DNA of 61,401 bases from a virus: positions 1 to 61,401 of IMG/VR virus record IMGVR_UViG_3300047463_000183; one strand, 5' to 3'. Below, piece after piece: positions 1-61,401 of this stretch; position 1 is the stretch's first letter, and every line of letters starts with the position of its first letter. The position numbers were made by a program, and so were the translations under genes. The notes beneath the pieces are model-generated. The model did not search any database, had not been told where the DNA came from, and worked only from the letters and a program-made list of their open reading frames with translations.

Positions 1-79
1 TTCCTACCCCCCTTTATATATACCCCCCTCACCAGTTCACCGGATTTCAAAACATCGAGTATATTACTGCAACTTTCCC

Positions 80-125
80 AAAAAAATCCGTTTCACCGGA
101 TTCGAATCCGGTGACACACCGGATT
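80..125 (-). terminator. Tandem-hairpin terminator of the leftward early operon
   Basis: On the minus strand, directly after the primase stop codon, AATCCGGTG pairs with CACCGGATT (117-125 with 105-113) and CACCGGATTCGAATCCGGTG (94-113) is self-complementary. A final short stem AATCCG/CGGATT (97-102 with 85-90) runs into seven T residues (86-80). The arms are mutually exclusive, so alternative folds compete. The last stem plus U-tract has the form of a rho-independent terminator. Another CACCGGATTT copy lies near 38-48. Confidence 0.7.
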
Positions 126-2725
126 TACCCTTCCTCAGCCGTCTCGACCCCGTGCGCGGCCAGGAAGTCGCGATGGACCCATGCGTCGCGTGGCTTGGTC
201 CTGGTCTTGATGCCTTTGACGAAGAAGATTTCACCGGCTTCTGTCAGTGCCAAAAGTAAATCATCCAGTGTCTTTTTTGGTTGTCTACCAACTGACATCT
301 GTTTAATCTCTCTGTTCGTTTTACCGTTTTCTCTACCAGCATAAATCAATTTACTCAGACTCTTCATATTCTTCTCAAACACTGAATCCGTAATTTCTCT
401 ACTCGCTTTTGTCATCTGACTAATCGTCGCACGCGACAATTCAGTCGCCCATTTCATTGTCGTCGCATCGACAACGAGATTGCTTTCGTCGATCTCTCCA
501 TTGACTGGCCAGTCAGCGCAAGCACGTATGAGCGCGAACTTCATCGCGTTTTCAAACGCTCTCACATATAAGCTATCGGTCTGGTTCTTTCTGGCCTTGA
601 TTTTCTCATCATGCATTTCCCCCTCAAACGCTTCAGCGAGGTGGATTGCTTCCTGTGTCAGGTGGACGATCCTTGGCTGGATGACTGGTTCGCCGCCCTG
701 GCGTGCCAGAGGGTTTGGTATGGGTGAGACCTTACTCCATGCCCTGACCCACTCTGTCACCTTATCAGGGGTCTCCAGGCTTTCTGTTGGCCTGATACGT
801 GGGTCTCTGTCTCCCGCGTCAAACAAGACGATGCGTGACAGAAGTCCATTTTTAATATCCTTCGACGTCAACGCTTCTGTCAGAGAATCGGGTGTGGTTG
901 CCCCTAACAAACTAACACAAGGTTGATCTATCGTCTTCGTCTTTTCGTCATCCGCGTATGACTTACTTTGGAATATACTCGACGAAGACGAATACAATTT
1001 CAGCAAAGTCTCAATCACATTAGCAATATGAGACGCTGCATTTTTAGCATTGGCGGAACTCAGTAAGTATGAAATCTCATTCAACACCATCACTTGCCGG
1101 GGGCTTTTTATGACTCTGTTTATAATACCAGCGTCTGAAGCGACATTCTCAACACCAACGATCTCAGAATACAGACCAGAATCCTTTGCTATCTTTTTGA
1201 TAGCATTCATCGGATGCTCTTTTCCTGAGCCTGAATATGCAATCATGACGACGTAAATATTTGGTCTTGTGTGCCACCTTTGTAACTGCACTCTTTGACC
1301 AACAGCCGATGCCATCAATGATAGCACTGCGGCGAGGGTAAGTGTTGGTTGCGGCTTATGAGCTGTTTCCATGATCCAGCGGTGTATTTCACCCATTACG
1401 CCAGGAAGATTGGAATACAGATTCTCAGGAATGTTGCCGAAGTTCTCCTTTACAATATTATTTACTTTGGTCTCTTTTGATTTAATAATTGATGACGCAT
1501 CAATTCGTAAAATGTCTGGAGTCAAAAACTCAGGGTTGGTAAGATCTGGAATATTTAATTTTCCATCGCATAGCAACTTATGCAAATGAGACAAGCGATC
1601 ACGCCCGCTGCATCCATTATGAACACAGTGGATAACGAAGCCTGACGTTATCTGAGGCAAGTTGGCCTGAGATATTTGGGACGCATTGACGACATATGTC
1701 CCTGTTGTATCCAGTTGTCCTGTGACGTGATCATCAGCGTGCGGGCACACGATGTGCTGTTTGACGCCTGAGATCCGTTTACCCAGCGTTTGGGGTGCCT
1801 GGGTTTGCAGGGCCTTCAGAATCTCGAACCGTGGGCCGTATTCGGCTGCCCAGGACGTCAGGTCGATCCACTGGCCATTGGGTGCCTGATAGGTCAGGTG
1901 GTTGTTCTGGACCGGCACCAGCTTCGCGGGTTGCTGGGGTAGCTGCGGAAGGGGTGGCGGCACGTCTGGCAGGTCCCAGATCGGGCATGGGTCGCCGTCG
2001 ACGACGGCGTGCAGGAACTCAGCCCCTTGCTTGTGCCGTGGCAGGTAGAACAGCCGAGACGTATCAGAACAGGACTGGTCCATCGACAGGCCCAGGGCGT
2101 GCGTCAGGGCGCCAACGCGCTCCCGCCATAACGTATTGGCCAACCGCTGCGACTCATGCTCCTCCGCGATCCACGGACTGCTGAGCAGCAGGATGACGCG
2201 GAACTTGGGGCACGGCGCATGCTGGACGAGGTAGGAGCGGGTATTGTTGTCCCTGGTCTCGTCAGCAATGGTGGCGTCAGCAACGATGCGTGGCAGGTAG
2301 CCCTTCTTCGCCAGCAGATAGCCCGCGATGGTCCCGTTGTTCTCCGCCATCCACTTGTCAGCCGGATCAGCCGCGATCACCGTCTGGCTGGTCAGGTGAC
2401 TGTAGGTCGAGTGGATGATCGCCTTCCACCCTTTGGCCTCGACGGCGTTCTTGATCTCGTCGAACGAATGACCGCAGTCAGCGTCCAACACGGCGATGTC
2501 GATCCGCGCCGCTTGCTCCATGCGCCTGACGGTGCCGGTGAACGTCGCTGGCGTGAAGCATGTCCCGTCCTTGTTCCCCACCATGTGCTGCCTGAGCAGC
2601 CTTGCCAGCTCGTCGAACGTCAGAGTGCGGCGGTCTGTCCACCTGATCTCCGACTTCGAACGACCGAATGTGAGTGTGATTGTGTTGTCTGACGGAGGCT
2701 GCGCCTCAAAGATGAGTTTGACCAT
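125..2725 (-). CDS. Primase-helicase: AEP-like primase, zinc motif and DUF3987-type ATPase
   Basis: Large replication protein of 866 aa. The N-terminal third resembles an archaeo-eukaryotic primase/PrimPol: an acidic LDADCG motif near residue 82 (DxD), a later basic strand (KFRVILLL), and SRLFYLPR near 224. A zinc-binding-like segment follows (CPH near 327, CVHNGC near 372). The C-terminal half resembles DUF3987 helicase-like ATPases, with a Walker A variant AYSGSGKEHP near 496 and NGLLSRIVLFDAG near 625. Numbering is from the chosen start, an ATG preceded by GGGAGAAGG; an in-frame codon 15 nt upstream lacks this. It is the last gene of the early operon, behind the helicase. Probable role: priming and unwinding at the phage fork, since no DNA polymerase is seen. 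Domain calls are from motif memory. Confidence 0.8.
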   Translation of the reverse strand: MVKLIFEAQPPSDNTITLTFGRSKSEIRWTDRRTLTFDELARLLRQHMVGNKDGTCFTPATFTGTVRRMEQAARIDIAVLDADCGHSFDEIKNAVEAKGWKAIIHSTYSHLTSQTVIAADPADKWMAENNGTIAGYLLAKKGYLPRIVADATIADETRDNNTRSYLVQHAPCPKFRVILLLSSPWIAEEHESQRLANTLWRERVGALTHALGLSMDQSCSDTSRLFYLPRHKQGAEFLHAVVDGDPCPIWDLPDVPPPLPQLPQQPAKLVPVQNNHLTYQAPNGQWIDLTSWAAEYGPRFEILKALQTQAPQTLGKRISGVKQHIVCPHADDHVTGQLDTTGTYVVNASQISQANLPQITSGFVIHCVHNGCSGRDRLSHLHKLLCDGKLNIPDLTNPEFLTPDILRIDASSIIKSKETKVNNIVKENFGNIPENLYSNLPGVMGEIHRWIMETAHKPQPTLTLAAVLSLMASAVGQRVQLQRWHTRPNIYVVMIAYSGSGKEHPMNAIKKIAKDSGLYSEIVGVENVASDAGIINRVIKSPRQVMVLNEISYLLSSANAKNAASHIANVIETLLKLYSSSSSIFQSKSYADDEKTKTIDQPCVSLLGATTPDSLTEALTSKDIKNGLLSRIVLFDAGDRDPRIRPTESLETPDKVTEWVRAWSKVSPIPNPLARQGGEPVIQPRIVHLTQEAIHLAEAFEGEMHDEKIKARKNQTDSLYVRAFENAMKFALIRACADWPVNGEIDESNLVVDATTMKWATELSRATISQMTKASREITDSVFEKNMKSLSKLIYAGRENGKTNREIKQMSVGRQPKKTLDDLLLALTEAGEIFFVKGIKTRTKPRDAWVHRDFLAAHGVETAEEG

Positions 2726-2994
2726 TGCCTTCTCCCTCAAAACGGCGGTTGATTACCCCAAAGTGCGCTTCTCTTTTCCTCAAACGCCCTGACAACGGTC
2801 TCGATGAACGTCATCCACTGGTCTTCACTCATTTTAGCGAGATCAGTTATTCCAATGCTTTCAAGATACTTTCCCCCTTCGTCTGAAGCCGCATACATGG
2901 CTTCGACATCGTGCTCTTTTGGCGGTATCATTCTCGCTCCTGGCCATGTTTCAAAGATGAGTTTGACCAGTGGATGGTCAAAAACGGTAGTTGA
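2706..2994. repeat. Imperfect direct repeats flanking a 64-aa gene
   Basis: A 19-bp sequence, TCAAAGATGAGTTTGACCA (plus strand), occurs exactly at 2706-2724 and 2951-2969. Similarity resumes after a short variable stretch, both copies ending in CAAAACGGYRGTTGA-like sequence (to 2752 and 2994). The 2706 copy contains the primase start codon (ATGGTCAAACTC in sense). The 2951 copy reads CTGGTCAAACTC and has no ribosome-binding site. The period is 245 bp and the small gene 2737-2931 lies between them. Confidence 0.85.
2737..2931 (-). CDS. Small acidic hypothetical protein (64 aa)
   Basis: Unrecognised acidic protein beginning MIPPKEHDVEAM and ending in NQPPF, predicted largely helical. The frame is open further upstream from a TTG at 2997. 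The ATG at 2931 is preferred because GGAG lies 5 nt before it, whereas the upstream part encodes a decayed copy of the primase N-terminus (LVKLIFE). It sits between helicase and primase and is bracketed by direct repeats, which suggests late insertion. Function unknown. Confidence 0.65.
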   Translation of the reverse strand: MIPPKEHDVEAMYAASDEGGKYLESIGITDLAKMSEDQWMTFIETVVRAFEEKRSALWGNQPPF

Positions 2995-4567
2995 CAACTT
3001 CGAAGAACTTTCCCGATTTCCGGACCAGAATTTCCCTCGGTTTATCGAGTATGTATGCCCGGCCCAAAGCCTCAGTAATCATTGTTGGTGCCGGTGCTTT
3101 CGTTCTCCGCATCCACCACTTCACAGCCTTCTCCCGAGGGTAGCCTGGATGCTGGAAGCAGATCCATTCATTATGTCGAAGGAGACCGCATTGATAGTTG
3201 ACCCGAAGGCTTGGTGGCTTGCCGTTCTTCCCGGCGTGATAGGCATACGATACATTTGTCACCTTCACCCACTCAGGTTGTATCTGCGTCGACAGGATCG
3301 CGTCAGTAGCCGCTTTCTCTTCGATCTTCACCGCGCGAGGGAACTCATATCCGCAGTCAGGGCATTCACGCACCGACGCCGGGACGATGCTGTCGCATTC
3401 CGGGCATTCCTTCGTCGGCGCGACACCACCTTCCGTCTTGTGCTTCCTGCTGCCCTTGATCAGATCAAGCGGGCCATGCAGTTTTACGTTGTTGGCGAAG
3501 TCAAGCACGAGGCAATCGGTTTTGTTGGGTGCTTTTCTTGTGCCGCGCCCGAGCATCTGAACATACAGGCCGGTGCTTTTGGTTGGCCGCAGCAGCGCGA
3601 TCAGATCGGTGCCAGGGGCATCGAAGCCCGTCGTCAGGACGTTGGCGTTGGTCAGCGCCCGCAGCTTACCAGACTTGAAGTCTTCGAGAATCCGCGCCCG
3701 CTCAGCCGATGGCGTTGAGCCGACAACGGTCTCAGCCGTCGCGCCGTGGGCACGCAAGGCGTCACGGATGTGATGAGCATGATCGACCCCTGAACAGAAG
3801 ACCAGCCATGACCGCCTGTCCTTGCCCCATTCGATGATTTCTTCGACCGCAGCCTGATTGATCGGGTCCAGGTCGACTGCCTTCTCCAACTGGCCAGGAA
3901 TGAACTCACCGCCCCGCGTGCCGACGTTCGACACGTCCAGTTGCGTCTTCGTGCGCTTGGGAACGACAGGCGCGAGATACCCCTGATTGATCATGTCCAA
4001 AATCGACGCTTCATATGAAATGTCGTTGAACAAGGAGTTTTCGCTGTCGTAAAGCAACCCGCTATCAAGCCGGAATGGCGTGGCGGTGAAGCCGATCACC
4101 TTGAGACGCGGATTGATTTCACGCAACTCGTTGAGGAAGTTGCGATACATGCTGTTGTTGTTGTCAGAAAGAAGATGCGCTTCGTCGATGATCACGAAGT
4201 CGCACCGCTGAACTTTGTAGGCATGCTTATGAATGGACTGAATGCCAGCGAACAGAATCTTGGCATCAATGTCACGCTGGTTCAGGCCCGCGCTGTAGAT
4301 GCCAGCGGGCGCTTCTGGCCAGATGTTCATCAGCGCCGCGTAATCCTGCTGGATCAACTCTTTGACATGCGTCAGAACGAGAACGCGGGTCTCGGGCCAT
4401 TCTTCGATGGCACGTTTCAGAAACGCCGATAGCGTCAGGCTTTTGCCAGTGCCCGTCGGCAGAACGATGAGCGGATTGCCATCGTTCCGACTAAAATAAT
4501 CATACAGAGATTGCACTGCTTCCTCTTGATAAGGACGCAGTTGCATGGTTATAGTGGTCGCGGTCAC
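2978..4567 (-). CDS. SF2 DEAH-box helicase with C-terminal zinc ribbon
   Basis: ATP-dependent helicase of the type III restriction/UvsW-like SF2 group, about 529 aa. Motifs in order: LRPYQ (Q-motif-like, near 10), PTGTGKS (Walker A, near 37), DEAH (near 128), GFTATPF (motif III, near 159), TTGFDAPGTD (motif V, near 312) and QMLGRGTR (motif VI, near 337). A four-cysteine zinc ribbon follows (CPEC near 388, CPDC near 402). GGAG lies 6 nt before the GTG at 4567. An ATG at 4573 sits directly on that GGAG, so GTG is preferred. It stands between the nuclease and primase genes. Likely roles are fork remodelling, origin opening or recombination-dependent replication. Confidence 0.9.
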   Translation of the reverse strand: MTATTITMQLRPYQEEAVQSLYDYFSRNDGNPLIVLPTGTGKSLTLSAFLKRAIEEWPETRVLVLTHVKELIQQDYAALMNIWPEAPAGIYSAGLNQRDIDAKILFAGIQSIHKHAYKVQRCDFVIIDEAHLLSDNNNSMYRNFLNELREINPRLKVIGFTATPFRLDSGLLYDSENSLFNDISYEASILDMINQGYLAPVVPKRTKTQLDVSNVGTRGGEFIPGQLEKAVDLDPINQAAVEEIIEWGKDRRSWLVFCSGVDHAHHIRDALRAHGATAETVVGSTPSAERARILEDFKSGKLRALTNANVLTTGFDAPGTDLIALLRPTKSTGLYVQMLGRGTRKAPNKTDCLVLDFANNVKLHGPLDLIKGSRKHKTEGGVAPTKECPECDSIVPASVRECPDCGYEFPRAVKIEEKAATDAILSTQIQPEWVKVTNVSYAYHAGKNGKPPSLRVNYQCGLLRHNEWICFQHPGYPREKAVKWWMRRTKAPAPTMITEALGRAYILDKPREILVRKSGKFFEVVNYRF

Positions 4568-4592
4568 TTTCATCTCCAGTGGTGCCAGCCAG

Positions 4593-4640
4593 ATGTGAAC
4601 CGGCGGTGTATCTTCCTGCCAGAAGGCCGCCGGTTCACAT
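4593..4640 (-). other. Long hairpin between nuclease and helicase genes
   Basis: ATGTGAACCGGCGG (4593-4606) and CCGCCGGTTCACAT (4627-4640) are perfect 14-bp inverted repeats. The 20-nt loop contains a further CTTC/GAAG pairing. The element lies 6 nt after the nuclease stop and 25 nt before the helicase start on the transcribed strand. There is no following U-tract, so an RNA processing site, stability element or translation control is more likely than a terminator. Confidence 0.7.
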
Positions 4641-4646
4641 TACTTA

Positions 4647-5399
4647 TCACCCATCTTTTTCGCTGTCAATCCCGTGGCATACTTTTTGGTATGAGCACCA
4701 TTTGCATTCGAAAAAGTTCGGATCATTCCGCAATTTTGCGAGTGGTGCCTTGGCGTTCAGGATACGACGAGCTTTATCTTTTATTTTTTCGAAAGCCTCT
4801 TTATTAAACTCAGTTCTAACTGAATCCCAATCTCGTCCACCGGGCGTGCATACGGTCAGATAATGCCGGTGCAGATCGTAATATCCCATGTAGCATTGCG
4901 CCTGGGCGTAATACACCGGGTCCCACTCGATCAGCGTGTTTTTTTCGCCCCGCATCGTCTTGAGGGTCTGGAGGGACTTGAATTTCTTCTCGTTGACGCA
5001 CTTGCCTTCCCAGACGTGCGGCGTCTGGGGGGCCTGATGCAGTCCAAGGATCACACCGTCCAGGTGCCCCTTGAACTTATCATCGAAGTCGGTGCATGCG
5101 AATTGCTGGCCGGTATCGGGATCGACGGTCCAGAGCTGGACGTCAGGAGCCATGCGTAATCGCATGGCCATCAGATCTTCTGACCGGTGCCCGTCTTCGA
5201 ACCGCTTGAGCGTCAGCGCATCGAAGTCAGGCGGTAAGGGTTGATGATAGTCATACCAGAGCTGGCGCTCACATGATCTGCCGATGGCTGACATGCCAAG
5301 GTATGTGCGGCGAGGCTGGAGACGCGCACGCGCCTCCAGTTCTCTGTCCGCCGCCGCGAGTGTTGGGTCCGTGAAGAACTCTTCAGGTAGATTGACCAT
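4647..5399 (-). CDS. Cas4/RecB-like PD-(D/E)XK nuclease with Fe-S cysteines
   Basis: Predicted exonuclease, 250 aa. It has an early cysteine (GRSCERQLWYDYHQ, near residue 42), a nuclease core with GHLDGVI and WEGKCVNEKKF (the D...ExK pattern), and a terminal CKWCSYQKVC cluster. One early plus three late cysteines is the arrangement that holds a 4Fe-4S cluster in Cas4/AddB nucleases. The ATG at 5399 has AGGA 6-7 nt upstream and overlaps the preceding gene by 17 nt. With the Sak4-like ATPase and the DUF669 protein it forms a plausible recombination set, probably resecting DNA ends. It is unrelated to any CRISPR system here. Confidence 0.8.
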   Translation of the reverse strand: MVNLPEEFFTDPTLAAADRELEARARLQPRRTYLGMSAIGRSCERQLWYDYHQPLPPDFDALTLKRFEDGHRSEDLMAMRLRMAPDVQLWTVDPDTGQQFACTDFDDKFKGHLDGVILGLHQAPQTPHVWEGKCVNEKKFKSLQTLKTMRGEKNTLIEWDPVYYAQAQCYMGYYDLHRHYLTVCTPGGRDWDSVRTEFNKEAFEKIKDKARRILNAKAPLAKLRNDPNFFECKWCSYQKVCHGIDSEKDG

Positions 5400-5931
5400 C
5401 AATATCCTGTATTCTTGCGATGAGGTCCGGGAAGGCATTCACCTTTGATTGTTCTTCTGCCTCTTTCTTCAACATGAAGATTTTTCTATCTTCTTCTTTT
5501 GTTAAATTGTATTTGGAAAAGTCCGCAAATACATTTAATTTGTATATTTTTCTGCTATTGGTAGAAGCTGTAATCAAAGCTCCATTAACTTTTTCGCTTT
5601 CGGTTATCATGATGCGAGATATTCTGTTTCTAAAATAGTGAATGTTTTCTATTGTTCCATTAGAAACAAGAATATCCGCAACAGAACCTACATTCATCGC
5701 TACATCAGGAGATGCTAAAAAAAGACGAATTATTTCCGTGGGATCGAAAAACATTTTAGTTTTATTATTGTTTTTATTCTCTTCTTTTTTTGAGCTGTAT
5801 TGTGTTTCAGCATCTTTGAAGTCTTCAAAGATGTGAATGACGATACCTTTGCTGATAACTACCGCGCTGCCAGCTCGAAGGTAATGATCGGACTCCACTT
5901 TCCAGATTCCGACTTCAGTATTTTTGGCCAT
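5383..5931 (-). CDS. Hypothetical protein, AT-rich gene (182 aa)
   Basis: Not recognised. The N-terminus (KVESDHYLRAGSAVVISKG) looks like a small beta structure. A lysine/asparagine-rich linker (KKEENKNNNK) follows, then a helical part ending in KKEAEEQSKV. The segment DVAMNVGSVADILVSNG with NRISRIMI is faintly reminiscent of a winged helix. Its base composition is clearly more AT-rich than both neighbours, suggesting separate ancestry. It follows a hairpin terminator at 5954-5975 and overlaps the nuclease start. Confidence 0.7.
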   Translation of the reverse strand: MAKNTEVGIWKVESDHYLRAGSAVVISKGIVIHIFEDFKDAETQYSSKKEENKNNNKTKMFFDPTEIIRLFLASPDVAMNVGSVADILVSNGTIENIHYFRNRISRIMITESEKVNGALITASTNSRKIYKLNVFADFSKYNLTKEEDRKIFMLKKEAEEQSKVNAFPDLIARIQDIDGQST

Positions 5932-5953
5932 TTGTTTTTCCTCTCAATAAGTT

Positions 5954-5975
5954 AAAAGGGGCTTTCGCCCCTTTT
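5954..5975 (-). terminator. Intra-operon hairpin terminator or attenuator
   Basis: AAAAGGGGC and GCCCCTTTT form a perfect 9-bp stem. On the transcribed strand the loop is GAAA and the stem closes in TTTT followed by AACTTATT. It lies 9 nt beyond the stop of the DUF669 gene. The short U-tract suggests partial termination between the recombination genes and the nuclease-helicase-primase group. Confidence 0.65.
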
Positions 5976-5983
5976 AATATTTC

Positions 5984-6475
5984 TCAACGCCGCCACGGCG
6001 GGGACTTCGCCCCGCCGACGCCAGCAGCGGCAGCCGCCGCCGGACGCTGCCCGCCCGCCCCGTTGGCCTTGCTGTAGCCACGAATCTCGTTCTGGGCATC
6101 GCGCATCGTGCCTGTCTTATCAGGGCCAGCCGGACGGACGCGCACGTTGACCGTGAACGGCTTGTAGTGAAGCTGCTCGCTGTCATGGACCGACATGACT
6201 TCGACGGCATGACAGATCGCCGAAAGCGTCTGATTGGCAATACGGACAGCTTCGCTATTACCATTCACCAGATTGAGGCGATCCCAGAGCTTACGCCCTT
6301 TGTATTCACCTTCCAGGATGTCGATTTCCAGCCATAGATACTGGCCATTACCGTCTTTCGTGCCGCGCATTTCGCTGTTGACGATCTGAGCGGTGTATTT
6401 ACCTGCCGCGATGACTTCCATCGAGGAAGCTGGTTCAACATCGTTTGCATTGAAGGTTTGACCAAGGTTAGCCAT
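5984..6475 (-). CDS. DUF669-like single-stranded-DNA-binding-type protein
   Basis: 163-aa protein starting MANLGQTFNANDVEP, with the DUF669 pattern: GKYTAQIVNSEMRGTKDGNG, then YLWLEIDILEGEYKGRKLWDRLNL, and a charged/alanine-rich tail (RPAAAAAAGVGG, KSPPWRR). DUF669 proteins usually sit beside phage recombination ATPases and are thought to be SSB-like. The start codon lies inside the last codons of the ATPase gene (8-nt overlap), implying coupled translation. The flexible tail resembles the partner-binding tails of SSBs, although it ends in PPWRR rather than the acidic tip of bacterial SSB. Confidence 0.8.
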   Translation of the reverse strand: MANLGQTFNANDVEPASSMEVIAAGKYTAQIVNSEMRGTKDGNGQYLWLEIDILEGEYKGRKLWDRLNLVNGNSEAVRIANQTLSAICHAVEVMSVHDSEQLHYKPFTVNVRVRPAGPDKTGTMRDAQNEIRGYSKANGAGGQRPAAAAAAGVGGAKSPPWRR

Positions 6476-7232
6476 TTGTGTTTGCCTCTGGGTTATAGAA
6501 CGGAACGAGTTCAGCGAAGGATTGCCAGTCGAGCGGAATGCTGTCTGGTAGGTTGTAACGGTTCTTGGCGAGAAATGCCGGTCTCTCCTGTGTATAAAGA
6601 ATGCGGTCACCACCGCCGACGGCGCGGGTGACTTTCTTGTTGAACCCAACGTCACTCTTCACCGTGCTGATGCGATAGTTCGCGAACAGAACGGCGTCGA
6701 CATGCTCCTGGATCAACGATGACGTCTTGGCGTGCAGCTTTGGCTGGTAGCGGTCGTAGGGTTCGTTTTCGGGGCTGTCGAAACGCCGGATCTCGGAATG
6801 AGCGAGCATGATGATGGTCATGTTCTTCTCGTCCCGCAGGGCGTTCAGACCCTCCAGGAACATGCGCCACGTGTCGAGTGCGGCGTTGTATCCCTTACCG
6901 TAGCCGGGCGCTTCAATGTCCTTCCAGCCATTCTCGTCGGCCACGTGCGCCCATAGCATAGGTTCCAGCCAGTCCAGGCTGTCGATGACCAGCGTCTGGA
7001 AATCATGGTCATCGGCGACCAATGAGCTGATACCTTCCAGGAAGGAACTGAAGTTGTTCAGAACGCCGAATGTGGAAGCGTCCATTGTTCCCAGACCATC
7101 TTCAGACTGCATGAAGACCGGATTAGGGGCCATGGCGGCGAACGTGGTCTTACCAATGCCATGCACGCCATAGATGAGCAGACGCGACGGCTTGGGCTGC
7201 GATCCCCGCCTTACATTATTGACAGAGATCAT
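6468..7232 (-). CDS. Sak4-like RecA-fold ATPase (AAA_24)
   Basis: 254-aa nucleotide-binding protein with Walker A GVHGIGKTTFA near residue 22, a Walker B-type strand TLVIDSLDWLE near 81, and MTIIMLAHSE near 138 (sensor-like). The sequence fits phage AAA_24/Sak4 proteins, RecA-like ATPases that promote single-strand annealing with a phage SSB. The adjacent DUF669 gene is the expected partner. AAA_24 proteins are diverse, so a RecA-type recombinase role is inferred from context. Confidence 0.85.
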   Translation of the reverse strand: MISVNNVRRGSQPKPSRLLIYGVHGIGKTTFAAMAPNPVFMQSEDGLGTMDASTFGVLNNFSSFLEGISSLVADDHDFQTLVIDSLDWLEPMLWAHVADENGWKDIEAPGYGKGYNAALDTWRMFLEGLNALRDEKNMTIIMLAHSEIRRFDSPENEPYDRYQPKLHAKTSSLIQEHVDAVLFANYRISTVKSDVGFNKKVTRAVGGGDRILYTQERPAFLAKNRYNLPDSIPLDWQSFAELVPFYNPEANTNG

Positions 7233-7233
7233 A

Positions 7234-7707
7234 TCAGCCTTCCTTCAGGATGATTTTGTAGGTCGGCTTCCCGGCACCCACCGTTCGATAGGCATCAAAC
7301 ATCTTTTTCAAAGATGACGGCCAACCTTTGTAGGCGTTCTCTGATACATCGCGTTTCAGCTTGATGTATTCAGCGACAGGCTCTCCCATATCAGCGAGGG
7401 TCTTTTCGACCTGCGCCAGACCAGATTGATCCCAATCAATCTTTTTAGGAAGATCCGCGACGATGGTGCATTCACCATCCTGGAAACGAACGGTTCCAGT
7501 GTCGGTGTTTTTGGCTTTGCGAGTTTCCGCTGCCTTTTCAGCGTATCTCAGATTGAGTGCGGAATGGATGAGATCGTCTGCGCTCTTGGCTTGAGCCTTG
7601 AGTGCGGCGACCTCTTCAAGCAGAAAAGCAATCAGTTCGGGGTCGAGCTTGGAAAGCTCTTCAACGGACATCTCGCTGATCTGCGCCAGAGTGACGCGGT
7701 TCGACAT
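7234..7707 (-). CDS. Conserved phage hypothetical upstream of Sak4-like ATPase
   Basis: 157 aa. The N-terminal 50 residues are helical and acidic (SVEELSKLDPELIAFLLEEV). A compact domain follows (TGTVRFQDGECTIVADLPKKI) ending in KPTYKIILKEG. The stop is 1 nt from the ATPase start, so the genes are co-transcribed and probably coupled. Proteins of this kind often accompany AAA_24/DUF669 pairs in phages of Proteobacteria, from memory. Role unknown, probably in recombination. Confidence 0.7.
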   Translation of the reverse strand: MSNRVTLAQISEMSVEELSKLDPELIAFLLEEVAALKAQAKSADDLIHSALNLRYAEKAAETRKAKNTDTGTVRFQDGECTIVADLPKKIDWDQSGLAQVEKTLADMGEPVAEYIKLKRDVSENAYKGWPSSLKKMFDAYRTVGAGKPTYKIILKEG

Positions 7708-7837
7708 TTTTTTCCTCTCTGTGGTGATCTATGACCCGACGCACGGCATCAGCGAAACTGATCCCAAGACGACTGGCTTCTTGACGTAGCCAATCTGCCT
7801 GGGGATCGGTGAACACGATGCTGCGCTTCAAGGTCAT
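7661..7837 (-). CDS. Small ribbon-helix-helix-like DNA-binding protein
   Basis: 58 aa beginning MTLKRSIVFTDPQADWLRQE, then ASRLGISFADAVRRVIDHH. One strand followed by two helices with alternating hydrophobics is the ribbon-helix-helix pattern of Arc/CopG-type repressors. A GTG five codons upstream is an alternative start. It overlaps the next gene by 47 nt in another frame. It may be an operon regulator. Confidence 0.6.
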   Translation of the reverse strand: MTLKRSIVFTDPQADWLRQEASRLGISFADAVRRVIDHHREEKNVEPRHSGADQRDVR

Positions 7838-7867
7838 GAACCCACTATGCACTTTTTAAGAACCCCG

Positions 7868-8182
7868 TCAACTGGCTTTCTTAAATCTGACCTCCTGTAA
7901 TCGAAGATTTTTTTCTTTTCCTCTGATAGCGAAACGCAAAGATGCGCGCCTCACCTTTTCATCATGAGATTTTTGGCAGAACTCAATCTCAAGCTGGCGG
8001 GCTTTCCGATTAACTTCCAGGGCGGTTATCCTTGGGTATGATCGAAAAGACTCGTTCAGAATCTTGAAGCAAGCCGATCCTTCGTTCGGAAACAGATCGG
8101 TGAGCATTTCGATCCTTTCCGGAGGCCACTTATGATCGTCACTCACCCATACGCTTTCTTTTTTCGATTTCTCTTTGGACAT
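7868..8182 (-). CDS. Small basic protein with SANT/Myb-like helix-turn-helix
   Basis: 104 aa, lysine/arginine-rich at both ends. The segment HKWPPERIEMLTDLFPNEG followed by YPRITALEVNRKARQLEIEF resembles the tri-helical Myb/SANT or GcrA-type fold: tryptophan, helix, then a recognition-like helix. A DNA-binding role is inferred. It overlaps the DUF3310 gene by 44 nt. Confidence 0.6.
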   Translation of the reverse strand: MSKEKSKKESVWVSDDHKWPPERIEMLTDLFPNEGSACFKILNESFRSYPRITALEVNRKARQLEIEFCQKSHDEKVRRASLRFAIRGKEKNLRLQEVRFKKAS

Positions 8183-8357
8183 ACCAGACAGCCTTCTCCA
8201 GATCTTCGATTGCGTTATTTTTGAAGTCTGCTCGCCAAATGTATTTTATGGCGTTGCCAAGCGTGAAGCTCATGTGTTCTGTTATTTCTATGCATTCGAT
8301 CCCACTTGGATGAGAGCGATAATGCATTGGAGCATTAACTGGATCGTGATCGCTCAC
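8139..8357 (-). CDS. DUF3310-like small protein
   Basis: 72 aa with the DUF3310 signature: DPVNAPMHYRSHPSGIECIEI, FTLGNAIKYIWRADFKN and AIEDLEKAVWYVQREIE. DUF3310 proteins are common in phages, sometimes joined to nucleotide-metabolism domains; their activity is unsettled. The start is read as GTG at 8357 because GGAGGA lies 5 nt upstream and the codon overlaps the previous stop (GTGA). The frame extends eight codons further without a better signal. Confidence 0.8.
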   Translation of the reverse strand: MSDHDPVNAPMHYRSHPSGIECIEITEHMSFTLGNAIKYIWRADFKNNAIEDLEKAVWYVQREIEKRKRMGE

Positions 8358-8818
8358 TTCATTCCTCCCAGAACGGCCCACCGGCCCATCAACGCCGCTT
8401 CTGCCCTGCCGTCATGTTTGACCAACTTGAACAGGTCAGCCGCCCCTGGCCAAAGACGCATGGCCATCATCCGGGCACCGCTTTTGTCTGCCGGAACGCC
8501 AGCGCCTTTCTTCCACTTGAGCGGCGTGACGAACTGCAATGGCAGGCCAAGTGCCGTCGCCACACCTTCCAGAACGCCAGCCCCGTAGCCAAATGAGAAT
8601 GCCCCAACCGCACCCTCTCTGGGTCGGGTGGACACCTGCTCAATCAGCACGTAATCAATCGCGCCTCGCCCTTTCATCATGTCTGCGATCTGCGCGGCGA
8701 CAACGCGGTTCTTGTCGCGGATTTTCGCCACCGGCATGTCTTCAACCGCGATCAGATGACCGTCGGACGAAATCCATGCCAGTGCTCCTGATAAGCCTGG
8801 GTCGATTGATAAGATCAT
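8354..8818 (-). CDS. RuvC-like Holliday junction resolvase
   Basis: 154-aa RNase H-fold nuclease. ILSIDPGLSGALAWI gives the first catalytic aspartate, YVLIEQV the glutamate, and KHDGRAEAALMGRWA the last acidic cluster, in the order seen in RuvC and phage resolvases. KWKKGAGVPADKSGAR is typical of the phage branch. It would cleave branched replication or recombination intermediates before packaging. It overlaps its neighbours by 4 nt on both sides (ATGA/GTGA couplings). Confidence 0.88.
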   Translation of the reverse strand: MILSIDPGLSGALAWISSDGHLIAVEDMPVAKIRDKNRVVAAQIADMMKGRGAIDYVLIEQVSTRPREGAVGAFSFGYGAGVLEGVATALGLPLQFVTPLKWKKGAGVPADKSGARMMAMRLWPGAADLFKLVKHDGRAEAALMGRWAVLGGMK

Positions 8819-9513
8819 GCTGCCTCTTTGCTTTTGATTGCTGCGAAATTTAGGTAACAGACTTCCGCGTGTTTTTCACAATACGAAAGGTGACGGAACG
8901 AAGGCTCTTCACAGAACCTGAATCCAGGTTCTCTGACGTCACCCAGAGGGTATTGGCATGTTTTCGCCGCGCCGACCACGAAACGCCGGGGCGGCGGCGC
9001 GACCTTGGGGTGAACCTTGGGCGCGATATAATTGCCAAAGATCACTGTCGGCGGTTTGAACACCTTTATAACGCGACGTTCCTCCACGACTTTCTCCTTT
9101 TTAGCAGACGTTACATCTTTTTGTTTTATGGGTGAACCTCTTGACGGAAGACCAGCTCTCGTCTTGATTCCCATGACAGCATTTTTGGTAATCCCCAGAA
9201 TGTTGGCAATCTTATTTGCTGACAAACCCTCATTCCACAGATTTCTTACTCTTTCATACATTTCCGGGCTTTGTTTCCTTTGTCCAATTTCCGGAGCAAC
9301 GTATGGAGCAATGAGCACATGCGTGCTTGGTAGGTTCGTTCCATTCCTGAGAGACTGGATCGAGCCAACCGTTCGTAATGCCGTAAGCCAATGGTCAATG
9401 GTATCAGGATGAGATTTCATCATCTCAGCCAGTTCGCGCGTTCTTTTTCCTTCAACCTTGCCGTCGACAGCTAAGGAGGCAAGCAGAGCGTATAGTCTTT
9501 CTGGTCCGGTCAT
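8815..9513 (-). CDS. GcrA-family transcription regulator with extra N-terminal helix-turn-helix
   Basis: 232 aa. Residues about 1-70 form an extra winged-helix-like domain (RTRELAEMMKSHPDTIDHWL). Residues 84-128 match the GcrA DNA-binding helix-turn-helix (ERVRNLWNEGLSANKIANI, ITKNAVMGIKTRAGLPSRG). The C-terminus has the GcrA signature TCQYPLGDVREPGF followed by FCEEP and YCEKHAEVCY, with Cys/His residues at 186, 201, 212, 215 and 219. In Caulobacter, GcrA binds sigma70 and activates promoters carrying CcrM-methylated GANTC sites. As first gene of the leftward operon this protein may redirect host sigma70 RNA polymerase. The family is an alphaproteobacterial hallmark. GGTGA precedes the ATG. 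Confidence 0.88.
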   Translation of the reverse strand: MTGPERLYALLASLAVDGKVEGKRTRELAEMMKSHPDTIDHWLTALRTVGSIQSLRNGTNLPSTHVLIAPYVAPEIGQRKQSPEMYERVRNLWNEGLSANKIANILGITKNAVMGIKTRAGLPSRGSPIKQKDVTSAKKEKVVEERRVIKVFKPPTVIFGNYIAPKVHPKVAPPPRRFVVGAAKTCQYPLGDVREPGFRFCEEPSFRHLSYCEKHAEVCYLNFAAIKSKEAA

Positions 9514-9528
9514 CGTTCACCCAAATGC

Positions 9529-9542
9529 GCTTCACGTGAAGC
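9529..9542. promoter_or_regulatory. 14-bp perfect palindrome upstream of the GcrA gene
   Basis: GCTTCACGTGAAGC is perfectly self-complementary and lies 16 nt before the GcrA-like start codon. This is near the expected transcription start of the leftward promoter. It may be an operator for a dimeric repressor, possibly autoregulation; the binding protein is unknown. Confidence 0.5.
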
Positions 9543-9557
9543 AAAAAATGCATCCTG

Positions 9558-9585
9558 AATTTATGCTCAAAAAAAAGTCTGTCAA
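9558..9585 (-). promoter_or_regulatory. Leftward early promoter (predicted)
   Basis: On the minus strand TTGACA (9585-9580) is a perfect -35. After a 16-nt spacer containing eight T residues comes TAAATT (9563-9558), a 4/6 match to -10. It would drive the replication operon starting with the GcrA-like gene. The -35 lies in one arm of the 9577-9607 inverted repeat. Confidence 0.5.
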
Positions 9586-9607
9586 TGATTTTTTGTCATT
9601 GACAGAC
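9577..9607. promoter_or_regulatory. 12-bp inverted repeat containing both -35 elements
   Basis: GTCTGTCAATGA (9577-9588) and TCATTGACAGAC (9596-9607) are perfect inverted repeats around TTTTTTG. Each arm contains TTGACA pointing outwards, so one bound dimer could cover both divergent promoters. On the minus strand the stem is followed by a T8 tract, so the same DNA could also form a terminator or attenuator for leftward read-through. Confidence 0.65.
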
Positions 9608-9625
9608 CAAATAAACCTGTATAGG
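9599..9625 (+). promoter_or_regulatory. Rightward early promoter (predicted)
   Basis: TTGACA (9599-9604) is a perfect -35 and TATAGG (9620-9625) a weak -10 after a short 15-nt spacer. It would transcribe the small genes from 9649. The short spacing and weak -10 suggest dependence on an activator or on the shared operator. Confidence 0.4.
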
Positions 9626-9648
9626 CAGATTGGAGAAAGGCGGTGAAT

Positions 9649-9822
9649 ATGACCGACGAGCAAATCCTATGGCTTGGTGACGCTATAAACAGGGCTTACG
9701 TTTGCGGCCATACGACGGGGGCTAAAGCGATAGCCGAAAATCTTCTTTTTCGAATTGCTGAAGCTGGTTATGAAATAAAATTTCTGGAGAAGAGTAGTGG
9801 AGAAAATACAACAGGAAATTGA
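9649..9822 (+). CDS. Small hypothetical protein (57 aa)
   Basis: Reads MTDEQILWLGDAINRAYVC then GHTTGAKAIAENLLFRIAEA. It is two amphipathic helices with a polar tail. Not recognised. The ATG follows GGAGAAAGGCGGTGAAT, a strong ribosome-binding region. First gene of the rightward small-gene cluster. Confidence 0.65.
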   Translation: MTDEQILWLGDAINRAYVCGHTTGAKAIAENLLFRIAEAGYEIKFLEKSSGENTTGN

Positions 9823-9952
9823 TACGTGCGAACGCAGACTCCTTCAGTTGAAGGAAGAAGTCGAGGCGGTTGAAGCAAGGCTTCGCTACCTGAAGCATTA
9901 CTTGAATAACATACAGAAAACATCAGGAACAAAAACTGGAGAAGATCAATGA
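9797..9952 (+). CDS. Small coiled-coil protein (51 aa)
   Basis: Starts at a GTG preceded by GGAG and reads MEKIQQEIDTCERRLLQLKE then EVEAVEARLRYLKHYLNN. Heptad leucines and valines with alternating charges predict a coiled coil. It overlaps the preceding gene by 26 nt and the next by 4 nt (ATGA). It may be a small dimeric anti-host or regulatory factor, but function is unknown. Confidence 0.6.
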   Translation: MEKIQQEIDTCERRLLQLKEEVEAVEARLRYLKHYLNNIQKTSGTKTGEDQ

Positions 9953-10110
9953 AACTGACAGACTTTAGCTTCTGCGTAGCCTTGTCCATAGCAGCAACCT
10001 ACTGTTTTGGTGTTGCTTTTGGAGGGTTCGTAGCAACGGGAATTGGGCTTTTAACGCTGATTGTCATTAAACTCGTGGATGCGTTGGTGTGGATGATGAG
10101 AAAAGTGTAG
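9949..10110 (+). CDS. Small membrane protein (53 aa)
   Basis: MKLTDFSFCVALSIAATYCF followed by GVAFGGFVATGIGLLTLIVI and KLVDALVWMMRKV. It has two closely spaced hydrophobic segments with a basic C-terminus, so an inner-membrane protein is likely. It is away from the lysis genes; an early superinfection-exclusion or host-membrane role is speculation. Confidence 0.6.
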   Translation: MKLTDFSFCVALSIAATYCFGVAFGGFVATGIGLLTLIVIKLVDALVWMMRKV

Positions 10111-10125
10111 GAAAGGAGACCAACA

Positions 10126-10167
10126 ATGACAATTGACTGGCAAATCTTCGAGCAATTGCCGCTATGA
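10126..10167 (+). CDS. Very short peptide or leader (13 aa)
   Basis: AAAGGAGACCAACAATG is an excellent ribosome-binding site. The reading frame (MTIDWQIFEQLPL) ends after 13 codons, and its stop overlaps the next ATG as CTATGA. It may be a leader peptide or a gene truncated by rearrangement. Confidence 0.35.
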   Translation: MTIDWQIFEQLPL

Positions 10168-10229
10168 ACAAACTTAAATCTTGCCCGTTCTGCGGCGAGG
10201 TCAGGGGATCTGGTCTTTCCGACCAGTAA
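10164..10229 (+). pseudogene. Remnant of a Lar-like zinc-finger protein
   Basis: MNKLKSCPFCGEVRGSGLSD is a 21-aa frame. Its first eleven residues match the opening of Lar/restriction-alleviation-like phage proteins (KLKSCPFCG), which normally continue 50-80 residues with a second cysteine pair. Only the first CxxC survives. The truncation lies directly before the TPR-glycosyltransferase, suggesting a deletion or insertion joint here. Confidence 0.45.
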
Positions 10230-10276
10230 TCGTCGCCCAGGCCGTCAGCGCCATGACTTTGAGAGATAACCACCAC

Positions 10277-11464
10277 ATGAACGAGATGCTACAGCATCCT
10301 CAGGCCGTTTCGCAAGGAAATGCGTTGGCTCAAGCTCAGTTTGGAGCCGCTTGCCGCGCTGAATGCCGCATACAGGACGCCATCGCACACGGCAGGGAAG
10401 CGGTTCGGCTCGACCCGACGAACGCCGACTACCTCGTCGCGCTGTCTTTGGCGTATGTCGATGCCGATGAGTTTGGAAAAGCCAAGAACTGCCTGATCCG
10501 GGCGCTCGGGTTGCAGCCAGACCATGCCGACGGCCATCTGGCGATGGCACAGATTCTGTTGGCCGAAGGCCACATGGAGGAAGGCTGGCGAGAATATGAA
10601 TGGCGTAACCTGACCGAGGCCGGTAAGGCGATCATGCCGAAAATGACGTCCATGCGTTGGAACGGGATGGAGATCCCCGATGGCCGTCTGCTGATCGTTG
10701 GCGATCAAGGCTACGGTGATACAATCCAGTTTGCCCGGTATATCCCCGCCGCGAAACGACGGGTCAAAGAAATCGTATTCGGGTGCAGCTCTGAAATGCG
10801 CCCTCTGTTTGAGAACTTCCCCGGCATAGATGCGTATTACGACCGATGGGATCACGTCCCGCCTCACGCGGCTCACTGCCATCTGTCAAGCTTGCCGTAT
10901 TTGGTCGAATACAACCCGCTCATATATCAAACGGATATTCCCTATTTAGGGGCTGAAACATCTCGGTTGAAACATTGGGAAAACAAACTGGGGAAAAGAT
11001 CGGGAGCAAAGCGAGTGGGGTTGGCGTGGAGTGGTCGTCCGACACACCCCAATGATAAGCGCCGATCCATGAGGCTCAAGGATTTGTTGCCGCTGTCGGA
11101 AATCAGCGGCGTTGAATTTGTGTCACTACAAAAGCCGATACCCGAAGACGATCAAGAAACTGTGAACAAATTTCCAGGTATGGTTGATCTGTCGGATGAA
11201 ATGACCGATTTCGGGGAAACCGCCGCGATATTGTGTGCCCTTGATGGCGTTATCACGATAGACACGGCGGTGGCTCATTTGGCAGGTGCCATGGGTGTGA
11301 AAACCCATGTGATGGTCGCGAAGGCCGCTGACTGGCGTTGGGGATTATCCTTGAAAAAATCGCTCTGGTATCCGACCGTCACGATCCTTCGTCAGGAAAT
11401 TCCTGGAGATTGGACGCCTGTTATTGAACAGGCTCGGCAATCCCTCATTCACCTGACATCCTGA
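10277..11464 (+). CDS. TPR protein with GT9-like glycosyltransferase domain
   Basis: 395 aa. The first about 110 residues contain TPR-like repeats (CRIQDAIAHGREAVRLDP, DEFGKAKNCLIRALGLQPDH, GHMEEGWREYEWRN). The rest resembles GT-B glycosyltransferases of the heptosyltransferase/GT9 type: LLIVGDQGYGDTIQFARYIP, KRVGLAWSGRPTHPNDKRRS and DGVITIDTAVAHLAGAMGVK, the last being the donor-site region. A role in modifying surface sugars or a phage protein is inferred. ATG 10277 follows GAGAGATAACCACC; frames open upstream lack a site. It ends 20 nt inside the converging minus-strand gene with no clear terminator. Confidence 0.75.
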   Translation: MNEMLQHPQAVSQGNALAQAQFGAACRAECRIQDAIAHGREAVRLDPTNADYLVALSLAYVDADEFGKAKNCLIRALGLQPDHADGHLAMAQILLAEGHMEEGWREYEWRNLTEAGKAIMPKMTSMRWNGMEIPDGRLLIVGDQGYGDTIQFARYIPAAKRRVKEIVFGCSSEMRPLFENFPGIDAYYDRWDHVPPHAAHCHLSSLPYLVEYNPLIYQTDIPYLGAETSRLKHWENKLGKRSGAKRVGLAWSGRPTHPNDKRRSMRLKDLLPLSEISGVEFVSLQKPIPEDDQETVNKFPGMVDLSDEMTDFGETAAILCALDGVITIDTAVAHLAGAMGVKTHVMVAKAADWRWGLSLKKSLWYPTVTILRQEIPGDWTPVIEQARQSLIHLTS

Positions 11465-12101
11465 CGGCGGTCCTGGACCACGGCCCTTTGGTCTGCCTGG
11501 GGCCAGACATCTCCGCCAACCACTGTGTCCAGGCTCCAGCCGTAGGCGACGTTTCACGGCGCGCGATATATCCACCTTCCGCCAGCGTCAGCGGCGCGGT
11601 CAGGGTGTTGCGGAAGCTGAACGGCGCTTTGCCTTGCAGGTTGAACCACGACGGCAGGACGAAATCAGAGAGCTGCACACCGTCGATGGAATAGGCGAAC
11701 TGATCGTCCTCCGGCGCGTCGCAGACCTCCAGAGCATAGCACCATGTCACGCCGTTCTGTTCGGCCATCACGGTCTTCGTGCAGAACGGATCGGCCAGCA
11801 TCTCAAGCGTCTCATGAGAGGCTGTGACCGTCCACAACGGCGCGTCAGCGACGAACACCTTGGCCTGGGGCGTGCCATCGTCGGTGTGGTAACCCAACGC
11901 GCCGTCCGTGTCCGAGTGATCCAGGAACAGCACCTGCCAAGCCGTCGCGGGCGGCGTCGATCCGGTTGGAAAGAAGACGCACTCATCCCGCAGGTTCCAG
12001 ACCGGCTGGAAGTCCCGGTCGATCTGGGTCTGCTGGGCGGCGACGTAAGCACGAACCTGATCGTCGGTGATCAGGTCCGTCAGACGTCTGTAGGCGATCA
12101 C
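11445..12101 (-). CDS. Putative zincin-like protein (HExxE motif)
   Basis: 218 aa, last gene of the late operon. TVTASHETLEMLADPF contains HExxE, a zinc-metallopeptidase-like motif. Conserved-looking blocks include DGALGYHTDDGTPQAKVFV, ALEVCDAPEDDQF, SDFVLPSWF and LAEGGYIARRE. The repeated His, Glu and Cys positions suggest a metal site. No signal peptide is visible. It is next to the lysis genes, so cell-wall or virion processing is possible; enzymatic activity is unproven. Confidence 0.55.
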   Translation of the reverse strand: MIAYRRLTDLITDDQVRAYVAAQQTQIDRDFQPVWNLRDECVFFPTGSTPPATAWQVLFLDHSDTDGALGYHTDDGTPQAKVFVADAPLWTVTASHETLEMLADPFCTKTVMAEQNGVTWCYALEVCDAPEDDQFAYSIDGVQLSDFVLPSWFNLQGKAPFSFRNTLTAPLTLAEGGYIARRETSPTAGAWTQWLAEMSGPRQTKGPWSRTAVRMSGE

Positions 12102-12652
12102 GGTGCCATGACCCCAAGGATCTTAACGGCGGGCGGAACGGAGCGGGCCGAAGTCGCCGGACCGGTCGCCGGATGCACCAGACCGTTCACGAACGCGACG
12201 ATGGTCGGCACCAGCGACTGCACTTCCTTGGCGATGGCCAAGGCCGCGATGAAGGTCGGGTTGGGAACCGGAACAGCGGACAGACCCGCCACGATAGCGG
12301 TCACCGCCGCGCTCAACAGGTTCTCGATGCCGCTCAGCGTGGACGCGGCGGCGGTGGCGGAAGCGCCAGACGTGACGGCGGAACCAAACGCCCCTGCGGC
12401 TGACGACAGAGCACCAAGCGCCGCGTCCGCCGTCGTCTTGGCGCTGGCCTTCATGGACGACGCAAACGTCGCCAGGATCGTCTCCAGGGCGCTGACGGCG
12501 GACTGAAGGTAAGACACGATCTGGGCGATGGCCCCGGCACCAGCGGCGGTGCCCGCCGTGGACACGAGATCCTTGATCTGGGCGCAACCAGCGACCGCGA
12601 CCGCCGGGACGACCAGGGCGGACGTGGTAAGGAAGGAGCGACGTGCGTTCAT
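12098..12652 (-). CDS. Lipoprotein, possible outer-membrane spanin component
   Basis: 184 aa. The N-terminus MNARRSFLTTSALVVPAVA followed by VAGC has a twin-arginine-like RRSFL, a hydrophobic core and a lipobox (AVAGC). The mature part is alanine/serine/threonine-rich with long helices (SALETILATFASSMKASA, NLLSAAVTAIVAGLSAVP). It is located two genes after the endolysin-like gene. An o-spanin-like or other lysis function is possible, although the length and composition are atypical of spanins. ATG overlaps the previous stop (ATGA). Confidence 0.65.
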   Translation of the reverse strand: MNARRSFLTTSALVVPAVAVAGCAQIKDLVSTAGTAAGAGAIAQIVSYLQSAVSALETILATFASSMKASAKTTADAALGALSSAAGAFGSAVTSGASATAAASTLSGIENLLSAAVTAIVAGLSAVPVPNPTFIAALAIAKEVQSLVPTIVAFVNGLVHPATGPATSARSVPPAVKILGVMAP

Positions 12653-12813
12653 TGCTTGGGTGTCTCCGGCCAGAAGATGGCGATGAGCCCGCCCACGATG
12701 GTCGGAACAGCGGCCTGCCACGTGATCGAGCCAGTCAGGTAGGCCATGATCGCACCGCCGATGACGGCGGCACCATGGCTGGTTGAGAGTTCGTTGACGC
12801 GGTCTTTGATCAT
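12649..12813 (-). CDS. Small membrane protein, holin candidate (54 aa)
   Basis: MIKDRVNELSTSHGAAVIGG, AIMAYLTGSITWQAAVPTIV, then GGLIAIFWPETPKQ. Two short hydrophobic segments separated by a polar turn fit a small class II holin. It lies between the endolysin-like gene (4-nt overlap) and the lipoprotein gene (4-nt overlap), the usual holin position. Confidence 0.65.
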   Translation of the reverse strand: MIKDRVNELSTSHGAAVIGGAIMAYLTGSITWQAAVPTIVGGLIAIFWPETPKQ

Positions 12814-13178
12814 TGAGCGATCACCTCTAGTTGGTCGTCGTCGCTGTCACACACCAACTGCCTGATGTTGTGGGCCATGATGATGCAGCCGTCCGACGCG
12901 CTGTGGTCGTTTTGAGCATTGTCGCCGTGCATGAAAAAACCGCCACGACCAAACATTTCGTTGTCGTCAGCGGGTTCGAGAGGCATGGCGATAGGTCCAA
13001 GATGATCCACCGGATCACGGGGATCACCGACGGTGTAGGTGCCGACCGGAAGCGGACCGACAGCCACGACGTGTGTCCAGCCTGGGTTGTTCAGCCCGGC
13101 ACCGTGGCCACTGTATCCAACGCCGATCAGGTGGCCCTGGTTATCAAACAGTTGCCCGGTTTTGATGACATACTTCAT
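12810..13178 (-). CDS. DUF2778/Tlde1-like peptidoglycan enzyme, probable endolysin
   Basis: 122 aa. GVGYSGHGAGLNNPGW, VGPLPVGTYTVGDP and GRGGFFMHGDN followed by ASDGCIIM match the DUF2778/L,D-transpeptidase-like family. Catalytic-type residues are His84-x-Asp86 and Ser95-x-Gly-Cys98. Tlde1, a member of this family, cuts or exchanges peptidoglycan peptide crosslinks. There is no signal peptide, so it would need a holin, which the neighbours could supply. No other candidate endolysin is seen in the lysis region. Confidence 0.75.
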   Translation of the reverse strand: MKYVIKTGQLFDNQGHLIGVGYSGHGAGLNNPGWTHVVAVGPLPVGTYTVGDPRDPVDHLGPIAMPLEPADDNEMFGRGGFFMHGDNAQNDHSASDGCIIMAHNIRQLVCDSDDDQLEVIAQ

Positions 13179-13408
13179 TTGTCAACCTTATTCTCCAGTC
13201 TGTCGAAAATCTTCTCCAGCATCGACTCGATTTTCCTTAAACTGTCGTGCCAGTCTTCTTTTGACACGTAGTGTTTAGGAAGATCGACTTCGATCTGGTG
13301 AATATCTCGACGCAGGTTTTCGGTCGCTTCATACAGACGGCGAGCGAACCAGCCGATGACGGCCAAGGCCGTCCCAACAACAAGATCAATCGCCGTCTGT
13401 GGGTCCAT
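13175..13408 (-). CDS. Membrane-anchored coiled-coil protein in lysis cassette
   Basis: 77 aa: one N-terminal transmembrane segment (AIDLVVGTALAVIGWFARRL) followed by a charged helix (RRDIHQIEVDLPKHYVSKED, SLRKIESMLEKIFDRLENKV). This layout resembles XhlA-type holin partners and i-spanins. Overlap with the endolysin-like gene is 4 nt. Which lysis role it plays cannot be decided from sequence. Confidence 0.65.
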   Translation of the reverse strand: MDPQTAIDLVVGTALAVIGWFARRLYEATENLRRDIHQIEVDLPKHYVSKEDWHDSLRKIESMLEKIFDRLENKVDK

Positions 13409-13410
13409 GA

Positions 13411-13575
13411 CTAGCTCGCTACGGTGCCTTGGTTGACGTCGATTTCCGGCGATTCGGTAGCCGGAGCCACGGCGCGGTATTCCTGATCGAGGCGAACGAT
13501 CAGGTTCGCGACCTCGGCATACGGACGCTGGACGAGGATATTGAAGATCGCGGTCAGTTCATCAGCAGTAAACAT
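13411..13575 (-). CDS. Small hypothetical protein (54 aa)
   Basis: MFTADELTAIFNILVQRPYA then EVANLIVRLDQEYRAVAPAT. Predicted helical, no membrane segment. The ATG follows GAGGGGACAAT. It resembles short phage proteins found beside tail-fibre and lysis genes but I cannot name a family. Confidence 0.65.
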   Translation of the reverse strand: MFTADELTAIFNILVQRPYAEVANLIVRLDQEYRAVAPATESPEIDVNQGTVAS

Positions 13576-13594
13576 ATTGTCCCCTCATGGCCGA

Positions 13595-14125
13595 TCAGGA
13601 TGACCACTGTTCCGTCGGCTCAACGGGCCAATTCGTCACAGGGGTGGTTGGCGGGTTGACGGCGATGGCCCGCAACTGATTGCGATACGTGACAAAATCC
13701 GCCTGATTGGTCAAATGCGGATTGTTCGCGGTATTCGTGACGGACGGGATTTCGGTCCAGTCGGTGGCGGTCAGAAGCTGCTTCGCCTGGGCCTTGTTAT
13801 TGGCCTGAACCTGCTGCTGATACGCCTGCTGCTGCTGCGGCGTCATCTGCGTCACGGTCCATTCCAGCGTCCACTGGCCGTTCACCAGCGTCGGCTGGGT
13901 GTTCAGGGTGCAGATCTGGGTGGCCGGGTCGAACGTTGGCTCCGGCGCCGTGGTCACGGTCTGAAGGGTGTTGCCTTCCAGGTTGGCCGTGGTGCCGTCG
14001 AACATCTCCACCAGCGTCTTGTCGGGTGGGAAGTTCGTGTAGGGGTTTTCCGCCTGCAACGTATCGTAGTTGTAGGGAAATTTCACCAGCGTGTTGTTGC
14101 TGCTGACCTCGGCGTAATCAGGCAT
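13595..14125 (-). CDS. Phage tail assembly chaperone-like protein (PF16778 type), copy 1
   Basis: 176 aa. The C-terminal 70 residues (KQLLTATDWTEIPSVTN, FVTYRNQLRAIAVNPP, then WPVEPTEQW) fit the phage tail assembly chaperone family PF16778. A glutamine-rich helix (TPQQQQAYQQQVQANNKAQA) precedes it, and the N-terminal half is a separate beta-rich domain. The 18657-19058 protein carries the same C-terminal domain with a different N-terminus. Probably a fibre-specific folding or attachment helper for the adjacent fibre cassette. Confidence 0.7.
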   Translation of the reverse strand: MPDYAEVSSNNTLVKFPYNYDTLQAENPYTNFPPDKTLVEMFDGTTANLEGNTLQTVTTAPEPTFDPATQICTLNTQPTLVNGQWTLEWTVTQMTPQQQQAYQQQVQANNKAQAKQLLTATDWTEIPSVTNTANNPHLTNQADFVTYRNQLRAIAVNPPTTPVTNWPVEPTEQWSS

Positions 14126-14348
14126 CGGGGGTCCCCGTGATGGTGATGGTTGACGTTGCGCGGTCGATCATGATCTGGCCCTCGCAGCAGATGCTCCAGT
14201 CCTCGCCGGTCTGAGCACCCCATGAGGGCACCCCAATCCTGACCTGCTTGGCAATATACTCTTTCGGGCCGTCAAAGACACGCCAAACGTGGTCTTTCGA
14301 TCCCCGTCCTGGCTCGCCGCGTGACTTATTGAACCGGACAGCGATCAT
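14118..14348 (-). CDS. Small conserved phage protein beside 2OG oxygenase (76 aa)
   Basis: MIAVRFNKSRGEPGRGSKDH then VWRVFDGPKEYIAKQVRIGV and SWGAQTGEDWSICCEGQIMI. A compact beta protein with two adjacent cysteines. The start overlaps the oxygenase stop by 4 nt (ATGA). Function not known; its coupling to the oxygenase suggests a shared task. Confidence 0.65.
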   Translation of the reverse strand: MIAVRFNKSRGEPGRGSKDHVWRVFDGPKEYIAKQVRIGVPSWGAQTGEDWSICCEGQIMIDRATSTITITGTPDA

Positions 14349-14965
14349 ATGACCTCCGGCGGCAGCGGGGCGCAGCAGTTCATGTGACTGTGTTCTTCGA
14401 CCCCGACGTTGAAATGGATGAACCGGAAGGGCTGATCGGCACCGTGGCGGGTGAAGCCATGCGCCAGCCATGAGTTCATCAGCAGCAGATCGCCGGGCTG
14501 CACATCGAAAAAAATCTGTTCAGAAGCGTAAGTCACGGTTTCCATGGACGCCTGGGGCAGAGCGATCTGACGCTTGGCCGGGCGTGGGTCGAAGATGATC
14601 GGGTGGGCGCTGTCCTTGGGCGGCACATCCACGAAATAGAAACCGCTGATCTGGGCCGTGCGTGGATGCACATGTTCGATGTGCTGACCGCCCTTGGTGA
14701 ATTCCTGACCCCAGAATTCGTTCACCGTTACCTGTAACGGTGCCATGGCGTAGCCTTGCTCGAACAGCATCTCGTAGCTGGCCTGAGCGATGGTCTTCAG
14801 CAGGTCGCCAAGCCGGTCATCGAACATGGCTTCCGACTGGCAGACAGCCCATTCGTTGCGTGGCACCTTGGCGAGGTATTCCGACATGACCGTTCGCGCC
14901 GGGCCAAGATGCTCTGGGAAAGAGCCCCTGGCGACAGCGGACGGGAAAAACAAATCAACGTTCAT
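14345..14965 (-). CDS. 2-oxoglutarate/Fe(II)-dependent oxygenase
   Basis: 206 aa of the phage 2OG-Fe(II) oxygenase type. FTKGGQHIEHVHPRTAQISG holds the first metal histidines (98, 100), FFDVQPGDLLLMNSWLAHG gives the distal His169, and Arg181 in PFRFIHFNV is the expected 2-oxoglutarate anchor. Such enzymes are common near tail-fibre genes of myoviruses; targets are largely unknown and could be fibre proline or lysine residues, or host molecules. It sits inside fibre cassette B. Confidence 0.85.
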   Translation of the reverse strand: MNVDLFFPSAVARGSFPEHLGPARTVMSEYLAKVPRNEWAVCQSEAMFDDRLGDLLKTIAQASYEMLFEQGYAMAPLQVTVNEFWGQEFTKGGQHIEHVHPRTAQISGFYFVDVPPKDSAHPIIFDPRPAKRQIALPQASMETVTYASEQIFFDVQPGDLLLMNSWLAHGFTRHGADQPFRFIHFNVGVEEHSHMNCCAPLPPEVI

Positions 14966-15578
14966 TCTCGCGACCCCCCAGCAGAAGGGTGGAATTACCC
15001 TTCAGCACCGCGATCTTATTTTGCGCCGATTCAATGCGGAGAACAACCTGCTGAACATGAGGGACAATCTCATTCTCGAAGTCAGGATGATTACGCATGG
15101 CGTTGAGTTGATCTTCCGGGATCGAGCCGGTCGATAGAAGGTAGTTCTCGCACCGCTTCTTGAATTCGCCCAGCCATTCTTCGCGCTGAGCGGCTTCCGA
15201 CGCTTCCAGCACAGGCAGGTGGGCGTATTTCCGTTGGGTGTCGAGTTCCGCCATGATGCCTTCGATGGTGGCGATTTCCATCTCAGCGCCCTTGATGGCC
15301 AGCTCAAGCAGCCCTTCGCCCGACCGCCATTCGATCATGTCGGCTTCCGCCATGAGCTTGGCGGCCTGGGTGGCGTTGGGGTTGTTGAGGGCGTCCTCGA
15401 TCTCAAGCCGTCTGGCTTCGCGCTTGAGCAGGCGGGCGCGGGTGGATTCCAGCTTGATCATGATGTCGAGGCGTTGCTCATACATCAGGCACCATGCCAT
15501 GTCGGGCGTGGAGCAGTTGTTCGCGATGAAGTAGCGAAGCTGAAAGTCGCTGTTATTGCGGTGAGGTGCTGAGTGCAT
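14955..15578 (-). CDS. Coiled-coil structural-region protein (207 aa)
   Basis: The N-terminus DFQLRYFIANNCSTPDMAW is followed by long charged helices (KLESTRARLLKREARRLEIE, IKGAEMEIATIEGIMAELD). I do not recognise the family. It lies between the blade-repeat fibre and the oxygenase, overlapping the latter by 11 nt. A fibre chaperone or connector role is inferred only from position. Confidence 0.7.
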   Translation of the reverse strand: MHSAPHRNNSDFQLRYFIANNCSTPDMAWCLMYEQRLDIMIKLESTRARLLKREARRLEIEDALNNPNATQAAKLMAEADMIEWRSGEGLLELAIKGAEMEIATIEGIMAELDTQRKYAHLPVLEASEAAQREEWLGEFKKRCENYLLSTGSIPEDQLNAMRNHPDFENEIVPHVQQVVLRIESAQNKIAVLKGNSTLLLGGRENER

Positions 15579-15579
15579 A

Positions 15580-16557
15580 TCAAGGGGAGTTCACACAAAG
15601 AGCCCAGGAGGCGGCGGAACCGAAATAAGACGCACAACTCGCCGCACCAACGCCAGATGCGGTAGATGTGCAAGATGAGTAAGTGTATTTGTTGCGGGTT
15701 GTTAGGCCTACGCTGCCGTTATACCCCAATGCAAATATCCCACGAGTGCTATTACCGGCTGCGGAACCGAAATAAGACGCACAACTCGCCGCACCAACGC
15801 CAGATGCGGTAGATGTGCAAGATGAGTAAGTGTATTTGTTGCGGGTTGTTAGGCCTACGCTGCCGTTATTCCCCAATGCAAATATCCCACGAGTGCTATT
15901 ACCGGCTGCGGAACCGAAATAAGACGCACAACTCGCCGCACCAACGCCGCATGCGGTGGATGTGCATGAGGAGTAAGTGTATTTGTTGCGGGTTACTAGG
16001 TTTACGCTGCCGTTATACCCCAATGCAAATATCCCACGAGTGCTGTTACCGGCTGCGGAACCACGACAAGACGCAACACTCGCCGCACCAACGCCAGATG
16101 CGGTAGATGTGCAAGATGAGTAAGTGTATTTGTTGCGGGTTGTTGACGATGCGGTTGTATAACCCAACGCGAATATCCCGCGAGTGCTGTTACCGGCGGC
16201 GGAACCTACATAAGACGCACAACTCGCCGCACCAACGCCGCATGCGGTGGATGTGCATGAGGAGTAAGTGTATTTGTTGCGGGTTGTTATGCCTACGCAG
16301 TTGTGATACCCCAATGCAAATATCCCACGAGTGCTATTACCGGCTGCGGAACCAGCAGCAGACGCACAACTCGCCGCACCAACGCCACATGCGGTGGATG
16401 TGCATGAGGAGTAAGTGTATTTGTTGCGGGTTGTTGACGCTGACGGTAAAAAACCCAACGCAAATATCCCCACCGTCCCGTCGGTCCCGGAGACACCAGC
16501 ATACCCAAACCCAAATCCATTGGCGGACATGCCGCCGCGCTGAATAAGCGAAGGCAT
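15580..16557 (-). CDS. Blade-repeat tail-fibre protein B (six repeats)
   Basis: 325 aa, almost wholly six repeats of about 42-49 residues. The constant parts read TTRNKYTYSSCTSTACGVGAAS and SAAGNSTRGIFALG, separated by two variable windows: 3-8 residues after ALG and 4-6 residues after GAAS. The protein opens with GTDGTVGIFALG and closes with SAASWALCVNSP, incomplete half-units that could close a ring as in beta-propellers. Each repeat carries paired cysteines. The DNA repeats are nearly identical, so unequal recombination is likely. Likely a receptor-binding fibre tip. A paralogue lies at 17167-18117. Confidence 0.75.
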   Translation of the reverse strand: MPSLIQRGGMSANGFGFGYAGVSGTDGTVGIFALGFLPSASTTRNKYTYSSCTSTACGVGAASCASAAGSAAGNSTRGIFALGYHNCVGITTRNKYTYSSCTSTACGVGAASCASYVGSAAGNSTRGIFALGYTTASSTTRNKYTYSSCTSTASGVGAASVASCRGSAAGNSTRGIFALGYNGSVNLVTRNKYTYSSCTSTACGVGAASCASYFGSAAGNSTRGIFALGNNGSVGLTTRNKYTYSSCTSTASGVGAASCASYFGSAAGNSTRGIFALGYNGSVGLTTRNKYTYSSCTSTASGVGAASCASYFGSAASWALCVNSP

Positions 16558-17147
16558 CAGTATTGCACCTGCGAAGCAAGAACGGTGTATGTCGGTGTGC
16601 TGGCTGTCTTCACGACCGTGTATTGATAAACGTCGATGCCGGAAGCGTTGCCCTTCGTCGGCGCCGTTCCGCCCTGCCAGTATGTCGTGACGCCCGTCGT
16701 CGAGCCGTCTACCTGCACCGCCGTGTTGTAGTAAGCCGTGGAGCCCTGGGTCGTCAGCATCGCCATCGTCACGGACTGACCAACCGCGAGCGCCGTTCCA
16801 AGGGACGTGCCGCTGCTCATGGCGATGTTCACGGTCCAGTTGTTCGCGGCGTTGGTCGTGTAATACTGAACCGAGCCGTTGTTCAGATAGAAGGTCTGGG
16901 TCGAGGATGGCGCGGCGGCGACGATGTTAACGACTTCCGCCGAGTTTGTGAGGATCGCGGCCAGGACGGAAGATGAGCCGGTCATCGTGTTTTTGCCAGC
17001 GAACGTGGCGTTTTGGGACGCATCAAGCGTCAGCGCCGCCGTGCCTGAGCCGGTTTGCAGAACCAGGATACCAGACGAGTCCGCCGCCTGCTTCAGCCCC
17101 GCTGAACCGCTGACCGATCCGTTATCCGCCGTTATGGTTGTGGTCAT
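16557..17147 (-). CDS. Tail-fibre protein with conserved phage fibre C-terminal domain
   Basis: 196 aa. The first 60 residues resemble a fibre shaft start (GILVLQTGSGTAALTLD). The rest is a compact beta domain with TFYLNNGSVQYYTTNAANNW, TALAVGQSVTMAMLTTQGST and YWQGGTAPTKGNASGIDVYQ, found in many environmental myovirus fibres. It pairs with the blade-repeat fibre downstream (1-nt TGATG overlap), and the paralogue 18125-18655 pairs with the other blade-repeat gene. Confidence 0.78.
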   Translation of the reverse strand: MTTTITADNGSVSGSAGLKQAADSSGILVLQTGSGTAALTLDASQNATFAGKNTMTGSSSVLAAILTNSAEVVNIVAAAPSSTQTFYLNNGSVQYYTTNAANNWTVNIAMSSGTSLGTALAVGQSVTMAMLTTQGSTAYYNTAVQVDGSTTGVTTYWQGGTAPTKGNASGIDVYQYTVVKTASTPTYTVLASQVQY

Positions 17148-17166
17148 GGATTGAGGTCCTTAAGGA

Positions 17167-18117
17167 TCATGGGGAATTCACACAAAGAGCCCAGGAGGCG
17201 GCGGCACCGCCATCAGACGCACCACTCGCCGCACCAACGCCACATGCGGTAGATGTGCAAGAGGAGTAGGTGTACTTGTTGCGGGTTGTTATTCTTCCGC
17301 CTGGACACGTCAATCCCAAAGCAAATATCCCACGAGTGCTATTACCCGCAGCGGACCCGCCGAAAGAATTTACACTCGACGCAGCAACGCCACATGCGGT
17401 GGATGTGCATGAGGAGTAAGTGTATTTGTTGCGGGTTGTGATTATTGATCCCCCACCACATCCCAGCGCGAATATCCCGCGAGTGCTATTACCGGCTGCG
17501 GCACCGCCACCAGACGCAACACTCGCCGCACCAACGCCACATGCTGTTGATGTGCAGCAGGAGTAGGTGTATTTGTTGCGGGTTGTTGTGGCATATCCCA
17601 CCGCAAATATTCCCCGCGTGCTGTTACCGGCTGAGGAACCATATCGAACGGGATGACTCGCCGCACCAACGCCACATGCGGTAGATGTGCAGGATGAGTA
17701 GGTGTATTTGTTGCGGGTTGTTGAGCTATCCCCCAACGCAAATATCCCACGAGTGCTGTTACCGGCTGCGGAACCCCAAAGACAAAACGAACTCGCCGCA
17801 CCAACGCCACATGCGGTGGATGTGCAAGAGGAATAGGTGTACTTGTTGCGGGGTGTTTGTCCGATTCCTAACGAAAATATCCCACGAGTGCTGTTGCCCG
17901 CTGCGGAACCAAAACAAGACGCCGCACTCGACGCAGCAACGCCACATGCCGTTGATGTGCAAGAGGAATAAGTGTATTTGTTGCGGGTTGTTGAGGGTCC
18001 GAAGAATTGTACATATCCCAACGCGAATATCCCCACCGTCCCGTCAGTGCCACCGGACGGCAATCCAAACCCAAATGCCCGTCCTGATGCGATACCAAAG
18101 GTAATTGAGGTAGGCAT
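17167..18117 (-). CDS. Blade-repeat tail-fibre protein A (six repeats)
   Basis: 316 aa, paralogue of the 15580-16557 protein. It has six NKYTYSSCTSTACGV repeats with different inter-repeat windows (for example YVQFFGPS, GQTP, DSS, YAT, CGGGSII, LTCPGGRI) and the same ring-closing ends (GTDGTVGIFALG; SAASWALCVNSP). One blade has SCCTSTACG, and some have GVAASS in place of GVGAAS. The constant segments are conserved while the loops differ, as expected for a scaffold displaying alternative binding surfaces. Confidence 0.75.
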   Translation of the reverse strand: MPTSITFGIASGRAFGFGLPSGGTDGTVGIFALGYVQFFGPSTTRNKYTYSSCTSTACGVAASSAASCFGSAAGNSTRGIFSLGIGQTPRNKYTYSSCTSTACGVGAASSFCLWGSAAGNSTRGIFALGDSSTTRNKYTYSSCTSTACGVGAASHPVRYGSSAGNSTRGIFAVGYATTTRNKYTYSCCTSTACGVGAASVASGGGAAAGNSTRGIFALGCGGGSIITTRNKYTYSSCTSTACGVAASSVNSFGGSAAGNSTRGIFALGLTCPGGRITTRNKYTYSSCTSTACGVGAASGASDGGAAASWALCVNSP

Positions 18118-18124
18118 CAGTCCC

Positions 18125-18655
18125 TCACGCGAATTTAGTCAACGACGCCAGGACCGTGTAGGTCGCGCTCGCCGTCTTCGTTATCACGATCTGATACACG
18201 TCCACAGCCGACGCATTCCCCGCCGTCGGGGCTGTTCCTCCCTGCCATTTAGGCGTGACGGATGTGCCGTCGATCTGATAAGCACTTGCATAGTAAGCTG
18301 TCGCGCCGTTGGTGTTCATGAACACGCAGGTTACGGACTGACCAACAGCCAGCGCACTGTTCAGCGACGTGCCGCTGCTGAAAGCGAAATTCAAAGTGAA
18401 GTTGGCCGAAGCACTGGACGTATAATACAGGATGCTCTGGCTGTTGATGTAAAAGTTGATCGTGCCGGTCGCGGCGGTCGCACTGGCGGTCGATGTCTCC
18501 GCGATATTCGCGAACGCCGCCGCGAACGTGCTGGATGAGCCGTTGAATGTTTGGGTCGCGGTGAACGAATTGGCATTGGCCAAAGCAAATGCCGTTGACT
18601 GTGTGGTGGTATCAGGAAATGTAACGCCACCGGTGCCCGCCAGAACAAGCGTCAT
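18125..18655 (-). CDS. Tail-fibre protein, paralogue of 16557-17147
   Basis: 176 aa from MTLVLAGTGGVTFPDTTTQS. It contains TINFYINSQSILYYTSSASA, NSALAVGQSVTCVFMNTNGA and PKWQGGTAPTAGNASAVDVY, the same fibre domain as the copy in cassette B. The start is 1 nt after the chaperone-like stop (TGATATG). It probably attaches or folds with blade-repeat protein A. Confidence 0.78.
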   Translation of the reverse strand: MTLVLAGTGGVTFPDTTTQSTAFALANANSFTATQTFNGSSSTFAAAFANIAETSTASATAATGTINFYINSQSILYYTSSASANFTLNFAFSSGTSLNSALAVGQSVTCVFMNTNGATAYYASAYQIDGTSVTPKWQGGTAPTAGNASAVDVYQIVITKTASATYTVLASLTKFA

Positions 18656-18656
18656 A

Positions 18657-19058
18657 TCATGTGCTCCATTCTTCTGTTGGCAACACAGGCCAGGACGTGA
18701 TGGGCTCAGTTGGCGGATTGACGGCAATAGAACGTAAAGCCGCTCGATAAGAATTGAACGCTGTTTGATTGGTTAGATAAGGCTTGACGGCGGCGTTGTT
18801 CACATCCGCGTGCTGCGTCCAATCGGTTTCGTTAAGGAGCTGAACGGCCTTCGCTTTGTTTTTTTCGGCCTGAAGCGTCTGCTGATATGCGGCATAAGCG
18901 GTATCAAGCTGCTCTTGCGTTGGCTGTGGGCCTAGTTTTGCATCCCAGTGCAGTATCTGGTCAGGCTGACCTTCCGGCTGGCCGGTCATATAATCACCCG
19001 CACCATGTGCAATATTGGCTTGCGCCAGATATGCTTGGATTTGATCGTTTAGTGCCAT
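18657..19058 (-). CDS. Phage tail assembly chaperone-like protein (PF16778 type), copy 2
   Basis: 133 aa. The C-terminal domain VQLLNETDWTQHADVNN, FNSYRAALRSIAVNPP, WPVLPTEEW matches the 13595-14125 protein closely. The N-terminus (MALNDQIQAYLAQANIAHGA) and helix (LDTAYAAYQQTLQAEKNKAK) differ. Likely a fibre-specific assembly helper. Confidence 0.72.
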   Translation of the reverse strand: MALNDQIQAYLAQANIAHGAGDYMTGQPEGQPDQILHWDAKLGPQPTQEQLDTAYAAYQQTLQAEKNKAKAVQLLNETDWTQHADVNNAAVKPYLTNQTAFNSYRAALRSIAVNPPTEPITSWPVLPTEEWST

Positions 19059-19070
19059 TGTAATTATTCC

Positions 19071-19769
19071 TTATGATGATATGCCGTATAGGGATGTGGT
19101 GCCGGAAATAAAAGTGCCGCCAGAAGGCGCAAATTTAAATGCAGTTTTGGCGGTAGAATTTGCAGATAGCCCACCACTAAAAGTATCCATTTCATATCCA
19201 TTAGGAGATGAAGAACCATGATACCCGTTACAAATACCAAAAACAGAAACGTCTCCTCCAGAAGTCATATTGAATATATAAAAAAATCCACTAGTGTATC
19301 CACCGGTGTTAGTTGGGGAAGACGCAAAAAATGGTATACTAGACGTATTTGTAGATATATAGTTTCCAGAATTGGAACCTGCTGTATTAACGGCGGTATA
19401 TTGTTTATAATATCCCGATGTCAGATAAGTTGGCCCAGCGCCGGTGCCAAATACTATTTCGCACTCACCTAGCCCAGAAGTTCCATAGGCAAGCTGGTCA
19501 AATATAACAAGATATTTGTCATAACCACTTAATCCTGTAAAAGTGATTCCTGTATTATTGGCAGTCTGCGTACTAATCAGCGTCATCGCCCCCGAAGGGA
19601 ACGCCGCACCCCCAATCGTCGGAGCATTCGCAAAATTCACTACCTGCGCCGCGCTCACCGTCATAGCCGTCGTCGGCGTGGCGCCCGTCTGAACAACAAG
19701 CGTCCCCGTCGTGTCTGACGAAACGGTAAACCCGGTCGTGGTTGTCGTGCTGGTCGTAATTGTGGTCAT
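19071..19769 (-). CDS. Tail-fibre protein with Thr-rich N-terminus
   Basis: 232 aa from MTTITTSTTTTTGFTVSSDT. The N-terminal 65 residues match the fibre shaft style of the neighbouring genes and are GC-rich. The C-terminal globular part (LISTQTANNTGITFTGLSGY, KYLVIFDQLAYGTSGLGECE) is AT-rich and resembles phage fibre receptor-binding domains. The sharp base-composition change near 19570 indicates domain exchange. Start chosen at the ATGA overlap with the giant fibre gene. Confidence 0.72.
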   Translation of the reverse strand: MTTITTSTTTTTGFTVSSDTTGTLVVQTGATPTTAMTVSAAQVVNFANAPTIGGAAFPSGAMTLISTQTANNTGITFTGLSGYDKYLVIFDQLAYGTSGLGECEIVFGTGAGPTYLTSGYYKQYTAVNTAGSNSGNYISTNTSSIPFFASSPTNTGGYTSGFFYIFNMTSGGDVSVFGICNGYHGSSSPNGYEMDTFSGGLSANSTAKTAFKFAPSGGTFISGTTSLYGISS

Positions 19770-22700
19770 AGAACAAGCCACCTCTGTCCAGTTGCAACCG
19801 TCACCGTGCTGCCGGAGTTGATCGTCATCGGACCAACTGACAAAGCGTTCTGCCCAGCCACGACGGTTTGGTTGCTGTTAATCGTCGTCGTGTTGTAGAT
19901 CAATGGCCCGGTTGAGCCAGTCGGCGCCGACCAGGAAGCCGTCGTGCCGTTCGAGGTCAGCACATACCCCGACGTGCCAATCGCCAGACGTGTCGCGCTG
20001 TTCGTGCCGTTACCGATGATCAGGTCGCCCGTGGACGTGATCGGCGACAAGGCGTTGAACGCGGCGCTGGCTGTCGTCTGACCCGTGCCACCAGCCGCCA
20101 CCGCCAGCGTTCCGCCCAGCGTCACGGCGCCGGTCGTCGCGGTCGAAGGCGTCAGCCCCGTCGATCCCGCAGAGAAGGACGCGACGGTGTTGGCCGTTGT
20201 CGCCAGCGTGCCGGTTGTCGGCAGCGTCACGTTCGTGGCGGCGGTTGCTGTCAGTGTCGTCGAGAACGCGCCAGCCGTTGCCAGCGTTGACCCGTTGGCC
20301 AGGGTCAGGGCGGCGGTTGTGCCGGGGTTCGTGATCGTGACGTTGTTGACCGTCGTGGCCGTCGCGGCACCGATGGTCGGCGTCACCAGCGTCGGACTGG
20401 TGGCGAGGACGATGGACCCGGAACCCGTCGTGGTATTACCCAGGGCGGTAATTGTGCCAGACACAGGCAGCGTGACCGACGTGGTGCCGGTCGCCGTGAT
20501 CGTCACCGGGAACGCCCCGGCATGGGTGACGTTACCCGCCAAGGTCAGGGTATTCGTGCCGTTGTTGACGCCCGTGCCGCCGTAGGTTGGGCCAAGCAAT
20601 CCACCCAACGTGACCGCGCCAGTGGTGGCGGTTGCTGGCGTCAGGCCCGTGGAACCAGCCGAGAAGGACGCGACGGTGCTGCCAACGGTCGCCAGGGTGC
20701 CCGACGTGGGCAACGTGACGTTCGTGGCCCCGGTCGTCGTCAAGGTAGCGGAGAACGCACCAGCCGTGGCCAGCGTAGACCCGTTAGCCAGCGTCAGAAC
20801 TGCTGTCGTGCCAGGGTTGGTGACGGTGACGTTGTTGATGGTCGTCGCTGTCGCGGCACCAATCGTCGGCGTCACCAAGGTCGGGCTGGTCGCGAGAACA
20901 ATGGAACCAGTGCCCGTGGTGGCGTTACCCAACGCCGTCACCGTGCCACTGGTCGGCAGAGTCAGCGATGTAGCTGCCGTGGCCGTCAGCGTCGTTGCGA
21001 AAGCCCCCGCCGTGGCCAAGGTCGATCCATTGGCCAAAGACAAGGTTGCGGTAGTGCCGGGATTGGTAATCGTTAGATTGTTGACGCTGGTAGCTGTCGC
21101 GATCCCAATCGTTGGGGTGACCAAGGTGGGACCAGTTGCCAGAACAATGGACCCAGTTCCCGTGGTAGCGTTACCTAGCGCGGTAACAGTTCCACTGGTA
21201 GGCAAGGTCAAAGACGTCGCGGCTGTGGCGGTCAGAGTTGTTGAGAAAGCTCCAACCGTTGTCAAAGATCCGCCCAACGTCAGCGTGTTGCTGCCATTGT
21301 TGACGCCTGTTCCACCATAAGTAGGACTTAATGTTCCACCTAAAGTGACAGCACCGGTTGTAGCCGTCGATGGTGTAAGGCCAGTAGATCCAGCCGAGAA
21401 CGATGAAACAGTGTTGGATGTCGTCGCCAACGTCCCGGAAGTCGGCAGCGTGACGTTTGTGGCACCTGTGGTCGTCAACGTGGTTGAAAACGCACCAGCC
21501 GTGGCCAACGTGGACCCGTTGGCCAAAGCTAGGGTTGCTGTCGTACCAGGATTGGTAATCGTCAGATTGTTGACGCTGGTAGCGGTCGCTGATCCAATTG
21601 TGGGGGTAACCAGCGTTGGACTGGTCGCCAGGACAATTGAACCCGTGCCGGTGGTCGTGTTGCCCAGAGCGGTTACGGTGCCGGACGTGGGTAGTGTGAT
21701 CGACGTCGTTCCCGTCGATGTCATTGTGACTGGGAACGCACCAGCATAAGTGACGTTACCGGCAAGCGTTAGTGTGTTGGTGCCGTTGTTGACACCAGTG
21801 CCGCCAGAAGCCGGATTCAACGTGCCAGCCAAAGTTACCGCACCAGTCGTCGCTGTCGCGGGCGTCAAGCCAGTGGCCCCAGCAGTGAAGCTGGAGACAG
21901 TGTTTGCTGTGGTGGCCAGGGTGCCCGACGTTGGCAACGTCAGAGACGTAGCTGCTGTGGCCGTCAGCGTCGTTGCGAAAGCCCCAACGGTGGCCAGAGC
22001 AGACCCGTTCGCCAATGATAGCGTGCCGGTCGTGCTGCTAATTGTCAGACCATTCACGCTGGTGGCGGTGGCGGCGCCCAGGACTGGCGTAACCAGCGTT
22101 GGACTGGTCGCCAGGACAATCGACCCGGTGCCCGTGGTCGCATTGCCCAAGGCCGTCACGGTGCCGCTGGTGGGTAGCGTAACCGCCGTGGTTCCCGTCA
22201 CAGTGATCGTTGTCGGGAACGCCCCGGCGGTCGTCAGGTTCCCGCCCAGGGTTAAGGTATTCGTGCCGTTGTTAACCCCGGTGCCACCATTCGCGGAAGG
22301 CAGGACACCTGTCACGCCGGTCGTCAGGGGCAACCCGGTCGCGTTGGTAAGCGTCACCGAAGACGGGATACCAAGCGCGGGCGTCACGAGTGTTGGACTG
22401 TTGCTCAGAACAACGCTGCCAGCCGTGCCGGTAATCGTGTATTCGCCGACCGTGCCAGCGTTGTCGAACAGAACGCGGCCCGACGTGCCGCCGCTGATCG
22501 TGGAAGATCCGACCGCCAGATTGCTGCCGGACGGCGGAAGAAGCGCGACGTTTACTGTCGCAGACGGACTTGCAGGCCGCGTCGGGCCAGTTGCCGCAGT
22601 TTGGTAGGCAAGACTGACGGTTGTAGCTGAACAAGACCAATAAACCTGAACGTAATCGCCCGCCGCCGCATTCACGGTCCATTGCTGCTCAAGTAGCTGC

Positions 22701-25700
22701 GGGTTGTTCGCGCCGCCCGAGATCGTGAAGTCGCTGGTGGTGTTGGCGATGTTCGTGCCGTTTTGCGCCAGCCACGCACTGACGGCAACGTTTGACCCGC
22801 TGCTGTTTGTGACCGCCAGCTCAAACGCCAACAGATAAATACCAGCATTGGCGAAGGTGATGCGCGTGTAGTTGCTGGACCCATCGAGCGCCATTGAGAT
22901 GCCGTTCGATAAGACCGGCGTCTGATTCAAGATGACAGCATTAGCAGCTGTAGAGCCGCCGTTGGTTTGGTTCACCGTGCTGACAAACAAACCATAATAG
23001 TTAGGCTGGAACGATCCCGATGTTGGCGTTGACCACGTAGGCGTCCCGGCACCCGTTGATTGCAGGAACTGCCCCGCCGTGCCCGCCGCCGTGAACCCGT
23101 AAGCGGTGCCGGTGCCGTAAGCGACAGCGCCAGCCGTGGGGAGTGCAGACCCGCTGGTGCCACCAGCCGTATAGGGCACGGTGGCGGTCTGGGCCAACAC
23201 AGTGCCATTGACGTAGAGAATGTCACCGTTGACACCGCCGACAACCGTGCCGCCGATGGAAATGGCAGAGGCAGCCGTGCCGGTAGCGGCGATTACAACG
23301 CTACCAGCGGTATTGGTGACGCTGATACCCGTGCCAGCCGTCAGGGTAGCGGGTGTGTAAATTGTGCCGTTGCCGATGGGAATCTGACCGTTGGTCGGAA
23401 CAACGGACGATCCAGTGCCACCATTCGCGGGCGGCAGAACGCCGGTCACGCCGGTCGTAAGCGGTAGACCCGTGGCGTTAGTAAGCGTCACCGAAGACGG
23501 CACGCCAAGGGCTGGCGTTACAAGCGTCGGGCTCGATGCCAGAACAACCGACCCGGTGCCCGTCGTTGTGGCGGAAGACGCCGCCGTCAGTTGGCCCTGG
23601 GCGTTCACGGTCAAAGACGCCAGCGTGTAGCTGTTCGCTGTCACGCCGGTATTGGCGATGGATACCGTGCCCGTGCCGGTAATCGGTCCGCCTGTCAGAC
23701 CAGTCCCGGTATTGACCTGTGTGACCGTGCCGCCCGTGCCGGTCGCCGTCAGCGTCTGGCCGGAAATGGACAGACCGGAACCCAGAACAATCGCGCCGGT
23801 TGATCCACCAATCGAAAGCAGTCCGGTGTTGGCGATTGTGACCGCAGCAGACCCGTTATAACTGGTTCCGGACAAGCCGGTGCCGATTGTCAGCGCGAAT
23901 GGATTGACTGCCGTAACAGTAGTCGTTCCACCCAGAGCCACTGTGGAACCGTTGATGCTGATGCTGGAATTGGTCAGGCCAGTGTTGGGGATTGTTGTGT
24001 TGATCGCCGAAGCTGGAATACTGATCGCTGTTGTTCCAGCGGAAGTGATTTGCCCCTGTGAATTTACAGTTATCGTCGGAACATTAGCGGCGTTACCATA
24101 GCTGCTTGCGGTGACGCCAGTGTTTGAGATGCTGAACTGATTTCCGGTCAGCGTAAGACCGGTTCCAGCCGTATATGTGCCGGTGCCGCTGAACTGTGTC
24201 CAGGTGAGAGACGTCGTGCCAATCGTGATTGGCAAAGGCGTTGTCATCATCCAGCCGGTGGCGGAGTTGACAGTTCCTTCAGCGACGAAAACGTAGCTGC
24301 CAGGATAAACACCATAAGACTGAACGGTGTTGTAATCAGCCGCCCGCGTCAGAACCCAGTTTGTTGAAACGCTACCAACCGTCGTGACGACGTAAATGCC
24401 ATTTTGGGCTGAGGTTGCTTGGTTTTTCACAAGAATACGGTCATTCAGAACCGCATTGTAACCATCAACAGAGAAAGCAGTCTGAGTTCCGCTGTTTGTT
24501 AGCGTGGCACCAACGCCAGACGTGCCATTATTATACGTCGCGGTCAGATTGGTTGTGGTAGCCGCGATGCACGACTCATGAACTTCCGCACCCTGAACAG
24601 CGGCGTCGACGTATTGCTTGGTGGCGGCTTGGAGAGCGGCAGTCGGGTTCTGCGTCAGCGCGACATAGGTCAAACCATCAAGCGCGAGAAGTGTTCCGCC
24701 TGGGGATACAACGTCCGTTCCAAGAGTGATTGGAGAAATGGACGTTGTGCTGGCGCTGGAAACACGACCGTAGCTATCAGTCGTAATTACAGGAACGGAT
24801 GTAGCAGAACCGTATGTCCCAGCCGTGCCGGTAGTGTTCAGGCCAATCGTGCCAGTGCTGGTGATAGTCCCACCAGTAAGCGGACTCGCCGCGACGATCT
24901 GCGTTACGCTACCAGATCCACCACTTGCACTTAATGTTCCACCAGATACAGAAAGACCAGATCCAATGGCAAGCTGTCCCAGGACGCCGCCATTCTCATA
25001 AAGAATGTCGCCTGACGTGCCGCTTGTGATCGGCGTGCTACCAATCGTCAGACCAGTCGCGAGGGTAATTGACCCACCCAAAGCGACAGCCGTGCCATTG
25101 ATCGTGATGTTGCTATAGGTTAGTGCCGAGTTTGGTAGATTTGCGATAGCAGTCGGAGTGACGCCAGAAACACGACCATAAGTATCTGTCGTAATAACGG
25201 GAATGGATGTCGAAGTTCCGTATGTTCCAGCAGTCCCGGTCGTTCCAAGGCCAATTGTGACAGCGGAAGATCCATTATAAGACGATCCGGTCAGTGGCGT
25301 GGAGATGGTCAAAGCGTTTGGGTTGACCGCCGTGACAGTCGTCGTTCCACCCAAAGCCACCACAGATCCATTGATGGTGACGTTGCTGTAGGTCAGGCCG
25401 CTGTTGGGGATGGTGGTGTTGATCGCGGACGACGGAATGCTGATCGCCAGTGTGCTGGCAGACGTAATTTGCCCTTGAGCATTGACGCCAATCACGGGAA
25501 CAGCGGCGGCATTGCCATAACTGCCAGCCGTCACGCCCGTGTTGGCGATGGCCAAGGTGCCAGTCGTCGTGATCGTGCCGCCAGACAAACCGGTTCCAGC
25601 GACAATCGTCGACACGCCACTGATCAGCGAACTGATGGCACCAATCGAAACATGATACGGCGTCGTGCTGCCAATCCGCGCAATCGGAAGCAAATCCGTC

Positions 25701-25747
25701 GCTTGCGGGGTGGTGGAAGTCGCCTGACTGATGGATGTGTTGGCCAT
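19766..25747 (-). CDS. Giant repetitive tail fibre (1993 aa)
   Basis: The largest gene in the window. N-terminus MANTSISQATSTTPQATDLL followed by LPIARIG is a typical fibre attachment start. The body is Thr/Gly/Ser-rich, made of shuffled short modules: GTGSIVLATSPTLVTP, NGSTLATAGAFSTTLT, NVTLPTSGTLATT, STGLTPATATTGAVTLGG, YGGTGVNNGTNTLTL and TNATGLPLTTGVTGVLP. Modules recur many times with small changes. Internal globular segments occur near residues 375-510 (KNQATSAQNGIYVVTT) and near 930-1060. It is probably a long trimeric fibre; receptor contact is presumed at the C-terminal GPMTINSGSTVTVATGQRW end. No peptidase or chaperone domain is visible. Confidence 0.85.
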   Translation of the reverse strand: MANTSISQATSTTPQATDLLPIARIGSTTPYHVSIGAISSLISGVSTIVAGTGLSGGTITTTGTLAIANTGVTAGSYGNAAAVPVIGVNAQGQITSASTLAISIPSSAINTTIPNSGLTYSNVTINGSVVALGGTTTVTAVNPNALTISTPLTGSSYNGSSAVTIGLGTTGTAGTYGTSTSIPVITTDTYGRVSGVTPTAIANLPNSALTYSNITINGTAVALGGSITLATGLTIGSTPITSGTSGDILYENGGVLGQLAIGSGLSVSGGTLSASGGSGSVTQIVAASPLTGGTITSTGTIGLNTTGTAGTYGSATSVPVITTDSYGRVSSASTTSISPITLGTDVVSPGGTLLALDGLTYVALTQNPTAALQAATKQYVDAAVQGAEVHESCIAATTTNLTATYNNGTSGVGATLTNSGTQTAFSVDGYNAVLNDRILVKNQATSAQNGIYVVTTVGSVSTNWVLTRAADYNTVQSYGVYPGSYVFVAEGTVNSATGWMMTTPLPITIGTTSLTWTQFSGTGTYTAGTGLTLTGNQFSISNTGVTASSYGNAANVPTITVNSQGQITSAGTTAISIPASAINTTIPNTGLTNSSISINGSTVALGGTTTVTAVNPFALTIGTGLSGTSYNGSAAVTIANTGLLSIGGSTGAIVLGSGLSISGQTLTATGTGGTVTQVNTGTGLTGGPITGTGTVSIANTGVTANSYTLASLTVNAQGQLTAASSATTTGTGSVVLASSPTLVTPALGVPSSVTLTNATGLPLTTGVTGVLPPANGGTGSSVVPTNGQIPIGNGTIYTPATLTAGTGISVTNTAGSVVIAATGTAASAISIGGTVVGGVNGDILYVNGTVLAQTATVPYTAGGTSGSALPTAGAVAYGTGTAYGFTAAGTAGQFLQSTGAGTPTWSTPTSGSFQPNYYGLFVSTVNQTNGGSTAANAVILNQTPVLSNGISMALDGSSNYTRITFANAGIYLLAFELAVTNSSGSNVAVSAWLAQNGTNIANTTSDFTISGGANNPQLLEQQWTVNAAAGDYVQVYWSCSATTVSLAYQTAATGPTRPASPSATVNVALLPPSGSNLAVGSSTISGGTSGRVLFDNAGTVGEYTITGTAGSVVLSNSPTLVTPALGIPSSVTLTNATGLPLTTGVTGVLPSANGGTGVNNGTNTLTLGGNLTTAGAFPTTITVTGTTAVTLPTSGTVTALGNATTGTGSIVLATSPTLVTPVLGAATATSVNGLTISSTTGTLSLANGSALATVGAFATTLTATAATSLTLPTSGTLATTANTVSSFTAGATGLTPATATTGAVTLAGTLNPASGGTGVNNGTNTLTLAGNVTYAGAFPVTMTSTGTTSITLPTSGTVTALGNTTTGTGSIVLATSPTLVTPTIGSATATSVNNLTITNPGTTATLALANGSTLATAGAFSTTLTTTGATNVTLPTSGTLATTSNTVSSFSAGSTGLTPSTATTGAVTLGGTLSPTYGGTGVNNGSNTLTLGGSLTTVGAFSTTLTATAATSLTLPTSGTVTALGNATTGTGSIVLATGPTLVTPTIGIATATSVNNLTITNPGTTATLSLANGSTLATAGAFATTLTATAATSLTLPTSGTVTALGNATTGTGSIVLATSPTLVTPTIGAATATTINNVTVTNPGTTAVLTLANGSTLATAGAFSATLTTTGATNVTLPTSGTLATVGSTVASFSAGSTGLTPATATTGAVTLGGLLGPTYGGTGVNNGTNTLTLAGNVTHAGAFPVTITATGTTSVTLPVSGTITALGNTTTGSGSIVLATSPTLVTPTIGAATATTVNNVTITNPGTTAALTLANGSTLATAGAFSTTLTATAATNVTLPTTGTLATTANTVASFSAGSTGLTPSTATTGAVTLGGTLAVAAGGTGQTTASAAFNALSPITSTGDLIIGNGTNSATRLAIGTSGYVLTSNGTTASWSAPTGSTGPLIYNTTTINSNQTVVAGQNALSVGPMTINSGSTVTVATGQRWLVL

Positions 25748-25748
25748 A

Positions 25749-26225
25749 TTATCCCCAAACCCAGGCGTCTACGCCGTTTTCCAAAGCCCAGAAACCAGTT
25801 CCGCTTTCCAGTTCTATCACGCTATTTACAAAAATGATAGGGGGTCCAAAGCCAGGGCTGGGCGGCAATGGGAACGGAGGGATTGAGTATTTTTTGTCTA
25901 TGGGTAGCGTGACAAGCCAAGAGTAAATTCTATTTGACGATCCAGTTACGTCTATTTTTATCGTGTAAACACGACCGGGAACGCCACCTGAAAGCCATAT
26001 ATCAATTACATTGTCATCTGCAACTGATAAAAAAACAGGTTGAAGTTCCCCAACACCAGAAGGTTTTATGCTGGCTGAAACTTGATTGATTGAGTCATTG
26101 TATTGATTGATCGCCGCTGAAACATCAAGATAATAATCAAGATCGTCACCAGCTTCAGCAACAGGCCATTGCAGAACAGTCAGTCCCGCAGCGTCCAGAA
26201 CAACAGTGCGATCATACGATGTCAT
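25749..26225 (-). CDS. Fibre-tail adaptor-like protein, copy 1
   Basis: 158 aa. TVLQWPVAEAGDDLDYYLDV, ASIKPSGVGELQPVFLSVAD, IWLSGGVPGRVYTIKIDVTG and SWLVTLPIDKKY, then a proline-rich PPFPLPPSPGFGPP tail. The domain resembles phage fibre-tail adaptors (Gp77-like). The 27798-28196 protein has the same domain and proline tail. It sits immediately upstream (in transcription) of the giant fibre, as that protein precedes a second fibre. Confidence 0.6.
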   Translation of the reverse strand: MTSYDRTVVLDAAGLTVLQWPVAEAGDDLDYYLDVSAAINQYNDSINQVSASIKPSGVGELQPVFLSVADDNVIDIWLSGGVPGRVYTIKIDVTGSSNRIYSWLVTLPIDKKYSIPPFPLPPSPGFGPPIIFVNSVIELESGTGFWALENGVDAWVWG

Positions 26226-27209
26226 TTAGTTACCAATCGCAAACCAGACAATGTTAACGGAATTGGTAATTGTGTGAGATCCGCCACTTGCGTTATCACA
26301 CGTAAATGTAAATCCAGAAGTTGACAAAGAGGATGCGTAAACCGTCAAAGCAACCCAAGAAGATGAACCAGCATTATTTGGCGTTCCCCATGCTCCAAAT
26401 ACATTATTTGGAAATGCAATTGGAAAGGAACCAGATACATATCCCAGATTACTTCCTGTGGTAATTGTCCCAGATACACCCCACTGAAGAATCAATCCAT
26501 TGGGAAATTTTTGGTAACCAGAAGATGCAATGGATGCCGGGAACTGACCAAGGTTGACCGCCTGACTGGCCGAAGATGCAGCGGCGACGGCAAATACCTG
26601 ACCGGCATTGCCAGCGATGGGTGCGGCGTAGCTGTCGACGAATGCCGTCGTGGCGACGCGAGTGCTGTTGTCGCTGCTGGCTGGCGTTGGGGCGGTCGGC
26701 GTGCCAGTGAAAGCTGGACTGGCCAGAGGTGCCTGGGCCAACCAACCAGCCGTGGCTGCCGGGCCAGACGTGACGCAGACCCACATCAGGTTGTTGGTCG
26801 TGTCCCAGACCTGAGAAGGAGCATTCGACGCTGTGGCGGCATATCCAGCAACATTGCCATTTGGATTACCAGCATACTGCGTCACCTGACCAAATGAGTT
26901 GGTCGTGCCAGCCGTGATCAGATTCTGCACCAAAGATCCGGAGGACCAGTTCTGCGCTGTCGTGCCTTCCTGAGCACGCACAACTGTGAACGTGTCGGTG
27001 GAAACGGCGGTAACGTGCATGATCTCCGACGCTGGCGTTGATCCAGACGCTGGGTTTAAGGTGATTTTGAAATACTGACCATTAGAGATAGTAGGAAATA
27101 ACGCTCCCGTTCCAGCAGCAACGCTAATACTCGTCGCGGATGAAGAAATTGTAGATGCAAGCGTTGTGGACGCTTGATTTTTGAACTGCAAAAGACCGGG
27201 AGCGGCCAT
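26226..27209 (-). CDS. Tail fibre with gpH/gp53-like C-terminal domain
   Basis: 327 aa. The N-terminal 110 residues are a common phage fibre adaptor (TTLASTISSSATSISVAAGT, EIMHVTAVSTDTFTVVRAQE). The middle has SPAFTGTPTAPTPASSDNST followed by RVATTAFVDSY. The C-terminus GYQKFPNGLILQWGVSG with SFPIAFPNNVFG is the hallmark of gp53/gpH-type fibre tips that trimerise and bind receptors. It overlaps the 68-aa gene by 1 nt. Confidence 0.82.
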   Translation of the reverse strand: MAAPGLLQFKNQASTTLASTISSSATSISVAAGTGALFPTISNGQYFKITLNPASGSTPASEIMHVTAVSTDTFTVVRAQEGTTAQNWSSGSLVQNLITAGTTNSFGQVTQYAGNPNGNVAGYAATASNAPSQVWDTTNNLMWVCVTSGPAATAGWLAQAPLASPAFTGTPTAPTPASSDNSTRVATTAFVDSYAAPIAGNAGQVFAVAAASSASQAVNLGQFPASIASSGYQKFPNGLILQWGVSGTITTGSNLGYVSGSFPIAFPNNVFGAWGTPNNAGSSSWVALTVYASSLSTSGFTFTCDNASGGSHTITNSVNIVWFAIGN

Positions 27210-27415
27210 TATTTCCTCCGAAAGTGCTTGTTCATGGCGTCTGAATCACCACGCGAAACAGCACCCATATAAGACGTGATCTCGCAATCCTTCCTGGGCA
27301 CACCAGCAGTCCTGAGAGCTATGGCAACCGCTTGTTTCTGCGGTTTACCAGCTTCGATTTCACGTTTGATATTGCGTGAAATGACGTCCTGACTCTTACC
27401 TTTTTCGAGTGGCAT
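27209..27415 (-). CDS. Small basic conserved phage protein (68 aa)
   Basis: [20 protein letters not shown] then [20 protein letters not shown] and KHFRRK. A short protein family found in many phage and environmental genomes ([11 protein letters not shown] motif). Function unknown; nucleic-acid binding is possible from its charge. It sits within the fibre locus. Confidence 0.72.
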
Positions 27416-27424
27416 TTTGTTCTC

Positions 27425-27790
27425 CTACAAACTTCCGCTCACAAGCCAAACAGGTATGGCGCCGGTCGCGCTGTTTTGAGCGTCAGAGTATGGCGGGCCA
27501 GAAGGTTGGCTGACTTTATATACAGGAATGGCGCCGCCGGATTGCCCTTGATCATTCGAATATGGCGGGCCGGACGGTTGACTGACAACGCGGACGGGAA
27601 TGGCTCCAGCCGCGTTGTTCTGAGCATTTGGATATGTTGGTCCAGCCGGTTGCGTCGTCACCCAGACCGGGATAGCCCCGGCTGGAAGATTCTGGGCATT
27701 AGGATACGTGGGGCCAGAGGGCGCACCACCTGCATTCCATACCGGGATCGAGGCCAGACTGTTGCTTTGGGTATTCGGATAGCTGGCCAT
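27425..27790 (-). CDS. Virion-region protein of five 24-residue repeats
   Basis: 121 aa made of five tandem units with consensus GPTYPNAQN-AAGAIPVWV-SQPS: SYPNTQSNSLASIPVW, TYPNAQNLPAGAIPVW, TYPNAQNNAAGAIPVR, PYSNDQGQSGGAIPVY and PYSDAQNSATGAIPVW. The repeats end with the protein, so there is no other domain. Proline/tyrosine/valine periodicity suggests an extended beta solenoid or fibre stem. Not a family I can name. Confidence 0.7.
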   Translation of the reverse strand: MASYPNTQSNSLASIPVWNAGGAPSGPTYPNAQNLPAGAIPVWVTTQPAGPTYPNAQNNAAGAIPVRVVSQPSGPPYSNDQGQSGGAIPVYKVSQPSGPPYSDAQNSATGAIPVWLVSGSL

Positions 27791-27797
27791 TCTGATC

Positions 27798-28196
27798 TCA
27801 CGTGGTTATGATTGGTCCATAATATGGCGACGGTGGCGGCGGTATCGGCACTGAGGCCAGGGTTGGATCAATCGGTAGATATACATACCACACAAAAGTC
27901 CGTCCCGCAGCAGTATTTGCTGTCAGATTGACCGTGTATTGGCGTCCAACCACGCCGCCGGTCAGATAGAGCGTGATCACATTGTTCGACACGGACAGAT
28001 TGCTGGCCACGACTTCACCAACCCCTGACGGTGCGACACATGCGCTGGCTGAGGTGATGATGTCAGAAGCGTCGCTGATCGCCGCCGACACATCCAGACC
28101 ATAATCCAGGTGATCATCCGGTTCCGCCATTGGCCAAGACAATGGCGGTTTCCAGGATGGCGTCAGGGTGATGACGCGATTGGCGGAAATGATCAT
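27798..28196 (-). CDS. Fibre-tail adaptor-like protein, copy 2
   Basis: 132 aa, paralogue of 25749-26225: LSWPMAEPDDHLDYGLDVSA, ACVAPSGVGEVVASNLSVSN, YLTGGVVGRQYTVNLTANTA, WYVYLPIDPT, then the PIPPPPSPYYGP tail. It overlaps the tailspike gene by 4 nt. Two adaptors imply two attached appendages. Confidence 0.6.
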   Translation of the reverse strand: MIISANRVITLTPSWKPPLSWPMAEPDDHLDYGLDVSAAISDASDIITSASACVAPSGVGEVVASNLSVSNNVITLYLTGGVVGRQYTVNLTANTAAGRTFVWYVYLPIDPTLASVPIPPPPSPYYGPIITT

Positions 28197-31100
28197 GTCT
28201 GATTATTGGTCGAGACTGTATTTGTCGCAGACCCAAATGATGTTGTTCCTGAGAAATTTTTGAACACATTATTTACAACTTGAATGTTGTTTCCTGATGC
28301 AGTAACTACAGCATAATCAAGAGCGGTTGCATCATTCCTGGCGTAATTTCCCATAACAATAACATTACTTAAAGTGATTCCAGTATTGCCTAACCATATC
28401 ATTTGCTTAACAGGGCCAAAGGCAAAATTATTGGTGTAAATTAAGCTGTTTAATGTTGCACTAGCTCCAATCCCAACTGTCGTTCCGGCAGTGCTTGTTG
28501 CGGCATTAAATGGCGCAAATGTGCAGCTAGAAATTTTGACCGCTTGAGAAATAGTGCCATTAAGGCTAATTCCATTAATACACGCATCAAATTGGCATCC
28601 AATAAAAGTATATGGTCCCCCTCCAGTATAAGATACAGCGCCACCATTTACAAAGGCGGCATACCCATACCCCCAAGCCTGAATGTTTATAACCTCAAAC
28701 CAGTCATTTCCGCCAGCTTGAATTAGTTGAGCATTAGATGCCATCCACAACACAAGTCCTGTTGTTAATTGATTTTGAGCTATCCTACCGGCATTGAAAC
28801 TACAATCTTTTATAGTTGACCAATCTATCATTTTTGAAACAGCTATAAAAGAAAACGGACATCCATTGCAATTGGATACATATAAATTGCCAATACCCAA
28901 AGGACTTGTATAATATCCAGCATTTATAGCTATATATGATTTATTAAACCAGCAATCTTTTATTGTTTGATCAAGATTTTGCTGGGTTCCGTAAATCATT
29001 ATAGTAGAACCGTATTCTACTCCAGAACTTAGGTTCCATATTTGTGCAGGATAATCAAATGCAATATTTTGAATGGTCCCTCCATCTTGTAAAAGGATGG
29101 CAGAATAAGTTGGATTCGTGGAATTTCCAGAACCAGCGCCCCAGTTTATTTCCATTACAGAGCCAGTAATTAGATTGGCATATAAATTTGTGCTCCAAGA
29201 GGAATATGTTCCACTACCAACAGTAGACGTAACATTAACGACCAAAGCACCAGTTGATGAATTATAAGACGTAACCGTTCCAGTCATATATGCTGTAGCA
29301 CTATTGCCAATCAAAATTGATTGACCGGAAGTAAATGCTTGAGTAGATCCACCAGATGTCGTAGCGACAGTAAGGCTTTGAGATCCAGTTGCGATAGTCA
29401 ATGATGTGGTTGATGTCGTGCAATAGTTAGCATTCCATGTATAAGATGGAGCCGCCTCACCTTGCAAAATGACATTAGGCTTAACAGTGACTTGAGCCGT
29501 AAATTTGTAACGACCAGCCGGAACTAAGACTGTTCCACCGCCAGCGGTGTAGGCTGCATTGATGGCTGATTGAAACGCTGATGAATTGTCAGATAATGAT
29601 GTTGATGCGCCATAAGACGTGACAACGTATATACCATTAACAGTTGCGGACACCGACGTCGGAGTCACAGACGTCACACGACCATAAGCATCCGTCGTAA
29701 GAACCGGAATTGATGTCGCGGAGCCGTAAGTTCCCGCCGTCCCTGTTGCGGGGAGGGAAATCGTCCCTGTTGATGTAATGGTTCCGCCGGACAGGCCATT
29801 ACCAGCCACGATCTGGGTTACAGTTCCACCGCTGGATGTAGCAATCAAAGTCCCGCTGGAAATTGATAAACCCGAACCAACAGTCAATTCACCTAACAAG
29901 GCACCGCTTGTTTGATAAAGCAGCGTGTTGCTTGTTCCGCTGGTGATCGGAGTAGATCCAATAGCCAAAGAACTACTGACCGTAGTCGATCCACCAAGCG
30001 CGACAGAGGTTCCGTTGATCGTGATACTGCTGTTGGCGAGATAGGCGTTCTGGATCGCGGTAGCATTCCAAACACCAGCAGTCAAAGTTCCTACGCCAGT
30101 AATTCCAGAATAAGATCCAGTCAAGCGACCACTGGGAAGTGTGCCTGATGAAATATTGGAAGCGTTTGTAGTATCCGTTGTCGCTGAAGCGGCAAGACCG
30201 GAAACAGCGCCAGACGAAATAGCAACGGCAGTTGGAGTTACAGAAGAAACACGACCATAAGAGTCTGTAACAATTACAGGTATAGACGAAGAGGCCCCGT
30301 AAGTTCCAGGCGTTCCAATAGTGCTTAGACCAAGACTTACAGCAGAGCTTCCATTGAAAGATCCACCGGTTAATGGGCTGTTAATCGTCAGAGAATTTGG
30401 GGTATTAGCTGTAACGGTTGTTGTTCCGCCAAGCGTGACAAAATTACCATTGACCGTAACGCCATTGCTTGTCGTAGCCAAAGTTCCAGATACTGGTAAC
30501 GTCACAGACGTTGTGCCAGATGCCGTAATGGTGACAGGAAATGCGCCAGCGTGAGTTACGTTTCCAGCAAGCGTAAGCGTATTAGAGCCGTTATTGACCC
30601 CAGTTCCTCCATTTGCAGATGGCAAAATACCAGTAACGCCAGTTGTAAGCGGCAATCCTGTAGCGTTCGTTAAAACAGCGGCGGAAACAGTTCCAAGGTT
30701 AGGCGTGATCAGAGTCGGACTATTGCTCAAAACAACATTGCCAGGAGACCCCGTAGCAGGAGTTTGGGCTAATACTGTTCCGTTAACATACAAAAAATCG
30801 CCGCTTGTGCCGCCAGTTACAGTGCCACCAATGGCAATGCTAGCGGCAGATGTTCCAGTGGAAGCAATGACGATGCTGCCAGATGAGTTCGTGATGCTGA
30901 TACCAGTTCCAGCCGTAAGCGTCGCTGGCGTATAGATTGAACCAGACGTGCTGATGGGAATCTGACCAACCACTGTTGGTGCTGTCGATGTTCCAAGGCC
31001 ACCATAAGCAGGCGCAATTGCCGTGGCTTGCCATGTGCCAGTCGACAGTGTTCCGACGCTGGTCAGACTGGTCAGGCTGGCGATATTGGTCGTGGCCAGC

Positions 31101-31963
31101 GTTCCGCTGACCGGCAAAGTGATTGATGTCGGACCAGTTGATGTAAGCGTGGTCGCGAATGTGCCAACCTGAGAAAAGTTGGCGGCGGTGCTGAACGTGC
31201 TACCAGAAGCAAGGGCCAGCGTGCCGGTCGTCGTGTTGATGGTCAAGCCATTGATGCTGGTGGCCAGGGCTGCGCCCAAGGTGGGCGTTACCAGCGTTGG
31301 GCTGTTGCTCAATACCGGATTGCCAAGCGTGCCAGTCGGCGCGACCTGGGCCAGCAGAGGACTCCCTACAGTGCCGCCGACATACAGAAAATAACCCAAG
31401 GTCCCGGTCACAACCGTGCTACCAATAGCGATAGCAGCCGCCGCTGTTCCGGTTGCCTGAAGCGTGCCAGACGTAATGGTCAGACCGGCGCCAATCGCCG
31501 CTTCACTCAACAGCGTACCATTTTGATACAGAACAGAACCCGTAGTGCCACCACTGATAGCCGTGGTTCCGATATTCAACACGGCCCCAGACGCGACCAG
31601 CGTTCCAGCCGTGACCGTCAATCCAGTGCCAATAGGGATGGCCGCGACCGTTCCAGCAACAGTGCCGACGTTGCCAAGCAGAGAATTTGCGGCAATGGTC
31701 GAGATCCCAAGAGTGCCGCTGTTAATGGCCAAACCAGCACCAACTGCGGCTTCGCCCAACACCGTGCCATTCTGATAGACCACAGAGCCGGTCGTGCCGC
31801 CATTAACGACGGTCGTGCCGATGTTCAAAACACTGGCAAGGGTTAAAGAACCACCAAGAGCAACAGTAGACCCATTGATGGTGATGGGCGTATTGAAGTT
31901 GGCATCAAGATCGGCAAGAGGAATACTGCCAGACATGGATGCAAAAGTGTAGGGAACAGCCAT
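28193..31963 (-). CDS. Tailspike/fibre with right-handed beta-helix (pectate-lyase-like) C-terminus
   Basis: 1256 aa. The first about 800 residues are the shuffled fibre modules of the giant fibre (SPTLVTPTLGAALATSINGL, NATGLPLTTGVTGILPSANG). From NGIYVVTSYGASTSLSDNSS onward it becomes a pectate-lyase-like tailspike: SAFQSAINAAYTAGGGTVLV then PAGRYKFTAQVTVKPNVILQ, followed by repeated short strands (KDCWFNKSYIAINAG, ISSCTFAPF). Such domains depolymerise capsule, LPS or exopolysaccharide. The beta-helix DNA is markedly AT-rich relative to the N-terminal half, indicating acquisition of the enzymatic end. Confidence 0.8.
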   Translation of the reverse strand: MAVPYTFASMSGSIPLADLDANFNTPITINGSTVALGGSLTLASVLNIGTTVVNGGTTGSVVYQNGTVLGEAAVGAGLAINSGTLGISTIAANSLLGNVGTVAGTVAAIPIGTGLTVTAGTLVASGAVLNIGTTAISGGTTGSVLYQNGTLLSEAAIGAGLTITSGTLQATGTAAAAIAIGSTVVTGTLGYFLYVGGTVGSPLLAQVAPTGTLGNPVLSNSPTLVTPTLGAALATSINGLTINTTTGTLALASGSTFSTAANFSQVGTFATTLTSTGPTSITLPVSGTLATTNIASLTSLTSVGTLSTGTWQATAIAPAYGGLGTSTAPTVVGQIPISTSGSIYTPATLTAGTGISITNSSGSIVIASTGTSAASIAIGGTVTGGTSGDFLYVNGTVLAQTPATGSPGNVVLSNSPTLITPNLGTVSAAVLTNATGLPLTTGVTGILPSANGGTGVNNGSNTLTLAGNVTHAGAFPVTITASGTTSVTLPVSGTLATTSNGVTVNGNFVTLGGTTTVTANTPNSLTINSPLTGGSFNGSSAVSLGLSTIGTPGTYGASSSIPVIVTDSYGRVSSVTPTAVAISSGAVSGLAASATTDTTNASNISSGTLPSGRLTGSYSGITGVGTLTAGVWNATAIQNAYLANSSITINGTSVALGGSTTVSSSLAIGSTPITSGTSNTLLYQTSGALLGELTVGSGLSISSGTLIATSSGGTVTQIVAGNGLSGGTITSTGTISLPATGTAGTYGSATSIPVLTTDAYGRVTSVTPTSVSATVNGIYVVTSYGASTSLSDNSSAFQSAINAAYTAGGGTVLVPAGRYKFTAQVTVKPNVILQGEAAPSYTWNANYCTTSTTSLTIATGSQSLTVATTSGGSTQAFTSGQSILIGNSATAYMTGTVTSYNSSTGALVVNVTSTVGSGTYSSWSTNLYANLITGSVMEINWGAGSGNSTNPTYSAILLQDGGTIQNIAFDYPAQIWNLSSGVEYGSTIMIYGTQQNLDQTIKDCWFNKSYIAINAGYYTSPLGIGNLYVSNCNGCPFSFIAVSKMIDWSTIKDCSFNAGRIAQNQLTTGLVLWMASNAQLIQAGGNDWFEVINIQAWGYGYAAFVNGGAVSYTGGGPYTFIGCQFDACINGISLNGTISQAVKISSCTFAPFNAATSTAGTTVGIGASATLNSLIYTNNFAFGPVKQMIWLGNTGITLSNVIVMGNYARNDATALDYAVVTASGNNIQVVNNVFKNFSGTTSFGSATNTVSTNNQT

Positions 31964-31975
31964 CTTATCTGACCT

Positions 31976-32746
31976 TTACGAGTGATACCAAGTGACCGCC
32001 GCTGAGGCGTTATTTATCCACGTCACGACGTTGCTTGTGCTATTAGTCCAAGAGACAGTCGTTTGAACGCTGCCAGAAATAACTAAGCTCCAGGTATAAA
32101 TCTGGAACGGCATTTCAGCCGCACCGCTGGCAATCGCAGCCTGAAGATATGGCGCAGCAGGATAATTCGGGCACGTTATCGTGGCAGTCGACCCGCTGAA
32201 CGTGACGCTTATTTGAGACGTCAAAGTTTGCAAATTGGCGGGAGAGCCAATCGGGCCAGGATAATTGAGCGCCGGAGCCGTTCCGTTTGTGCCGATCAAA
32301 AACCTGAGAACTCGACGTTTCAACCATCTTATACTAAAAGTCTTTCCATCGCCTTTGTAAAAATGCCACGTCAAAAGACGAGCATAGATGTCATCTGAGA
32401 CGACAAAAGACGTTCCAGTTGTTGATGTTTCTGTGTTTAATGGGACTTTAGCATTATATCCGTATGTATTTAACGGGCCAATAGAAGTTGCTGGTGTTCC
32501 GGGAAGTGATGGTCGAGGATAGCCGTATATTCCGGCTCCAACCCAGTCCAAAAGAGCGCCAGAAATTGAGTTTGATGGATATATTGGTAAATCAAGCTGG
32601 TTAAAAGTATTTACGTATTGTTGAGCAATAGCATTATATGACGCTACGAAAGCCTGCAAATCATCGTCATCAGCATACTGCGTATAAAGATACGACGGTA
32701 TGACGTTTTGCAGCATGGTATTTGCAAAACTGGTTGAACCGCTCAT
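31976..32746 (-). CDS. Baseplate tail protein I-like (tail-fibre attachment)
   Basis: 256 aa. NVIPSYLYTQYADDDDLQAF, VASYNAIAQQYVNTFNQLDL and SISGALLDWVGAGIYGYPRP are typical of gpI-like baseplate proteins, which follow baseplate J and precede the fibres. KTFSIRWLKRRVLRFL is a central conserved helix. It would connect the baseplate wedge to the fibres. Confidence 0.7.
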   Translation of the reverse strand: MSGSTSFANTMLQNVIPSYLYTQYADDDDLQAFVASYNAIAQQYVNTFNQLDLPIYPSNSISGALLDWVGAGIYGYPRPSLPGTPATSIGPLNTYGYNAKVPLNTETSTTGTSFVVSDDIYARLLTWHFYKGDGKTFSIRWLKRRVLRFLIGTNGTAPALNYPGPIGSPANLQTLTSQISVTFSGSTATITCPNYPAAPYLQAAIASGAAEMPFQIYTWSLVISGSVQTTVSWTNSTSNVVTWINNASAAVTWYHS

Positions 32747-32749
32747 AGA

Positions 32750-34405
32750 TCAACCCTGAGTGATTGTGATAGCAGAAGATGTTGTAAGGAAATAACTTTC
32801 TGGATCTCCAGAGATTATCCCAGTTCCACTTGATGGAGTTGTCAGCGTGCTATTGATATACACACTGAAAACCATTCTGGTCAAATTTGCTGTAGGAAGA
32901 ACAGAAGCTGTTGCAATCTGAAAAGCGTTCTGTAATTCAAACAGATTTATAGGTTGACCAACAGGAATGCTATTGATGTATGCGGCAATAGCAATAGCAC
33001 CAAGAGACGCCACCGTTGTAGCGGAAACAGAATAAAGAGAATTTGTATTCCACGTCAAAGACACAGTAACATTTTGAACTGGTGGAACTACAAATGGTAT
33101 CGTATAACTGTTAGGATAATCGTTGACAGTTATGTATTGCGTCCGAGCATTAGGCGTTATTACGCCACCGCTTACGTAAGCGGGAGCGGAAGACGAATTA
33201 TAAGTAATGCTAAACGTCGTTGCCGTAACGACCGTCACCGTCCAGGTGCCGTTCGCACCAGTCATTCCAAGGACGCCACTGATCGTGATAGAGTTCCCGG
33301 TCGTCAGGCCGTGCGGAAGGGCGGTCGTCACGACCGCCGCGCTGGCTTGAGTGATGCTGGTGATGACGCCGGTCTGCGATCCAGCCAGGGTCGTGATGTC
33401 GAAGACTGAATTGAAGATCGCGTTGGCGATCTGGTAGGGGTCGGCGGTGCCGCCGACGATGATCTGCCACGTGTTACCCTGCGGAACAATTGACACCAGC
33501 CGGTTTTGAACACCGCTTACATTGCCCAGCGCCGTCTTCAGGAAGCGCGGCATACTAAGAGCCGACGCCAAGCCAGCTTGCAGCACCTGGGACCGATAAT
33601 CGTCCACAGTCTGCGCACCAGTCGATGGCGTGCCAGGAAGCGGATTGGTGACGTTCAAAGCAATGCCAGTCGGCACTGACGTATTCAAGGTCGTCACGCT
33701 ATTGGCGGGGACAGCCCATGACCCAGATTGGGTAGCAAGGCAGTAAAGAGACGCCGACGACCCATTGGCGCTGAACGTGCCGCTGCCGGTATAGGCGGGT
33801 GCTGACGTTGAGTTATAGACGACGCTGAACGTCGTGGTCGACAGCACGGTGACGGTCCAGACGCCATTGATGCCGGTCATGCCAAGTGCGCCAGCGATGG
33901 TGATCTGCTGGCCAGTGGCGAGACCGTGTGCGCTTGTCGTCGTGACGACGGCTGGATTGGCCTGGGTGATGGCGCTGATCGTGCCGGACTGCGGCGCGGT
34001 GCCAATGATGCCGCCATCCTGCACCGTATATTGATACGTGCCGTCCGAGACCGTGAAGCCAATCGGAATGATGTAGCCCGGCGTGCCAGAGAACACGCAG
34101 TAGACCGACGTGTTGGTGCCCTGGCCCTGCTGGACGCCGTAGATCTGGCCAAGCTGGTTCAGCAGGAACTGATTGGCGCCGTAGGGCGTCACCGAATTGA
34201 TCAGTTCGACAAGGGCCGAGTTGCACTGAAGGATGGCGTAGACGTCAGTGCTGCTGATGTCTTCGATCAGCGTGCCGGGCAGGTTCGCCGTGTAGCCGGG
34301 ATTGGTGGCGGCGACACCGGCCAGAAGAGCAGTCTGGACGTCAGTGGGTGTAGCCGGTGTCATTCCGGCAGGACCCATGACGATAGGGATGGTTGTTCCG
34401 CTCAT
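32750..34405 (-). CDS. Baseplate J-like wedge protein with two inserted Ig/FCCH-like modules
   Basis: 551 aa. It matches baseplate J/gp47-like proteins: LPGTLIEDISSTDVYAILQC, VTPYGANQFLLNQLGQIYGV, then DDYRSQVLQAGLASALSMPR. Two inserted modules of about 65 residues are near 140-207 (TTTSAHGLATGQQITIAG, INGVWTVTVLSTTTFSVVYN) and near 350-415 (TALPHGLTTGNSITISG, ANGTWTVTVVTATTFSITYN). The same module occurs in other virion proteins here. Presence of a J-type wedge marks a contractile tail. Confidence 0.88.
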   Translation of the reverse strand: MSGTTIPIVMGPAGMTPATPTDVQTALLAGVAATNPGYTANLPGTLIEDISSTDVYAILQCNSALVELINSVTPYGANQFLLNQLGQIYGVQQGQGTNTSVYCVFSGTPGYIIPIGFTVSDGTYQYTVQDGGIIGTAPQSGTISAITQANPAVVTTTSAHGLATGQQITIAGALGMTGINGVWTVTVLSTTTFSVVYNSTSAPAYTGSGTFSANGSSASLYCLATQSGSWAVPANSVTTLNTSVPTGIALNVTNPLPGTPSTGAQTVDDYRSQVLQAGLASALSMPRFLKTALGNVSGVQNRLVSIVPQGNTWQIIVGGTADPYQIANAIFNSVFDITTLAGSQTGVITSITQASAAVVTTALPHGLTTGNSITISGVLGMTGANGTWTVTVVTATTFSITYNSSSAPAYVSGGVITPNARTQYITVNDYPNSYTIPFVVPPVQNVTVSLTWNTNSLYSVSATTVASLGAIAIAAYINSIPVGQPINLFELQNAFQIATASVLPTANLTRMVFSVYINSTLTTPSSGTGIISGDPESYFLTTSSAITITQG

Positions 34406-34749
34406 ACGGGGATACTCGCCTGGAATTGAACACCCTGATTGGTGGTGATGTTTATATTGTATGTTGGAGTAGGAGAGTAAATTTTACTGATTTGAAGCGT
34501 TGAAAAGAATTGAGAATATCTTTGCTGTATCAATGATACATAAAAATCAGGGAATATTTGCTGCACAACAGATTGTTGTGCTGGTATTCCCCAATTAGAC
34601 CAAAAGGGAGATTCACCTAAATTCAATTTAAGACATTGAATTAGAGCCGTTATGTAAACATAATCATTTTGACCAGATGCGCTTGTTTGCACTTCCTGCC
34701 ATGAATATGTTTGTGTCTGTGGATTCAGGACGCGACCATAAACTCTCAC
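34402..34749 (-). CDS. GPW/gp25-like baseplate wedge protein
   Basis: 115 aa. NDYVYITALIQCLKLNLGES then PFWSNWGIPAQQSVVQQIFP and RYSQFFSTLQISKI is the gp25-like pattern (loop with FWSNWGIP). The gene is placed between spike and baseplate J, as in many myoviruses. Overlaps both neighbours by 4 nt. Confidence 0.75.
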   Translation of the reverse strand: MRVYGRVLNPQTQTYSWQEVQTSASGQNDYVYITALIQCLKLNLGESPFWSNWGIPAQQSVVQQIFPDFYVSLIQQRYSQFFSTLQISKIYSPTPTYNINITTNQGVQFQASIPV

Positions 34750-35360
34750 GGAACCACAGCCCCTGTGTTGCCAGACCCTGCCGTAACGCCGGAATGTTCG
34801 TGCGAAAGGAAAGGCTTGCCATTGATGGTCAGCGTCCCGGTGATTGAGACACCGCTACTATTGATAGTAACATTGTTTCCGCCGACAGACAAGACGATCT
34901 GCGATGGCGTCAGCGTTATCTTGGCGTTCCCGCTGTCATCTTGAATGACAGCGCCGTTTGGACCGGTGATATTGTATGCGTTCGTATCAACAGAAGGAAA
35001 TGATACATTAGATAATGGAACAAAAACTAAAGTTGATAAATTGCTTTCTTTTCTTGAGTAATCCGCAACGCCACCCCCAAGACCGGTAACTCCTCCAAGA
35101 TAAACATCAGAAGATGTTAAGAATCCCTTATCTCCAATTTGAATTGGAGGTCTCGCATATCTTGATATTGCTTGTGGAACTGTTATTTGAGGAAATGTTA
35201 TATTACTGTTCACCTCAAACTTAACAGTTACCATTGATCCTTTTATAGCTACAACAGAGCATGGTAATTGTTGACCAAATTGTTGAGAGCTATCATCAAT
35301 GGCTCCTTTGACAAAATTTGTCATAGAGGCCGCAAATGGTATTTTCTGTCCAAGGCTCAA
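34746..35360 (-). CDS. Baseplate central spike (gp138/gpV-like)
   Basis: 204 aa. The N-terminal OB-like domain (QLPCSVVAIKGSMVTVKFEV, YARPPIQIGDKGFLTSSDVY) resembles the Gp138 N-terminal family. A beta-helical stretch (NAKITLTPSQIVLSVGGNNV) leads to a tip FLSHEHSGVTAGSGNTGAVV containing HxH, which in P2 and phi92 spikes binds iron at the membrane-piercing apex. It follows the hub gene. Confidence 0.82.
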   Translation of the reverse strand: MSLGQKIPFAASMTNFVKGAIDDSSQQFGQQLPCSVVAIKGSMVTVKFEVNSNITFPQITVPQAISRYARPPIQIGDKGFLTSSDVYLGGVTGLGGGVADYSRKESNLSTLVFVPLSNVSFPSVDTNAYNITGPNGAVIQDDSGNAKITLTPSQIVLSVGGNNVTINSSGVSITGTLTINGKPFLSHEHSGVTAGSGNTGAVVP

Positions 35361-36439
35361 GTAAAACCTCCTGCACCAGTTTGGGATTGAGTTTGAACCG
35401 GAACTCCTTCAAAAACTGTTACCCAAGAATTGGCGTCAGGTTGCCTGAAACTTCCAACATGCCTTACACTTATAATTTGAAACAATCCATTTTGATTTAA
35501 TTTATCTCTATAGTTCTTTGGAGTAAATGGATTAGAAGAAGCTATTCCATAATATCCACTTGGAAGTAATACTGTATCATTGATATTTATATCTGATCTC
35601 ATGGCGCATTTGAATTGAATTAAACCTACATCAATCCACGTTGGCTGACCAATGAATGATGTAAAATCTATAGAAACATTTTTTGATTTATTGGAAACAT
35701 CGCCACTTTCTTGTGCTATCTGAACTGAAGATGGAATATTAGTTCCATCTAATACAACAAAATATCCATTTGCATTTTGTTGTATAGTAACTCCAGTATA
35801 ATTTCCACCTATCATTTTTTTTGTAAATTGTCTTAGCCATTCAGAAAAAGATGAAAGATCTTTATATACGCCGGATTGAGGAGATGGTAAAACTAAATTT
35901 GGACTTAAGTTTTGATATACTTTACTTCCAGGCATTGCATTGTTAAAAAAATCAACAATAACAGATGATATACTAGTTCCAGCTGGCCAGTAAAAGAATC
36001 CATTAAATGGTTGAGAGTAATCGCCCGTAAGAGGAGGAGATGGATTTGAAGAAGATTTAGTAGCAAGACCCGGAGTCATCATAAAATTCAAAGTCATTTC
36101 AGTGCCCTGCCAATTGCCGAAGCATTGCAGGATTTGCCCCTGAAAAATAGGACCAGAAAATTTTGATGCGACGGTCGCTAATGGTAAACCTTTTTGAAAT
36201 CCAGCTTTTATAAGTATGTTTTTACCATTTTGATTAAACGCATTTGATATTTCTTGTAATGGTATTCCCCATATAGTTAAAGCGCAATTACCTACCGGAT
36301 TATCAAATGTAGATACAGGAATGTCGAATTGTATATTAAGAGCGCCGGGCGTAGTTACGCCATTCAGCAAGCTGCTATACACTATTGGTGTAGCTCTTTG
36401 ATTATTGGGATCAGTTATTGTGATCTCATAATATCTCAA
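35357..36439 (-). CDS. Baseplate hub protein
   Basis: 360 aa, AT-rich gene. It begins MRYYEITITDPNNQRATPIV and contains ILIKAGFQKGLPLATVASKF and GPIFQGQILQCFGNWQGTEM, then LSSFSEWLRQFTKKMIGGNY and SGYYGIASSNPFTPKNYRDK. Order (immediately before the spike, after tape measure and two small baseplate genes) and the strand-rich sequence fit a gp27/hub-type protein. The family is not certain. Confidence 0.7.
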   Translation of the reverse strand: MRYYEITITDPNNQRATPIVYSSLLNGVTTPGALNIQFDIPVSTFDNPVGNCALTIWGIPLQEISNAFNQNGKNILIKAGFQKGLPLATVASKFSGPIFQGQILQCFGNWQGTEMTLNFMMTPGLATKSSSNPSPPLTGDYSQPFNGFFYWPAGTSISSVIVDFFNNAMPGSKVYQNLSPNLVLPSPQSGVYKDLSSFSEWLRQFTKKMIGGNYTGVTIQQNANGYFVVLDGTNIPSSVQIAQESGDVSNKSKNVSIDFTSFIGQPTWIDVGLIQFKCAMRSDININDTVLLPSGYYGIASSNPFTPKNYRDKLNQNGLFQIISVRHVGSFRQPDANSWVTVFEGVPVQTQSQTGAGGFT

Positions 36440-37005
36440 GGGCTAACCTCAAACTGCATATTTTTTGCTCTGTATATTAAGGTAGAATTAAAGTATCCCG
36501 CTGTCATACTAACATCATAAGATGCAATACCAGAAGTAATTAAAGTTCCTGGATATGATTGTAAATAATAAGTAAATTGATTGTTATTTATAATTGTGCA
36601 TTTGTATGTTCCATTATATGACAGTGGAATTGTATTTTTAATAGTAATATTTACTATTGATCCAACCTTAAAACCATGATTAGTTGATGTTGTTATTGTT
36701 ACTGTATTTGATAACCAATTAACATTCGAAATGTAAATAGCCGAACCAGATGATACTAATGGTAAATAAAAAATAATACTACCCGATAAAGTTTCACATT
36801 GAACATAATATCTTTGTCCAAACAAGCACCAAGGAACACTTATATTATATTGATTTCCATCAAAATTTGGTTGAAAATTAAATGGAGGTGGACCTTGTGT
36901 TGTTGCAACGGGGTTCAATCCAAGAGGATTTAGACCAAGAAGAACAGAAGGAATTTGAGAGGACGGACCAGTAACTATGGGAGTGAATTGATAATACGTT
37001 GTCAT
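36436..37005 (-). CDS. Baseplate protein carrying one Ig/FCCH-like module
   Basis: 189 aa, very AT-rich. LNPLGLNPVATTQGPPPFNF, GNQYNISVPWCLFGQRYYVQ, then a module (TSTNHGFKVGSIVNITI, LSYNGTYKCTIINNNQFTYY) like those in the baseplate J and sheath proteins. It ends TLIYRAKNMQFEVS. The flanking domain resembles baseplate plug proteins only by position. Confidence 0.6.
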   Translation of the reverse strand: MTTYYQFTPIVTGPSSQIPSVLLGLNPLGLNPVATTQGPPPFNFQPNFDGNQYNISVPWCLFGQRYYVQCETLSGSIIFYLPLVSSGSAIYISNVNWLSNTVTITTSTNHGFKVGSIVNITIKNTIPLSYNGTYKCTIINNNQFTYYLQSYPGTLITSGIASYDVSMTAGYFNSTLIYRAKNMQFEVSP

Positions 37006-37008
37006 TTT

Positions 37009-37644
37009 TCACTGCCCAGGAACTTTAGTGACGGAACTATTGCTTACATTTTGCAAAAAATTGTTCAACGCCCCTTGAGCAGCTTGAAGAGAAACAAGAG
37101 GCTGAACAAAATCCCATTGCCATGTATTTTGCGGAATTGGATTAGCTCCAGAGCTGACGTCAGTCAATCCAGTTAATATCATGTTGGTGTAAATACTAGC
37201 TGGAGTGACAACGGTATATGTGCCACCTTGCCTTGCGTGTGTTTCAACGACAGCCTGCAACATCTCCATCGTCACTAATTTCGCCGTATGACCTCCAGGG
37301 CTTTTTACAGGTATACTCATTTTCATTGATAATGTCAAAGGTTCTGCAATTATAGCATTTGCTGCTACAGACTGATTTGCAAAAGGATATTGTCCTATTG
37401 AATATTTAGCTATAGTTCCGCCAGGAACTGGCGTAAAATGAGCAAAAAAATTATCAAGATTGAATGAATCACTGCCTGACAATATGTTGGCCACAAAATT
37501 AGCAGCCTCAGTTATAAATACAATTGGAAGATAACCCTCTATTCCAAAATTAGAGGCTATTCCATTTGTGAATATGATTGGAGAGCATTGAAAACCAAGT
37601 TGATATACAACTCGCCCAAATGTGTTTAAAACACTTCCGCTCAT
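37009..37644 (-). CDS. Baseplate-region structural protein (211 aa)
   Basis: VLNTFGRVVYQLGFQCSPII, PLTLSMKMSIPVKSPGGHTA, KLVTMEMLQAVVETHARQGG and NTWQWDFVQPLVSLQAAQGA. Position directly after the tape measure is where LysM/hub-associated or tail-tip proteins of DUF3383-sheath phages lie. Function is inferred from order only. Confidence 0.65.
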   Translation of the reverse strand: MSGSVLNTFGRVVYQLGFQCSPIIFTNGIASNFGIEGYLPIVFITEAANFVANILSGSDSFNLDNFFAHFTPVPGGTIAKYSIGQYPFANQSVAANAIIAEPLTLSMKMSIPVKSPGGHTAKLVTMEMLQAVVETHARQGGTYTVVTPASIYTNMILTGLTDVSSGANPIPQNTWQWDFVQPLVSLQAAQGALNNFLQNVSNSSVTKVPGQ

Positions 37645-37651
37645 AAATCAC

Positions 37652-39511
37652 CTAAGAATTGTAACGAGCTGTTGATCTTTGTTTAAGCTGGTTGGCATTT
37701 ATTACTGTGTTTGATCCAGGCTCTTGATAAACATGAACATTGACATCAACATTGGAATATCCACTTCCATATTGAGATCCACCGCCAAATACTTTAGCAA
37801 TATATTGAGCTGTTTCTTGCGGCAAGAAATCCCTCCACCTTGCCCCATGCTCACGAATGTCTCTTTGAAGATTTCCCTGACCCCAGTTGTAAGCGGCTAC
37901 AGCTTTTTCAGGATCTCCTCCAAACATAGCGAGAAGATCCGAATAATATCTAGCCGCAGCGTTTGCTGATTGAACAAGGTCATAAGGATTTTGCAATCCA
38001 TACTGACGCGCGGTTCCTGGCATAAATTGGAAATGACCCATAGCGCCAGCAGATGACATCATGCTAGCACCCCTTCCGCTTTCCGCAGACCAGACGCTAT
38101 CCAGCAATCCAGTCGGCAAGCCATATTGAGATTCCAGAGATGAGAACAAACCTCTACTATAAGAAGTTCCCCCAGGAGTTCCGCTTATTCCCCTATAAGA
38201 GGTTTGATGAAGAAGTCCGGGGAATAGTGAATTTTTATAAATATCATCAGATCTTTTTAAGAATCCATTAAACCAATCCATAAATGGAGTGGGTTTATCA
38301 GACTCAGAATTACCTTCATATTGTTTTCTTATTTCTTCTTCACTTTTTGCAACTTCTTCTTGAGATGGAAACCATTTTGATAGCCAAGAGGCAAATCTTC
38401 CAAGACCCTTAATTACTTCTCCCATTTCTTTGACGTATTCTTTTATTATATCTTTAGTTTCTGGTTTTTTTAGATCTTCAGACAAAGAGTGAATCCAATC
38501 AGAAAATTCATGAATACCACTCTTAAAATCAGGGCTAGAAAATATAGTTTCAGATAAATCTGCAAAAGAATAAGCTACTTCACTTATAGATAAAGCTAAT
38601 GGAGATAATCCCTTTACAAAAGTATTTTCTATTTTAGATGCAGCTTTATTCATGTTTTCCATGAAGTTAGCCCAAGGCTCAGTCTCTTTTGCGGAAAGAG
38701 AAAGATCACGCACTGCCCCAGGATATTTTTTTCCTAACTGCTCTAATTCTCCAGTTCTTCTCAAAAATTCAAGTTGCCTCGCGACATTTACATTGATTCC
38801 AAGATCTGTGAAACCAAGAGCCTGAAGCTGAGATCCTCTCAATCCAGTAGGTATGGCAGAAATTCTCGCGGCCGATCTTGATAAAACTTCAGGGAGAAGT
38901 TCAGCTGCATTTTTGCTTTCAATCTCTTCTCTTGAAAATCCAAGCTGTTGCAGCTTCCAGTAATTTCTTACATCTCCTTGAATTGCTGCAATTGAACTTA
39001 AAATATTAGATGCACCAGGAAGTCTTGTTCCATAAGTGGTTTCTGCTGCTTTCAACTCGCCAGGGGCGACGCCCAAACCTATAGCAGTCGCCCTTTGACC
39101 GGAGGCAGAGCTTCCGAGCCTTTCCAAACCGGAAAATGTGAAATATCCAGCCAGCCCCGTGAAGACGCTGGTCAAGCCAGCCCACTTCATAAGAGACATG
39201 GTGGTGCTTTTTATGCTTAAATCAAACTGGCGGGCAGTTCGATTTAGCTTAACCATTTGTATTTCTGTTTTAGAAAATTCTAATGTTATCTTTTTTTGAT
39301 TTTCAATTATATCTTTGTTTATTTTAGCCAAATCAATCATAGATTTGGACATGTTTGTCAGAGAATCTGCCGTTTCTTTTAAAGCAGATCCAGATTCGTT
39401 CCATAATGCAGGTAAATTTTCAAGCTCCTGCTTGTATTCTAAGAATTTTTCATAGAACGAAGTAAACGCGCTATCGTTAACTTCAATGTCAATTACAGAT
39501 TTTACGGCCAT
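37652..39511 (-). CDS. Tape measure protein with C-terminal lytic transglycosylase
   Basis: 619 aa, short for a myovirus tape measure. The N-terminal about 100 residues are coiled coil (YEKFLEYKQELENLPALWNE), followed by a hydrophobic stretch (MSLMKWAGLTSVFTGLAGYF). A soluble lytic transglycosylase domain lies at about 462-575: LLDSVWSAESGRGASMMSS with catalytic-type Glu near 477, AMGHFQFMPGTARQYGL and AVAAYNWGQGNL. It probably sets tail length and locally cuts peptidoglycan on injection. The start abuts the stop of the frameshifted chaperone (TAAATG). Confidence 0.88.
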   Translation of the reverse strand: MAVKSVIDIEVNDSAFTSFYEKFLEYKQELENLPALWNESGSALKETADSLTNMSKSMIDLAKINKDIIENQKKITLEFSKTEIQMVKLNRTARQFDLSIKSTTMSLMKWAGLTSVFTGLAGYFTFSGLERLGSSASGQRATAIGLGVAPGELKAAETTYGTRLPGASNILSSIAAIQGDVRNYWKLQQLGFSREEIESKNAAELLPEVLSRSAARISAIPTGLRGSQLQALGFTDLGINVNVARQLEFLRRTGELEQLGKKYPGAVRDLSLSAKETEPWANFMENMNKAASKIENTFVKGLSPLALSISEVAYSFADLSETIFSSPDFKSGIHEFSDWIHSLSEDLKKPETKDIIKEYVKEMGEVIKGLGRFASWLSKWFPSQEEVAKSEEEIRKQYEGNSESDKPTPFMDWFNGFLKRSDDIYKNSLFPGLLHQTSYRGISGTPGGTSYSRGLFSSLESQYGLPTGLLDSVWSAESGRGASMMSSAGAMGHFQFMPGTARQYGLQNPYDLVQSANAAARYYSDLLAMFGGDPEKAVAAYNWGQGNLQRDIREHGARWRDFLPQETAQYIAKVFGGGSQYGSGYSNVDVNVHVYQEPGSNTVINANQLKQRSTARYNS

Positions 39512-40212
39512 TTATACCATCCCAATCTGTCTGATTGACTTTATTATATAACGATTTCTATATTCATGAGAATTTTGCCATTCCCAATCAAGAGAAATAT
39601 TTGAAAAAAAAGCATAAAATCCTTCATTCATCAACCAGTCTAATACGCAACTGATGATGTTTTCTCCGAATCTATGAAAGTTGGAGCATCTGTCGACGTC
39701 TGCAAAGAACCTACGAACTCCATAAAGTTCAAGGACGTTATTTGCGATCCCCATAACCGCATTCTTTCCAAGACTGGAGGAAGTTCCGTCTTCCTTGACA
39801 TTGCAGAGACGCATATAAAAAAACAAATCAATCCTTCCACCTCGTCGATGTCAGATTGATTCATCATTTTTTTATCAATAACATCTTGAAAGGGAAATGT
39901 TTGCCATCCTTTGTCAGATGGCATGACGACATTGGAGAGACGGCGAATTTCAGCCATCAATCCCATTTCAATGCCGTCCCGGCCTTCCCAGACGCCCTGA
40001 TCCATTGCGATCTTCTTCAGCATCATGGCTGCCACACGCGGGCCAGAAACGAAGCTAAGACCTTCAGAAATCAGAGATGAAAAAGTCTTTCCGATAATCA
40101 GAAAGTATTTTTCAAAAACTTCTCTGGAAATTGGCGTGCTGTGAACGTAGAAAGTTGATCCATCATCAGCCTCTACTTCAACAACCAAGTTCAGCTTATT
40201 ATCAAGCCGCAT
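39512..40212 (-). CDS. Tail assembly chaperone, -1 frameshift fusion form
   Basis: Predicted 233-aa product made when ribosomes slip -1 at TTTTTTT (39823-39817). The first 132 residues are shared with the short form, up to EVEGLICFF. The next 101 come from the overlapping frame (YMRLCNVKEDGTSSSLGK to RQIGMV). The second frame has no good start of its own, runs exactly to the tape-measure start, and is long and open, as for lambda G/GT and P2 E/E' chaperones, which guide tube polymerisation around the tape measure. Confidence 0.75.
39640..40212 (-). CDS. Tail assembly chaperone, unshifted form
   Basis: 190 aa: MRLDNKLNLVVEVEADDGST, then FEKYFLIIGKTFSSLISEGL and GWQTFPFQDVIDKKMMNQSD. The ATG follows GAGAGGAAAAT. 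Position between tube and tape-measure genes and the frameshift arrangement identify it as the chaperone; the sequence alone is not distinctive. The short form has 58 residues beyond the slip site that do not appear in the fusion. Confidence 0.75.
   Translation of the reverse strand: MRLDNKLNLVVEVEADDGSTFYVHSTPISREVFEKYFLIIGKTFSSLISEGLSFVSGPRVAAMMLKKIAMDQGVWEGRDGIEMGLMAEIRRLSNVVMPSDKGWQTFPFQDVIDKKMMNQSDIDEVEGLICFFICVSAMSRKTELPPVLERMRLWGSQITSLNFMEFVGSLQTSTDAPTFIDSEKTSSVAY
39817..39823 (-). other. Slippery heptamer T TTT TTT for -1 frameshifting
   Basis: In the chaperone zero frame the sequence is ATT TGT TTT TTT ATA TGC, so T TTT TTT sits in the X XXY YYZ phase needed for tandem slippage. P2-type phages use T TTT TTG at the same functional place. 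After slippage reading continues TAT ATG CGT in the frame open to 39512. Confidence 0.75.
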
Positions 40213-40260
40213 ATTTTCCTCTCACGGTAAAGTAGGGCTGGTTGCTGCCAGCCCTTGATA

Positions 40261-40719
40261 TTAAACCAAATTCCAAAGGCTGGAGTTGATCTGATAGTAG
40301 CCCTTCAGAGTCACAACGTAACCAGCATCTTCACCAGCAAAATTCAATTCACGCACGTTGTCAATCGCGCAGTTATTGAACGTGTAGTTCGGAAGAGTAC
40401 TGGTGTCGGTCGTGATCGTGATATCGCCAATCAAGCTCAACACCTGCCGTTGCGCTTCCCATTGAGCGGCGAGAGACTGCGTTTTCAGCAGAGAAACCGT
40501 CACCGTGATCATCTGGTAAGGCATCGGAGACTGAACCGTGCCCGTCATCGTCGGGATCATGGTCGTCGTCTCGCCTTCGAACGCGATGCTGATACCACCG
40601 CGTCCCAGGTAGGGCGCGGTGACATTCAGGTTGGAGTAGCTAGGGATAACCACGCTACCACGAAGGCGATTAAGCGTCCCCTGAGTGACGTTGGGATTGT
40701 TACCCGTTGTTCCGGACAT
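40261..40719 (-). CDS. Tail tube protein
   Basis: 152 aa. LNRLRGSVVIPSYSNLNVTA, LGRGGISIAFEGETTTMIPT, PMPYQMITVTVSLLKTQSLA and TFNNCAIDNVRELNFAGEDA then GYVVTLKGYYQIN. This is the pattern of tube proteins encoded after DUF3383 sheaths. About 100 or more copies would form the inner tube. The gene order sheath-tube-chaperone-tape measure supports it. Confidence 0.8.
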   Translation of the reverse strand: MSGTTGNNPNVTQGTLNRLRGSVVIPSYSNLNVTAPYLGRGGISIAFEGETTTMIPTMTGTVQSPMPYQMITVTVSLLKTQSLAAQWEAQRQVLSLIGDITITTDTSTLPNYTFNNCAIDNVRELNFAGEDAGYVVTLKGYYQINSSLWNLV

Positions 40720-40731
40720 CTGATGCTCCTA

Positions 40732-42345
40732 TCAAATCGCTGCCGGGAACGCGGATACGTTCACGTAGAACACAATCTGCGTAAAGCCGCGCTGCGGGGT
40801 GTAAGTCACTGACAAACCACGATAGATGCCAGAGGTGTAATCCGTCGGGTTCTGAGTGACATATGTCACGAACGGAACAGCGTTCACTGCAACCGGACCA
40901 AGGACCAATCCAAAAGAGACGCCGGTAGACATCACGCTTTGAGCAACACCCTGAAGGCGATTGATGCCATTCTGATTGTAGTAAAGTGGATTTTGAGCGT
41001 TATTGGACCCGTTGATGATAGCAGCGGAGATAGCCTGATTCGCCGTGATCTGGACCCAATCCACCGAATACCAGTAGGTGAAATCGTGACCATCTTCCGT
41101 GGTTCCCCACAGAATAATGGTGGCGCTAATTCCACCCTCGGCACCAGTTCCAATTACATTGGTATTAGATGCTTTCAGCGTTGTGAGTAGAGACCCCTGG
41201 CCTCTGGTCGGGAATGGCGTTACTCCATAAACGTAACCGAAAGCAAAAGGCGTCACGAGATTAGCGGCAGACGGCGCGTAACTGAGCAGTCGCCAGAAAG
41301 CCGAGACAACACTGAACTCAGTCGACGGAATACCAGCGTTGGCATACAGACTGGCCTGTAGCGTGCCCAGGATGGTGTCTGTGCCAGGGTTGGCTGGCAC
41401 GGCATAGATCAGCGTGTTGCCCGTCGTTCCCGGCAAAGCCTGATACGTGCCGTTGTATCCGGTCGGCGTGCAGCCATTGATCGTGAACCAGTTGCCAACA
41501 GCCACACCATGCGACGTCGTGGTGGTCGCGGTGACATAGCCAGTGGTGCTGGAGTAGCTGATCGCCGTCAGCGCATTGGCATTATAAGTGCCATACGAAG
41601 GAGACTCGATCATGGTAAACGCGCACTTCATCAGGTTCGAGTAGTTCTGATAAGTAGCGAGCGTCGTCGTGATAAAGAAGTAGGTCTGCGATGTCGTGCT
41701 TTCGTAGTTGGCCAAGAAAGCCAAAAAAGCAGGATTCGCATCCCATTCACGGGGAACAACATAAGCGTAGAAGTAACCAACAGCACCAGCCGTGTAGTTG
41801 CTGTTGGGATTCTGCGAAATGTAGTTCTGAAGGTTGGTAACGCTGGTTGCGACGGGAGCAGCGCCAAGCTCAAGGACGTAGCACGAAAGGCTCGAACCTT
41901 GAGCGAAGAACGTATTCACCATCGCCTGAAGTTCGCCGACATCTTCCTGGGTGAAGACGCCGCCGGACGAAGTTCCAGGAGAAGTCGCCGCGATCAATTC
42001 AAACGTAAACGCGGTCGTCGTAGTGATGGTGCAGAGCCAGTTACCATTGTAGACCGACACACCAGCGCCAGCGATGGTCAGATAGTATTGCTGGCCAATC
42101 GTCAGACCGTGAGGTGATACTGCATTCACGGTCGCGACGTTCGCCGACCAAGTGATGCCGGTCGGCGCAGCAATGGCAGCAGAGCCAGCCAAAACAGTGG
42201 CCAGATCAGACACTTGGGTAAGCAGCTTAATGGAACCAGCGGCAAGATTCGTCGCACCCGTGCTAACCAGTGCGCCGGACTGTTGCAGAGTGGCGGGGAT
42301 GGACCCCACCGTCTGCGTCACGTTTACTGTTACGATATTAGGCAT
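40732..42345 (-). CDS. Tail sheath protein (DUF3383-like) with two inserted Ig/FCCH-like modules
   Basis: 537 aa. The sheath core includes MPNIVTVNVTQTVGSIPATL then QQSGALVSTGATNLAAGSIK, VVPREWDANPAFLAFLANYE, QGSLLTTLKASNTNVIGTGA and AVPFVTYVTQNPTDYTSGIY. Two modules are inserted near 60-135 (AVSPHGLTIGQQYYLTIAG, YNGNWLCTITTTTAFTF) and near 258-330 (TTTTSHGVAVGNWFTINGC, YNGTYQALPG). These would decorate the contractile sheath. Its presence defines the contractile tail. Confidence 0.88.
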   Translation of the reverse strand: MPNIVTVNVTQTVGSIPATLQQSGALVSTGATNLAAGSIKLLTQVSDLATVLAGSAAIAAPTGITWSANVATVNAVSPHGLTIGQQYYLTIAGAGVSVYNGNWLCTITTTTAFTFELIAATSPGTSSGGVFTQEDVGELQAMVNTFFAQGSSLSCYVLELGAAPVATSVTNLQNYISQNPNSNYTAGAVGYFYAYVVPREWDANPAFLAFLANYESTTSQTYFFITTTLATYQNYSNLMKCAFTMIESPSYGTYNANALTAISYSSTTGYVTATTTTSHGVAVGNWFTINGCTPTGYNGTYQALPGTTGNTLIYAVPANPGTDTILGTLQASLYANAGIPSTEFSVVSAFWRLLSYAPSAANLVTPFAFGYVYGVTPFPTRGQGSLLTTLKASNTNVIGTGAEGGISATIILWGTTEDGHDFTYWYSVDWVQITANQAISAAIINGSNNAQNPLYYNQNGINRLQGVAQSVMSTGVSFGLVLGPVAVNAVPFVTYVTQNPTDYTSGIYRGLSVTYTPQRGFTQIVFYVNVSAFPAAI

Positions 42346-42384
42346 AAAACGCTCCGACGTTCAGGGACGGGTGCGACAAAACGA

Positions 42385-42747
42385 TTAGCGGTAGCTGACC
42401 GAAACCACCTGAGCCGCACCGGGCGCAACCACGATGCCGTTGGTCACCGGGAAGTCCAGCGTGTAAATGCCGACCGCAGCCGGGATCACAGCCACCAGAG
42501 AAGCGGCACCCGTGCCACTGGTCGAGTTGTAGTCATAGACGGCACCAGCGGCGCCAGCGGTGGTCACCGAGATCTTGCCGATGTAACCAGACGACGCCTT
42601 CACGACGGTCGCGGCGGTGACGTTCAGCAAGGTGGACTCAGAGTTCTGATTGTCAGCGACGATCAGAGCGCCGCTGGCATCGACCTGAAGCGGCTTGGCA
42701 ACGCCGCTGTTTACGGCGGGATAGACCTGGAACGGAGACTGCGGCAT
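42385..42747 (-). CDS. Small structural protein (120 aa)
   Basis: MPQSPFQVYPAVNSGVAKPL, LQVDASGALIVADNQNSEST, SSGYIGKISVTTAGAAGAVY and AVGIYTLDFPVTNGIVVAPG. A single beta-rich domain of the sort found as decoration or tail-completion proteins in phages. It lies just upstream of the sheath in transcription. Exact role unknown. Confidence 0.65.
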   Translation of the reverse strand: MPQSPFQVYPAVNSGVAKPLQVDASGALIVADNQNSESTLLNVTAATVVKASSGYIGKISVTTAGAAGAVYDYNSTSGTGAASLVAVIPAAVGIYTLDFPVTNGIVVAPGAAQVVSVSYR

Positions 42748-42770
42748 TGGATAACTCCTTGTTAAACCGG

Positions 42771-43709
42771 TTAAGACACAGTGTAATTGACGAAAGCCTG
42801 TTCAATTAACTGCCTTGCTACATCGTTAATGCGAGTTTGGTAGTAACTCACATCATACTCGATGACTTTCTTCATCGCGATTGCTTGCAACTCAGGTTGA
42901 GCGCGTTTATCATCGCGAACAATCGGCATATTCATTATGCCGAAAGCATCTGTATTCAGACTATATTGGTTTACCGTATCAACAAAATCCAAAACAGTCT
43001 GATTATCAACGCCATACAAAACAATTCGAACGCGATCAGTAGCCAACTGATAGTGAGAAGCATTCGACGATAAGCGCGGAAATGCTTGAATCGCTCTTGT
43101 TTCTCCGGGTTCAATTTGAATTGTTCCGTATGGAGGGTAAATGTTACTTGGAGACAAATACGATGGATATAGTTGCAATTCTGGATTTGCACCAGTGAGA
43201 TAGAACGGACTGTATGTTTGAATTGCGAGCCAAGCTGGCAGGCTATTAGAAACAATCAGTCTTGTCGGAGGAATATCGTAAAGATTAGTGACAAGCTGAG
43301 AACTCAACGCGGAATAAACAGCATGTCCACCGTAGTGATACAGACCAGCTTGTTCGTAGAACATACCACGCTGGCCAAACGCGAAGCGTATTCCGTCGTA
43401 TGTGGCTATCCACAAAACTTGCTGATTGATCGTATTCAGTTCCGTGACCGGCTGCGTTGTCGTGAAAACAACTTGATTGATTGTGATTGTTTCGTCTTCA
43501 TTGACCACCATCTCGGTGGAGTAGTGCAGAGATCCCTGAACCGTGATCTGTTCACCGGCAAGCCAAAAAACGAAACCATCGAGTGGAAGGATACGTTTGA
43601 CATATTTGGTGAATGTGAGTGTCTGAGACGCTGATAGCTGGACGAGTCCACTTTCAAGAACCGCTTTGAGCTGCGGCCCAGCCATCATGCTCTCTTGGAC
43701 ATTGGCCAT
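42771..43709 (-). CDS. Neck/tail-completion region structural protein (312 aa)
   Basis: VQLSASQTLTFTKYVKRILP, LDGFVFWLAGEQITVQGSLH, YDGIRFAFGQRGMFYEQAGL, YHYGGHAVYSALSSQLVTNL and DVSYYQTRINDVARQLIEQA. It resembles conserved proteins next to DUF3383 sheath genes in other phages, from memory. Position suggests a head-tail joining function. Confidence 0.6.
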   Translation of the reverse strand: MANVQESMMAGPQLKAVLESGLVQLSASQTLTFTKYVKRILPLDGFVFWLAGEQITVQGSLHYSTEMVVNEDETITINQVVFTTTQPVTELNTINQQVLWIATYDGIRFAFGQRGMFYEQAGLYHYGGHAVYSALSSQLVTNLYDIPPTRLIVSNSLPAWLAIQTYSPFYLTGANPELQLYPSYLSPSNIYPPYGTIQIEPGETRAIQAFPRLSSNASHYQLATDRVRIVLYGVDNQTVLDFVDTVNQYSLNTDAFGIMNMPIVRDDKRAQPELQAIAMKKVIEYDVSYYQTRINDVARQLIEQAFVNYTVS

Positions 43710-44221
43710 CAGTCAACCCAAGCCTTGAATGATGCTTGATAAAGACCAGTGTCAATGAACGAAGGGCGCGGTGGATTTTGAACGAATATTTTATTTGCAC
43801 CTCGTCCAACAGTTCGACCGTAGGGGTTTTTATAGCGATGACGAACACCCAATTGCGCCGCTTTTGTCGGAACGCCAGAAATTCCTACTGCCTCGACCTC
43901 TTGAGACGAGAGAAAATTTTTGAATTTGGCTTCTATGTCTGATGTGGCGGCGGAGTAGTTCGACTGGCCAACATTACCGCCCATAGCCATCGTTTCGAAC
44001 GCGCCTTTCAGAGAGTTTTCAATATCACGACCAATGTCATCTGAATATGCTTTTATAAAAGCGTCCATGATACCATATCGACGCTCAAGATCTTCAGCGA
44101 CTTCTCCGGTTGTGATATTTTCGTATTCGTTAGAGTGAGCGGCGCTTGGTTTATTTCCCTTAAATCCTTTATCGGGATTGTTGTAGGGCATATCAATTAC
44201 GCCAAGATGGAGTGTTGTCAT
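43709..44221 (-). CDS. Neck protein, HK97 gp10-like candidate (170 aa)
   Basis: Starts at the ATGA overlap with the upstream gene: MTTLHLGVIDMPYNNPDKGF. It is helical in the middle (EVAEDLERRYGIMDAFIKAY) and ends GVRHRYKNPYGRTVGRGANK, NPPRPSFIDTGLYQASFKAW. The C-terminal R(P)SFIDTGLYQASFKAWV motif resembles neck/minor tail proteins of the gp10 group. Confidence 0.6.
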   Translation of the reverse strand: MTTLHLGVIDMPYNNPDKGFKGNKPSAAHSNEYENITTGEVAEDLERRYGIMDAFIKAYSDDIGRDIENSLKGAFETMAMGGNVGQSNYSAATSDIEAKFKNFLSSQEVEAVGISGVPTKAAQLGVRHRYKNPYGRTVGRGANKIFVQNPPRPSFIDTGLYQASFKAWVD

Positions 44222-44682
44222 GACAAACCCCACAAAGTTCCGTAACGCTGCGCGATAGCGAGATAAGCACGACCCCAGGGCGTCTTCAGGTTTTGAAGAT
44301 CAGCAATCGTCAGATTTTTCAGAGAATCAGGAACAGCAAGACTGTCGCTTGTATTCTGATCCGCAGCGGTCGTGACAACGCCAGCCGTGAAAGCGTTCAG
44401 GTTAAGGCTGGCGCGAAGGTCGGCGAAATAGGTGCGCCCAGGTTGATCTGGGGCATAGTTGACCAGATTATCACCAGCCAGATTGTAGACAGCCAACTCA
44501 TACAGCGAAGTGGCTGGAACAGTTCCATAAGCCGTCGCGACGGTCGCCAGATCGGGATTGACGATCATCATGGCGACCTGAAAGGCCCAACCGATCACGG
44601 GGCTGTTCGTCGGCAACACCAGGGGGTCGATCCCCATGACATTGTATATGAAAGACTGAAACCCCGTGACCGTTGGAAGCAT
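44218..44682 (-). CDS. Head-tail connector candidate (154 aa)
   Basis: MLPTVTGFQSFIYNVMGIDP, LPTNSPVIGWAFQVAMMIVN, ATSLYELAVYNLAGDNLVNY, LTIADLQNLKTPWGRAYLAI. The start follows the upstream stop by 1 nt (TGATATG). It resembles adaptor-type proteins located between capsid and sheath genes. Assignment is by position plus helical character. Confidence 0.6.
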   Translation of the reverse strand: MLPTVTGFQSFIYNVMGIDPLVLPTNSPVIGWAFQVAMMIVNPDLATVATAYGTVPATSLYELAVYNLAGDNLVNYAPDQPGRTYFADLRASLNLNAFTAGVVTTAADQNTSDSLAVPDSLKNLTIADLQNLKTPWGRAYLAIAQRYGTLWGLS

Positions 44683-44683
44683 A

Positions 44684-45205
44684 TCAGGTCTTTCTGGATC
44701 GCCCACGTCGGGTAGGCGGCGGAATGGAGTTGTCGATCTGCTGACCGACGGTGACGATTTCGTTCAACCCAGGCTCATCTCTACCATTCTGCTGAACGAT
44801 TTCCAACTCCAACGATTCGACTTTCGCGGCACCCTCAGTCGCCTGTTCAAGCGCCGTGTGCAGTGCTGCGGCGGACAGTTGGCGGGCTTCCTCACTCGCC
44901 TTGGTCAGCACGGTGGAATTGTGCTCATCGGCATACATGATCTTTTCGACTTTGATAGGCTTGTCGATAGAGTAGCAAACTCCGACGAACGGTTTCCGGC
45001 GATCAATTTCCGAAACATCGACCAGCCCGTATCTGACGTGCTGGTCGATGATCGAACGAATGACTTCCGGCTGTGCATTCGGCTGATAAACCGTGATCTG
45101 TCCTCCGGGAGCAATTTGCTGACGACGGACAGAGGTTTCTTCAGGAATGCGGTAGATGAAGTCGTGCCTCTGCTTGCTGGCATTGGCGACGTATAGAGTC
45201 GGCAT
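44684..45205 (-). CDS. Structural-region protein (173 aa)
   Basis: MPTLYVANASKQRHDFIYRI, PGGQITVYQPNAQPEVIRSI, HVRYGLVDVSEIDRRKPFVG, then a helical tail (TKASEEARQLSAAALHTALE) and a basic C-terminus (PPPTRRGRSRKT). Immediately after the capsid gene; perhaps a head-completion protein. Similar genes follow DUF2184 capsid genes in other phages, from memory. Confidence 0.6.
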   Translation of the reverse strand: MPTLYVANASKQRHDFIYRIPEETSVRRQQIAPGGQITVYQPNAQPEVIRSIIDQHVRYGLVDVSEIDRRKPFVGVCYSIDKPIKVEKIMYADEHNSTVLTKASEEARQLSAAALHTALEQATEGAAKVESLELEIVQQNGRDEPGLNEIVTVGQQIDNSIPPPTRRGRSRKT

Positions 45206-45225
45206 AAATCCCTCTCTGGTTTGTA

Positions 45226-46248
45226 TTACTGATACTGCATCGACAGGATCGAAATCGCTTCAGGGCGAACACCCCAACCCGACGTGATCCGCAGTTCAGA
45301 CAGGACGTCAATCGCGCCACCGGCAAGCGGGGTCGGGATTTCACGTGGAGCCGCCATGTCGCAATATTGCAGCGTGCAAGCCGCCAGACCGGGGGACAGG
45401 TCAGCGAACACGTTGGTGTTGATGCGGCCATGCTTGGGCTTCTGAACCTCGGGCATGATCACGAGAACGGCGTCGGTGCCACCGGCACCCTTACCGATCA
45501 GCGTGTCGTCATAGCACCACAGGATCTCGTCCTCGTTCATTTCACCGACGGCCTTGACGACGCCAGCGGTCGACAGAGAACCGGCGCCCGCGCGCTGGAA
45601 CTGGGTCAACTGAACGATGTCCTGGTATTCCCAGGTACCCAGGACGCGCTGCGGCCCAAGGATGACGATGCGGTGGCCAATGCCAAGCTGCATCGTGCGG
45701 GTCTTCATCGCGCTGATCTGCGACAGCAGGAAGAACGCCATCTGGCCGTTGTCGTAGGTGACGACGGTGCTGTTGCCATTGCTATCAGCCGGGAGGCTGA
45801 CGGTGGTGGCACCAGAGGTGTTCAGCAGACCTTCGCCGTTCGCGCCGTTGAAGCCATACAGCAGCGCGGAACGCATGAGCTGGAAGTGACCCTGACGCAT
45901 GCCCAGACGCTGCGCTTCGACGATGCTCACGCCCCACTGCGACATGGCAGCGGTGTCGTGATGATCGTATTCAGCGCGAACGCGCTGAAGATAGGTCGGC
46001 GTGCTGATCTGCCGCGCGACGACGGAGACGGACGGAAGCGAATTGTATTCGCTCTGGCCAGCCGCCATCACGGTGCGGATGTCGAAAGCGTCGATGTAGA
46101 CATACAGGTCGCCTTCGCCCAGGCGCACCAGCGGGTTGCCACCCGCCAGAGCGTCGAACGCGCCGGAAGCCTGATTATACTGCAACAGCTTCGCAGGTTC
46201 CATGTAGTGCGGGGAAACCATTACCCGCGACGGAGTGATATTCGCCAT
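45226..46248 (-). CDS. Major capsid protein (DUF2184-like)
   Basis: 340 aa. Capsid-type sequence with LPSVSVVARQISTPTYLQRV, RAEYDHHDTAAMSQWGVSIV, EAQRLGMRQGHFQLMRSALL, GIGHRIVILGPQRVLGTWEY and TPLAGGAIDVLSELRITSGW. It fits the DUF2184 HK97-fold capsid family. Genes order protease-scaffold, decoration, capsid as expected. Being highly expressed, its codon use is GC-rich. Confidence 0.82.
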   Translation of the reverse strand: MANITPSRVMVSPHYMEPAKLLQYNQASGAFDALAGGNPLVRLGEGDLYVYIDAFDIRTVMAAGQSEYNSLPSVSVVARQISTPTYLQRVRAEYDHHDTAAMSQWGVSIVEAQRLGMRQGHFQLMRSALLYGFNGANGEGLLNTSGATTVSLPADSNGNSTVVTYDNGQMAFFLLSQISAMKTRTMQLGIGHRIVILGPQRVLGTWEYQDIVQLTQFQRAGAGSLSTAGVVKAVGEMNEDEILWCYDDTLIGKGAGGTDAVLVIMPEVQKPKHGRINTNVFADLSPGLAACTLQYCDMAAPREIPTPLAGGAIDVLSELRITSGWGVRPEAISILSMQYQ

Positions 46249-46260
46249 ATTCGCGGCTCC

Positions 46261-47178
46261 TTAGATCTGAATGAGAGCGGCGGTGCCGCTGTTGTTCCAG
46301 GTGGCGACACCAGTGACGGCGTTGTAGACCACCGTCTTACTACCACCAGACTGCACGCGCAGGATCTTGCACGGCAGGGCGGCGGTGCCATAGGTCAGCG
46401 TCAACGTGCCAGACAGAGCGCCCGTGGCGATGGCACCCGAAGGAGCCGCGACCTGGAAGCTGAAGTTCTGGTTGTTGGTGAACGCCGAAACCGTCTGGGT
46501 GCCGTTCACGTAAGCAGCACCAGTGCTGGTGACGCCCGCCACGTAGATCGAGTCACCCACAGCACCGACCGGCGTCGCCGCCGCAGCGACCACGACGAAG
46601 GTGTAGAGACCCGTGGTGGCCGAGTAGGACGACGTGATGCTGGTCAGCGAATACGACGGCGTGGACGCATCGTAGGCTTGCAGGACCTGATTGTTGAAGT
46701 CCCAGGACACCGGCTGAGACAAGCTACCGCCCACCACAGACGCCGCCAGCGACGGATCACAGGCAACAGCGATACGAGCGCCGGAACCCAGCGGGAAGTA
46801 AGGCACCGTCATGTTGGCGGAAGCCGTCGGCACCGGAGACTGCGGGGTGGAAATCCACGCCGTCGCCTGATTGAAGACGCTGAAGCCAATCAACTGACCA
46901 GATGCGCCAGCCGTTTGCGTGGTCGCACGACCAACAATCGGGCCAAGCTCAGAACCAACACTGGTGCTGGAACCATACAGGGCGGGGACGTTGGCATAAA
47001 CGCCAACACCACCCCACATCGGCAAGGTCTCGGTAGTCGCCAGGACGCCACCGGCCAGCGCGAAGCGCACAGCCGGATCATCCATCGCGACACCTTGAAC
47101 GAAGCCGTAAGATTGAGTGCTGAAGCCACCATAGTTGGTGGTGGTCAGCATCGGGTTAACCGAAATAGAGTTAGCCAT
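46261..47178 (-). CDS. Head decoration/structural cement-like protein with one Ig/FCCH-like module
   Basis: 305 aa. MANSISVNPMLTTTNYGGFS, SYGFVQGVAMDDPAVRFALA, GGVLATTETLPMWGGVGVYA resemble phage structural proteins encoded beside DUF2184 capsids. Near residues 200-285 a module (TSTGAAYVNGTQTVSAFTNN followed by QNFSFQVAAPSG) resembles those in sheath and baseplate. A role in stabilising or decorating the capsid is inferred. Confidence 0.65.
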   Translation of the reverse strand: MANSISVNPMLTTTNYGGFSTQSYGFVQGVAMDDPAVRFALAGGVLATTETLPMWGGVGVYANVPALYGSSTSVGSELGPIVGRATTQTAGASGQLIGFSVFNQATAWISTPQSPVPTASANMTVPYFPLGSGARIAVACDPSLAASVVGGSLSQPVSWDFNNQVLQAYDASTPSYSLTSITSSYSATTGLYTFVVVAAAATPVGAVGDSIYVAGVTSTGAAYVNGTQTVSAFTNNQNFSFQVAAPSGAIATGALSGTLTLTYGTAALPCKILRVQSGGSKTVVYNAVTGVATWNNSGTAALIQI

Positions 47179-47184
47179 TGGTCA

Positions 47185-48939
47185 TTAGCCTCCAATCTGG
47201 CGAGGGCGGAAGAACGGCTTGGTGATGCTGCGAGGAGCCGTGCGGAACTCACCCATCCAAGCACTCGGATCGCCCGCAAATTCAGTGATCATGCGATCAG
47301 CCGCATCCTTGCGACGGATCTCACGCAGAGAACCCATGGGAACATCGTTCGGATTGCGAGCAGCGGACGACGCATCGGCGTAAATCTGCTGTTCAGCAAT
47401 TTCCAGAGCCTTTTTCGGCAGATCGCGCAGGGAAACTTCTTTCCACGGCGCGGAATGACGCTGAAGACCCTTGGCGAGACGAATGCGGTAAGCCATCGTC
47501 GTTTCGCCCTGGAGCGGAGCGGGCGCGCGGTTGCCAAAAGCGCCGTAAACGCTGTCGGCTTTCGCCTGATAATCAGCCATCAGAGCATAGTCCGCGTCCG
47601 ACATGGACTTGGGCATGCGCGAAATGGCGTCAGACAGGCGGCGCAGTTCGGAAGCAGTGAATTTCTCCATGCGCTTCACCGAATCGCTGCGACGGTCATC
47701 GTCGTCGTCATCGTCATCATCCTTGCGATGTTTGCGGGCCTTGTGAGCATCATCATCGTCGTCATCCTTGCGGTGACGCTTGTCGGCGGCGAGATGCTTA
47801 GGCTCTTCCTTCATCGGAGCTTCGTCATCGTCGTCGTCATCGTCGCCCTTGATGTTCGACATGGCGTCCTTGCGGTCGTCATCATCGTCATCATCGTCGT
47901 CGTCGTCGCTGTCCTTCTTGTGGGCCATCTCCTTACCTTCTTCCTCGGCCCACTGCTTGAACGACTCATCGCCGTCCTTGCGATGACGCTTCGAGTCCTT
48001 GCGGGACTTACGGTCGTCGTCATCGTCGTCATCCTTGCGATGACGCTTCTTCGAACCGGCGCGGATCATGTCAGCGTCGTCGTCATCGTCGTCGTCTTTG
48101 CGATGGTGACGAGCAGCGTCGTCATCATCATCATCGTCGTCCTTACGAGCGCGACGAACATCATCATCATCGTCATCATCGTCATCGTCGGCTTTACGAT
48201 AGCGCATCATGGAATCCATGCGCTTTTCCATCGCATCAAGACGACCGCAGAGCGCGTCAACGCCCTTCAGCAGCTTGTCGATGTTCTCAGCGGCATCATG
48301 CCGCTCTTCCATTTCTGGCATATCAGAACCCTCGGTTGGTGTGGTGGGTAATTCGACTCCAGCCGGGGCACGGCCTTTGTCCCAAACGCCCTCTTCGCAG
48401 ATGGCAATATGGTCGAGCAAACTCGGCTTCCCTTCGACCAGCAGAGATGAGCCGTCTTTCAACTTCGCCAATACGTTGCCATCGGTGCTTTTGAAGACAA
48501 CGGCTGGAGAAGTGGAAAGCTGTTTTGATTCCATCGCCTTCGCGGCGGCGTCATCATAAATTTTGGCGATTGCCCAAACTTCCTCACCTTTGATGTATGG
48601 AAGAAGGACGGTGCCAACAATGCGATCAGCGAACTCTTTCGAGTTCAGTTTGCCTGTTTCTGGATGCTCCCAAACAACAGGCAATCCGTTGCATCGCTCA
48701 AGAAATTCCTGATTAAGATAAAGCTCAGGCGCTCTGTATACGTGTTCATTTAACTTTGTTCTGAATGCCGTTCCCGTTCCGGTGATACGGATTGCGAACA
48801 AAGTCACATTTTCATATCGTTGCGGGCTGGTCAGTTCACCATCGCGAATTGCTTTCGCAACGCCAAGTTCGTCCATGCCCAATCTTTCGATTGATACTTT
48901 TACTCCAGGATGCAGGTCTTCTGGGTTAAAGTCACTCAT
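47185..48939 (-). CDS. DUF2213-like prohead protease fused to poly-aspartate scaffold
   Basis: 584 aa. Residues 1-200 match DUF2213 prohead proteases: FAIRITGTGTAFRTKLNEHV, GLPVVWEHPETGKLNSKEFA, KQLSTSPAVVFKS (Ser region) and LLDHIAICEEGVWDKGRAPA (His region). Residues 240-430 are many tracts of 6-11 aspartates alternating with basic RKHRKD-type stretches. The last 150 residues are helical (TASELRRLSDAISRMPKSMS). The protease probably matures the head and removes the scaffold core. The tracts are encoded by GAY triplet repeats prone to slippage. Confidence 0.8.
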   Translation of the reverse strand: MSDFNPEDLHPGVKVSIERLGMDELGVAKAIRDGELTSPQRYENVTLFAIRITGTGTAFRTKLNEHVYRAPELYLNQEFLERCNGLPVVWEHPETGKLNSKEFADRIVGTVLLPYIKGEEVWAIAKIYDDAAAKAMESKQLSTSPAVVFKSTDGNVLAKLKDGSSLLVEGKPSLLDHIAICEEGVWDKGRAPAGVELPTTPTEGSDMPEMEERHDAAENIDKLLKGVDALCGRLDAMEKRMDSMMRYRKADDDDDDDDDDVRRARKDDDDDDDDAARHHRKDDDDDDDADMIRAGSKKRHRKDDDDDDDRKSRKDSKRHRKDGDESFKQWAEEEGKEMAHKKDSDDDDDDDDDDDRKDAMSNIKGDDDDDDDEAPMKEEPKHLAADKRHRKDDDDDDAHKARKHRKDDDDDDDDDRRSDSVKRMEKFTASELRRLSDAISRMPKSMSDADYALMADYQAKADSVYGAFGNRAPAPLQGETTMAYRIRLAKGLQRHSAPWKEVSLRDLPKKALEIAEQQIYADASSAARNPNDVPMGSLREIRRKDAADRMITEFAGDPSAWMGEFRTAPRSITKPFFRPRQIGG

Positions 48940-49352
48940 CGAACGATTTCTTTTCCTTGCACAGGTTCCTTGGAATCGTGCGGAAGAACTTTTGAAACAT
49001 GAACCCAGGCATAATCAGAATGCTCATGGTTCAGGTGTGGTTTGAATTTACCATCAACTCTTTTGATGAACGTCGTGTAGTCCACCATTTCATCGCTTTC
49101 CGGAACCACGCTTGGCGCGATCCGGCGCGTCCAATAACGCGCTTCACCGCCAGGAGAGAATCCGATCTCTTCTTCGCACTCACGCTCAGCCGCCTCAAGA
49201 GGCGTTTCTCCATCCTCAACATGACCGCCAGGGAATGCCCAGGTTCCAGCCATATCAGATGTCGGAGAGCGTTTAAGCAGAAGCGTTTCACCGGAATCAG
49301 TCAGGAACATGATGCCAGCAGCATGAATGATTTTTTGATCAGGCTGCGACAT
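48936..49352 (-). CDS. Nudix (MutT-like) hydrolase
   Basis: 138 aa. FPGGHVEDGETPLEAAEREC then EEEIGF is a full Nudix box (Gx5Ex7REUxEExGU, with AERECEEEIG in the REUxEE position). KIIHAAGIMFLTDSGETLLL is the first strand. Cleaves a nucleoside diphosphate linked to X; substrate unknown. ATG at 49352 lies inside the end of the previous gene (14-nt overlap). Its place within the head genes is unusual. Confidence 0.85.
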   Translation of the reverse strand: MSQPDQKIIHAAGIMFLTDSGETLLLKRSPTSDMAGTWAFPGGHVEDGETPLEAAERECEEEIGFSPGGEARYWTRRIAPSVVPESDEMVDYTTFIKRVDGKFKPHLNHEHSDYAWVHVSKVLPHDSKEPVQGKEIVR

Positions 49353-50175
49353 TTGAATCAATTCTCACCCTTGCGAGTTCCGCCTTACCTTTGGCGGTCA
49401 GCATTTTTTCTGGAAGATCACGGAGATTATAGATGTAGCGATAATAGCACCGGCAATATACTTCTTCGCCGGGCTGCGTTATCTCATCTGTATATCCGTC
49501 TTCTCCAACTTTCATCAATCCAGACTTAATAGCCCAATTACCGCGAATAGCATAAATTCCGCTATCTCTTTCCGCATGATCTTTGCGGTAATTGTAATTC
49601 AGTTCTTTATAGTGGCTGTGCCACTCAGCCGCGATGGCCTGATTATCCCTGGCCAGAATATCGTTCAGAGAAGCGGCCAACTTATGACCCTGATCAATCA
49701 GGACGCGCCGCTCCTCGAACGGAAGATTGGATAAGGACTTCTTAATGTTGGCTTTCACTTCCATCTTATCAGCGGATTTTGTCCCGCCAATTGGAATGGA
49801 TGTAGCCCAACCAGAGAACCGTCTCAAGGTCTGATTGATTGACTCCTCACGATTCAAGCGAATTAAATTCGCTGAAGTCATAATTCGTCGATCAAGCTCA
49901 TTTCGAAGTTTTGGCTTAACTCTTTCAATAGTAAAGCGCGAAACTCCTTTATGGAATTTCAACATATTACCGTATTCAACGAACCTACGGTAAATGGTTT
50001 CAAGGTGTTGTTTCAGAGTTTCACGAAGGCTGCTTTCAGAGATCATGTCTCTTTTGGCCGCTTCTGTAATCCTCATCAACCACATATCAATTCGAGCATG
50101 ACTATCGTATCCACGCTCAGTCATATCTTTGACCGCTTCCGTTATCACGTCATAAAATGACATTTGACGTGTCAT
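49339..50175 (-). CDS. Mu F-like head morphogenesis protein
   Basis: 278 aa. Mostly helical (ERVKPKLRNELDRRIMTSAN, KANIKKSLSNLPFEERRVLI) with a C-terminal HAERDSGIYAIRGNWAIKSG and ITQPGEEVYCRCYYRYIYNL. This His/Cys-containing C-terminal segment is the minor-head family signature. It lies after the portal, as expected. The start has AGGAAAGA upstream at a slightly long spacing. Confidence 0.75.
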   Translation of the reverse strand: MTRQMSFYDVITEAVKDMTERGYDSHARIDMWLMRITEAAKRDMISESSLRETLKQHLETIYRRFVEYGNMLKFHKGVSRFTIERVKPKLRNELDRRIMTSANLIRLNREESINQTLRRFSGWATSIPIGGTKSADKMEVKANIKKSLSNLPFEERRVLIDQGHKLAASLNDILARDNQAIAAEWHSHYKELNYNYRKDHAERDSGIYAIRGNWAIKSGLMKVGEDGYTDEITQPGEEVYCRCYYRYIYNLRDLPEKMLTAKGKAELARVRIDSNVAA

Positions 50176-50307
50176 AAAGCGATCTTTCCTGCCAGTTGGA
50201 CGATGGAGACGTCAGTGACGACGCTCCATGCCCCGCCGGATAGGGCGAGGAGAGGGGACCCGCCCCGCCCGGTAGTAACATGATGGGTCAGCAACCCCAT
50301 CATGTGT
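50176..50307 (-). other. Structured 132-nt gap after the portal gene
   Basis: Non-coding on either strand as far as I can see. On the transcribed strand it opens with a 10-bp hairpin (ACATGATGGG/CCCATCATGT, 50296-50305 with 50278-50287) 3 nt after the portal stop. A G-rich run follows (50257-50271), then a two-tier stem (ATGGAG/CTCCAT at 50203-50208 and 50224-50229, with CGTCA/TGACG inside). No long U-tract. Longest non-coding gap in the late block. Confidence 0.6.
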
Positions 50308-51738
50308 TCAATTGCTCAAGCTCATTGGGCGAGGCGGTCGAGCGTGCGGTTCTTCTGGCATCTTGCCTTCCGGCGGCTGAAAATTCTTCAGGTCGTCGTA
50401 ATCCAGAATAAGCGGCCTTGGGAACAGCAATCTGTTCTCGCCAGCGTTCTCCACAGCCCACGAAATCAGTTTTGGCCTGTTGTCTTCGTCGATCTGAGGA
50501 AGAAGCACTTCCAACATAGAAATAATGGCACGCTGACGGACTTCTTCGATCTTGGAATCCGAGTCAGGATCTTTCAGCAGAGACGGCCATTCAGCTTTGA
50601 AGCCATTTTTCCAGCGATAAAACGCCTCCTTATAAGAGACGTCTTTGTATTCTTCTGGATAATCAGCTTTAATCGTGTCGAAGAACTCTTCATTCCAGGC
50701 ACGACGCATGACGATTTCATCGAAAAATTCATAAATGGGTTGCATCCATTCACGAATACCGTCGATGTATTTCGCCATGTTCTTGGCGTCTTCCGTGCCT
50801 TCACCAAAGCCAGATACCATGGTCTCGTTTTCGAGCATCTTGGCTGGCATGTCGGCGGCGGTGGCGATGTTCTTCAGGATGTTGGTGCGGGCATACGTGC
50901 CAGCGCCGTCTACATTCTGAAGGTCGATGGATGCGATCTCTTCCGAGATATCAATCTGAAGGACGTTATTGGTCTGAGCTTCCTTCAGAAGCTGCCTCTT
51001 AACGCCCGCCAGACGCTGCATGGCGTTGTCGATGATCGACCCCGGCGCCTTTACCTTGGCGACCAGCAGACCAACCTTACGGGCCACCATATCGTCCGCG
51101 ATCATCGTATTGATGAAGGACTTCAGGGGAAACAGCGCCCGCTGATACACCGACCGGCCAACATAGCCGAAAGCAGACGTCGTGTATTCAATGTAGACGG
51201 GCCTCTCATTCATCAGAACGATGGACCGGCTACGATGATACGGCTGACCAGCCGCCGTTATGATCGTGTGTTTCTGGAAATCAGAAGCGTTCGGGTCCTG
51301 GTTCAGAACCAACGATCCCGCCGTGTTCAGCGGATCGAGGACGTTAAAGTAGAGCGAAAGATCCGCCATTTTTTCTGGCGGAATTTCATCTTGAGCCGGG
51401 ACACCTTCAGCACCAACGACAATCGAGCCAACGCCATAAATGCGTGCCACGCTGGCTGTTTGCTGAATATACTCGTCAGCATGAATATGCCGCCATTCTT
51501 TTTCGAACGCTTCTCTCACTCGCGTCTCTGGCGAATTAGAGACGGTGATAATTCTCTTCTGCGCCTGAGCCATCATGATTGGCGCATCAACCATCTTTCT
51601 TCCAAGAGGATGATAAGAATAGATGGTTTTGCAGATTTCGTAGCTTGGGTCTGACCCAGGCACAATTTCATCGCACATCAGCACTTGCTGAAGCGACGAA
51701 TTGAGATAAGAGCCTTGGACGTTTAGCGTGGAAGACAA
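50308..51738 (-). CDS. Portal protein (DUF1073-like)
   Basis: 476 aa. SYHPLGRKMVDAPIMMAQAQ, TASVARIYGVGSIVVGAEGV, DNAMQRLAGVKRQLLKEAQT, DISEEIASIDLQNVDGAGTY, TAADMPAKMLENETMVSGFG and DAKNMAKYIDGIREWMQPIY are typical of DUF1073 portals. It forms the dodecameric DNA-entry ring and binds the terminase. The protein ends in a proline-rich tail (PEEPHARPPRPMS). I see no C-terminal Acb1-type phosphodiesterase domain, which some relatives carry. Confidence 0.88.
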   Translation of the reverse strand: MSSTLNVQGSYLNSSLQQVLMCDEIVPGSDPSYEICKTIYSYHPLGRKMVDAPIMMAQAQKRIITVSNSPETRVREAFEKEWRHIHADEYIQQTASVARIYGVGSIVVGAEGVPAQDEIPPEKMADLSLYFNVLDPLNTAGSLVLNQDPNASDFQKHTIITAAGQPYHRSRSIVLMNERPVYIEYTTSAFGYVGRSVYQRALFPLKSFINTMIADDMVARKVGLLVAKVKAPGSIIDNAMQRLAGVKRQLLKEAQTNNVLQIDISEEIASIDLQNVDGAGTYARTNILKNIATAADMPAKMLENETMVSGFGEGTEDAKNMAKYIDGIREWMQPIYEFFDEIVMRRAWNEEFFDTIKADYPEEYKDVSYKEAFYRWKNGFKAEWPSLLKDPDSDSKIEEVRQRAIISMLEVLLPQIDEDNRPKLISWAVENAGENRLLFPRPLILDYDDLKNFQPPEGKMPEEPHARPPRPMSLSN

Positions 51739-51739
51739 A

Positions 51740-51925
51740 TCAGTTTCCGTTCACAACGGCCAGTGACAATTTACGATGCTGCTGTATGTGTGATTCGGCG
51801 GATTTCGATGGTTCTAACCAATCGACAGTGACGCCAGCAGCCTGACATGCAGAAAAAAGAATTTCTGGTGTAATGATCACACCTTTACGCATCAATGCGA
51901 TATACAAAAGTGTAATCGGATTCAT
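51740..51925 (-). CDS. Small protein between terminase and portal (61 aa)
   Basis: MNPITLLYIALMRKGVIITP then EILFSACQAAGVTVDWLEPS. It has helical, partly hydrophobic N-terminal sequence and a polar tail. The start overlaps the terminase stop by 1 nt (TGATG). Function unknown. Confidence 0.65.
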   Translation of the reverse strand: MNPITLLYIALMRKGVIITPEILFSACQAAGVTVDWLEPSKSAESHIQQHRKLSLAVVNGN

Positions 51926-53217
51926 CAGAAACCTTCTTGATTGCCAAGAGCAATCGCGACAGCATAACAAAAAGCGTCCAATAAATCATCTTCATGCTGG
52001 TCTTTGATGCCAACCGTAAACATCAAAACCTGATTCAACAGATGATTTCTGACAGCCCCTTTGTATTTGACCGTCTTTTCGTAAGCGAACTTCGATAACT
52101 TAACCATATTCCGGTAAACATAACCGGAAATGGAAATCGCTCTTTCAGTCTTGCCCAACGCGGTGAGCTTACTGTCGATACGATTTGTATTCCAGCCGCG
52201 CCTCTGGCCCTGCTGAAGCAGGATCATTCCGCTTGCTTTGTCTTCCAGCCAGACGCCCAGAGAACCCATCTGAGCATGGCATTCACCGGCCAGATACTCG
52301 CAGTGTTCGAAGACGGACGGAAGCCACGTCTCCAACAAAGCGCCTTCGATCTGGCGGATGTCGTAATCCAGGATCACCAGCGGGTGATGACCCTCAAACT
52401 GACTGACGGCGCAGTAGACGACCGCCGTGCCATCGTGTTCCTTGCCGACCTTGGTCGCCGTGTCGATGACGGCGAAGACGCCGGAACACAACTCTGGATA
52501 CCGCACCGCCTTGCCTTCGTGCAGCATGTTCTCCAGCGAGAAGAACTGAACACCGGCCCAATCGACGAACTCAGCCAGATATTCCTGCTGCCAAACAAGC
52601 GGTGGCCGTTCTCTCTGCAACCGCTCCAGTTCCGCCGCTGGCATGAACGGGTTCGAACTGGTCGGCGCGTGGAACTCAGTGAAGCCGTGTTCTGGCTCGT
52701 TGCAGATGCGCCAGAAGAAGTTGTCCTGATCGACGCCGTTGGTGTTACTCAGCGCCGTCGCTGACCCCATGTAGTCCAGAAGGGTCGGCTGGATCGAGCG
52801 GTTCCAGATGTCCATCATGTTCGGCTTGGTGAAAGCCGCTTCGTCGATGATGACCTCGTGGTATTTCCTCGACCGGCCCGCGCTCTCGTTCTCCAACGAC
52901 CAGAAATCTATGCGCCCACCGGTCCTGGTCCGAATGACGCCTTCAGTCTTCGAAGACATCGAGATGACCGGCTTCAGCATGTCGATCAGTTCGTTATAGA
53001 CTTCCGCCTGATATTTGTAGGCGGGAGTGAAGTAACCGATCAGCTTGCCGTTGATCGCTGAGTTTCCAGCCAGGGTCTGCGCGAAGGCGGTTTTGCCCCA
53101 TCTGCGCCCGCAGCGAATCGCTTTAAATCGGGCCGGATGGCCGTTCTTATCCTGGAGAAGAAACGCATTAACCTGACCAGGATGAAGTGTCGGAAGCGTG
53201 ACGTTGATGGCTGGCAT
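51925..53217 (-). CDS. terL: Terminase large subunit
   Basis: 430 aa. ATPase: CGRRWGKT (Walker A, 36-43), then HEVIIDEAAF (Walker B, about 120-129), with SATALSNTNG as the coupling region. Nuclease: FAVIDTATKVGKEHDGT with catalytic-type Asp252, and EDDLLDAFCYAVA near the end. Packages DNA using ATP. Short upstream gene overlaps by 1 nt. Confidence 0.93.
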   Translation of the reverse strand: MPAINVTLPTLHPGQVNAFLLQDKNGHPARFKAIRCGRRWGKTAFAQTLAGNSAINGKLIGYFTPAYKYQAEVYNELIDMLKPVISMSSKTEGVIRTRTGGRIDFWSLENESAGRSRKYHEVIIDEAAFTKPNMMDIWNRSIQPTLLDYMGSATALSNTNGVDQDNFFWRICNEPEHGFTEFHAPTSSNPFMPAAELERLQRERPPLVWQQEYLAEFVDWAGVQFFSLENMLHEGKAVRYPELCSGVFAVIDTATKVGKEHDGTAVVYCAVSQFEGHHPLVILDYDIRQIEGALLETWLPSVFEHCEYLAGECHAQMGSLGVWLEDKASGMILLQQGQRRGWNTNRIDSKLTALGKTERAISISGYVYRNMVKLSKFAYEKTVKYKGAVRNHLLNQVLMFTVGIKDQHEDDLLDAFCYAVAIALGNQEGF

Positions 53218-53297
53218 CAGGCAAAATGACCCCTTGGCGGGTCGAGCCGCTCTTTTGGGCAGCGGTCCAGCTCAAAAGCCTCCTGCTGATCGCCCAT
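53217..53297 (-). CDS. Tiny hypothetical gene (26 aa)
   Basis: MGDQQEAFELDRCPKERLDP then PRGHFA. The ATG follows AGGGGGTCTGTTT, and its stop overlaps the terminase start (TGATG), so it may serve mainly for translational coupling. The product, if made, is unrecognised. Confidence 0.45.
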   Translation of the reverse strand: MGDQQEAFELDRCPKERLDPPRGHFA

Positions 53298-53308
53298 AAA
53301 CAGACCCC

Positions 53309-53800
53309 CTATGACACGATCCTTTGGACAAGTAAAGGACTGATTTCAAAATTTGTTGAATTTACGCAAACAATTATTCTTTTCAGAGATTTTACCTTGA
53401 TAACCTCTCCGATCTGACCCTTCATTAATCCGGATTGTATTTGAACTTTGTCATTTACCTTGAATAAGGTGAAATTTTTATCTTCGAATTGCCAAGATTT
53501 CTCTTCTTGCTTTATCAATTCTATTGCATCATCGTTGATAACAAGATAATCATTGGTCAGTCTGTTTTTCATGATTGATATTTTTTCTGAATAAGACAAC
53601 AGAATGCCAACATTCTCTTGTTTTACAAACACATATCCAGGATACGCTGGCTCAATGAACAAGACCTTGGCGCGTCTTGTTCTGGATATCCTTTTTGTGT
53701 TCTTGATGACGGGGCAATACGCCTCCCCGCCATTCGCGACGACGTAGGCGCAGGCGGCAATCGTCTTGCCGTATCGAACCGTCCCTACGGTCCAACTCAT
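53309..53800 (-). CDS. NusG-like transcription factor (NGN + KOW domains)
   Basis: 163 aa. The N-terminal NGN-like domain (MSWTVGTVRYGKTIAACAYV, GGEAYCPVIKN, YPGYVFVKQE) and C-terminal KOW motif (FKVNDKVQIQSGLMKGQIGE then VIKV) match NusG/RfaH. NusG NGN binds RNA polymerase clamp helices, and KOW contacts Rho, NusE or ribosomes. It is encoded at the head of the late operon between small and large terminase genes, so processive antitermination over the 43-kb operon is the simplest hypothesis. The gene is AT-rich relative to its neighbours. Confidence 0.82.
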   Translation of the reverse strand: MSWTVGTVRYGKTIAACAYVVANGGEAYCPVIKNTKRISRTRRAKVLFIEPAYPGYVFVKQENVGILLSYSEKISIMKNRLTNDYLVINDDAIELIKQEEKSWQFEDKNFTLFKVNDKVQIQSGLMKGQIGEVIKVKSLKRIIVCVNSTNFEISPLLVQRIVS

Positions 53801-54243
53801 TCAGCTTTCCCGTCGATGATTTTGGCTGGATCAGGCAGACCGCCGATCACGTTGATCGTGACCTGATTGTCCCTCTGGTCCTGGTCGTCCTGCTGGCGCC
53901 ACTTACCCCGAGCCTTCATCCAGAAGATCGCCGCCGGGACGCAGCCCTGGTCACGACTGGTGGCGATGTTGAACAGGTTCTGCGCGACGGCGAAATTGGC
54001 CTTGGCGGTTCCGGTGGCCAGTTCCTGCTTGAAATGGTTGTGCAGGGTGCCGACCGAGACGCCAAGGATCTCAGCGATCTGTTCCTGGGTCAGACCCATG
54101 CCGACCATGCTTTCGACCTGCTGGCGCTGGTAGCCGTCAAAGGCATACTCGCCGCCGATGGTGCGAGGAGCGACGTTTCCAGGACCGTTTTCCCGGAATG
54201 TGTGGGTCTGAGGCTCTTCTTCCAACTTGTCGAGCTTAAACAT
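53797..54243 (-). CDS. terS: Terminase small subunit-like DNA-binding protein
   Basis: 148 aa. YQRQQVESMVGMGLTQEQIA then EILGVSVGTLHNHFKQELAT is a clear helix-turn-helix, followed by a helical oligomerisation region (NFAVAQNLFNIATSRDQGCV) and KARGKWRQQD. This fits small terminases that recognise packaging sites. The start is chosen at MFKLDKLEEEP because GGAG lies 7 nt upstream; in-frame ATG codons further up lack this. Confidence 0.72.
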   Translation of the reverse strand: MFKLDKLEEEPQTHTFRENGPGNVAPRTIGGEYAFDGYQRQQVESMVGMGLTQEQIAEILGVSVGTLHNHFKQELATGTAKANFAVAQNLFNIATSRDQGCVPAAIFWMKARGKWRQQDDQDQRDNQVTINVIGGLPDPAKIIDGKAE

Positions 54244-54260
54244 TGACCACTCCATAATAC

Positions 54261-54283
54261 AGAGAGGGGGAGACCCCCTCTCT
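54261..54283 (-). other. Strong hairpin upstream of small terminase gene
   Basis: AGAGAGGGGG (54261-54270) and CCCCCTCTCT (54274-54283) form a perfect 10-bp stem with a 3-nt loop, preceded on the transcribed strand by an AT dinucleotide run (54284-54295). The sequence after it (GTATTATGG) has no U-tract, so an mRNA processing or stability element is more likely than a terminator. Confidence 0.6.
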
Positions 54284-54299
54284 CTATATATATATGGAA

Positions 54300-54533
54300 T
54301 CAGGCCAGACGCCAAATACGAAAGCCATTCTCGACCCGGCGCGACGTGAACTTCACGCCTTCGACCTTGCCGTAAATTTCCTTCGCGACCCGCATGGCGT
54401 TGATGCGGTCGGACTGCTTTTCGACGAAAAAGCTGTCGCCCGGACGCATCTTGTCCACCGGATAACGCGGCTCGCGTTCACCCTTGACACGAGCGACGCC
54501 AGTCACCTCGATACCGTGCTCGATATGAAACAT
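54300..54533 (-). CDS. Small conserved phage protein at head of late operon (77 aa)
   Basis: MFHIEHGIEVTGVARVKGER, VDKMRPGDSFFVEKQSDRIN, KFTSRRVENGFRIWRLA. The RPGDSFFV and FTSRxVENGxRIWR patterns recur in many small phage proteins of unknown function. The ATG at 54533 has GGAGAGG upstream. First gene read leftward from the second divergent region. Confidence 0.72.
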   Translation of the reverse strand: MFHIEHGIEVTGVARVKGEREPRYPVDKMRPGDSFFVEKQSDRINAMRVAKEIYGKVEGVKFTSRRVENGFRIWRLA

Positions 54534-54631
54534 TACCCTCTCCTTGTTACAAGAAAACAACTCGTTATGGATACACGCACTTTGAATACGTCATAACTCA
54601 ACTCAAAGCATATCTGTTATGCATCTTTTGC
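54534..54631. promoter_or_regulatory. Divergent intergenic region between late and accessory blocks
   Basis: 98 bp, AT-rich, separates the leftward late block from the rightward accessory block, so it should hold at least one promoter. CTTGTTACAAG (54543-54553) is an 11-bp palindrome and GTTATG/CATAAC (54564-54569, 54591-54596) a spaced inverted repeat. I find no convincing -35/-10 pair for host sigma70, consistent with activator-dependent late transcription. Confidence 0.45.
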
Positions 54632-55045
54632 ATGAATATATTTCTTGTCGCAAAACACGAAATGGATAAACATCCTAAAATGTTCAAACGAGAGAATGAC
54701 CCAGAAAAGATTAAGCGGTTTATTTTTTCAAATGATCCCGCTATAATATCAATCATGTTCGAGTCAAAAGGAAGGGAGTATGAATATAAGATAAAGACGA
54801 CTGATATCGTTCACGATACAAGGTTCGTTTATGTTGACGTTAACGGGAGACAAGAAGATGAAATACTGATTGGTTTGTTTAACCGGCAAAAGTTCGCCAA
54901 AATCCTCATGTGTCCGTTGCCGCACCTTGATCAACGAATACAAGCATGGATATGGTTTGAGGATCAGGTTCTTGTTCGTAAAATACGGCCATCACGTGTG
55001 CTTTTGTCCGTCAGCTTGAAAATGAAAATGAGGGAAAAGCAATGA
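54632..55045 (+). CDS. Hypothetical protein (137 aa)
   Basis: NIFLVAKHEMDKHPKMFKRE, NDPEKIKRFIFSNDPAIISI, DIVHDTRFVYVDVNGRQEDE, RQKFAKILMCPLPHLDQRIQ. Mixed alpha/beta, basic C-terminus (SLKMKMREKQ). The start is uncertain, with no good ribosome-binding site at 54632; an in-frame ATG at 54662 is possible. AT-rich. Not recognised. Confidence 0.55.
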   Translation: MNIFLVAKHEMDKHPKMFKRENDPEKIKRFIFSNDPAIISIMFESKGREYEYKIKTTDIVHDTRFVYVDVNGRQEDEILIGLFNRQKFAKILMCPLPHLDQRIQAWIWFEDQVLVRKIRPSRVLLSVSLKMKMREKQ

Positions 55046-55218
55046 TACACCTTAATGAAAAAAGCGTTCCATTTATTGTTGTTACAAATATCAAGGAGAA
55101 TACAAAACCAATATCAATCGCACTTTACGATGAAAATTCATCATCACTTATCATGTTGACAAAGCCAAAATGCATCAAGTTAATTGCCGAACTACAAAAA
55201 GCAATGGGAGAAAACTGA
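55042..55218 (+). CDS. Small hypothetical protein (58 aa)
   Basis: MIHLNEKSVPFIVVTNIKEN, TKPISIALYDENSSSLIMLT, KPKCIKLIAELQKAMGEN. A small alpha/beta protein. ATG overlaps the preceding stop (ATGA) with GAGGGAAAAGC upstream, and its stop overlaps the next start (TGATG). Function unknown. Confidence 0.6.
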   Translation: MIHLNEKSVPFIVVTNIKENTKPISIALYDENSSSLIMLTKPKCIKLIAELQKAMGEN

Positions 55219-55634
55219 TGCAGACCTTTTTGCCATACAAGGATTTCGCCACTTGTGCCGCCGTTCTGGACCGTCAGCGTCTGGGCAAGCAGCGCGTCGA
55301 GACCCTTCAGATCCTGAAAACATTGATCTCGGGTGCGAAAGCGTGGTCCAATCACCCCGCCGTGAAGATGTGGCGGGGACACGAGTTCGCCCTTGTCGAA
55401 TATGGTCTGGCCATATGCGACGAATGGGTCGAGCGCGGATACCAAGACACATGCGCGGAAAAGATGCTGGCGATCCCCTTGCGTGGTGGATCAAAGGCAA
55501 ACCCGGCGTGGCTTGACGACCCACGTCTGACTGAAACGCACCGGTCAAATCTGATCCGGAAGCTGCCTGAACACTATCGGTGCTTCTGGCCAGATACGCC
55601 AGATCATCTCGGTTACTGGTGGCCGGTCAACTGA
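55218..55634 (+). CDS. Pyrimidine-dimer DNA glycosylase/endonuclease V-like (PF03013 type)
   Basis: 138 aa. MQTFLPYKDFATCAAVLDRQ, RLGKQRVETLQILKTLISGA, NHPAVKMWRGHEFALVEYGL and LPEHYRCFWPD follow the PF03013 pattern (MQTFLPYPDF...LDxxRLGKQR). T4 DenV of the broad family removes UV dimers; members of this branch have not all been shown to act on DNA. It may repair UV-damaged phage DNA. Confidence 0.78.
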   Translation: MQTFLPYKDFATCAAVLDRQRLGKQRVETLQILKTLISGAKAWSNHPAVKMWRGHEFALVEYGLAICDEWVERGYQDTCAEKMLAIPLRGGSKANPAWLDDPRLTETHRSNLIRKLPEHYRCFWPDTPDHLGYWWPVN

Positions 55635-55644
55635 AGAGGTCGAA

Positions 55645-55857
55645 ATGAGTTATCACAGTGATTACTGGGGCACCCCAGAGCCTAGTCGTTGGACGTGGCG
55701 CGGCTGGTTGCGGGTGGCCGAACACCTGATGGCGACGTTATGCATGTTGTGGGCGGGCATCCTGATGCTGGCCATGGGGTATATGCTGATCGGCTGGCTG
55801 ACCGTCGGAATGTCAGTCTGCCCCTTCGCCGCCGCCTGTCTTGTGAGGCCGTCATGA
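55645..55857 (+). CDS. Small membrane protein (70 aa)
   Basis: A tryptophan-rich N-terminus (YWGTPEPSRWTWRGWLRVAE) precedes two hydrophobic spans (LMATLCMLWAGILMLAMGY, MLIGWLTVGMSVCPFAAACL). ATG follows GAGGTCGAA. It overlaps the RlpA-like gene by 4 nt. It may be a membrane partner of that secreted enzyme; function unknown. Confidence 0.6.
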   Translation: MSYHSDYWGTPEPSRWTWRGWLRVAEHLMATLCMLWAGILMLAMGYMLIGWLTVGMSVCPFAAACLVRPS

Positions 55858-56183
55858 AACGCCGGGCGCTGTTGGCCGCTTTGTTGCCAACGCCCGCCCT
55901 GGCGCACGCTGAGACCGGCTGGGCATCATGGTATTCCCACGGTCGCACGACAGCGAATGGAGAGCGATATAACCGTCATGCCATGACGGCAGCTCACCGG
56001 CACCTACCGTTCAACACTCGCGTCCGCGTCGAGCGTCTCGATACCAACGCCAGCGTCGTCGTCAGGATCAACGACCGTGGCCCGCACGTCCGGGGCCGGA
56101 TCATCGACCTGTCTGAAGCCGCCGGACGTCATCTGGGTATCCATTCAAGCGGCGTCGCGCCGGTCAAACTCCACACCTTATAG
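55854..56183 (+). CDS. RlpA-like double-psi beta-barrel protein, secreted
   Basis: 109 aa with signal peptide ([19 protein letters not shown]). The domain [55 protein letters not shown] is canonical RlpA, whose bacterial members are septal lytic transglycosylases acting on denuded glycan. The Asp in RINDRGP is the expected key residue. Within the accessory block it could affect the envelope early or assist lysis. Confidence 0.88.
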
Positions 56184-56190
56184 GATTGTC

Positions 56191-56646
56191 ATGCCAGCAC
56201 CTGTCCTCATGATCCACGTGAAGCGTCTTCCGCATGCTGAAGGTCTTCCGCTTCCCGAATACGCCACACCCAATGCTTCCGGCGTCGATCTTCTCGCCGC
56301 CATTGAACGCGACGTCATTCTGTATCCAGGGGATCGTAAACTGATCCCCACGGGTCTCTGCGTCGCCATCCTGGACGGATTTGAAATTCAGATCCGCCCT
56401 CGATCTGGCTTGGCTCTGCGGAACGGGATCTTCGTCCTCAACACGCCAGGGACCATCGACGCGGATTATCGCGGAGAAATCAGCGTTCTGCTGCAAAATA
56501 TGAGCGACAAGCCATTCACCGTCGAACGCGGCATGCGAATCGCCCAGGCCGTGTTGGCACCGGTAGCCCGCATCGACTGGCAGATTGTTGGCGATCTGTC
56601 GAATACAAAGCGTGGCGTGGGTGGTTTCGGTAGCACTGGAACGTGA
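56191..56646 (+). CDS. dut: dUTP pyrophosphatase (dUTPase)
   Basis: 151 aa trimeric-type dUTPase with motifs in order: ASGVDLLA (I), [12 protein letters not shown] (II), [17 protein letters not shown] (III), [10 protein letters not shown] (IV) and [11 protein letters not shown] (V). Hydrolyses dUTP to dUMP, limiting uracil incorporation. The start ATG follows AGGATTGTC; upstream in-frame codons overlap the RlpA-like gene. Confidence 0.94.
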
Positions 56647-56676
56647 TTTTTTTTCACTGAAAAGTGATATTCGTGA

Positions 56677-56703
56677 TTGACGCATGAGATCTTATGCTAT
56701 AAT
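56677..56703 (+). promoter_or_regulatory. Strong sigma70-type promoter with extended -10
   Basis: TTGACG (56677-56682), 15-nt spacer, TGC then TATAAT (56698-56703), a perfect -10 with an extended TGn element. It precedes the 56743 gene and its AAGGAGAAAAAACA ribosome-binding site. The best host-type promoter in the window. An upstream TCACTGAAAAGTGA hairpin (56655-56668) may be regulatory. Confidence 0.75.
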
Positions 56704-56742
56704 CCCCACGAATACAGTAAGAAGACGTAAGGAGAAAAAACA

Positions 56743-57054
56743 ATGGCACACACACCCGGACCGTGGGTCATCACGACAGATTATGATGGCGGTCGCGTCT
56801 ATCAGATCTGGCATGATGGACCCAATGCACGATTGTCACCGCGTATCTGCACGCTCAGAAACGCCTCCACGCCAGTTTTGCAGCTCGACATCGAAGAGAT
56901 GCACAGCAATGCGAGGCTGATCGAAGCCGCGCCAGATATGCTGCACGCCCTGAAAAGCGTGCTGGATCTGGCCGTTCAGCACGCTGACAAAGACCTGCTG
57001 GACAAATTGCGCCAGACCATAGTCAAGGCTGAAGGTAAGGAAGCGAAGTCGTGA
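56743..57054 (+). CDS. Conserved phage protein of the TPGPW family (103 aa)
   Basis: AHTPGPWVITTDYDGGRVYQ and HSNARLIEAAPDMLHALKSV match a very common phage protein type (TPGPW...NARLIxAAPxLLxAL) of unknown function. The ATG follows AAGGAGAAAAAACA. First gene after the strong promoter. Confidence 0.82.
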   Translation: MAHTPGPWVITTDYDGGRVYQIWHDGPNARLSPRICTLRNASTPVLQLDIEEMHSNARLIEAAPDMLHALKSVLDLAVQHADKDLLDKLRQTIVKAEGKEAKS

Positions 57055-57248
57055 GAGTGAATGAGCAAAACAACAAAGAAACCGGATGGTGCGAAATGGG
57101 TGTGTATGACGATGACAAACTGGTCGCCGTCATCACGCGACCGATCAAAGGTGCGTCCTGGTTCATGATTCCTGGGGAACCGTTCGCACCACGGCAGCGG
57201 TTTCGGTCAAGGAAGGCGGCTCTGAAGGCCGCTGGTGTAAATCCATAA
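57051..57248 (+). CDS. Small hypothetical protein (65 aa)
   Basis: GVYDDDKLVAVITRPIKGAS, PGEPFAPRQRFRSRKAALKA. GTG start overlapping the previous stop (GTGA). The FRSRKAALKAA tail resembles small phage proteins that end in an AP2-like or KAALKA helix. Function unknown. Confidence 0.6.
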   Translation: MRVNEQNNKETGWCEMGVYDDDKLVAVITRPIKGASWFMIPGEPFAPRQRFRSRKAALKAAGVNP

Positions 57249-57272
57249 ACAACACTGAAGGAGAAAAAAAAC

Positions 57273-57524
57273 ATGAAACACCTCCAAACCCGTATCAACA
57301 ACACTTGCTCCAGGATTGGCGTGACCGAAAAGACTCTGAGCAAAATGTCAGACAAGGAACTTCTCGGCATGCAGGATTTTGGGGTCTCTTCCCTTCGATA
57401 TCTCAGGGGAAAATTTCCCCGAGGGCCTCTGATTACGTCGGAAGACATTAAGTATCTGAAAAAATACTCTTCCGAACAGCTCATGGAGGAGATCAAGCGC
57501 CGTAATCAAAGAGCCAGGAAATGA
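57273..57524 (+). CDS. RNA polymerase alpha-CTD-like small protein (83 aa)
   Basis: TRINNTCSRIGVTEKTLSKM then SDKELLGMQDFGVSSLRYLR resembles the helix-hairpin-helix core of the alpha C-terminal domain (NxLxxxGI...L..ms..ELL...NFG..SL). The tail is helical and basic (LKKYSSEQLMEEIKRRNQ). It could bind UP-element DNA or mimic alpha-CTD contacts. HhH proteins of other kinds are an alternative. Strong ribosome-binding site GGAGAAAAAAAAC. Confidence 0.55.
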   Translation: MKHLQTRINNTCSRIGVTEKTLSKMSDKELLGMQDFGVSSLRYLRGKFPRGPLITSEDIKYLKKYSSEQLMEEIKRRNQRARK

Positions 57525-57715
57525 TCCACCGCCTCGACCCCCCGATCCCCTTGGATACTCCAAGGGGTGAGGGATGGGCTTACCTCGTCATCGACTACAG
57601 TCAGGACCACGATCTTCATTGGGTCTGTTTCCTGAAAGACTCTGGAGAATGCTGGACATGGAGAAATCCAGACATCAAACTCCAGAAAAATATCACCTCC
57701 GGCATCAGAACGTGA
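57521..57715 (+). CDS. Conserved small phage protein (64 aa)
   Basis: DPPIPLDTPRGEGWAYLVID, DHDLHWVCFLKDSGECWTWR and NPDIKLQKNIT. The pattern LDTP.G.G.A..VIDY..DH.L.WV.F...GE.WTW.NP is widespread in phages of Proteobacteria; function unknown. ATGA overlap with previous gene. Confidence 0.78.
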   Translation: MIHRLDPPIPLDTPRGEGWAYLVIDYSQDHDLHWVCFLKDSGECWTWRNPDIKLQKNITSGIRT

Positions 57716-57882
57716 AGAAACTCATCATCATGGTCATTCTGTCGTGGCTTGCCGTCGGCGTTATCATTCACATGGCATTCCATGCCATAATCGACAGTGG
57801 AGAAAGAAGTGTCTGCCGTAAACCAACTAAAGCTACAAGCCGGAGTTTCTCAGTTCCTGAGTGCCCTGCATCAAATAATTGA
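57712..57882 (+). CDS. Small membrane protein (56 aa)
   Basis: GTG start (GTGA overlap): KKLIIMVILSWLAVGVIIHM then AFHAIIDSGERSVCRKPTKA. One transmembrane helix with a short basic N-terminus and a polar tail. It overlaps the next gene by 74 nt, so the tail may be translated in two frames. Function unknown. Confidence 0.5.
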   Translation: MKKLIIMVILSWLAVGVIIHMAFHAIIDSGERSVCRKPTKATSRSFSVPECPASNN

Positions 57883-58090
57883 GTTTTACGGCGATGCCTG
57901 TGAAGCATTCCTGAATCTCCATGATAAGATAGTGTCCAGTGATGATTTTCATGAGCAGTTAGAAAGAGTTGCTGAAATACAAATAAAAAACGCAGAAATG
58001 TCAAAGAGTATAGCCAAGTCTTATGCGTTTTTCGTTCACACTGTCGTTCAGTGTCATGAAGCGGAGAAGAAAAATGACGGAAAAGATTGA
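57809..58090 (+). CDS. Helical hypothetical protein (93 aa)
   Basis: VSAVNQLKLQAGVSQFLSAL, HQIIEFYGDACEAFLNLHDK, QLERVAEIQIKNAEMSKSIA. Predicted all-helical. GTG at 57809 is preferred as GGAGAAAGAA lies directly upstream; an in-frame GTG at 57797 is possible. Not recognised. Confidence 0.6.
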   Translation: MSAVNQLKLQAGVSQFLSALHQIIEFYGDACEAFLNLHDKIVSSDDFHEQLERVAEIQIKNAEMSKSIAKSYAFFVHTVVQCHEAEKKNDGKD

Positions 58091-58328
58091 GCGGTTCAAA
58101 AAGGCCCTGGAGATCCTGCATCGGTCCTCCGCGTCTCTGGCCGATGAGCTGGGGTGCAGTAAACGCACCTGCCAGTTGTGGGGCACGAGCCGAGAACCGC
58201 CCATCGAAGTCCTGAGATGGCTGGAACGTCAGGCGGAAGCCGTGTCGAGGATCAGGCCACCTGAGATCATCTGGCGGGCAGGGACACAATACGTCGTCAA
58301 AAAGGTTGAACGCGACAAGCTCTGGTGA
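58074..58328 (+). CDS. Helix-turn-helix protein (84 aa)
   Basis: RFKKALEILHRSSASLADEL then GCSKRTCQLWGTSREPPIEV and LRWLERQAEAVSRIRPPE. A lambda Cro/YdaS-like helix-turn-helix with the second helix CSKRTCQLWG, and a short C-terminal strand (WRAGTQYVVKKVE). ATG follows GGAGAAGAAAA. Last gene before the terminator. Possible repressor of the accessory operon. Confidence 0.68.
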   Translation: MTEKIERFKKALEILHRSSASLADELGCSKRTCQLWGTSREPPIEVLRWLERQAEAVSRIRPPEIIWRAGTQYVVKKVERDKLW

Positions 58329-58381
58329 TACACTGATCGTGGTGTCTCCATACACCTTGTTTTTCTCCCGTTCGCAAACTT

Positions 58382-58409
58382 AACCGGCGCTTTTGCGCCG
58401 GTTTTTTTT
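58382..58409 (+). terminator. Rho-independent terminator
   Basis: AACCGGCGC, loop TTTT, GCGCCGGTT followed by T residues to 58409. A GC-rich perfect stem with a U-tract, the best terminator in the window. It ends the operon starting at 56743, with a new promoter 12 nt beyond. Confidence 0.92.
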
Positions 58410-58420
58410 CGCGAAAAATG

Positions 58421-58449
58421 TTGACACGAAAAGTCATATGCGGGATATT
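58421..58449 (+). promoter_or_regulatory. Promoter after the terminator
   Basis: TTGACA (58421-58426) is a perfect -35; after 17 nt lies GATATT (58444-58449), a 4/6 -10. It would start the second accessory operon at 58479. TGAC and GTCA at 58422-58434 form a small inverted repeat over the -35. Confidence 0.6.
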
Positions 58450-58478
58450 TCGTCATCTCATCATTGAGGACGAAAGAT

Positions 58479-58793
58479 ATGGCAGATAAACAGTCACCAG
58501 CATGGCAGCGTGAGGAGGGGAAGAACCCGAAAGGTGGACTCAACAAAAAGGGCCGGGAATCTTATCACAAAGAAACCGGCGGGACGCTGAAGGCTCCGGT
58601 CAAGTCCGGCGACAATCCGCGCCGGGCGTCGTTTCTTGCCAGAATGGGCAACATGCCTGGGCCGGAACGGGACAAAGACGGCAAGCCAACGCGGCTCCTG
58701 AAGTCCCTTCAGGCGTGGGGCGCGTCGAGTAAGGCTGAAGCAAAAGAGAAAGCGAAAGCGATCTCAGAGAGAAACAAGAAAAAGGACAAGTGA
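58479..58793 (+). CDS. DUF6321-like conserved phage protein (104 aa)
   Basis: SPAWQREEGKNPKGGLNKKG, LKAPVKSGDNPRRASFLARM, GNMPGPERDKDGKPTRLLKS, LQAWGASSKAEAKEKAKAIS. The sequence fits a highly conserved phage family, DUF6321, of unknown function; the very basic, tightly conserved sequence suggests nucleic-acid or virion-DNA binding. ATG at 58479 with GAGGACGAAAG upstream. Confidence 0.85.
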   Translation: MADKQSPAWQREEGKNPKGGLNKKGRESYHKETGGTLKAPVKSGDNPRRASFLARMGNMPGPERDKDGKPTRLLKSLQAWGASSKAEAKEKAKAISERNKKKDK

Positions 58794-58795
58794 AA

Positions 58796-59020
58796 ATGAA
58801 ACGGGAAGAAGAACAAACCATCGAAAACATCCTGAATGTCATTCGGGTGTTAACTCCCGAAGGCATTCAGTTTGGTGTCGGGCTGTCGCTGATAATCGAC
58901 CTCATTACGCCTCTCGATCCCGAGGAGCGTGAGTTTCTGCTTAAGAAAATTATCGACGGATGCAGAGAGGTCTGGGCGGCGTCGGATCTGATGAACGCTG
59001 AACCGGAAGGAGAGGCGTGA
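58796..59020 (+). CDS. Hypothetical helical protein (74 aa)
   Basis: KREEEQTIENILNVIRVLTP, EGIQFGVGLSLIIDLITPLD, PEEREFLLKKIIDGCREVWA. Amphipathic helices, no recognised family. A GTG at 58790 is an alternative start, but the spacing from AGGA favours the ATG at 58796. Stop overlaps the next start (TGATG). Confidence 0.65.
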   Translation: MKREEEQTIENILNVIRVLTPEGIQFGVGLSLIIDLITPLDPEEREFLLKKIIDGCREVWAASDLMNAEPEGEA

Positions 59021-59688
59021 TGGAAGCGTGGCACTTCGTTGGAGGCACCCTGCGCGACGGGTCTCCAATCCCGCCGGACGGAGAGACCCTGGCTCTAGAG
59101 GGGCCGATCATCCCGTGCAAATGGGGGCTTCACGCCAGCGTTCGTCTGATCGACGCCCTTCATCACGCACCTGGAAACACACTGTGCCGGGTCAGGTTGG
59201 GCGGCGAAATTGTAGAGAGGGAAGACAAGGTAGCTGCCAGTGAGCGGACCATCTTGTGGCGGATCGACGCCGATCCTGTCCTCCGGGAGTTCGCCCGGTG
59301 GTGCGCGTTGCAGGTCACTAACCTGTGGGCCGCACCTGACGTCGTGCGGCGATGGTTGGAAACCGGAGATGAAACGCTGCGGGACGCCGCCTGTGCCTCC
59401 GCCCAGGACGCCGGCTGGGCCGCCGCCAGTGCCGCCGCCTGTGCCTCCACCAGAACCGCCGCCAGTGCCGCCGTCCGGGACGCCGCCTGGGCCGCCGCCA
59501 GTGCCGCCGCCAGTGCCTCCGCCCGGGACGCCGCCTGGGCCGCCGCAAATGCCGCCGCCTGGGCCGCCGACCGGGCCGCCAATGCCGCCTCCTGGGACGC
59601 CGCCTGGGACGCGCAGAACGACAAACTAACTGAAATGGTGCTAGCCGCTCATGACAAACAGACCCAGCAAACTCGACTGCCCCTCTGA
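59020..59688 (+). CDS. DUF7666-like protein with Ala/Trp/Asp repeat tail
   Basis: 222 aa. The N-terminal about 100 residues (WHFVGGTLRDGSPIPPDGET, ALEGPIIPCKWGLHASVRLI, PGNTLCRVRLGGEIVERED) resemble the small phage domain DUF7666, and a helical connector follows (LREFARWCALQVTNLWAAPD). Residues about 125-210 are low-complexity repeats (RDAAWAAASAAASASARDAA) which should form a long amphipathic helix or helical stack. The repeat DNA is GC-rich, with a Pro-Gly-rich alternative frame also open. It may be an oligomeric decoy or DNA-mimic; function unknown. Confidence 0.75.
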   Translation: MEAWHFVGGTLRDGSPIPPDGETLALEGPIIPCKWGLHASVRLIDALHHAPGNTLCRVRLGGEIVEREDKVAASERTILWRIDADPVLREFARWCALQVTNLWAAPDVVRRWLETGDETLRDAACASAQDAGWAAASAAACASTRTAASAAVRDAAWAAASAAASASARDAAWAAANAAAWAADRAANAASWDAAWDAQNDKLTEMVLAAHDKQTQQTRLPL

Positions 59689-59980
59689 CGCCCACCCCTT
59701 CGTCCGCCTCTTGTTCGACGAAATGCGGAAGAAAGGGATGTCGATCAGCGATCTGGCCATCAGAAGCGGCGTCGACCGAAACACCATCTCGTCATGGCGT
59801 CGGCGAGGAACCATGACCCTTAACAGCATGGAATGCTGTCTTGGCGTGTTTGGTCTTGAGTTGATGGCCGTTAACGATCCAAAGAAGATAGAAATTGCGT
59901 CAGCGAAAATGGCGGCGTATAAAGTGACGATGGATCTGATAAAACATCACGCAGAGACAATACTGAAGGTGGCGAAATGA
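59651..59980 (+). CDS. XRE-type helix-turn-helix regulator (109 aa)
   Basis: HPFVRLLFDEMRKKGMSISD then LAIRSGVDRNTISSWRRRGT, with LNSMECCLGVFGLEL as the fourth helix, is a lambda-repressor-like DNA-binding domain. The C-terminal 40 residues are helical. Overlaps the preceding gene by 38 nt. Without an integrase it is more likely a regulator of the accessory operon than a lysogeny repressor. Confidence 0.82.
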   Translation: MTNRPSKLDCPSDAHPFVRLLFDEMRKKGMSISDLAIRSGVDRNTISSWRRRGTMTLNSMECCLGVFGLELMAVNDPKKIEIASAKMAAYKVTMDLIKHHAETILKVAK

Positions 59981-60579
59981 ACGAAGAAATCAGAGCGGCG
60001 AGAGAAGAGTGCCTCATGTTAATGAGGATCTGGCACGATTGCGAAAGAAGGCTGTCTTATGTCGACAGTCACTATAATTGGTCCTTGAAAAACGGCCATG
60101 AACCTGACGCATTTCTTGTTGGCGCCGAGCAAGAAAAAAGAGATATATCTCGCGAAAAATACATAGATTCTTGCCATGTCTTGAATAACCTGGAGAGAAT
60201 TGAGCTAGAGAGTCGGAAGAAAAAAGAGGAAGAGATCGCCCAAAAGAAACGCGAGAATCTCCAAAAGAAACGTGAAGTTCAAATGAAGCGTCAAGAGTCT
60301 GGGGTAAGCCTAGATCCAAAAGAAAGAATGGGAGAAATATATCGAAGAAGGCTGGAAGGCAAAACTTATAAAGAAATAGGTGAAGAGTTTTGTTTTTCAA
60401 AAAGTAACGTAGAAAAAATAGTGAAATTAGCGCATGAAAAAATACAAAAAATAATGAGCAGGGATATTCTTAATACGCCATCAGGCTTGCCGAAAGACGT
60501 GGAACTTGCTCACGGAATATGGCACACGTTTTCGTGGGAAGATAAGCCAGAGCCGGTGTGGAAAATGGAGGTGAGATAA
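59977..60579 (+). CDS. Coiled-coil protein with sigma-region-4-like helix-turn-helix (200 aa)
   Basis: The central part is a charged coiled coil (ELESRKKKEEEIAQKKRENL). PKERMGEIYRRRLEGKTYKE then IGEEFCFSKSNVEKIVKLAH resembles the helix-turn-helix of sigma region 4/LuxR-type domains. It could engage -35-like DNA or RNA polymerase. The tail (ELAHGIWHTFSWEDKPEPVW) is unrecognised. ATGA overlap with the XRE gene. AT-rich. Confidence 0.6.
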   Translation: MNEEIRAAREECLMLMRIWHDCERRLSYVDSHYNWSLKNGHEPDAFLVGAEQEKRDISREKYIDSCHVLNNLERIELESRKKKEEEIAQKKRENLQKKREVQMKRQESGVSLDPKERMGEIYRRRLEGKTYKEIGEEFCFSKSNVEKIVKLAHEKIQKIMSRDILNTPSGLPKDVELAHGIWHTFSWEDKPEPVWKMEVR

Positions 60580-60837
60580 ATGAACCAGAATGACATCCGT
60601 TGGCAGCTTGTTGAGCGTTTTCAAGCCAGGGTGCATATTACAAAAAACTCTGCGTTTTTACTCAGCGTCCGAATGTCTTCCTACAATAGACAGTCAGTAT
60701 ATTGGGAGGTTCAAAAAGAAAGTAATGGTAAATTCAGTATGCTGAATAGCGGAAACACAGATAGCATTGAGGCGGCGAAAGAGGCTTGCTTTCTGGCCAT
60801 AATGAACCTGAAGAGGGAGGAAAAAGATGGATCTTGA
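60580..60837 (+). CDS. Small hypothetical protein (85 aa)
   Basis: IRWQLVERFQARVHITKNSA, YWEVQKESNGKFSMLNSGNT, EAAKEACFLAIMNLKREEKD. A beta hairpin then helix, like small phage proteins with a DUF-type KxxxFxSxxxA pattern. No family named. Begins directly after the preceding stop. Confidence 0.6.
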   Translation: MNQNDIRWQLVERFQARVHITKNSAFLLSVRMSSYNRQSVYWEVQKESNGKFSMLNSGNTDSIEAAKEACFLAIMNLKREEKDGS

Positions 60838-61003
60838 CGAACTTCTGGCCAATCTGCGCAAAGTAGAAGGACAAACTACCCACTACCTACGAAACCCAGA
60901 AGGACCTGAAGCCGCTCTTTTGATCGAGAGACTGATCAAAATGACCAAAGGTCCTTATGATCCATTTACTGGAATAAGACGGCAATTTAATGAAAAAGTT
61001 TAA
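60827..61003 (+). CDS. Small hypothetical protein (58 aa)
   Basis: MDLDELLANLRKVEGQTTHY then LRNPEGPEAALLIERLIKMT and GPYDPFTGIRRQFNEKV. The ATG follows AGAGGGAGGAAAAAG, a strong ribosome-binding site, and overlaps the previous gene by 11 nt. Not recognised. Confidence 0.65.
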   Translation: MDLDELLANLRKVEGQTTHYLRNPEGPEAALLIERLIKMTKGPYDPFTGIRRQFNEKV

Positions 61004-61175
61004 TGCATGGGTCATTGTATCGCCAAATGGCCTTGAGATACAAAAATCATTATCGTTTGAAAAAACAAAAGCGTGGAGAAACGCTGGCTTTGGAGACTTT
61101 ATGCAGGTAAAAAAGGCGGTGGAGCAGGGCTTCCAGCCAGTAGAGGTGGAAGTCAGGAAGAAGAATATGACTTAG
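60990..61175 (+). CDS. Small hypothetical protein (61 aa)
   Basis: KKFNAWVIVSPNGLEIQKSL then FEKTKAWRNAGFGDFMQVKK and AVEQGFQPVEVEVRKKN. Alpha/beta. It starts inside the end of the preceding gene (14-nt overlap) without a clear ribosome-binding site, so translation may be coupled. Function unknown. Confidence 0.6.
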   Translation: MKKFNAWVIVSPNGLEIQKSLSFEKTKAWRNAGFGDFMQVKKAVEQGFQPVEVEVRKKNMT

Positions 61176-61185
61176 GAGAAGACAG

Positions 61186-61401
61186 ATGCATGTGACGGAG
61201 AAAGAAGCTAAGCAGTTGGCGTGCTATCAGCGCAATCAAGGCGTGTGCCTTGCCTCGCGCTGCATGGCGTGGCGGTGGGTGGATTGGGAATATGAAGACA
61301 CACGTAGCGAAATCCAGCCTGGGCCGGATTGGAAGGCGGGAGAATACGTAAACCAATGGTTCCGGCCACATCCTGACCGCCGTGGTCGCTGTGGTATGGC
61401 G
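61186..61401 (+). CDS. Partial conserved phage protein running off the window
   Basis: 72 codons without a stop: HVTEKEAKQLACYQRNQGVC, LASRCMAWRWVDWEYEDTRS, WFRPHPDRRGRCGMA. Cysteines at about 12, 20 and 25, with CMAWRW, suggest a small zinc-binding phage protein type. The ATG follows TTAGGAGAAGACAG. If the ends are joined the frame stays open for 37 more codons to a TGA at 112-114. Confidence 0.65.
   Translation, partial: MHVTEKEAKQLACYQRNQGVCLASRCMAWRWVDWEYEDTRSEIQPGPDWKAGEYVNQWFRPHPDRRGRCGMA

Follow-up and report, generated by a model that had tools for sequence, protein, structure and literature searches.

A diverged NusG paralog between the terminase genes of an uncultured phage, and the placement of NusG genes beside terminase in related and unrelated phages

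Why a phage should carry a NusG-like gene between the genes for the two subunits of its terminase is the question raised by a viral sequence of 61,401 nucleotides (the window; IMG/VR record IMGVR_UViG_3300047463_000183). The original prediction, made from the letters of the sequence, read the product as an NGN and KOW protein at the head of a long late operon and took an RfaH-like antiterminator to be its simplest function. To our knowledge, late-gene control in many alphaproteobacterial phages has not been worked out. The gene class itself is already known, its members being annotated "transcription antiterminator" in phages, and our literature search of open-licence papers found no functional study of a phage-encoded NusG. 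The main new result of this study is comparative evidence on the recurrent placement of NusG genes beside terminase.

The gene lies on the minus strand (53309-53800) and is an intact ORF of 163 aa with an ATG start and no internal stops. Profiles and the predicted fold place an NGN domain at approximately residues 1-105 and a KOW domain at approximately residues 113-163. By profile match the protein belongs to the phage transcription antiterminator family PHROG 6386 (E = 2.2e-12; residues 2-148 against profile positions 14-162 of 179). Single-domain profiles recovered the proposed architecture in part: the NGN match (PF02357) narrowly missed its cut-off (E = 7.7e-4, 20.4 bits versus 22.2), and the KOW match (PF00467, 11.6 bits) was not significant on its own. 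The best single NCBIfam match was UpxY (NF033644; 3.1e-16, 59.8 bits versus a cut-off of 100), and scores also fell below the cut-offs of the models for RfaH (TIGR01955; 24.6 versus 144.5 bits), LoaP (NF033641; 28 versus 125 bits) and housekeeping NusG (TIGR00922; 18.6 versus 135.7 bits). Since the protein lies below the RfaH, UpxY, LoaP, NusG and Pfam NusG cut-offs, we regard it as a specialised, highly diverged paralog and not as a member of the RfaH family. Its flanking genes are terS and terL, not the secE-nusG-rplK neighbourhood of housekeeping NusG.

Sensitivity was gained by pooling phage proteins. A profile made from ten phage NusG-like proteins matched solved structures of RfaH (4e-23) and NusG (1e-20) end to end, and each of the ten proteins matched Pfam NusG, at E of 0.01 or lower, as well as TIGR01955, at E of 0.001 or lower; a profile scan of the first five had shown no conserved stretch. 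An IMG/VR scan with the window protein as query returned zero close relatives. The single match among annotated phages, MT835724, was rejected as phage evidence: it lies 3′ of a membrane antiporter-like ORF and resembles a piece of gut bacterial chromosome. When Rhizobiales genomes were searched with PHROG 6386, housekeeping NusG overwhelmed the matches, and the result was discarded.

The AlphaFold model of the window protein (pLDDT 87.5) combines an NGN domain with a KOW domain folded as a beta barrel. As the original prediction anticipated, its best PDB matches in Foldseek were NusG and RfaH, and the top viral matches included a phage protein named RfaH (TM 0.78). TM-scores against whole NusG chains were low, at 0.4-0.47, and rmsd was large. 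A difference in the relative placement of the two domains would give this result, and the NusG assignment therefore rests on the profiles and the Foldseek E-values. PHROG 6386, the ten-member profile and the structure prediction agree that the protein is a member of the NusG/Spt5 superfamily with NGN and KOW domains. That the model shows KOW as a beta barrel, and not as the RfaH-type alpha hairpin, is weak evidence on fold switching, given a ten-row alignment.

The FPGYxxV segment, which in NusG is the polymerase-facing part of NGN, is conserved in all ten phage proteins, with the position of E. coli NusG Tyr68 invariant. Phe165 of E. coli NusG binds S10 and Rho; the KOW of the window protein has Thr at this position and Gln at that of Phe144, substitutions suggesting that the contact which NusG makes with Rho or S10 has been lost. 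A protein that kept its polymerase face and had lost these phenylalanines might compete for the polymerase clamp with the host's NusG, blocking NusG-Rho coupling generally, as an anti-Rho or host-takeover factor with no particular operon as its target. We consider this unlikely, as such a factor would be expected to act early, whereas in many phages the genes are found where the late block begins or at the early/late junction, and several sister phage proteins still have Phe at the 165 position.

The location between the terminase genes is as first described. The late block, on the minus strand, is preceded by an intergenic gap (54534-54631), the expected site of the late promoter, beyond which plus-strand ORFs face it from 54632 (first gene 54632-55045). 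Its first gene, starting at 54533, encodes a 77-aa protein (54300-54533) that is DUF7303-like below cut-off and has a homolog in the two closest relatives, L003 and L035. A G+C-rich stem-loop (54261-54284, minus strand; z -3.15, no clear U tract) separates it from the gene for the 148-aa terminase small subunit TerS (53797-54243, minus strand; PHROG 309, 6.7e-16), whose ATG is common to L003 and L035. The TerS stop and the NusG start overlap by 4 nt (ATGA), and the gene for the large subunit TerL (51925-53217, minus strand; PHROG 2, 1.2e-22) starts 91 bp past the NusG stop.

Downstream follow the portal, head, sheath, tail and tail fibre genes, so that the block of packaging and structural genes that is the presumed target of the factor spans 9576-54533. 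Within it, a run of minus-strand genes at 34402-39511 has 31-43% G+C (GC3 16-36%), compared with approximately 52% G+C for the phage, and looks like an imported tail module from its composition. The expectation of a late operon with weak internal terminators was upheld: terminator-like sites between 4 and 61 kb showed no excess over shuffled sequence, and the sole strong minus-strand terminator is at 9608-9576. A plus-strand ORF with a weak PHROG match (10181-11464) makes the far end of the block uncertain. One stem-loop sequence occurs three times at 15629-15942 (minus strand) with a spacing of 147 bp, which is probably an internal tandem repeat in the gene at 15580-16557.

How such a factor would be recruited was sought in the leader. 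No sigma-70 consensus was found on the minus strand of the gap at 54534-54631, an absence that could be explained by a candidate phage sigma-70 region 4 protein encoded at 59977-60579 on the plus strand (PHROG 1190; PF04545 at 1e-4, below cut-off). The ops-like or shared element that the original prediction hoped to see did not emerge: no ops match occurred at three or fewer mismatches on either strand of 53201-55333, and the comparison of leaders gave no shared recruitment signal. This lack of a recruitment element is consistent with a general anti-Rho factor as described above. The leader stem-loop (54284-54261) has no UNCG loop, and it is also present in L003 with the stem kept in a different sequence, which suggests selection acting on structure; because no NusG gene was seen in L003, we reject it as a NusG-specific recruitment element. 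In another lineage, L050, NusG starts at 1748, and its leader has a pair of strong hairpins, of -29.8 and -18.4 kcal/mol, lying approximately 390 and 260 nt upstream of that start, with no obvious U tract.

Relatives were gathered through TerL, giving 59 TerL clusters at 90% identity, many of whose contigs are fragments; one scan for TerL relatives in genomes was empty, and these were later recovered by alignment. Of the 59 clusters, 10 contain a NusG gene; among the 46 whose records extend at least 1.3 kb upstream of TerL, the number is 9. The gene invariably shares the strand of TerL, which it precedes with a distance of 95-1437 bp between its end and TerL, and the records searched showed no NusG gene in any other position. 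Under uniform placement the chance of this arrangement is approximately 1e-13, a figure that ignores the picking of contigs for TerL. The usual order is NusG-TerS-TerL, and the window has TerS-NusG-TerL. Most relatives have no NusG gene, including several records of 57-77 kb and the closest relatives L003 and L035, whose TerL is 86% identical and whose terS-terL slot holds a different small ORF. The gene is therefore accessory, and phages of this type can transcribe their late genes without it. Among annotated gammaproteobacterial TerL relatives (Shewanella, Yersinia and Actinobacillus phages), no NusG is annotated in the 4 kb before terL. The order NusG-TerS-TerL is retained in five further contigs of the L050 lineage, a relative of the window phage, and dN/dS of its NusG gene is 0.08-0.11; NusG is under purifying selection there.

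NusG genes are also found beside terminases of other kinds. In Rhizobiales prophages of two MAGs, a Rhizobiales bacterium (L181) and a Bradyrhizobium (L180), the gene lies 1.4 kb and 3.2 kb, respectively, upstream of a gpA-type terminase. In the viral contig L216 it is followed by a PF03592 TerS, a Terminase_6 TerL and the portal gene, and in L182 and L183 by an HNH gene, at contig ends. Named, cultured phages show the same pattern: Sinorhizobium phage phi3LM21 has NusG (p27), TerS (p29) and TerL (p30), Agrobacterium phage Rivra has NusG (gp65) and HNH with TerS and TerL over the circular join, and Sinorhizobium phage phiLM21 has a 'transcription antiterminator' (gp34; PHROG 6386 at 3.6e-11, no Pfam match) followed by HNH, TerS and TerL. 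An antiterminator ORF has been reported in all phiLM21-like prophages (PMC12429752). A NusG gene thus stands beside terminase, at nearly the same position, in phages both related and unrelated to that of the window, several of which infect Alphaproteobacteria. The original statement that NusG proteins are uncommon in phages is correct overall, but needs amending for this locus, where they recur in alphaproteobacterial phages.

This anchoring, across terminase families and with the overlap with terS in the window, weighs against the gene being cargo with an effect on operons of the host, for instance surface polysaccharide clusters. Chromosomal RfaH and UpxY paralogs act in that way and are found in such clusters (for example L184, one Hyphomicrobiales MAG), but we judge the explanation highly improbable for the window gene. 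That unrelated phages keep the gene at the same place is best explained by late-operon antitermination.

The window phage suggests an alphaproteobacterial host, both from its relatives in alphaproteobacterial genomes and from a homolog of GcrA (8815-9513, minus strand; PF07750, 1.3e-22), a regulator of the cell cycle in Alphaproteobacteria; a few related MAG contigs are labelled as other than alphaproteobacterial. The origin of the NusG gene is less clear. The phage NusGs fail to group as a single clade in our tree, which needs seven changes, at least two of them forced by supported branches; they may have been captured more than once, may have evolved fast, or both. The branch of the window protein, at 4.15 changes per column, makes its placement impossible, and capture from a Bacteroidota UpxY, which we considered as an origin, is not supported by the tree. 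Such a branch, the fall in G+C along the gene from 60% to approximately 30%, the absence of a close relative and the presence of another small ORF at this place in L003 would all fit a gene that was captured recently, may be inert, and occupies an insertion-tolerant slot between terS and terL. Yet the frame is intact and the fold well predicted, sister genes are under purifying selection, and several further genes in this mosaic phage are just as rich in A+T; we regard an inert capture as very unlikely.

We therefore return to late-operon antitermination, for which known NusG paralogs offer precedents. Each of LoaP, TaA and UpxY has as its target a long operon adjoining its own gene (PMC7819879), and plasmid NusG paralogs within tra operons have been proposed to function likewise (PMC7593976). 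The nearest counterparts of the window gene are those of PHROG 6386 phages (phi3LM21 p27 and Rivra gp65), which share its family and its position at the start of the packaging genes; these precede terS, whereas the window gene lies between terS and terL and is far diverged in sequence. RfaH of E. coli resembles the window protein as a two-domain NusG paralog, with a full-length profile match through the phage family. The idea of an RfaH-like antiterminator accordingly stands as a specialised NusG paralog heading late genes, but not in the narrow RfaH sense, given the score far below the model cut-off, the leader without ops, a gene that lies inside its presumed target and, more weakly, the beta KOW of the model. 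UpxY of Bacteroides, encoded near the head of the operon on which it acts, is a parallel in position, but the window protein reaches well under its cut-off and does not group with Bacteroidota proteins. LoaP of Bacillus, an antitermination factor, is likewise encoded beside the long operon it controls. It binds a UNCG hairpin (PMC12691694), whereas the stem-loop at 54284-54261 in the window leader lacks a UNCG loop and occurs also where NusG is absent, and its model is matched at 28 of 125 bits.

Among phage regulators, lambda Q sits at the early/late junction, and lambda Q, GafZ and other late antiterminators are not known to be NusG-fold proteins. They load at a promoter-linked DNA site, and their likeness to the window protein is the control of a late operon, proposed in our case. 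For GafZ, the late/particle operon is the one controlled (PMC11150451).

A resident role in processivity or antitermination is consistent with the location at the head of the late operon across unrelated terminase types, with the shared orientation and with selection, and we think it likely that the window protein lets host polymerase read the long late block to its end. Lying inside this block, the gene cannot be needed for starting it. As third gene of the block, apparently coupled translationally to terS, it would be made from the first late transcripts, and the factor would allow later polymerases to finish the block; this would be a self-reinforcing late switch with the position of lambda Q and the fold of NusG. 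Polymerase binding, antitermination and self-reinforcement are what we infer for the window protein from its family and its place. Tentatively, and with somewhat less confidence, we suggest that phages, chiefly alphaproteobacterial ones, may repeatedly have taken NusG paralogs as a late-gene switch, in the place of the Q-type antiterminators of lambdoid phages. TerS-NusG-TerL in the window would be a self-reinforcing version of this switch, with the factor encoded in the very operon on which it acts.

For late-gene control, a factor of NusG fold whose gene is tied to terminase in unrelated phages is a directly testable candidate. Phages phi3LM21 and Rivra, which carry the gene and have hosts that can be cultured in the laboratory, allow it to be tested without the uncultured window phage. 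If the proposed role is true, phage packaging operons would join capsule, antibiotic and conjugation operons as operons served by a resident NusG paralog.
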